From a virus: a stretch of 24,617 nt of DNA. The notes under the pieces are model-generated. The model saw only the letters and a list, made by a program, of their open reading frames with translations, ran no database searches and had not been told where the DNA came from. Below, one piece after another: positions 1 to 24,617 of the stretch. Both the position numbers and the translations under genes were made by a program. How positions within the stretch are numbered: position 1 is the first letter of the stretch; every line of letters starts with the position of its first letter. The stretch covers positions 1-24,617 of IMG/VR virus record IMGVR_UViG_3300009438_000023. One strand, written 5' to 3'.

Positions 1-23
1 AATAGGGACATACTCACGAGGGC

Positions 24-60
24 GCAACGGCGGATATTCAAAACTATCCCCGTTGCTTTT
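24..60 (+). terminator. Rho-independent terminator of an upstream unit
   Basis: A strong hairpin: arm 24-30 (GCAACGG), one bulged C at 31, arm 32-36 (GGATA), an 8-nt loop, then the complements TATCC (45-49) and CCGTTGC (50-56), followed directly by TTTT. Twelve base pairs with one bulge and a U tract make an intrinsic terminator for + strand transcription arriving from outside the window. It separates the ParB/oxygenase/terminase genes from whatever lies upstream. No gene can be read in 1-90. Confidence 0.8.
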
Positions 61-120
61 AATATATTGCTATTTTAAAAAGTCAAATTATTGTTAAATA
101 AACAGCAACAAATATTCAAA

Positions 121-756
121 ATGCAAATAAAAGACTTAATTTTAAAAACTGAAAGAGTTACTTGGCAAGATTTGCAAGATTTACAGCCAGTTAATCTTAA
201 AAATAATTACCATAGTGAGAAAGTTAAGCAAAGTATTATTAGTAACGGCTTCGCAAGCTCAATTTATGTGTGGCAAGATGAAGATAAGATTTATATTATA
301 GACGGGCATTGCCGCAAAGATATTTTAATAGAACTAGAATCAGAAGGCTACAATATACCAAGTAAGTTAAACTGCACCTTCTTAGATTTGCCAAACAAAA
401 AAACAGCTATAAAATATTTATTACAAGTTTTTAATCAAAAAACTAATCCAATCAATGAAGATAATTTAAAAAATTGGCTAGAAGGGTTAAATACTAATTT
501 AGACGACATAGATGTTGAAATTCAAGATTTGCATATAGAAATTGGTGAAAATAATATAGATTATTCACTTTTAGATGAAGAAGATAACGAAAGATTAAAT
601 GATATGTCTAGTGATGTTAAAAAGGCAATTCAGATAGAATTTAACTCCGATCATTACGAAGAAGCTTCAGAGTTAGTTAAATTTTGGAGAAGTAAAGAGA
701 TGTATATAGGAAAATTTTTATTAGATAAATTAAAACAAGAAAAAGGCAATTTATAA
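121..756 (+). CDS. ParB/Srx-fold domain protein, phage type
   Basis: A 211-aa protein from the ATG at 121. An in-frame TTG at 91 would add 10 residues, and neither start has a clear Shine-Dalgarno. The core motif DGHCRKD (residues 61-67) is the signature loop of ParB N-terminal-like domains, preceded by predicted beta strands (IYVW, KIYII) as in that fold. An acidic linker follows, then a C-terminal segment (IQIEF near 171, then a helix with KFWR) that I associate with phage ParB-like proteins often found near DNA-modification enzymes. There is no helix-turn-helix of a chromosomal ParB and no ParA next door, so plasmid-style partitioning is unlikely. Members of this fold can bind DNA, hydrolyse CTP or nick DNA; which applies here cannot be told. 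The stop overlaps the next start (TAATG), implying coupled expression with the oxygenase. Confidence 0.75.
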   Translation: MQIKDLILKTERVTWQDLQDLQPVNLKNNYHSEKVKQSIISNGFASSIYVWQDEDKIYIIDGHCRKDILIELESEGYNIPSKLNCTFLDLPNKKTAIKYLLQVFNQKTNPINEDNLKNWLEGLNTNLDDIDVEIQDLHIEIGENNIDYSLLDEEDNERLNDMSSDVKKAIQIEFNSDHYEEASELVKFWRSKEMYIGKFLLDKLKQEKGNL

Positions 757-1526
757 TGGATAAGATTTTACTTAAAAAGCATCCTCACGGCTTTAAAACT
801 GGAGGTAAAAGTCCAGAATTAAATCCCAATATCTTAGATTCTTGTTTATTAATTGAAAATGGAGAAGTTGTTGGATTTTTCCTTAAAAACTTGCCCAATA
901 AAATATCTAAGTTAGCGAATTTATGTGATACAGAGTTAAGGAGTAAAAGAGTTCCTAAATCTGTAATGAAAAGGTCGAGCGGCTTTACTGACCCAAGTAA
1001 TGAAGTATTGCAATACTCGACAATTATAGGCTCTATACCTCCTAAACCTCACATGAGAAGACCTTATCCATCTTTATCTTCTGTTCACCAAGTGAAGACG
1101 GCACAAAATTTTATAAAAGGTATGTTATTATTAGCTAAGGAAAGCGAAAAAATAATACAAGAATATATGCCAAAACAATATGGTTATATAAAAAATTTAT
1201 TTGATAATGAGGTGGATCCAAAGTGGAAAATTGGCAATATATTTACCAGCTCTATATCTAATTTTAATATTAACGCAGATTTTCACGTTGACAATGGAAA
1301 TATACCTAATTCTTTGAATGTTATTATCACAAAAAGAAAAGGTAGTGAGGGGAACAATTTGGTCGTTCCTGATTATGACGCAGTATTTGACCAATCAGAT
1401 AATTCAATGCTTGTCTACCCAGCTTGGAGAAATATGCACGCCGTAACTCCTATAAAAAATTATGCTAAAGGAGGTTATCGCAATTCACTAGTGTTTTATC
1501 CATTAAAAGCTTTTATTAACAAATAA
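756..1526 (+). CDS. putative TET/JBP-like 2-oxoglutarate/Fe(II) dioxygenase
   Basis: A 256-aa protein. The C-terminal third carries the expected metal and co-substrate residues of the double-stranded beta-helix oxygenases: HxD (H177, D179, in DFHVDNGN), a distal His (H228, in MHAVTPI) and a downstream Arg (R242, in YRNSLVFYP) for 2-oxoglutarate. The segment between them, GNNLVVPDYDAVF (199-211), resembles the 'GG.L.lP.yg' strand of the TET/JBP family, which oxidises 5-methylcytosine or thymine in DNA and is known from tailed phages. Residues 60-112 contain basic and aromatic positions that could form the DNA-facing part. If the assignment holds, the enzyme would hydroxylate bases in phage DNA. 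No DNA methyltransferase or glycosyltransferase is in the window, so substrate and any further modification are unknown. A protein hydroxylase of the same superfold is the main alternative. It overlaps the ParB-like gene by 1 nt and is 1 nt from the terminase small subunit. Confidence 0.65.
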   Translation: MDKILLKKHPHGFKTGGKSPELNPNILDSCLLIENGEVVGFFLKNLPNKISKLANLCDTELRSKRVPKSVMKRSSGFTDPSNEVLQYSTIIGSIPPKPHMRRPYPSLSSVHQVKTAQNFIKGMLLLAKESEKIIQEYMPKQYGYIKNLFDNEVDPKWKIGNIFTSSISNFNINADFHVDNGNIPNSLNVIITKRKGSEGNNLVVPDYDAVFDQSDNSMLVYPAWRNMHAVTPIKNYAKGGYRNSLVFYPLKAFINK

Positions 1527-1527
1527 T

Positions 1528-1911
1528 ATGACTAAAAAGAAGCCTAAACATTTGCATAAAGACGCTGGAAGACCTGAGGCAATAACGCCTGATAAAGTCA
1601 AAGAATTTAAAACAGCTTTTTCAAATGGACTTACTATCGATCAAGCTTGTATTTTCACAAAGATTTCAAAGCAGACTTATTATAATCATAGTGAAAGGCA
1701 CCCCAGTTTTGTTGACGAAATGAACGCAGTAAGAAAAAGCGTAGATATAAAGGCTAAAATGAATATTGTAAACAAGATAAAAGAAGGCGATGATATAAGC
1801 TCCAAATGGTGGCTAGAAAGGAAATGCAAAGAAGAGTTTAGTTTAAGAAATGAATTGACAGCCAAAGATGGTGGCGACCTATTGCCAAGAGTTATAAAAG
1901 ATGATCTCTAA
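1528..1911 (+). CDS. terS: terminase small subunit
   Basis: A 127-aa protein starting one base after the oxygenase stop and overlapping the large subunit start by 11 nt. A basic N-terminus is followed by AGRPEAITPDKV (13-24) and a predicted helix-turn-helix at about 34-55 (LTIDQACIFTKISKQTYYNH), a layout common in small terminases of the phBC6A51/Mu gp16-like kind. The middle forms an amphipathic helix suited to oligomerisation, and the C-terminus is acidic. Small subunits form rings that bind the packaging site and activate the motor. Position directly upstream of terL gives most of the confidence; sequence alone would say only 'small HTH protein'. Confidence 0.8.
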   Translation: MTKKKPKHLHKDAGRPEAITPDKVKEFKTAFSNGLTIDQACIFTKISKQTYYNHSERHPSFVDEMNAVRKSVDIKAKMNIVNKIKEGDDISSKWWLERKCKEEFSLRNELTAKDGGDLLPRVIKDDL

Positions 1912-3199
1912 TGATATTAAATTATCTCAAATAATAGCTCCATCGTTTCATCAAGTCCATAGAGATATTAGAGACGAGACTTACAACGAGTTTTGGCTAC
2001 GAGGCGGCAGGGGTAGCACTAAATCAACCTTTGTTGCAGAGCAAATAATCTTGGGTATAATAAACGACCCTACAGCCAATGCAATCGCTATCAGAAAAAC
2101 AGCTAATACAATAAGGACTTCGGTTTTAGAAACGCTATTATTCGCTATTGATATGCTAGGGGTGGATAAATACTTTGATCATATTAAATCCCCTTCTGAA
2201 ATAACTTATTTGCCAACTGGACAAAAAATAATTATGCGGGGTTTAGATGAGCCTAGCAAGTTAAAATCAATCAAATTAAGAAAAGGTTATTTTAAATATT
2301 TATGGTTCGAAGAAGGCGAGGAATACAGCGGCTTAGAAGAAATAAGAAGTGTCAAGCAATCAGTTTTAAGGGGTGGTGATAAGTTTGTTGAGTTCTTTAC
2401 CTACAACCCACCAAGAAACCCTAATCACTGGGTAAATAAAGTCCAAGATGAAATAAATGATGATAGATTAATTCATCATTCTAATTATCAAGAAGTCCCT
2501 AGACATTGGCTCGGTGAGAAGTTTTTTGCAGACGCAGAAAAGCTAAAGATAAATAACTTTGAAGCTTACCAGCACGAATACGGAGGAATACCAATCGGGA
2601 ATCCTGAAGAGATTATATTTAGTGGCAAATATGAGGTTGCTAAGTTTGAAACGCCACCAATAAACGATCTATATATGAATAGATTGTTTTATGGTGCAGA
2701 CTGGGGCTTTGCTAATGATCCTACAGTGTTAATTAGATTATTTATAATGGATAATAATTTATATATTGATAAAGAGATTTACGGATATCAAACACAAATA
2801 GATGACTTACCAGCCTTATTTGATCAAATACCTGATAGCAGAAGGTGGCAAATAAAAGCGGATAATTCAAGACCTGAAACTATATCTTATCTAGCTAGAA
2901 GGGGTTTTAACATAGAAGGGGCTTCAAAGTCTAGTGATAGGAGTGAGGGTGAGACTAAAAGCAGCTTAATAATTGATGGTATAGAATATATTAAAGGATT
3001 TAATAAAGTTATAATTCACGAAGACTGCAAGAAGGTTTTAGAAGAGTTTCAAAACTATTCTTATAAGATCGACAAAAACACTAAAGAAGTATTGCCAGTT
3101 GTTAATGATACTGCTGGCTGGGATCATGGGATAGATGCTATTAGATATGCTTTAGTGGATTATATCAAGCAAAATATATCTATCTGGGATGTCTTGTAG
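1901..3199 (+). CDS. terL: terminase large subunit, packaging ATPase and nuclease
   Basis: A 432-aa protein of normal length for the PBSX/Terminase_3 group. The N-terminal ATPase has Walker A GGRGSTKS (35-42), a Walker B strand ending YLWFEEGEE (133-141) with acidic catalytic residues at 137-138, and a coupling motif FTYNPP (166-171). The C-terminal RNase H-like nuclease shows its metal-binding acids: D267 in YGADWGFANDP, D321 in KADNSRPE and D409 in WDHGIDAIRYA. It pumps DNA through the portal and cuts concatemers. The start overlaps the terS end. Unusually, portal does not follow at once: an approximately 900-nt control region intervenes, beginning with a gene on the opposite strand whose stop lies one base beyond the terL stop. 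Confidence 0.95.
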   Translation: MISNDIKLSQIIAPSFHQVHRDIRDETYNEFWLRGGRGSTKSTFVAEQIILGIINDPTANAIAIRKTANTIRTSVLETLLFAIDMLGVDKYFDHIKSPSEITYLPTGQKIIMRGLDEPSKLKSIKLRKGYFKYLWFEEGEEYSGLEEIRSVKQSVLRGGDKFVEFFTYNPPRNPNHWVNKVQDEINDDRLIHHSNYQEVPRHWLGEKFFADAEKLKINNFEAYQHEYGGIPIGNPEEIIFSGKYEVAKFETPPINDLYMNRLFYGADWGFANDPTVLIRLFIMDNNLYIDKEIYGYQTQIDDLPALFDQIPDSRRWQIKADNSRPETISYLARRGFNIEGASKSSDRSEGETKSSLIIDGIEYIKGFNKVIIHEDCKKVLEEFQNYSYKIDKNTKEVLPVVNDTAGWDHGIDAIRYALVDYIKQNISIWDVL

Positions 3200-3200
3200 C

Positions 3201-3365
3201 CTATTTACTCCAATAATAACCAGCTTGCCTTTTTGATCTCTCAAGAGCATTGCTATTAATCAAGTTAATCAAACGACTGTAAGTCTCAGCAGCTTGACCA
3301 GTTAATTCTTGACCTTTAAATAATTCAATGATTGCTAATTCTTTTATTGTGTGTTGGATTTTCAT
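3201..3365 (-). CDS. 54-aa counter-oriented small protein
   Basis: An unbroken 54-codon frame, ATG at 3365-3363 and TAG at 3203-3201, the only convincing gene on the - strand. It starts MKIQHTIKEL and ends AGYYWSK. The product is mostly helical with a basic, aromatic tail; no family is recognised. Three things favour a real gene: it fits exactly between the terL stop and the promoter region, a near-consensus extended -10 promoter lies 30-58 bases upstream of its ATG, and its codon use looks like that of its neighbours. The leader is A-rich with no Shine-Dalgarno. Size and opposite orientation suggest a small regulator or moron-type protein, but that is a guess. Confidence 0.6.
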   Translation of the reverse strand: MKIQHTIKELAIIELFKGQELTGQAAETYSRLINLINSNALERSKRQAGYYWSK

Positions 3366-3394
3366 ATTTTTTTAATTTTATTAGTAATAAATCA

Positions 3395-3423
3395 AGTATA
3401 TCATATTTTTCTTAATATGTCAA
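3395..3423 (-). promoter_or_regulatory. sigma70 promoter for the 54-aa minus-strand gene
   Basis: Read on the - strand: -35 TTGACA (complement of 3418-3423, perfect consensus), a 17-nt spacer, and -10 TATACT (complement of 3395-3400, five of six consensus) preceded by TGA, giving an extended -10 TGnTATACT. Transcription should start near 3388, leaving a leader of about 22 nt before the ATG at 3365. The spacer holds an inverted repeat, CATATT (3402-3407) and AATATG (3414-3419), that could be an operator. Confidence 0.75.
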
Positions 3424-3424
3424 G

Positions 3425-3433
3425 TGCTATAAT
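3425..3433 (+). promoter_or_regulatory. extended -10 promoter facing the portal operon
   Basis: TGcTATAAT at 3425-3433 is a perfect extended -10 on the + strand. No good -35 sits 17-18 nt upstream (3404-3410 is only T-rich), so activity would depend on the extended element or on an activator. It lies immediately beside the -35 of the - strand promoter, so two polymerases could not occupy both sites. Transcription would start around 3440 and run into the candidate structured RNA and on toward portal. Confidence 0.5.
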
Positions 3434-3439
3434 GTATTT

Positions 3440-4010
3440 ACTATTAACTTAATGTTATGCTTTTAGATTTGAGCATTGTTTAGACGCAAAAAACCCTTCG
3501 ATTAAAAAGGGTTATTTTGAAAAGTCATGCTTTTGAGTTATCGCAAAGTCCTTTAACAAAATATGCTTAGAAGATTTTACAAGATTTTCACAAATGATGT
3601 AAAACGGGCAGGTGATTTTCTCCCTAATATAATATTACTTCTGAATCCTTGCTATAAAGCAATCACTGTCGGAGCATTACCTCCACTTTATCCTCCCAAA
3701 GCCAAGCATACGACCACTAGGAAGGTTTTATTTCACTTTGCAAACAGAACTTAGCGATCAGTTAAGGAGCTTAATTGTAAAATTTGGATAAGTTTATCAC
3801 TGTTAAGTCACTAGAATCCGACAACCACTTCTTTTAATTTGCTGGTTATTTTACAATGCGCTATTTTTTCCTTCTTATTCATTTAAACTTATACTTTAAA
3901 AATAAAGCGGTATTGCTACCGCCTTATAAAATAGCATATTGTATTGTTCTAGTGGAACAAGAAAGGACTGGTGATCAAGCCAGCTATTAATTTATATAAT
4001 TAATCATTTT
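3440..4010 (+). ncRNA. candidate large structured RNA between terL and portal
   Basis: About 570 nt with no convincing gene in an otherwise gene-dense operon, but rich in hairpins. Local stems include 3575-3581/3598-3604, 3606-3611/3620-3624, 3649-3653/3658-3662, 3882-3887/3895-3900, 3902-3912/3917-3927 (GCGGTA-TTGC-TACCGC core), 3944-3949/3955-3960, 3968-3972/3979-3983 and 3986-3992/3998-4004, the last followed by CATTTTTT, a plausible 3' end. Longer-range helices are 3549-3557/3761-3768, 3562-3568/3704-3710 and a 15-bp helix 3852-3867/3928-3943. G-U pairs (for example 3858 with 3937, 3972 with 3979) favour the + strand. The size invites comparison with ornate phage RNAs such as ROOL or GOLLD, but no family-specific motif was recognised. 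Seven-base complementarities arise often by chance in A+T-rich DNA, so individual long-range helices are weak evidence. A 63-codon frame at 3563-3754 lies inside and looks accidental. Confidence 0.4.
3488..3513 (-). terminator. hairpin terminator, best on the minus strand
   Basis: AACCCTT (3492-3498) pairs with AAGGGTT (3507-3513) over an 8-nt loop. On the - strand the stem is followed by a T run (complement of 3488-3493), a good intrinsic terminator shape. On the + strand only ATTTT follows, so it is weaker there. No - strand gene is visible to its right. It may insulate the divergent promoters from antisense transcription, act in both directions, or be the first helix of the RNA proposed next. 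Confidence 0.45.
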
Positions 4011-4058
4011 TTAATACTCAAGAACTTTTTTATTTTCTATTGATTTTTTTTTATCCAA

Positions 4059-4096
4059 TAATAGAGTAGCCAGCAGGGACGCTTAAAACTCTATTG
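4059..4096 (+). promoter_or_regulatory. hairpin abutting the portal start codon
   Basis: AATAGAGT (4060-4067) pairs perfectly with ACTCTATT (4088-4095), extended by a U-G pair (4059 with 4096); a further AGC/GCT pairing is possible inside (4068-4070 with 4081-4083). The stem ends one base before the portal ATG at 4097, and the only Shine-Dalgarno-like string, AGGGA (4075-4079), is in the loop, 17 nt upstream in linear distance. Folding would bring the two closer or hide the loop, so the hairpin may tune portal translation. The function is inferred. Confidence 0.4.
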
Positions 4097-5377
4097 ATGG
4101 CTAAGAAAAAAGATAATTATCACGCTTCCTATACCCTTAACGGATTAACCGACTTAGCTTTCGGTTTAGCTACTGATAAACAGGTATCAAGCACAGAAAC
4201 GCTAAGGCTCAATAATCGTACTTATCTAGTAAGTAATGACCGACCAACCCTATCTTATGCTTATTCTACTTACGGTATTATTCAAACTTTGATTGACCAG
4301 CCTATTGAAGATTGCTTCAAAGGTGGGATACAGATTAAATCTGAAATGTTAGATGATGATGATATATCTGACTTGCAAAAATTCTTACAAGATGAAGGGG
4401 TTTTAAATACCATAAAAGACGCCATGAGGTGGGAAAGGTTATTCGGTGGTAGTGGTATAATCATTAATACAGTTGGTAAGTCTGATAGCCCGCTAAGAAT
4501 AACTCAAATAAATAAAAATACTCCACTAGAGATTTACGCCGCTGATTTATGGGAGCTAAACAGATCAAGCACTGGTAGCTATACTGAAGAAAAGCCATAC
4601 ATTGCAGGAAGTGGGCAGCATGATTTCTATTATTATGGTAATAAACTAGATCCTTCAAGAGTTATTGCTCTAAAGGGCAAGACAGCTCCATCACTACTAA
4701 GACCACAATTGAGGGGTTGGGGTATGAGTGAGGTTGAAAGGGTTATTATTAGCTTTAATCAATTTCTTAAAAATAACAATGTTATATTTGATTTGCTAGA
4801 TGAGGCAAAGGTTGATGTTTACGGTTTAAAAAACTTCCACCAAACAATAGGAACGCCTGAAGGTACTCAAAAGGTATTGAAGTCAATTCAAATGATGAAT
4901 CAAGTTAAATCATATCAAAACGCTATTATCAAAGATAAAGATGATGATTACGAGCAAAAAACACAAACATTTACAGGATTAGCGGAAGTATTAAGAGAAA
5001 TAAGAATAGCTATTGCTAGTGATGTTAAAATGCCAATAAATAAACTCTTTGGGCAATCCGCAAGTGGCTTTGCATCGGGTGAAGATTCAATAGAAAATTA
5101 CAACTCTATGATTGAAGCAGAAATAAGAGGCAAGAACGATAACACTATAGCTAAGATAGTTAAGTTATACGCCAAGAAGTTATTTGATACTGAGGTTTAT
5201 GATATAAAGATTGGCTATAATCCATTAAGAGAGCTTAATTCAGAGCAAGAAGCCAATATGAATAATGTTGTGATAAATAATATCTTGTCAATGGTAGATA
5301 GGGGCGTAATCACAATAGAAGAAGCCACGCAAGAAATAAACAAGCGTAATATTTTAATGACTCAAATTAATGGTTAA
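4097..5377 (+). CDS. portal protein, DUF1073 family
   Basis: A 426-aa protein from the ATG at 4097; an in-frame TTG lies just before it at 4094, inside the hairpin. The signature region YGIIQTLIDQPIED (59-72), followed by FKGGIQIKS and WERLFGGSGIIIN (112-124), is characteristic of DUF1073/phage_portal_3 proteins. Portal forms the dodecameric ring at one capsid vertex through which terminase drives DNA and to which the neck attaches. Length is normal and the C-terminus (EATQEINKRNILM) has the expected helical character. The 3' end overlaps the next gene by 8 nt. It is the first gene after the control island, so its level could be set separately from terL. Confidence 0.92.
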   Translation: MAKKKDNYHASYTLNGLTDLAFGLATDKQVSSTETLRLNNRTYLVSNDRPTLSYAYSTYGIIQTLIDQPIEDCFKGGIQIKSEMLDDDDISDLQKFLQDEGVLNTIKDAMRWERLFGGSGIIINTVGKSDSPLRITQINKNTPLEIYAADLWELNRSSTGSYTEEKPYIAGSGQHDFYYYGNKLDPSRVIALKGKTAPSLLRPQLRGWGMSEVERVIISFNQFLKNNNVIFDLLDEAKVDVYGLKNFHQTIGTPEGTQKVLKSIQMMNQVKSYQNAIIKDKDDDYEQKTQTFTGLAEVLREIRIAIASDVKMPINKLFGQSASGFASGEDSIENYNSMIEAEIRGKNDNTIAKIVKLYAKKLFDTEVYDIKIGYNPLRELNSEQEANMNNVVINNILSMVDRGVITIEEATQEINKRNILMTQING

Positions 5378-6326
5378 AACATTAAAGCCAGTTATAACTC
5401 CAGCAATAGAAGAAGAAAGGATAGCTAAAGAGATACTAGCTTTCTTTAAAAAAAGCCTATTTCAGCCCTTACTTGATGAGTTAGAAGAAAAACAAAAGCT
5501 ATATTACAATTCAAGCGATGATTTGATAATTACAGCCATTAGAACTGGCAAGATAGGATACAAAGATAATTATTTTGCAGGTAATTTTAACATATCACTG
5601 ATCAAAGCTTTTAAAAATCTAGGTTTTAATTTTGACACAAGAACTAGAAGGATAAAGGCAAATATAAATGAATTGCCACCAACAATACAGCTAACAGTAG
5701 GTAGGGCAGTCCTAGCAGGTCAACAATTAGCTGAAAGCTTGGTTACTAAATTAGATAATATCAATATTGACGCATCAATAAAAGATTTTCAATTAAATAA
5801 AAAATATGTTGATATTTTAAATAGACTAGATAAAGATTTAGTAAAATCGGCTTCTAATGTTGTTGGATTAAATATAATCACAACAGAAGATCAGAAGCTT
5901 AAGATAGCTCAAGAGTTTACAAATAACTTAGAGTTATATATAAAAGACTTTGCAGAAAAGGAAGTTTTAAAGCTTAGGGGTCAGATTGAAAAAAATGTTT
6001 TTGCAGGCATAAGAGCAGAATCATTAAAAGATGATATATTAAAAGAATTTGGGATCAGTAAAAATAAAGCTAGTTTCTTAGCAAAACAAGAAATCGGTTT
6101 ATTTACTGCAAAATACAAAGAATCTAAATATTTAGAACTTGGTATTACTCAATATAAATGGTCAACATCTCGGGACTCAAGAACAAGAGAAGATCATAAG
6201 CAACTCAACGGCAAGATATTCAGCTTTGCTAATCCTCCTATAACTAATAAAGAAACAGGCGCACGCAACAATCCGCAAGAAGATTACGGTTGTCGTTGTG
6301 TAGCCATTCCAATTTTTGACGATTAA
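5370..6326 (+). CDS. minor head protein, Mu gpF / SPP1 gp7-like
   Basis: A 318-aa protein. The C-terminal domain has the family motif W264 with D269, R271, R273 and H276 (WSTSRDSRTREDHKQLNG), then a proline-rich stretch and the terminal Cys pair GCRC (307-310). The N-terminal two-thirds is helical and charged, including RTRRIKANINELPP (91-104). Such proteins enter the procapsid with the portal and are needed for assembly or DNA delivery. It overlaps portal by 8 nt and abuts the next gene with no gap (stop 6324-6326, ATG at 6327). Confidence 0.88.
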   Translation: MVKTLKPVITPAIEEERIAKEILAFFKKSLFQPLLDELEEKQKLYYNSSDDLIITAIRTGKIGYKDNYFAGNFNISLIKAFKNLGFNFDTRTRRIKANINELPPTIQLTVGRAVLAGQQLAESLVTKLDNINIDASIKDFQLNKKYVDILNRLDKDLVKSASNVVGLNIITTEDQKLKIAQEFTNNLELYIKDFAEKEVLKLRGQIEKNVFAGIRAESLKDDILKEFGISKNKASFLAKQEIGLFTAKYKESKYLELGITQYKWSTSRDSRTREDHKQLNGKIFSFANPPITNKETGARNNPQEDYGCRCVAIPIFDD

Positions 6327-6653
6327 ATGGCATTAAGAAAATATCAAAGAGATGTATTAATTAATACATTATATCTAATTAGATTAGCTAGCCCATCAGG
6401 GTTAGGTGAATCAATTAAACCTAGAATTACTAGCGTTGGAGGTCTTCTAACTGTTTACGGATCAGAAAAAGAGCCAGTCGGACTTACTCTCGCAAACATT
6501 AGTACTAAAATGGCTTTGGTAGCGGATGATGTTGATATAAAGGCGGTAGAGTCAATACCTAATTATATATGCATTGTGCAAAAATCAGGGACATCTACAG
6601 AACTTGTGTTTACAGGCATTAATACTGAATCAACTATAGCTACTATTTCTTAA
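6327..6653 (+). CDS. hypothetical head-region protein, 108 aa
   Basis: No family recognised. The 108-aa product starts directly after the gpF-like stop and overlaps the protease start by 1 nt, so it is certainly part of the head operon. After a basic helical N-terminus (KYQRDVLINTLYLIRLA) the rest alternates polar and hydrophobic residues in short strands with many Ser, Thr and Gly, as in small beta-rich structural proteins. It has no Cys pair, signal peptide or membrane segment. A minor capsid or neck component is the likeliest role on position alone. Confidence 0.7.
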   Translation: MALRKYQRDVLINTLYLIRLASPSGLGESIKPRITSVGGLLTVYGSEKEPVGLTLANISTKMALVADDVDIKAVESIPNYICIVQKSGTSTELVFTGINTESTIATIS

Positions 6654-7639
6654 TGAAAAAAGAAAATTCTATTTTAAAGGGTCAGACCTATACATCAAGA
6701 TTTCTTGAAGCTGGACTTGTTCAGTATGAAGATAGCTTGTCTATAATTAAGCAAGAGAATTTAGCCAAGATAGCTGAGAAGTTTAAGGGCGTCTATGTAG
6801 TTATAGAACATCAAGACTTAACAGAAGAAGATAGAGAGGAAATTGTAGGCTATGTATCTAAAGTATGGATGCAAGACGGCTGGGCTTGGTGCGATGTTGT
6901 TATAACTAGTCAAGAAGCAATAGATTTAATCAATGAAAAAGGATATTCGGTAAGTTGCGCATATAGTGCGAAGGTAATACCGACAGCAGGAACTTATCAT
7001 AATATAGCTTATGATAACGAGATAGTAGATTGTTTAGAAGCAATCCACTTGGCAATAGTGGCTAACCCTCGATATGAGGATGCCTTAATTTTAAAAAACT
7101 CAATTAAAGAAAAAGTTATGACTATTTTCAAATTTAAAAAAGAAGAGAAGAAAAACTCTATAAAAACTAAAGAGCTTGAAATAGAGAATGCTCTTTTTGA
7201 AATAGAAGAAGGCAAAACAATACCATTAAACGATATGGTAGAAGTTTACAAAAATGCCAAAGAGGAAGAAAAAAGAAAAGAGGAAGAAGAAAATAAAAAA
7301 GTCAATGCAGAAGATGAATTAGAAATTGACGGCAAGCTTATAAAGGTCAAAGACTTGGTATCTGCTTACAAAAACAAGATGAAGAAAAATGAAGAAGATG
7401 AAGAAGACAAGAAAAAGGAAAATGAAGAAGATGATAAGAAAAAAGAAGATGAGATGAAAAAAAATGAAGAAAAAGAAAAAAAGGAAAAAGAAGAGGTCAA
7501 AAAGAACTCTAAAGATTTTGAGGAAATAAAGGCAGCTAAGGCTAAATTTGAGAACTCATCAGAAGCGAGAAAGGTTAAAATATCAACTGACATTTCGCAA
7601 TTCGCACTTGGTAAGAGTCTATATGGCTCTTCAAAGTAA
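6653..7639 (+). CDS. DUF2213-type prohead protease fused to scaffold
   Basis: A 328-aa two-part protein. Residues 1-150 match what I know of DUF2213: VIEHQD (51-55, H53 a likely catalytic His), GYVSKVW (67-72), and GYSVSCAYSAKV (97-108) with S101 or S105 as candidate nucleophile, closing with AIVANPRYEDA. Residues 155-328 are a very charged Glu/Lys helix with two copies of a motif, GKTIPLNDMVEVYKN (187-201) and GKLIKVKDLVSAYKN (227-241), typical of scaffold segments. The enzyme would cleave itself and other head proteins during maturation while the tail templates the procapsid. The strand is nearly all purine at 7250-7520. An in-frame ATG at 7118 could give scaffold alone. It overlaps the upstream gene by 1 nt and precedes the decoration protein. 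Confidence 0.8.
   Translation: MKKENSILKGQTYTSRFLEAGLVQYEDSLSIIKQENLAKIAEKFKGVYVVIEHQDLTEEDREEIVGYVSKVWMQDGWAWCDVVITSQEAIDLINEKGYSVSCAYSAKVIPTAGTYHNIAYDNEIVDCLEAIHLAIVANPRYEDALILKNSIKEKVMTIFKFKKEEKKNSIKTKELEIENALFEIEEGKTIPLNDMVEVYKNAKEEEKRKEEEENKKVNAEDELEIDGKLIKVKDLVSAYKNKMKKNEEDEEDKKKENEEDDKKKEDEMKKNEEKEKKEKEEVKKNSKDFEEIKAAKAKFENSSEARKVKISTDISQFALGKSLYGSSK
7118..7639 (+). CDS. possible nested scaffold protein (internal start)
   Basis: The ATG at 7118 (residue 156 of the protease-scaffold) falls exactly at the boundary between the protease domain and the charged helical part. The A-rich leader AAAGAAAAAGTT precedes it. It would yield a 173-aa free scaffold, as in lambda C/Nu3 where scaffold is made from an internal start of the protease gene. 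The arrangement is inferred from the domain boundary and start position only; there is no strong Shine-Dalgarno. Confidence 0.3.
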   Translation: MTIFKFKKEEKKNSIKTKELEIENALFEIEEGKTIPLNDMVEVYKNAKEEEKRKEEEENKKVNAEDELEIDGKLIKVKDLVSAYKNKMKKNEEDEEDKKKENEEDDKKKEDEMKKNEEKEKKEKEEVKKNSKDFEEIKAAKAKFENSSEARKVKISTDISQFALGKSLYGSSK

Positions 7640-7671
7640 TTATTTTTTATTAACTAAATTTTTATAAGAAA

Positions 7672-8115
7672 ATGGCTCAAGAATTAAACCAATTTTCACA
7701 AACTACCGAGAAAGGTATTTTGGATTTGGCTTTCAATCCAAATGTTTTGAATGCAAAAGTAGCTAGTGGTTCAAGTGATACCCTAGTAGGTGGCTCAGTT
7801 GTAGTAATACAAGATGAAGCTGGAAGCATTGTAACTGTAGATAAAGCGGCTGCAATAACTAACGACATTTTCGGTGTTGTTCTTTACGAGGTTAAAAAAT
7901 CTTCTTTTGTTGCTGATGATTTTGTAAGGGTAGCCTTTGCAAACTCAGTTGTAATTATGGAAGCCTCCGCAGCTATTGCTAAAGGTGCAGCAGTTGAAGC
8001 CGTATTGACTGGTGATAAAATAGCTACTCAATCAACAGGAACTACTATCGGTCGTGCTTTGGATAAAGCTACTGCTGATGGCGACTTGGTAAGAGTTTTA
8101 ATCAAAACTAACTAA
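7672..8115 (+). CDS. capsid decoration / cement protein, DUF2190-like
   Basis: A 147-aa, Ala/Val-rich beta protein. It shows the run of short strands seen in DUF2190-type capsid cement proteins: GGSVVVIQDEAG, an IFGVVLYEV strand, then ASAAIAKGAAVEAV and a GTTIGRALDKATADGDLVRVLI ending. Proteins of this type trimerise on the capsid surface and stabilise it after expansion. Position between protease/scaffold and major capsid protein is the usual one. The start has an A-rich leader (TTTTATAAGAAA) without a clear Shine-Dalgarno, although the product should be abundant. Confidence 0.82.
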   Translation: MAQELNQFSQTTEKGILDLAFNPNVLNAKVASGSSDTLVGGSVVVIQDEAGSIVTVDKAAAITNDIFGVVLYEVKKSSFVADDFVRVAFANSVVIMEASAAIAKGAAVEAVLTGDKIATQSTGTTIGRALDKATADGDLVRVLIKTN

Positions 8116-8145
8116 TCATTAATTTTAATTTAATATATACTTAAA

Positions 8146-9186
8146 ATGTCTAACAAGATTTTTAACATGATTGCAGGACTTGAAGCTGGCAATCTAGCTG
8201 ATGGCTCTTTGGTTTCATCTGTTCAAAACAGTAAATCAAAGGCTCTTTATAATGCAGCTCCAGCTGGTTATGAACAAACTATCGATACCCTAACCACTAT
8301 CAAGCAAGAAGTAATTCAACAAAAGTTTTACCAGTTCCCTATTGCTGATTATGTACCAGTAAAAGTGGGTGAAGGTGCTTTTTCCAATGAATTCCTTTAT
8401 TACACTAGCTTTGAATTATCGGGCAAGTTTGAAGAAGGTATTATGGGTCAAGGAACAGGAACTAGAAAGCCTAAATCTGATGTTGCTTATGATGCAAAAA
8501 GGCTCCCTACTTTCTTCTGGGCTAAAGAAGTTGATTATTCAATGGTCGAAGTCAATCAAGCCGCTAAGAATATGGGATCAGCTATATCTCTTATAACTCA
8601 AAGAGAGCAAGCTCAGAAAAAAAACTGGGATTTAGGTTTGCAGAAAGTTTCGGTACTTGGGGTTAGTGGTCTTGGTATGGAAGGTTTGTTGAACTTATCA
8701 GGCGTTACCAATAACACAGCAGCTATCACTAAATCAATATCAAGCATGACTTCAACAGAGATCAATGACTTGGTTAAAGATTTATTGGATGCTTACGCTG
8801 CATCTACTAATGAAACAGAATTGCCTAATACCTTTATCGTTCCTAGTGACGATCACAGGGGCTTAAGTCAATATGTTACAGGCACAGGCTTTTTTAATAA
8901 AACAAAGTTACAAGTATTATTAGAAGCTTTCCAAGCTGGTACTGATAATCCTAATTTTGCAATTAAGTCTCTAGCTTATGCTAAAAACTCAAGAAGTGGA
9001 TTAGGTGTTGAAAGATATGTTCTTTACAAAAACGACTCACAAACTTTAGAAATGAATATACCGATTGACTACACTTCTACTTCTTTTGGAACTTCTAATA
9101 GCTTTGATTTTAGCTCAGTTGCTTATGGTCAATTTACAGGTGTTATTGCTAAACGCCCTAAAGAGATTTTATATTTCAGTTACTAA
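8146..9186 (+). CDS. major capsid protein, DUF2184 family (HK97 fold expected)
   Basis: A 346-aa protein of typical size for this group. It has the N-terminal region before a long segment TLTTIKQEVIQQKFYQFPIADYVPV that matches the extended N-arm of DUF2184 capsid proteins, then the FSNEFLYYTSFELSG strand, and later NTFIVPSDDHRGL with VLLEAFQAG in the A-domain-like part. The C-terminus is VIAKRPKEILYF. It forms the icosahedral shell. Position directly after the decoration gene supports the call. The leader is A-rich without a clear Shine-Dalgarno. Confidence 0.88.
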   Translation: MSNKIFNMIAGLEAGNLADGSLVSSVQNSKSKALYNAAPAGYEQTIDTLTTIKQEVIQQKFYQFPIADYVPVKVGEGAFSNEFLYYTSFELSGKFEEGIMGQGTGTRKPKSDVAYDAKRLPTFFWAKEVDYSMVEVNQAAKNMGSAISLITQREQAQKKNWDLGLQKVSVLGVSGLGMEGLLNLSGVTNNTAAITKSISSMTSTEINDLVKDLLDAYAASTNETELPNTFIVPSDDHRGLSQYVTGTGFFNKTKLQVLLEAFQAGTDNPNFAIKSLAYAKNSRSGLGVERYVLYKNDSQTLEMNIPIDYTSTSFGTSNSFDFSSVAYGQFTGVIAKRPKEILYFSY

Positions 9187-9204
9187 TTTAAATCATAATT
9201 AAAG

Positions 9205-9390
9205 ATGAAAGAGATTATTAACAATTCTAAAAGTGATTTGATGACTTCGCAAGGGCTTGTAAAAGTTGGCGAAACTATCATTTTAGAAAATGAAAAAGAA
9301 ATAGAAACTTGCTTAAAACTTGGTGCTAATCTACTTGAAAATATTAGAGTAAGCTCAAAGAAAAGCAAAAAATTAGATTATCAAGAATAA
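9205..9390 (+). CDS. small post-capsid protein, 61 aa
   Basis: A 61-aa product filling the gap between the capsid and head-completion genes. The middle, GLVKVGETIILENEKEIETCLKLGANLLE (residues 17-45), has the pattern of the small proteins often found just after capsid genes: a G...G..I strand followed by a helix ending in 'L..GA.L.E'. Their job is not well defined; head completion has been suggested for some. A - strand frame of similar length overlaps it but lacks context, so the + strand reading is preferred. Confidence 0.6.
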   Translation: MKEIINNSKSDLMTSQGLVKVGETIILENEKEIETCLKLGANLLENIRVSSKKSKKLDYQE

Positions 9391-9393
9391 GCT

Positions 9394-9957
9394 ATGGCAA
9401 ACCCTTTCATCGACACAATAACAGTAGATGACTTCAAAGATCAATTCTATCGTGATTTTGACTTTGTTGATGATTGGGCTGCTGGCACTTATAACGCGGG
9501 CGACAGGGTTTTTTACCTTGTAAATAATAAATTCTATAAAGCTAAAAGTGATGGGATCAGTTCAACGCCAGACACAATAGCAGATTGGGATTTATTGCCG
9601 CCTAGTGGGCTTGTAGCTTCAAAGGATATAGAGAATGCTTTTAAAGAGGCTAAGGCTTCTATAAACGACGCTATAACAAGTAGAGAAGATGATTTAAGGT
9701 TAATCTATCTATATTGTACTGCTCATTATCTAGTTAATGATTTAGGAGCTAATGGACTTGACAGCCAAGCGGTAAACCCAGTTGCTTCAAGATCGGTTGG
9801 AAATGTAAGCGAAAGCTATTCTATCCCGCAATGGCAATTAGACAGCCCTATTTTTTCTTTTTACACAAAGACAAGTTATGGTTTAAAATATCTTAATCTA
9901 ATTCAAGGTTATATGATAGGGGTTGTAGGTATAGCTAAAGGGGGAACAAATGCCTAG
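9394..9957 (+). CDS. head-completion/adaptor protein (DUF4054-like) with CBM-like insert
   Basis: A 187-aa protein in the adaptor position. The helical part, KDIENAFKEAKASIND (77-92) and LRLIYLYCTAHYLVND (101-116), fits DUF4054/gp6-type adaptors that dock on the portal. Between the N-terminal FKDQF helix and this core lies an insert, residues 28-70, with W28, GTYNAGDRVFY, KFYKAKSDG and WDLLPP. It reads like a CBM5/12-type carbohydrate-binding module (W..Y..GD.V.Y...Y.A.....W). The insert explains why the protein is longer than many adaptors. It is followed by the gpG-like gene with an 8-nt overlap. Confidence 0.75.
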   Translation: MANPFIDTITVDDFKDQFYRDFDFVDDWAAGTYNAGDRVFYLVNNKFYKAKSDGISSTPDTIADWDLLPPSGLVASKDIENAFKEAKASINDAITSREDDLRLIYLYCTAHYLVNDLGANGLDSQAVNPVASRSVGNVSESYSIPQWQLDSPIFSFYTKTSYGLKYLNLIQGYMIGVVGIAKGGTNA

Positions 9958-10399
9958 TGATATTGTTATTAAAGATGATTTTACAGGTTTAGATAAATTA
10001 GAAAAAAATTTAAAGTCGCAAAAAGTGGCTAAGGTTGGTATTTTTGGCAATAAAAATGCAAGAGATGATGATACAACAAATGTCAAAGTAGGAATGAAGC
10101 ATGAATTTGGTTCTTTTAGTGAAGGCTTGCCTCGCAGGTCTTTTTTAAAAGATCCATTAGCTTTGAAAAGAAAGGAATTTCTAAAAAGAGCTAGGAAAAT
10201 AATTGATAAAGATATTTCTGATAGTGTTGATTCAGATCAAATACTAGAAAAAATAGGGGTATTGGGTGAAACTATTGTTCAAGAAGCCTTTGAAACTGGA
10301 GGCTTTGGAACTTGGAAACCTATATCAAGAAGTGGTTCGATATTAATTGATACGGGTCAATTAAGAAGCTCAATAACTTCTAAAGTAGAAAAATTATGA
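9950..10399 (+). CDS. tail completion / virion morphogenesis protein (HK97 gp10 / Mu gpG-like)
   Basis: A 149-aa protein with a good ribosome site (GGGGGAACAA before the ATG) and an 8-nt overlap with the adaptor gene. The string KVGIFGNKNARDDD (27-40) followed by VKVGMKHEFGSFSEGLPRRSFL is the family signature: a Gly strand, then 'HEFG', then 'PRRSFL'. The C-terminus has LIDTGQLRSSI, also shared by the group. These proteins sit in the neck or tail terminator zone and let head and tail join. Confidence 0.85.
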   Translation: MPSDIVIKDDFTGLDKLEKNLKSQKVAKVGIFGNKNARDDDTTNVKVGMKHEFGSFSEGLPRRSFLKDPLALKRKEFLKRARKIIDKDISDSVDSDQILEKIGVLGETIVQEAFETGGFGTWKPISRSGSILIDTGQLRSSITSKVEKL

Positions 10400-10734
10400 T
10401 GCCGCAAATTGCAAGTGCTTTTAATGGCTGGCAGCAGTCAATAACAATAGAAAAAATAACTTCATCTATTGTTGATTTTAAAAGAGTTGAAGCTGCGACA
10501 GTAATTGAATTTAAAGGCACGGTGCAGCCACTAAAAACTCAAGACTTGGCTATAAAGCCTATTGAGACTAGGGCTTGGCAATGGCTCATGATTCACACTA
10601 AAGATAATATAGAATTAAAGGTAGGCGATAAGATAACCTATGACAGCTTAAAATATAAAGTGATGAATAAGAATAATTACAAGCTAAATGGTTATTTTGA
10701 ATATCATATTGTAGAGGAATTTAATAATGGCTGA
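10396..10734 (+). CDS. head-closure (stopper)-like neck protein
   Basis: A 112-aa protein overlapping the previous gene by 4 nt (ATGA) and the next by 8 nt. A second ATG follows at 10399. It is predicted to be a small beta barrel: IEFKGTVQPLKTQDLAIKP, then a WQWLMIHTK strand, LKVGDKITYDSLKYKVM and YFEYHIVEEF. The 'VGD.I.Y....Y.V' pattern is typical of stopper or head-closure proteins in this gene position. Family membership is a judgement from pattern and synteny; a tail-completion role is possible. Confidence 0.65.
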   Translation: MMPQIASAFNGWQQSITIEKITSSIVDFKRVEAATVIEFKGTVQPLKTQDLAIKPIETRAWQWLMIHTKDNIELKVGDKITYDSLKYKVMNKNNYKLNGYFEYHIVEEFNNG

Positions 10735-11236
10735 TTCTATTTTGATTGTTGCAGATATTATAAAAGAGTTTATGGCTTTAAATGATAACGCCGTCTATAT
10801 CTATAATCAAGATTTTAAAAGAAATACAGGTGATTTACAAGTTGTAATACAATATAACAGCTCAACGCCTTATTCAGTAACTAATAAATTTAAACCTAAT
10901 ACTGAGGGTGTAGAAGGTGCAACACAACAATTAAGAGTGCAAACAAAAGAAGATTATACAATTAATTTGTTATCTAAAAATGAAGATGCTAGATTGCGAA
11001 AAGAAGAAGTTTTAATGGCTCTAATATCTCAAAGAAGCATTGATTTACAAAACCAATATCAATTTAGTATTGCTAATATATCAAGTAGCTTTATTGATGT
11101 TTCGGAGGTTGAAGCTTCGGGGGCTTTAAATAGATTTGCGATAACTATTTCATTAATCACAAGTTACATGAAAGAAATTGACGCTCCTTATTATGATGAT
11201 TTTACTATTGGCGATGTCAAAGTAGATGAGTTGTAA
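10727..11236 (+). CDS. tail terminator-like protein
   Basis: A 169-aa protein just upstream of the sheath gene, the place of the tail terminator in this kind of myovirus. Strands such as GDLQVVIQYNSSTPYSV and LRVQTKEDYTINLLS, a helix LRKEEVLMALIS and a terminal strand FAITISLITSYMKEI fit the alpha/beta fold of lambda gpU-like and related terminators (I have LIC_12616-type proteins in mind). It would cap the tail tube at its correct length and bind the neck. It overlaps the stopper-like gene by 8 nt. Confidence 0.7.
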   Translation: MADSILIVADIIKEFMALNDNAVYIYNQDFKRNTGDLQVVIQYNSSTPYSVTNKFKPNTEGVEGATQQLRVQTKEDYTINLLSKNEDARLRKEEVLMALISQRSIDLQNQYQFSIANISSSFIDVSEVEASGALNRFAITISLITSYMKEIDAPYYDDFTIGDVKVDEL

Positions 11237-11263
11237 TTTAATTTTAAATATTTTGAAGAAAAA

Positions 11264-12748
11264 ATGACTATACCATTAACAAATATAATTAATGTTTCGG
11301 TTACTTCTACGCCGCAAGGGCTACAAGTGCCAAGTGTAAACAATATTGCATTATTCACAACAGAAGCTCCAGACAATGTAGATGATTACAGGGTTTATTT
11401 AGAAGCTAAGTCGGTTATAACTGATTATGGCACTAATGCAAAAACAGCAGAATTTGCAAACCTTATATTCTCGCAAAGCCCTAATATCTTAAGCGGCAAT
11501 GGTAGCTTAACTATTGTTCCTATGCAGGCGGCAGTAAGTGCCACGCAAGGCGATTTTACAACTGATGACATAAGCGGCAATCTAGCAAACCTAATTGCTA
11601 TTGCTGATGGCGATATTAGAGTTGTCTTAAATGGCAATAATATTGATTTAACAGGTTTAAATTTTACAAATGCCACTACTCTTGAAAATATAGCTGCTAT
11701 TATACAAAAAAAGCTAACTGATGTTATAGTTGAGGCAGTAGGTAATACAATTAAATTCACTTCAAAGAAAGTCGGGCTTGATTCTGATGTTGATGTTGTT
11801 CAATTACCAACTGGTAGCGGCTCTGATTTAAGCGGTGCTAGCTTACTTAATGTTGCGAGTGGCACTGCTACTAGTGGGGCTAATTCAAGCGGTGAAACTA
11901 TACTTGAAGCTTTGGCTAGAGTAGAAGAGCAAACTGGTTTTGTTGGTGTATTCTCTAACTTACAAATTGAAGATGCGGTTGTCAGCTCAACAGCTACAGC
12001 GATACAAGCTAAAAATAAAATGTTTATTCATCATTTTTCTAGTAGTGAAGATTTAGAAGATACAACGGGTATTTGCTCAATAATCAAAGATGCAACACAA
12101 ACTAAAACTAGATGCTTGTATTATTCGGTTAGCCCTCAAGAAGCTAATAAAATGAAGGCTGCTTGGGTTGGTCGTGCTTTTAGTGTTAATTTTAGCGGGT
12201 CAAATACTTCTCAAACAATGTTCAATAAAACATTGGCAGGAATAACTCCAGATGTTGCAATAAATCAAACTATACTAACTAAAGCAAAAGATGCTGGGGC
12301 TGATATTTACGGATCGGTTAGTGGTTTAGGTGTTACTTTTTCGCATGGTGCTAATGATTTCTTTGATAATGTCTATAATCAACAATGGTTTAAATTTACC
12401 GTTGAAGTATCTAGTTTTAATTATCTAAGGAAAACTAATACCAAGAAACCACAAATTGAAAGCGGTATGGACGGACTAAAAGCCACTATAGCTAATAATG
12501 CGTGCGAAAAGGCAGTTAATAATGGAGTTATTGCACTTGGCTTAACTTGGAATTCAGCAGAAACATTTGGTAATCCAGAAGACTTTAGAAGAAATATAAC
12601 CGACAAAGGTTATTTCATTTATAGCCTACCTATTGCACAACAAGACCAGTCAGAGCGTGAAGCAAGACAAGCTCCACTTGTTCAAATTGCTATTAAATTA
12701 GCAGGGGCTTTACATTCAGTAAATATTATTGTTAACATTGAAAGATAA
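11264..12748 (+). CDS. contractile tail sheath protein, DUF3383 family
   Basis: A 494-aa protein. The opening IPLTNIINVSVTSTPQGLQVPSVNNIALFT is the recognisable N-terminus of DUF3383 sheath proteins. Later segments include ETILEALARVEEQTGFVGVFS (about 215-235) and YYSVSPQEANKMKAAWVGRAFSVNFSGSNT, then FSHGANDFFDN and a C-terminal region ending in APLVQIAIKLAGALHSVNIIVNIER, consistent with the inter-subunit strand that links sheath rings. It polymerises around the tube and contracts to drive the tube into the host. The presence of this gene makes the particle a myovirus-type phage. Confidence 0.9.
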   Translation: MTIPLTNIINVSVTSTPQGLQVPSVNNIALFTTEAPDNVDDYRVYLEAKSVITDYGTNAKTAEFANLIFSQSPNILSGNGSLTIVPMQAAVSATQGDFTTDDISGNLANLIAIADGDIRVVLNGNNIDLTGLNFTNATTLENIAAIIQKKLTDVIVEAVGNTIKFTSKKVGLDSDVDVVQLPTGSGSDLSGASLLNVASGTATSGANSSGETILEALARVEEQTGFVGVFSNLQIEDAVVSSTATAIQAKNKMFIHHFSSSEDLEDTTGICSIIKDATQTKTRCLYYSVSPQEANKMKAAWVGRAFSVNFSGSNTSQTMFNKTLAGITPDVAINQTILTKAKDAGADIYGSVSGLGVTFSHGANDFFDNVYNQQWFKFTVEVSSFNYLRKTNTKKPQIESGMDGLKATIANNACEKAVNNGVIALGLTWNSAETFGNPEDFRRNITDKGYFIYSLPIAQQDQSEREARQAPLVQIAIKLAGALHSVNIIVNIER

Positions 12749-12755
12749 TTAAATT

Positions 12756-13211
12756 ATGTCTACAAGTACACAAACAGGAAACGACACTATCACAATTAAC
12801 GATAGAGTTTTAACCGACTTCGGCGATGGTTCGGTTGTAAGTATAACATTCCCAAATGAATTAGTTGCAGTAAAGACTGGTAAAAATGGCAATGCTATTT
12901 ATTCTCTTAATGAAACTGGTAAGCAAGCTGATGTTGAATTAAGGATTTTAAGAGGTTCTAGCGATGATAAATTCTTAAACTCAATCAAGCTATCAATGCA
13001 ATCTGATATTGCATCCTTTGTCCTTCTTAATGGCGAATTTGTTAAAAGAATTGGTGATGGCTTAGGTGGTGTTAGCCGTGAAATAATATCACTTAGTGGT
13101 GGTGTATTTTCACAAAGCAACGACACTCAAAGCAATGTTGAAGGTGACACTGAACAGGCTTTAACAATTTATAGATTAAAATTTTCTAACGGCTCAAAAT
13201 CAATAGCATAA
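12756..13211 (+). CDS. tail tube protein
   Basis: A 151-aa beta-rich protein just after the sheath. Strands DGSVVSITFPNELVAVKTGKNG, ADVELRILRGSSDDKFLNS and the closing ALTIYRLKFSNGSKSIA follow the layout of DUF3277-like tube proteins, in which hexameric rings stack inside the sheath. Sheath-then-tube order is standard for contractile tails. No unusual residues are seen. A short A-rich leader precedes the start. Confidence 0.85.
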   Translation: MSTSTQTGNDTITINDRVLTDFGDGSVVSITFPNELVAVKTGKNGNAIYSLNETGKQADVELRILRGSSDDKFLNSIKLSMQSDIASFVLLNGEFVKRIGDGLGGVSREIISLSGGVFSQSNDTQSNVEGDTEQALTIYRLKFSNGSKSIA

Positions 13212-13215
13212 ATTT

Positions 13216-13617
13216 ATGACAAGCAACGAAATAATATTTGATAATGGAGATGAGGCGGTAATTAATATTGCTTCATTTTCAAACTGTATCAAACTAAAAA
13301 GTGCAATAGCTAGAGCTCTATTAGCTCAAGGCGTAAAGCTAGCTAATATTGATTTAAACAATGCTGAAACTATCATTGATAGCATTTTGGCAGTAGATTG
13401 CAGCGAAGATGTTTTAAAAGCAGTCTTTGCTTGTATTGGTAAATCTACTTATAACAAAGAAAGAATAACAGAGGCTACCTTTGAAGATGAGAAAGCTAGG
13501 GAAAATTATTATGAAATAATCATTGAGTGCTTAAAGCTAAATTTAAGCCCTTTTCTCAAGCCCCTTATTTCAAAGTTAAATGGCTTAGCGGTCAAAAAGG
13601 AAGGAAGCCTGAAATAG
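13216..13617 (+). CDS. tail assembly chaperone, unshifted product (gpG-like)
   Basis: A 133-aa acidic helical protein between tube and tape measure, the place of tail assembly chaperones. Helices include CIKLKSAIARALLAQG and EDVLKAVFACIG. The C-terminal LKLNLSPFLKPLISKL resembles the 'N..PF...L' end of such proteins. It overlaps by 91 nt an open -1 frame that has no good start of its own, as in lambda gpG/gpGT and Mu gp41/42. A fraction of ribosomes probably shift to make a 193-aa fusion. It should act only during assembly, binding the tape measure. Confidence 0.78.
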   Translation: MTSNEIIFDNGDEAVINIASFSNCIKLKSAIARALLAQGVKLANIDLNNAETIIDSILAVDCSEDVLKAVFACIGKSTYNKERITEATFEDEKARENYYEIIIECLKLNLSPFLKPLISKLNGLAVKKEGSLK

Positions 13618-13796
13618 AAATTGCAGCAAGCGAGCTAGATTTAATTTGTTTAAGACTAGCTAAGGCAGGGTATGGCGGGGGCATACCTCAAAGCATTGCA
13701 GATATGGATTGTGATTGGGTTATGAAAATAATTCAATATGAAGATTTTTGCAGTGATTATGAAAAAGCATATTTAGATTTAAATAAAAATGGCTAG
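13527..13796 (+). CDS. -1 frame extension of the tail chaperone (gpT-like part)
   Basis: The frame is open from just after a TGA at 13524-13526 to 13796 and lies in -1 relative to the upstream chaperone. The only start at its head is a GTG at 13527 without a ribosome site, so translation by frameshift is more likely. The conserved-looking part, from KGRKPEIEIAASELDLICLRLAKAG onward, begins after the end of the overlap, consistent with a C-terminal extension of the upstream protein. The fused product would recruit tape measure and tube subunits. The last 8 nt overlap the tape measure start. Confidence 0.7.
   Translation: MLKAKFKPFSQAPYFKVKWLSGQKGRKPEIEIAASELDLICLRLAKAGYGGGIPQSIADMDCDWVMKIIQYEDFCSDYEKAYLDLNKNG
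13539..13599 (+). other. candidate programmed -1 frameshift region
   Basis: Two slip sites lie in frame. A AAT TTA (13539-13545) obeys the X XXY YYZ rule exactly. C AAA AAG (13593-13599) lacks the first match, but it is A-rich and sits in an AAGGAAGG context, and a shift there keeps the whole upstream domain. After the first site, AAGCC (13558-13562) can pair with GGCTT (13582-13586). Either route gives a 193-aa fusion. The sequence does not decide between them. Confidence 0.6.
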
Positions 13797-15219
13797 CGTA
13801 GGAGAATTATTTATAAGTTTAGGAATTAAAGCCGATGAGGCTAGCCTTAAGCGTGTAGATAATGGGATTAAATCAATTAGAAATGGAACTATTGCTCTCG
13901 GTGCCGCCTTTGCTGGTGCAGTTGTAGGGCTTGATAGATTTGTTGATGGCTCTTTGCGTGGCGTTGTAGCTTTACAAAATTTATCTAATCAAACAGGGCT
14001 TGCGATTGAAGAGTTGCAAAAATGGCAACAAGCAGGTCAATTATCTAATCTAGCTATTAGTGCTGACCAAATAGCTCAATCAATAGGCAATGTTCAACAA
14101 AACCTATCACAAATAAGACTAGGTCAAGGCGATATAACCCCCTTTCAATTATTAGGCGTCAATGTTGGTCAAGATGCTTTTGGCGTATTAGATGAATTAA
14201 GAGGCTCAATTAAAGGTTTAGACAATGCAACAGCTACTAACCTATTAACTCAAATTGGATTAACCCCCGACTTTATCAATATTTTAAAATTAAGCAGACA
14301 AGAATTTGAAGAATTAAGCGAAAACACTTTTTTAAATCCAAAGCAAAGAGAAAATATTGACAGGGTAGGAACTAGCATAAAAGCCCTAAAATTAAGATTC
14401 ATAGCCTTAAAAGATCAAGCGGTTGCAAAGATAGCTCCACAACTAAACGAGCTAGTGCAGCAATTCTTTAGTTGGTTAAAAGATAATGGCGATAAAGTAA
14501 TAAATATAATTACAGGGTTTGCAAAGGGATTTACTTTATTTGCTCAAGCCATAGGTAACGCCTTTAATGTTCTAGCTAATTTTATTTCAAATATTACAGG
14601 AATTGAAAGCGGTGTTAAAGCCCTAGCCCTAGCCTTTGGTGCAATAACTTTGGCAATGCGTCCTATGCTTCTTGGCTTTACTGCATTGTTGATTATATTA
14701 GATGATATAGCAGTATATCAAAAAGGCGGTGAAAGTCTTATTGGTAACTTTATGGATATGTTCTCAGGTGGCGATAAGGTAGTAGGTCTAAAAGCCTTTG
14801 CGGTAGGTGTAGGGTTGTTAGCTTTATCTTTTGGTAGACTTGGTAATTCGTTGAAATTATTTAAAGGCGCTAATCTTTTAATGCTTGGCAAGTTACTTGG
14901 AATAGGTGGCTTGGTATTTGGTGCAGGCTTCACAGGTGCAAAATTAGGCAAGATGGGTGCAGGTGCTTTAAATGAAAATGAAGGCTTTACTAATTTTATT
15001 GATAAAATACTAGGTAACAACCAAAATTCTATAAATCAAAGAATAGGCTTAAATCCTGCTTTATCATCAGCAACAGGAGTTACAACGATTAATAATAATG
15101 TAAGTATTAACGGTATTCAAGATCCAATAGCGGTAAGAAATGAATTAACAAGGGGTCTTGATAATATCACAAGCGATACTTTAAAAAGGGTTCAATCAAG
15201 TCAAGGTAATAATTTATAA
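13789..15219 (+). CDS. tail tape measure protein
   Basis: A 476-aa protein starting 8 nt inside the chaperone extension. It opens with VGELFISLGIKADEASLKRV, a common start of phage tape measures, followed by long helices and Gly/Ala-rich hydrophobic stretches (35-50, 278-305, 333-348, 361-385) that could enter the host membrane. It ends with a polar tail containing TTINNNVSINGIQDP. It sets tail length and is ejected ahead of DNA. At the rule of thumb of about 0.15 nm per residue, the tail would be roughly 70 nm, short for a contractile tail. No lysozyme or peptidase domain is visible. Confidence 0.88.
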   Translation: MASVGELFISLGIKADEASLKRVDNGIKSIRNGTIALGAAFAGAVVGLDRFVDGSLRGVVALQNLSNQTGLAIEELQKWQQAGQLSNLAISADQIAQSIGNVQQNLSQIRLGQGDITPFQLLGVNVGQDAFGVLDELRGSIKGLDNATATNLLTQIGLTPDFINILKLSRQEFEELSENTFLNPKQRENIDRVGTSIKALKLRFIALKDQAVAKIAPQLNELVQQFFSWLKDNGDKVINIITGFAKGFTLFAQAIGNAFNVLANFISNITGIESGVKALALAFGAITLAMRPMLLGFTALLIILDDIAVYQKGGESLIGNFMDMFSGGDKVVGLKAFAVGVGLLALSFGRLGNSLKLFKGANLLMLGKLLGIGGLVFGAGFTGAKLGKMGAGALNENEGFTNFIDKILGNNQNSINQRIGLNPALSSATGVTTINNNVSINGIQDPIAVRNELTRGLDNITSDTLKRVQSSQGNNL

Positions 15220-15220
15220 T

Positions 15221-16030
15221 ATGGTTGCAGCACCTCCAAATACAAGTTTATCAATACCAACAGTAGATGGCATAACTAAAAATGCTGATATAGCTAGTGG
15301 TTTAGTTGGTAAATATGTTGTATCTCCTATTGCCAATTTAGGGCTTGCAGGGCTTGGCTTTGATATTTATGAAGAGCATAAAATAGAATTGCAAGCTGAT
15401 ATAACGGATCATTACACGGAGCAAAACACAGCCGTTCAAGATAATATAGCTAACAAGCCGCTTATGTGCACCTTAAGGGGTCTTGTAGCCGAGCAAGTAG
15501 CAGAAAGGGCGGATTCTAAAGGGGAATTTGTAGAGCTATTTAAAAAGCTAACTGTAATCAATAGCTATGTCCCAATAGTAACACAACAAGCAAGACAATT
15601 AAATAATGTTATAACTGGTCAAAAAGCTGACAAAGTGCAGTTACTAGATGATTCTTTAGGTGCTGGTGTTGATATTTTTAAAACATTTAAAGAATTAAAT
15701 CCACCAAAGACGAAACAAGCTAAGGCATATAATTTTTTGAAAGCCTTATATGATGCTAAACAATTAGTAGGTGTTGACACTCCTTTTGGCTTTTTAAAGA
15801 ATATGGCAATTCAAAGCTTGGTTATAACACAAGGGGATAATGCTTTTCAGTCGGATTTATCGGTTACTTTAAAACAAATTAGATTTGCCACTACTCAGAC
15901 AATAGAGCTAGATGCTAATCAATATCAAAGTAGGACGGCTAATCAAAGATCAGATGTAAAAAACAAAGGCAAGGTTGAAGGTAAGAAAAAGGATTTAAAA
16001 TCAATAGCAAGTAGATTTTTTGGAGGTTAA
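15221..16030 (+). CDS. Dit-like baseplate protein
   Basis: A 269-aa protein directly after the tape measure. The motif DITDHYTEQNTAVQDNIANKP (60-80) followed by CTLRGLVAEQ matches the N-terminal domain of Dit-like proteins, where 'DHy.e....v.DN....P' precedes a strand ending in G. A second beta part (QSLVITQGDNAFQSDLSVTLKQIRFATT) and a basic C-terminal tail rich in Lys follow. It probably forms the ring at the tube tip that organises hub and wedge. Its start lies two bases after the tape measure stop. Confidence 0.75.
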   Translation: MVAAPPNTSLSIPTVDGITKNADIASGLVGKYVVSPIANLGLAGLGFDIYEEHKIELQADITDHYTEQNTAVQDNIANKPLMCTLRGLVAEQVAERADSKGEFVELFKKLTVINSYVPIVTQQARQLNNVITGQKADKVQLLDDSLGAGVDIFKTFKELNPPKTKQAKAYNFLKALYDAKQLVGVDTPFGFLKNMAIQSLVITQGDNAFQSDLSVTLKQIRFATTQTIELDANQYQSRTANQRSDVKNKGKVEGKKKDLKSIASRFFGG

Positions 16031-16033
16031 GAT

Positions 16034-16378
16034 ATGTCTAAACAAATAACAGAAATTTCAAGCGATGCTAGGCAGTTATTAACAATAACAACCGACGCGC
16101 AAGATACTTTTAGCTTAGAGTTATCTTATAGCGACTTGCAGCAAGCTTGGTTCTATAATATCACTTTTGGCGATACTGTAATTAACGGTCGTAGAATTGT
16201 AAATGCTGCTAATATATTAAGAGCTTTTAGAAATGTTTTACCTTTTGGCATTGCTATAACCTCAACAGATGCAGGCGAGCCAATATTTCTTGATGATTTT
16301 TCAATCGGCAGGATAGAATTAATAGTTTTGGAAGCGGAAGAAGTGGTTCAAATTGAAACAGATATTTATATTTCATGA
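16034..16378 (+). CDS. baseplate plug-like protein (Pam3 gp18 type)
   Basis: A 114-aa beta protein with the best ribosome site in the window, GGAGG at 16022-16026, 7 nt before the ATG. Strands SLELSYSDLQQAWFYNITFGD, TVINGRRIVNAANILRAF and GIELIVLEAEEV-like (RIELIVLEAEEV) have the pattern of the small plug domain described for the cyanophage Pam3 baseplate, which blocks the tube end before firing. The context between Dit-like protein and hub agrees. It overlaps the hub start by 4 nt. Confidence 0.65.
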   Translation: MSKQITEISSDARQLLTITTDAQDTFSLELSYSDLQQAWFYNITFGDTVINGRRIVNAANILRAFRNVLPFGIAITSTDAGEPIFLDDFSIGRIELIVLEAEEVVQIETDIYIS

Positions 16379-17250
16379 AATTTGGCAGACAATATAAATT
16401 ATTGGTAGAGATCAAAGAAAAAGGCAAGCTAACTGAATTTATAGAAATAGCTAATCCATTGACGATTGAATTTCAGATTGAACGAAGCACGGGGGCGTCT
16501 CTTAATAATGCAATACTTAGGGTTTACAATTTAAAAGAAAGTAGCAGGTCGGTTATATTTCAAAATAGATTCGATATGAAAAATCGAACTATTGACAAGC
16601 GTAGAATTGTTTTGCAAGCTGGTTATGGCGAGCTATCAACAATCTTTATAGGTGATTTGATGGAGGCTTATTCATACAGGCAAGGCAGCGATATAATAAC
16701 CTATATGCAAGCATTAGATAGTGCGGCACTTACCTATAATTCATATATAAATAAAACCTTTGATAAAGGTATAACTAGGAAGGATTTATTTGATGAATTA
16801 GCCAATTTTATTGGGTTAAAAAAAGGTGCGGTAGGCGAAACAGAAGGGGAATATAAAAGAGCCGTGCCAATTAATGGCAATACTTTTAATTTACTTGATA
16901 AAAATTTCAAAGATGAATATTTTATTGACTTAGAGACTATAAACAAGTTAAAACCTAATGAGGCTATAAAAGGCCAATTATTTAATATTAATTCAGAAAC
17001 TGGACTGTTAGGCACGCCATTATTGCAAGGAACTTTTATTAATGTTGATCTGATATTTGAGCCAAGAATAAGAGTGGGTCAAGTGGTGCAAATTGAATCG
17101 GCTTTTAATCCAAAGTTTGACGGTCAATATAAAGTAATTGGCGTTAAGCATAGTGGCACGATCTCAGAGGCTACAAGTGGCGAGGCTAAAACTAACTTAC
17201 AGCTACTAACTGGCGATAAATTAACTAAAGGCTTAAAATTTGTATCATGA
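16375..17250 (+). CDS. baseplate hub protein (gp27/gpD-like)
   Basis: A 291-aa protein. The N-terminal half has FQIERSTGASLNNAILRVYNL (50-70), a strand pattern of hub domain I, then VLQAGYGELSTIFIGDLMEAYSYRQG (79-104), the usual 'l.aGY.....if.G.i' repeat of hub proteins. The C-terminal IRVGQVVQIESAFNPKFDGQYKVIGVKHSG is the OB-like closing domain. Hub trimers connect the tube to the spike that follows. It overlaps its neighbours by 4 nt on both sides. Confidence 0.82.
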   Translation: MKFGRQYKLLVEIKEKGKLTEFIEIANPLTIEFQIERSTGASLNNAILRVYNLKESSRSVIFQNRFDMKNRTIDKRRIVLQAGYGELSTIFIGDLMEAYSYRQGSDIITYMQALDSAALTYNSYINKTFDKGITRKDLFDELANFIGLKKGAVGETEGEYKRAVPINGNTFNLLDKNFKDEYFIDLETINKLKPNEAIKGQLFNINSETGLLGTPLLQGTFINVDLIFEPRIRVGQVVQIESAFNPKFDGQYKVIGVKHSGTISEATSGEAKTNLQLLTGDKLTKGLKFVS

Positions 17251-17942
17251 TAGATAAATCAAACCCCGACTTAATAGATATTTTAGATGGATTGAAAATA
17301 GATATTTTCAAAGAATTAAATTGCCATAAAATAGGCACGATAGAAAGCTTTGATAGTGATAATCAAACTGCTACAGTTAGCTTAATTGATAAAGGCGTAA
17401 GAGATACTATTGATGGCGAGGTGTTACAAACTTATTCATTGTTGCAAGATGTGCCAGTTATTGTAAACAAAGGGGCGAGCGGTGGCTTAACAATACCTAT
17501 AAATGCTGGCGATACTTGCCTAGTGCTATTTAATGATAGAGATATTGATAATTGGTTTGATGATGGATTAAGCCAAAAACCTAATACAAAGAGAACTCAC
17601 GACTTAGCAGATGCTATTGCTTTAGTAGGTATTAGAAGTCAAGTTAATAAAATAACTGATTATAATAATACGGCGACAGAGCTTAATTATCTAGCAAATA
17701 AGATTTTACTTGATAATTCAAAAATTAGCTTGCTTAATAGTGCTGGCGGTCAAATAAATTTAGATGATAAATTGGAGCTTAAAAATACAGCAGAAAGCTT
17801 AAAGGCTATAATTGATGAATTAATAACAATTATAACTAGCTTGCAATGTGTAGACCCAGTTAGTGGCAATCTACCTATTGACGCTGGCACGGCTTCAAGC
17901 TTAAGTGCATTATCAACTAGAGTAAGTAATTTATTAAAATGA
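17247..17942 (+). CDS. baseplate spike protein, Gp138 N-terminal domain type
   Basis: A 231-aa protein. The N-terminal part has HKIGTIESFDSDNQTATVSL (26-45), a strand pair at the start of a Gp138-type OB domain, then LLQDVPVIVNKG and LTIPINAGDTCLVLFNDRDIDNWF, which is characteristic. The C-terminal part (KILLDNSKISLLNSAGGQINLDD) is a short series of beta repeats suitable for a trimeric needle, ending in a helix. It tips the tube and pierces the outer membrane or wall. There is no lysozyme domain. It overlaps the hub and the gpW-like gene by 4 nt each. Confidence 0.85.
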   Translation: MIDKSNPDLIDILDGLKIDIFKELNCHKIGTIESFDSDNQTATVSLIDKGVRDTIDGEVLQTYSLLQDVPVIVNKGASGGLTIPINAGDTCLVLFNDRDIDNWFDDGLSQKPNTKRTHDLADAIALVGIRSQVNKITDYNNTATELNYLANKILLDNSKISLLNSAGGQINLDDKLELKNTAESLKAIIDELITIITSLQCVDPVSGNLPIDAGTASSLSALSTRVSNLLK

Positions 17943-18289
17943 CTACTATTAGATCTTTAGATAAAAATGATGATTGGACTTTTGGTAAGGGTAAAGCTGA
18001 TTATAAAAAATCCAATGAAGGCTTAAAACAACATATCATATCTAGGGTTAGAGAGTGGAAAACTGATTGTTTTTTTGCTCAAAATAACGGCGTAGATTGG
18101 AATAATAGATTGGGCTACAAAAAGCAAAAAGATATATTAATTGATGAAGTAAGGGACATTTTACTTAAAACTAACGAAGTAACGGAGGTTTTAAGTTTAG
18201 ATGCGAACATAGAAAACAGACAAGCAACAGTAACGGCAAAAATCAAAACTATATATTCACAAAGTGAAACTATAGTTATAACTCAATAA
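17939..18289 (+). CDS. baseplate wedge protein, gpW/gp25-like
   Basis: A 116-aa protein between spike and gpJ-like gene, the normal place of gpW/gp25. The N-terminus is DDWTFGKGKADYKKS. A central DWNNRLGYKKQKDILIDEVRDILLKTNEVTEVLSLDA then follows the pattern of helix, 'ev..v', and strand used to initiate sheath assembly. It ends with a strand (ATVTAKIKTIYS). The call rests on size, synteny and this pattern. Overlap is 4 nt with the spike and 1 nt with the next gene. Confidence 0.75.
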   Translation: MTTIRSLDKNDDWTFGKGKADYKKSNEGLKQHIISRVREWKTDCFFAQNNGVDWNNRLGYKKQKDILIDEVRDILLKTNEVTEVLSLDANIENRQATVTAKIKTIYSQSETIVITQ

Positions 18290-19485
18290 TGAGTACATTA
18301 GATCAAAACGGATTAGTTACTGATAGCTTAAATGAAATTATCACGGCTTTTGAAACTGGCTATAAAAATATTTATGGCAATGATATAGCTATTTCTAGCG
18401 ACTCACCCGATGGACAGAGAATAAATATTGAAGCTCAAGCAATAAGAGATTTATTGGAATTATTGCAAACAATCTACAACAATTTTGATTTAGATCAAGC
18501 CAATGGCGAGGCTTTGGATAGACTAGCTCCATTGTTAAATATTGCTAGGCAAGGTGCAACATTCACACAGCAACAAGTAGAAATAACAACTGATAGAAGT
18601 TTAACTTTAGAAGGGCTTGACGATGACGCAAATAATATTGATGGCACAGGCTACACAGTAGCAGATAATACAGGTAATGAATTTATTTTGCTTGATACAA
18701 CTAATATCGCTAGTGCTGGTACTTATCTTTTAACTTTTAGAGCTAAAGAATTAGGCTCAATAACAACGCTACCTAACACAATAACAAACCCAATAACCGT
18801 TGTTCTAGGCGTAACTAATATTGACAATCCAAGCGGTGTTTTGGAGCTTGGCAAGGATGGAGAATTAGATTCTCAATTTAGATTAAGATTATCAAGATCA
18901 AGTGCTAATAGATCAAAGGGCTTTACAGATGGCTTGTTAGGCGATTTGTTAAATGTAGATAGCGTAACCGATGCAAGAGTTTATGAGAATTTCACAAATA
19001 CAACTGATGCAAACTCAATACCAGCTCATTCAATTTGGGCTATCGTAGAAGGTGGTTCTAATACTGATATTGCTAATGGTATATATACCAAGAAAAATAG
19101 CGGATGTGGTTTAAAAGGTAGTGTAGCCGTTGATATAATTAAAGATAATGGCGAGATATTCCAAGCTAAGTTTGACCGACCTACTTCTAAAAATCTATGG
19201 ATTCAATTTAATTTAAAATCGACAGTTGCAGGAACTTCTTTTGATATTGACGGCATAAAGCAATATATAACTGATAACCTAACTTTTGAGATTGGCGAGG
19301 CTGCTGAGACTTCAAGAGTAACAGCTATTGCTTTAGAAGCTATAAACTCTTTAGGAGGGGGTGGTGTGCCCTTAAATTTAGAAGTGTCAGATGATGGTAT
19401 AACTTATGTTAACTTTTTAGATGTTGCAACAGTTGATGAAAAATGGATTGTTGATAATGCAAGGATAACTATTACAGAAATCTAA
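18289..19485 (+). CDS. baseplate J-like wedge protein
   Basis: A 398-aa protein with the standard features of P2 gpJ / Mu gp47-type proteins: an N-terminal helix, then SSDSPDGQRINIEAQAIRDLLELLQTIYNNFDLDQANGEALDRLAPLLNI (about 37-88), the 'G..LD.L....n..R' motif. A beta domain follows, then GELDSQFRLRLSRS (189-202) and TDGLLGDLLNVDSVTDARVYEN, where the family shows 'v..v..v.v.eN'. It forms the wedge arms linking hub and fibres. The start overlaps the previous stop (TAATG). Confidence 0.92.
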   Translation: MSTLDQNGLVTDSLNEIITAFETGYKNIYGNDIAISSDSPDGQRINIEAQAIRDLLELLQTIYNNFDLDQANGEALDRLAPLLNIARQGATFTQQQVEITTDRSLTLEGLDDDANNIDGTGYTVADNTGNEFILLDTTNIASAGTYLLTFRAKELGSITTLPNTITNPITVVLGVTNIDNPSGVLELGKDGELDSQFRLRLSRSSANRSKGFTDGLLGDLLNVDSVTDARVYENFTNTTDANSIPAHSIWAIVEGGSNTDIANGIYTKKNSGCGLKGSVAVDIIKDNGEIFQAKFDRPTSKNLWIQFNLKSTVAGTSFDIDGIKQYITDNLTFEIGEAAETSRVTAIALEAINSLGGGGVPLNLEVSDDGITYVNFLDVATVDEKWIVDNARITITEI

Positions 19486-19486
19486 A

Positions 19487-20233
19487 ATGGCAATAGATAT
19501 TAAAGAAGTTTCGAAATATTATCAAAACTTATTGATTATACAATATAATCAAAAAGAAAAAGCTAAGGCTGAGATTGATTTATTTGTAAAAAACTTACTC
19601 AATAATGATATTTATTCGCAAGTCGAAAATGCTTTTAATCTTGAAACTGCGGTTGGTAAGCAGTTAGATGTTATAGGTAAGCTAGTCGGTGTAAATAGAT
19701 TTTATCAAGCTACAGGCGAGGCTATAGGTGATAATGGTCAGGTTGTAGAATATATCGATGTAAACACGCTTTATAATGTAGAAATAGCTGATTATAACAG
19801 TAATACTTATGGCTTGGAAGTTTCAGAATATGCAAGCTTGCAAATCGGTAATAAATTAAATGATAATGATTATCGCTTAATTTTAAAACTTAGGATTGTT
19901 CAAAATAATTCAGATCATAGCGAAAAATCTATCGATGACGGATTATTTCTATTTTTTGAAGATAGGATAGTGCAATCAGCAAGTGATAATATGACTATGG
20001 TTTATTTTGTAAAAAGTAATGAAAGCCGAGTAGCTTTAATTGCATTTAGCAAAGGTGTATTGCCAAGGCCGATGGGTGTAAATCTAAATGGATTAATTGT
20101 AAGAGATCAGCCTTTCTTTGGCTTTACGACTTATGATACACAAATAGATAGTAGCAATGTTGCAGGCTTTACGACTTATGATACTGATGCTGCTGGCGAA
20201 ATATTAACTTATGATAAAATAATTCAATTATAA
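19487..20233 (+). CDS. baseplate wedge protein, DUF2612 (gpI-equivalent)
   Basis: A 248-aa protein. The N-terminus resembles DUF2612: YYQNLLIIQYNQKEKAKAEI, then the motif AVGKQLDVIGKLVGVNR (54-70), where 'G..LD.iG...G..R' is diagnostic. The later LNDNDYRLILKLRI and the VLPRPMGVNL region also fit. The C-terminus carries FGFTTYDT twice in 15-aa spacing, an exact 20-nt DNA repeat at 20120-20139 and 20165-20184. In this family the end often has an FGF motif; here it is duplicated. The protein connects gpJ to the fibre base. It overlaps the fibre gene by 1 nt. Confidence 0.88.
   Translation: MAIDIKEVSKYYQNLLIIQYNQKEKAKAEIDLFVKNLLNNDIYSQVENAFNLETAVGKQLDVIGKLVGVNRFYQATGEAIGDNGQVVEYIDVNTLYNVEIADYNSNTYGLEVSEYASLQIGNKLNDNDYRLILKLRIVQNNSDHSEKSIDDGLFLFFEDRIVQSASDNMTMVYFVKSNESRVALIAFSKGVLPRPMGVNLNGLIVRDQPFFGFTTYDTQIDSSNVAGFTTYDTDAAGEILTYDKIIQL
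20120..20184 (+). repeat. 20-nt tandem repeat in the DUF2612 C-terminus
   Basis: The 20 bases beginning GGCTTTACGAC occur exactly at 20120-20139 and 20165-20184, a 45-nt period that keeps the reading frame and encodes GFTTYDT twice. Exact third-base identity suggests a recent duplication or conversion rather than convergent protein repeats. Confidence 0.85.
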
Positions 20234-22317
20234 TGGCTAAACTCACAAGAAAAACGCAAAAACTATTTGCAAAAAATGTTGATAAAGGAGTATTTGGTAG
20301 CTTCAAAGATGGCACGCCAACCACAACAACCGATTTAGATTTAATACAATCAAGCGATTATTTGAACGGCTGGATTGAAGGCTATAAAGATAATAACGGG
20401 GATAAGCAAGCTGCTATTGAAGAGCAAAATGCTTTAAAATATGTCAATGATTATCAAAATGCTTATTTGTTGCAAGAGGGTATAGCGGAATATGATGCAG
20501 GCACAGAATACCATATTGATTCAATGGTTAAAGAGAATGGCACAGGTTTAATTTATAAATCTTTAATCAATACCAATATTGGGCAAGCTCTAAGCAATGC
20601 TTCAAAATGGCGTAAACTTGGTAATTTAGATCAAGCTAACAATGTTGTAATTGTTAAGCAAGAAAGTGATTTCAAAAATCAAGACGCATCTAATATCTAT
20701 TTAAGAGATACTAACACGATGTATTATATATCAGTTAGTCAATTAATTATTACAAAGAATATAGTCTGTGATTTAGATGATTTATCTGTTGCTTTTGTTG
20801 GCTCGGGTTTACCCAATACTCAAATTATTTTTGCTGCTACTTCTAACGGATTTAGTAATACTTCTGGAAAAAGAGTTAAATATCTATATTGGAAGAATTT
20901 AAGATTTTCAGGTGCAACAGGTACTACTCCACTTGCAACATTGACAGGTCACCCCACAAACTCTTTAGAAAGTGAGGTAGTATGTTCACTATGTCAGTTT
21001 GAAAATTTCTCAGGTGCAACTTTTATCAATATGACTGGTGTTTTTTGGCTTGGAGTTAAGCAATTTCAAGTTGGAGAATTAATTTATGATAATGTTTCGG
21101 TTGTTAATCATATTAATTTTGTTGGTCGCCATTTTGTATCAACTGGAAATCCTTTTTATACTTTTAAAACAAATTTAAGGCAAGCCAATATTTCATCATC
21201 TGCTTTTTTTCAAGCAAAAGGAGAATCTATTTTAAATGTTGATCCTGCAATTTTACCTACTTCTGGACTGTCTGTAGGGGCTGCCGTCCCTTATCAAGGA
21301 GATGTATTTGGTGGTATAATCCAATTTGCAGATTTAGGAGGTGGTCAAACTAGGGTTATTGTAGCTGGTGGACATTCCTTTGAAAATAGCGATGTAGTTA
21401 ATATTGCTTTTACTGCTAATTATAATGGTAGCTATACTGTATCTAATGTCATTAATATAGATCCGACTTTCCAATTTGGAACTTTTGATATAACCGCTAC
21501 TTTTGTAGCTGATGATGCTCAAGGTGTAGCAACGCTACTTGATGGCAGTAATATCTATATAGATAACTTTTTTAAACAGGGAGTAATCGACGATATAACA
21601 TCTGTAACAGATAGCGGAGGTCTAGCTTTATTTACTACAACTGGCACAGCTCCAACAACTGGGCAATCATTATTTATCAAAGGCACTAATAATTACGATC
21701 AAGGGGGTTATGCAGTTAATGTAACTGGAACAACATTTACTTTACTTGATAGCTTTGGTGTAGCCGTTCCATTCACCTCTGCTGAGACTCCAGCAAATGC
21801 AATATTTAATACAGGTAGCTTAGATCAAACAAATAATGTTGTAACTACGAATAATACTGGCGGCATTATTCCCGACTCTCAAACGCTAGGTAACAACATA
21901 TTGACTTCAACAATTGCCTTTCCTGCGACTACAACACTAATAGAGGTAGTAACTGGTACTTGGTTAAGTGATGAAACGGAAAGATTTAAAGCGACATCGA
22001 CTGGCAGCTTGATTTATACAGGCAAAACAACTGCTACAGTCTCAATATCTGCGAAAGTAATAGCTCAAAAAACATCAGGCACAACTGCTGAATTATTTGT
22101 TAATGTAATGCGTAAAGATGCTGGTCAACCTTCTTTTGTAGAAATAAGCAATCATCCATCAACTAGAGGAGAACTACTATCATCAAGAGCTAACACTTAT
22201 CCAATAACAACAATTATTGATAGCATAAGCACAGGCGATGAAATAGCAATTGGTATTGCTGGCGATTCCTCTTTTACTGTAGATATTTTTTCAATCGATA
22301 TGAATATTAAAAAATAA
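20233..22317 (+). CDS. tail fibre 1, with CBM-like anchor and beta repeat modules
   Basis: A 694-aa protein directly downstream of the baseplate gene. Residues 1-130 form an N-terminal docking part: KLTRKTQKLFAKN, then EEQNALKYVNDYQNAYLLQ, then a CBM5/12-like stretch, residues 85-130, with YDAGTEYHIDSMV, LIYKSL and SKWRKLG. Residues 160-340 are a beta-rich shaft or lectin-like region with no recognised family. Residues 361-436 and 450-526 look like two diverged copies of one beta module containing 'NY.G.Y.V......F'. The end, from about 540, is Thr/Ser-rich beta. It is likely a receptor-binding fibre. The stop overlaps the next start by one base. Confidence 0.75.
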   Translation: MAKLTRKTQKLFAKNVDKGVFGSFKDGTPTTTTDLDLIQSSDYLNGWIEGYKDNNGDKQAAIEEQNALKYVNDYQNAYLLQEGIAEYDAGTEYHIDSMVKENGTGLIYKSLINTNIGQALSNASKWRKLGNLDQANNVVIVKQESDFKNQDASNIYLRDTNTMYYISVSQLIITKNIVCDLDDLSVAFVGSGLPNTQIIFAATSNGFSNTSGKRVKYLYWKNLRFSGATGTTPLATLTGHPTNSLESEVVCSLCQFENFSGATFINMTGVFWLGVKQFQVGELIYDNVSVVNHINFVGRHFVSTGNPFYTFKTNLRQANISSSAFFQAKGESILNVDPAILPTSGLSVGAAVPYQGDVFGGIIQFADLGGGQTRVIVAGGHSFENSDVVNIAFTANYNGSYTVSNVINIDPTFQFGTFDITATFVADDAQGVATLLDGSNIYIDNFFKQGVIDDITSVTDSGGLALFTTTGTAPTTGQSLFIKGTNNYDQGGYAVNVTGTTFTLLDSFGVAVPFTSAETPANAIFNTGSLDQTNNVVTTNNTGGIIPDSQTLGNNILTSTIAFPATTTLIEVVTGTWLSDETERFKATSTGSLIYTGKTTATVSISAKVIAQKTSGTTAELFVNVMRKDAGQPSFVEISNHPSTRGELLSSRANTYPITTIIDSISTGDEIAIGIAGDSSFTVDIFSIDMNIKK

Positions 22318-22634
22318 TGAAAGCATTAATAAAACCTTATTTAGAATCGCAAGGTATCAATGAAGACTTTAAAATCTTATTCTTGCGATACACTACTAGA
22401 ATTTATAAAGCAGATAATGGCTTTTATAAAATAGAGTTTCCTCTGTGGCGGTTTAACTGCCCTAAGCCTTCTTTTTCCCACAATGAAATTAAAGAAGCTT
22501 TATTAAATGATTTAAAAGATGCCAAGATAGATTATGTCAATAGTAAATATGCAGGAGATCAATCAACAATAGATTTAAAAATTTCTGAAATAAATAACTT
22601 ATCAACTGAAGAAGATTTAAGAAATTATGGCTAA
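22317..22634 (+). CDS. hypothetical protein between the two fibres, 105 aa
   Basis: No family recognised. The 105-aa product contains several aromatic residues in the first half (FKILFLRYTTRIYKADNGFYKIEF, PLWRF), then a helical acidic half ending STEEDLRNYG. It is coupled to both fibres: TAATG at its start and an 8-nt overlap at its end. It has no signal peptide or membrane segment. Fibre chaperones often follow their fibre gene, so an assembly role for fibre 1 is a reasonable guess, no more. Confidence 0.6.
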   Translation: MKALIKPYLESQGINEDFKILFLRYTTRIYKADNGFYKIEFPLWRFNCPKPSFSHNEIKEALLNDLKDAKIDYVNSKYAGDQSTIDLKISEINNLSTEEDLRNYG

Positions 22635-23814
22635 TATTACAAGAAAGCATTACAAATTATTTGCAAACGCTGCTACTAACAATGGTCAATTTGGATCATC
22701 ACAAGCAGGAACTAAAATAGAAAGCAATGACCCCGACATTATCCAAGCCCTAGCTGCTTATGATAACGGCTGGTTAGATGCTACAAGCGGAGCTACTAAG
22801 CTACCACCACTTGAAGAAATGCAAGGCTTGCAATATAACAATAGCCGCCAAATTTATTATTTAACACAAAAAGGTATTCCCGAATATAACGCATCACTTG
22901 ACTATCATATAGGAGACATAACAAGAGAAATAGGTGGCTCAAAGGTTTATGAATCAATCACAAATAACAATGAAGGTAACGCCTTAACTGATGTTGCTAA
23001 TTGGCAATTATTAGGTGATTTAGCTAATTTAATTAATACGCAACAAGCCACCACAACAGCACTAGGAACAACCCTACTCCCTAAACCAATAACAATAGCC
23101 AACAACTCAACCGACTCTGACCACGATATAGATTTTGGAGCTGGTGTTATGAATTTTGATGATGGCAGCGGACAGGCGGCAACTAGTGCATTGACTAAAC
23201 AATTTGATGCAACCTTTGCTCTTGGCGATGATGCAGGTGGTATGGTAAGCGGCGAGTCTTTACCAACTGATGGCTTAGTTTATATGTTTGTTATATCAAC
23301 AGCAGATGGAACGCTAACTGACATTATAGGCACTACAACAAGAGATGGCTCAACAATTAGTGGCGATAGTGTTGTTAGCACTAATAGCTTAACCAAAAAG
23401 CAATATATCGGTGCTTTTTATACCGATGCTAGTAATAATATATTGGCTGGTCAATATTTTGTAAATAAAAGCGGGTATAGATTCCAATATAAAGGTTATA
23501 TTTTTGTTGATAACTCAAGTTCTATTTCAAGAAAAGCTATTAACATGAGAGTACCACCCAATGCAAAGGTAGATTTTTTAGCTCAATCAGGGGGCAATAG
23601 TTCAACAATTTGTTTTACATTGTACACAAATTTAAATGACTTTAATATTAATCCTCAGAACAATTATTGCAGTCAAGGAACAAATATTAATTTTGGAGGA
23701 TACTCTCAACTTTCAGAAACAGCAAATGAGAACGGTGAAATCGGCAAAAGGAGTAATAATTTATTAACAAGCTTTAATTCTACACGAACTAAAGGCTGGG
23801 AAGAAAAATATTAA
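22627..23814 (+). CDS. tail fibre 2, N-terminus homologous to fibre 1
   Basis: A 395-aa protein. Residues 1-130 align in near register with fibre 1: NITRKHYKLFANA, PLEEMQGLQYNNSRQIYYLTQKGIPEYNAS, then YHIGDI, KVYES and NWQLLGD, the same CBM-like pattern with the Trp at residue 126 in both. The rest differs: Thr/Ala-rich beta region, ATSALTKQFDATFALGDDAGG, GLVYMFVISTADGTLTDI and KKQYIGAFYTDASNNILAGQYFVN, ending in a small tip with two Cys and Gly/Asn-rich strands. The N-terminus is therefore probably the shared virion-docking domain and the C-terminus the specific receptor binder. It overlaps the upstream small gene by 8 nt. Confidence 0.78.
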   Translation: MANITRKHYKLFANAATNNGQFGSSQAGTKIESNDPDIIQALAAYDNGWLDATSGATKLPPLEEMQGLQYNNSRQIYYLTQKGIPEYNASLDYHIGDITREIGGSKVYESITNNNEGNALTDVANWQLLGDLANLINTQQATTTALGTTLLPKPITIANNSTDSDHDIDFGAGVMNFDDGSGQAATSALTKQFDATFALGDDAGGMVSGESLPTDGLVYMFVISTADGTLTDIIGTTTRDGSTISGDSVVSTNSLTKKQYIGAFYTDASNNILAGQYFVNKSGYRFQYKGYIFVDNSSSISRKAINMRVPPNAKVDFLAQSGGNSSTICFTLYTNLNDFNINPQNNYCSQGTNINFGGYSQLSETANENGEIGKRSNNLLTSFNSTRTKGWEEKY

Positions 23815-23826
23815 ATTAATAAAACT

Positions 23827-24495
23827 ATGGATATTTCAAGAAATACAGTAACAGGCGAAATTAAAAAAGAAACTAACCTAAGCGGCACTTTTAGAATAAA
23901 TGATTGGGTAGATTGCATTGACCGCACAACTGGGAATATAAAAGCTGATGAGAAGCCTTTAATTGACACTTGGGAGCTAACGCAAGCTAAAGAAAAAAAG
24001 CTAAAAGAGCTTGAGGGTATAAAAGATGATTTAGATTCAAGTAATTATAATCATTATCACGATGATTTATTTCCAGCTTATGAAGTAATTGATGGTGTTT
24101 TGCAAACAGAGGCAGGCGGTGTAAGCTTTCAAGTAGATTTACAATTTAGGCAAGTTAATGGCAGAAATATTGTTGATATTATTAACTATATTAAAAATGC
24201 TAATTTTGAGAATAGAGTAAGAACTCTTGAGAGTAATACAGATAAGTTGCAAGAGTTTATAGACTATTTTTGTGATATTATAGATAGTGCTGGTAATTTT
24301 TTACGCAAAGGACAAGTTAGGCTTGATATTAAATTAGCAAGGGCTTTAGAGGGTCATGTGTTGTATAGATTAGCTATCAATAGCACTTATTTTAGAAGCA
24401 TTAAAGAATCTATTAATAACTCAACAACAGTTGCAGAAATTGAATCAATCGAAATTCCTAAAAATGAAAATGGCACAAGGCTTGATTTATCTTGA
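23827..24495 (+). CDS. putative fibre accessory/assembly protein, 222 aa
   Basis: A 222-aa protein after fibre 2, separated by 12 nt. It has a short beta N-terminus (DISRNTVTGEIKKE), then LIDTWELTQAKEKKLKELEGIKDDLD, which resembles the stalk-to-helix passage before DUF4376-type domains in fibre accessory proteins. The long helical part RVRTLESNTDKLQEFIDYFCDIID and a final helix ending in TTVAEIESIEIP also recall that group. Recognition is weak. Position downstream of the fibres and upstream of a likely lysis gene fits an assembly or fibre-tip protein. Confidence 0.55.
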   Translation: MDISRNTVTGEIKKETNLSGTFRINDWVDCIDRTTGNIKADEKPLIDTWELTQAKEKKLKELEGIKDDLDSSNYNHYHDDLFPAYEVIDGVLQTEAGGVSFQVDLQFRQVNGRNIVDIINYIKNANFENRVRTLESNTDKLQEFIDYFCDIIDSAGNFLRKGQVRLDIKLARALEGHVLYRLAINSTYFRSIKESINNSTTVAEIESIEIPKNENGTRLDLS

Positions 24496-24528
24496 AATGA
24501 AACACTCCCACAAAACAAACATAATTTT

Positions 24529-24617
24529 ATGCAAATACCTTTTAAACTAATGTTAGATTATATCTCTTCAATTATCTATGGTTTTGTTGCTTTCTTATTT
24601 TTAGGCATGGTTACACT
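24529..24617 (+). CDS. partial membrane protein, possible holin
   Basis: Open from the ATG at 24529 to the window edge, 29 complete codons. After MQIPFKLMLDY the remainder (ISSIIYGFVAFLFLGMVT) is a single hydrophobic segment long enough for one membrane helix. Holins and related lysis proteins often follow the fibre genes, and many begin with a short polar head and a helix like this. The rest lies outside the window, so the call is tentative. Leader ACATAATTTT has no clear Shine-Dalgarno. Confidence 0.45.
   Translation, partial: MQIPFKLMLDYISSIIYGFVAFLFLGMVT

Follow-up and report, generated by a model that had tools for sequence, protein, structure and literature searches.

ROOL and GOLLD are phage RNAs that often, but not always, lie near tRNA genes or tRNA islands, and they were defined via covariance analysis (PMC12286853). 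The OOP RNA of phage lambda is transcribed leftward from pO as far as the terminator tO and overlaps cII by 52 bases (PMC5869508). The locus considered here lies in a virus record of 24,617 bases, the whole of which was analysed and is called the window below; its late genes are on the + strand, and about 900 bases separate terL from the portal gene. A sequence-only reading had proposed a candidate ornate + strand RNA in this gap, likened in length to ROOL and GOLLD. Like ROOL and GOLLD, the candidate is phage-encoded and occupies a gene-free stretch of several hundred nucleotides; unlike them, it has no match to either model, no tRNA was found in the window, and a strong predicted terminator lies inside the stretch. 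We tentatively read the gap, with somewhat less than even confidence, as a small moron-like accessory unit on the minus strand, against the direction of the late genes, most likely yielding a terminated RNA of about 90 nt.

Gene content of the gap

The genes and reading frames of the locus are as follows.

1528-1911, + strand: terS-like gene (gene list/domain search)
1901-3199, + strand: terL (Pfam Terminase_3)
3365-3201, minus strand: 54-aa gene for a predicted two-helix protein (gene-like codon usage; AlphaFold)
3423-3395, minus strand: promoter of the 54-aa gene, TTGACA-17-TATACT with TG before the -10
3563-3754, + strand: ORF of 63 aa, spurious-like (codon score -0.14 per codon)
3856-3990, + strand: ORF of 44 aa, spurious-like (codon score -0.13 per codon)
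4097-5377, + strand: portal (Pfam Phage_portal_3)
5370-6326, + strand: Mu-F-like head protein (gene list/domain search)
8146-9186, + strand: major head protein (gene list/domain search)

The gap at 3440-4010 between terL and portal is real and, as had been claimed, without a convincing gene, its sole ORFs of at least 40 aa scoring as spurious. Throughout 3440-4090 only the two + strand ORFs of 63 and 44 aa are present, and their codon usage is spurious-like where real genes average +0.25 per codon and the 54-aa minus-strand ORF reaches +0.17; searches of Pfam and PHROG with the 63-aa ORF gave no match. The claim does not hold for the terL-portal gap as a whole, as the 54-aa gene and its strong promoter lie just to the left on the minus strand. 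A tRNA/tmRNA search found none in the window and none in the upstream part of one near-identical contig. Very few of the 31 listed gene starts (window 91-24495) have a purine-rich, Shine-Dalgarno-like stretch upstream when inspected by eye, which suggests a host that makes little use of that signal.

The promoter of the 54-aa gene has 11 of 12 consensus matches and is among the two best in the 19 kb scanned, and the AlphaFold model of the protein (pLDDT 84, from an alignment of two sequences) consists of two helices. The same gene occurs in another phage (L030/L031), 80% identical as protein and 86% as DNA and with its promoter conserved; there, judged by eye, a terS-like gene follows it on the same strand. 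The DNA match to L030/L031 covers 3202-3423, from the stop codon to exactly the -35 box. Because the homology ends at the -35, promoter and 54-aa gene make up a mobile unit that does not include the gene-free stretch. The unit is absent from the slot of the other terL/portal relatives.

Strand of the signals and intrinsic terminators

The + strand had been preferred on account of G-U pairs, a preference that our counts reverse, with 22 G-U pairs in the minus fold versus 15 in the plus fold. Over 3484-3988 the minus strand folds at -123.0 kcal/mol (z -3.3) and the plus strand at -108.2 kcal/mol (z -2.4). The GC skew of the same interval is -0.09, and just 2 of 229 other windows reach -0.07. Taken by itself, 3899-3988 has a skew of +0.15, that is, a + skew opposite to that of the whole region; 3514-3898 has a skew of -0.15, similar to the minus skew of the 54-aa gene. 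Skew, fold energy, terminators and the promoter of the 54-aa gene together favour the minus strand over the plus strand. The signals that enter the argument are the following.

4021-3993, minus strand: weak candidate promoter of the small RNA, TTGAGT (4021-4016), 17-nt spacer, TATATA (3998-3993)
3988-3899, minus strand: candidate small RNA of about 90 nt with three hairpins (fold and terminator)
3984-3967, 3960-3944 and 3927-3902, minus strand: hairpins of the candidate RNA (predicted fold)
3927-3898, core 3922-3907, minus strand: first intrinsic terminator, GCGGTA-GCAA-TACCGC with a GNRA-type loop, tail TTTATTTTT
3898-3514, minus strand: gene-free, minus-skewed stretch (GC skew), including a predicted multibranch domain at 3758-3540
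3513-3486, minus strand: second intrinsic terminator, AACCCTT..AAGGGTT then TTTTTT, between the gene-free stretch and the promoter of the 54-aa gene
3425-3433, + strand: extended -10 TGCTATAAT, possible promoter for a portal leader (sequence)
4055-4100, + strand: hairpin predicted to enclose the portal start codon in the + mRNA (inverted repeat; 4040-4105(+) z -2.47)

Terminators were ranked on both strands with our own implementation of a d'Aubenton-type score, which combines hairpin energy per base with the T-tail. The site at 3922-3907(-) has the top score (6.7) of either strand in the whole 24.6-kb window, and 3511-3494(-) ranks third. The second-best terminator-like site, 10124-10140(+), is within a gene. 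Dinucleotide shuffles of 3200-4093 reach the top score on either strand in 13 of 1000 cases, and a single shuffle in 1000 carries two such terminators on one strand. A simple terminator scanner missed the 3922-3907(-) site, probably since A-U pairs run on into the T tract. On the + strand no terminator or attenuator of quality was found in 3200-4093, where the best score is -35.2; the T-tailed hairpin that had been noted at the + strand 3' edge (3968-3983, tail CTATTAATTT) is a poor one, and both good terminators are on the minus strand.

A candidate small RNA on the minus strand

The three hairpins of the candidate RNA are GCUGG..CCAGU, UUGUUC-CACUA-GAACAA and the first terminator. The minus strand of 3899-3988 folds at -24.1 kcal/mol (z -3.55), with none of 200 shuffles as stable, and 3870-3988(-) has a z of -4.6, with none of 300 shuffles as stable. 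The inverted repeats described earlier are present, for example 3852-3867/3928-3943 with 14 of 16 positions complementary. Folding beyond shuffled expectation was upheld locally, 3871-3960(-) ranking second of 1092 90-nt windows (an approximate rank, at least one window having an undefined value), and is only moderate over the full length, where two coding windows do better.

The predicted start of the RNA lies at about 3988-3985, downstream of a TTGAGT-17-TATATA promoter that is weak, with just 8 of 12 consensus matches, and falls under the scanner threshold. The position of the terminator about 90 nt past the probable start speaks in favour of a short transcript. It is plausible that the gap yields a non-coding RNA with local structure, and we infer the production of a small RNA together with its start, size and target. 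This best model leaves about 385 nt (3514-3898) and the transcript of the second terminator unaccounted for.

Relatives and the variable slot

The only contigs found to carry the region belong to the same phage and are nearly identical to the window (about 99.9% overall), with 100% identity over 905 nt. Searches with nhmmer, blastn and two single-sequence covariance models, in loci reached via terL, portal and the 54-aa gene, gave no homologue of the gene-free stretch, and DNA similarity against phages and plasmids gave nothing meaningful. Viral contigs were also scanned with four exact patterns taken from the RNA, and the other matches showed no alignment beyond the neighbourhood of the seed; the extra matches that we inspected are in unrelated coding genes, and a locus in L090 that at first resembled a second copy (nhmmer E 0.22) proved to be coding. 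A search of the genome collection for relatives yielded one distant terL only.

Comparison of relatives by computation shows that the slot between terL and portal varies in content. Among terL relatives of 65-76% identity it holds a 208-aa + strand gene (L005), minus-strand genes (L007) or small + strand genes (L009), and the portal relatives L036 and L071 have nothing inserted before portal. Other long gaps occur in relatives, and two examples adjoining terL (L171, L178) hold small ORFs. In a distant terL relative (L152), 847 nt at 7026-7872 have no ORFs of 70 aa; both strands of this stretch fold very stably (z -8.9 and -5.8, from 16 shuffles), and it has no Rfam match.

The near-identical contigs also differ in a TET/JBP-like dioxygenase gene (756-1526). 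Most of it, window 834-1508, is missing from two of them (L013 and L015) at a clean junction, the alignment jumping from 833 to 1509; in the L014 contig (L109), too, no copy stands upstream of terS, while L016 carries the gene. It is a presence/absence polymorphism within one phage. Upstream in L109, a 526-aa ORF at 1412-2992(-) has the motif NPPY, noticed by eye, which suggests a DNA methyltransferase, and the 526-aa ORF and the TET/JBP-like gene together hint at base modification.

Alternative readings of the locus

The proposal of a large + strand RNA of the ROOL/GOLLD type was not sustained: there is no Rfam match, the whole-length fold is unexceptional for this genome, and a strong internal terminator lies on the minus strand. 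All 4227 Rfam families were searched and nothing reached gathering level; at E<=10 the whole library gave only sub-threshold, chance-like matches in the region, with neither ROOL nor GOLLD among them. Run alone, the ROOL model (RF03087) matched nowhere in the window at E<=10, and control genomes were likewise without a match, which leaves this control uninformative; the GOLLD model (RF02032) alone also had none at E<=10. A single structured RNA of about 500 nt could instead be read from the minus strand (about 3988-3486), with the hairpin 3927-3902 as a structural helix or a leaky terminator. Its whole-length fold (z -4.1 for 3480-4030; z -3.1 to -3.3 for 3484-3988) speaks for it, as do a terminator at its 3' end and a long-range helix at 3758-3746/3552-3540(-), the most striking one, with a pair probability of 0.96 and within the domain 3540-3758. 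Coding windows of the same phage, however, fold better against their shuffles (10081-10585(+) z -5.0; 5545-6049(+) z -4.0), and the central domain 3540-3758(-), with a z of about -2.7 and 1 of 300 shuffles as stable, is equalled or exceeded in 7 of 224 same-size genome windows (about 3%). The strong internal terminator would moreover normally cut a long minus-strand RNA, and the sequence has neither an Rfam match nor a homologue. We consider such an RNA distinctly unlikely, and its stricter form, a previously undescribed phage RNA of this extent from a single phage in which a GNRA-capped structural helix would only look like an internal terminator, slightly less likely still.

The gap may also be what is left of gene cargo that was inserted earlier and has decayed, with the terminators insulating the 54-aa gene and no functional RNA at all. 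The slot is a cargo site at which relatives hold different genes, the minus GC skew of 3514-3898 resembles that of the 54-aa gene, and the stretch is without a homologue, all of which fit; but six-frame translations against the fetched phage loci match at the 54-aa region only, and neither the top-ranking terminator of the genome nor the strength of the local fold is accounted for by a decayed gene, so that we regard this explanation as unlikely. A long + strand leader of the portal operon would begin at the extended -10, TGCTATAAT, which is indeed present at the 5' edge (3425-3433) as had been reported, and would carry regulatory hairpins, including the one at 4055-4100 over the portal start, for which translation control of portal is possible. 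This -10 has no good -35 and is absent from the L030 copy of the neighbouring 54-aa unit; skew, fold and terminators favour the opposite strand, and the lack of a good + strand terminator or attenuator in 3200-4093 also weighs against a leader, which we find improbable. An element acting as DNA, namely a packaging start or replication origin built of hairpins, would suit a gene-free stretch that adjoins terL, yet there are no iterated direct repeats (just four two-copy families of 14-21 nt) and relatives with 65-76% terL identity lack the sequence, which makes this the case to which we give very little weight. It was the strand, the ranking of terminators and the use of coding windows from the same genome that moved the reading from a large RNA to a small terminated unit plus unexplained filler, a practical lesson in method.

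Proposed action and comparison with known systems

On the preferred reading, the accessory unit would occupy the variable slot of the packaging operon and be read against the late genes. Minus-strand transcription would begin near the promoter at 4021-3993, make two small hairpins and stop at the strong intrinsic terminator; the 54-aa gene with its independent promoter (3423-3201, minus) would adjoin the small RNA, the second terminator lying between them. The small RNA may then act in cis as an antisense RNA, pairing with the portal leader at a site some 110 nt ahead of the start codon. Cis-antisense pairing is the simplest mechanism, since any late + mRNA would contain, between terL and portal, the perfect complement of the RNA; the pairing could lead to cleavage or altered expression, much as lambda OOP RNA acts on cII. 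Alternatively, the RNA may act in trans on a host RNA. When the small RNA was scanned for duplexes with 31 phage gene starts, no pairing exceeded that of shuffles, so that a trans target within the phage is unsupported. If real, the small RNA would add to the phage RNAs known from the opposite strand, its setting being the packaging operon of a phage not in culture; its possible roles are the tuning of portal expression and an action on the host.

Lambda OOP and other phage antisense RNAs are short opposite-strand RNAs with their own promoter and intrinsic terminator (PMC5869508; PMC12197685); a short opposite-strand RNA ending at an intrinsic terminator is likewise predicted here, with a weak candidate promoter before it. 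OOP differs in that it overlaps the end of cII and was experimentally shown; the present candidate is a computational prediction with a weak promoter, and what it overlaps is an intergenic leader. For the 54-aa gene and its promoter the likeness is to the moron cargo of phages: as predicted from sequence, the gene has a promoter of its own, and it is found in differing contexts and is absent from relatives. The unit shares with such cargo the reverse orientation within a late operon, the variable slot and its occurrence in another phage context.
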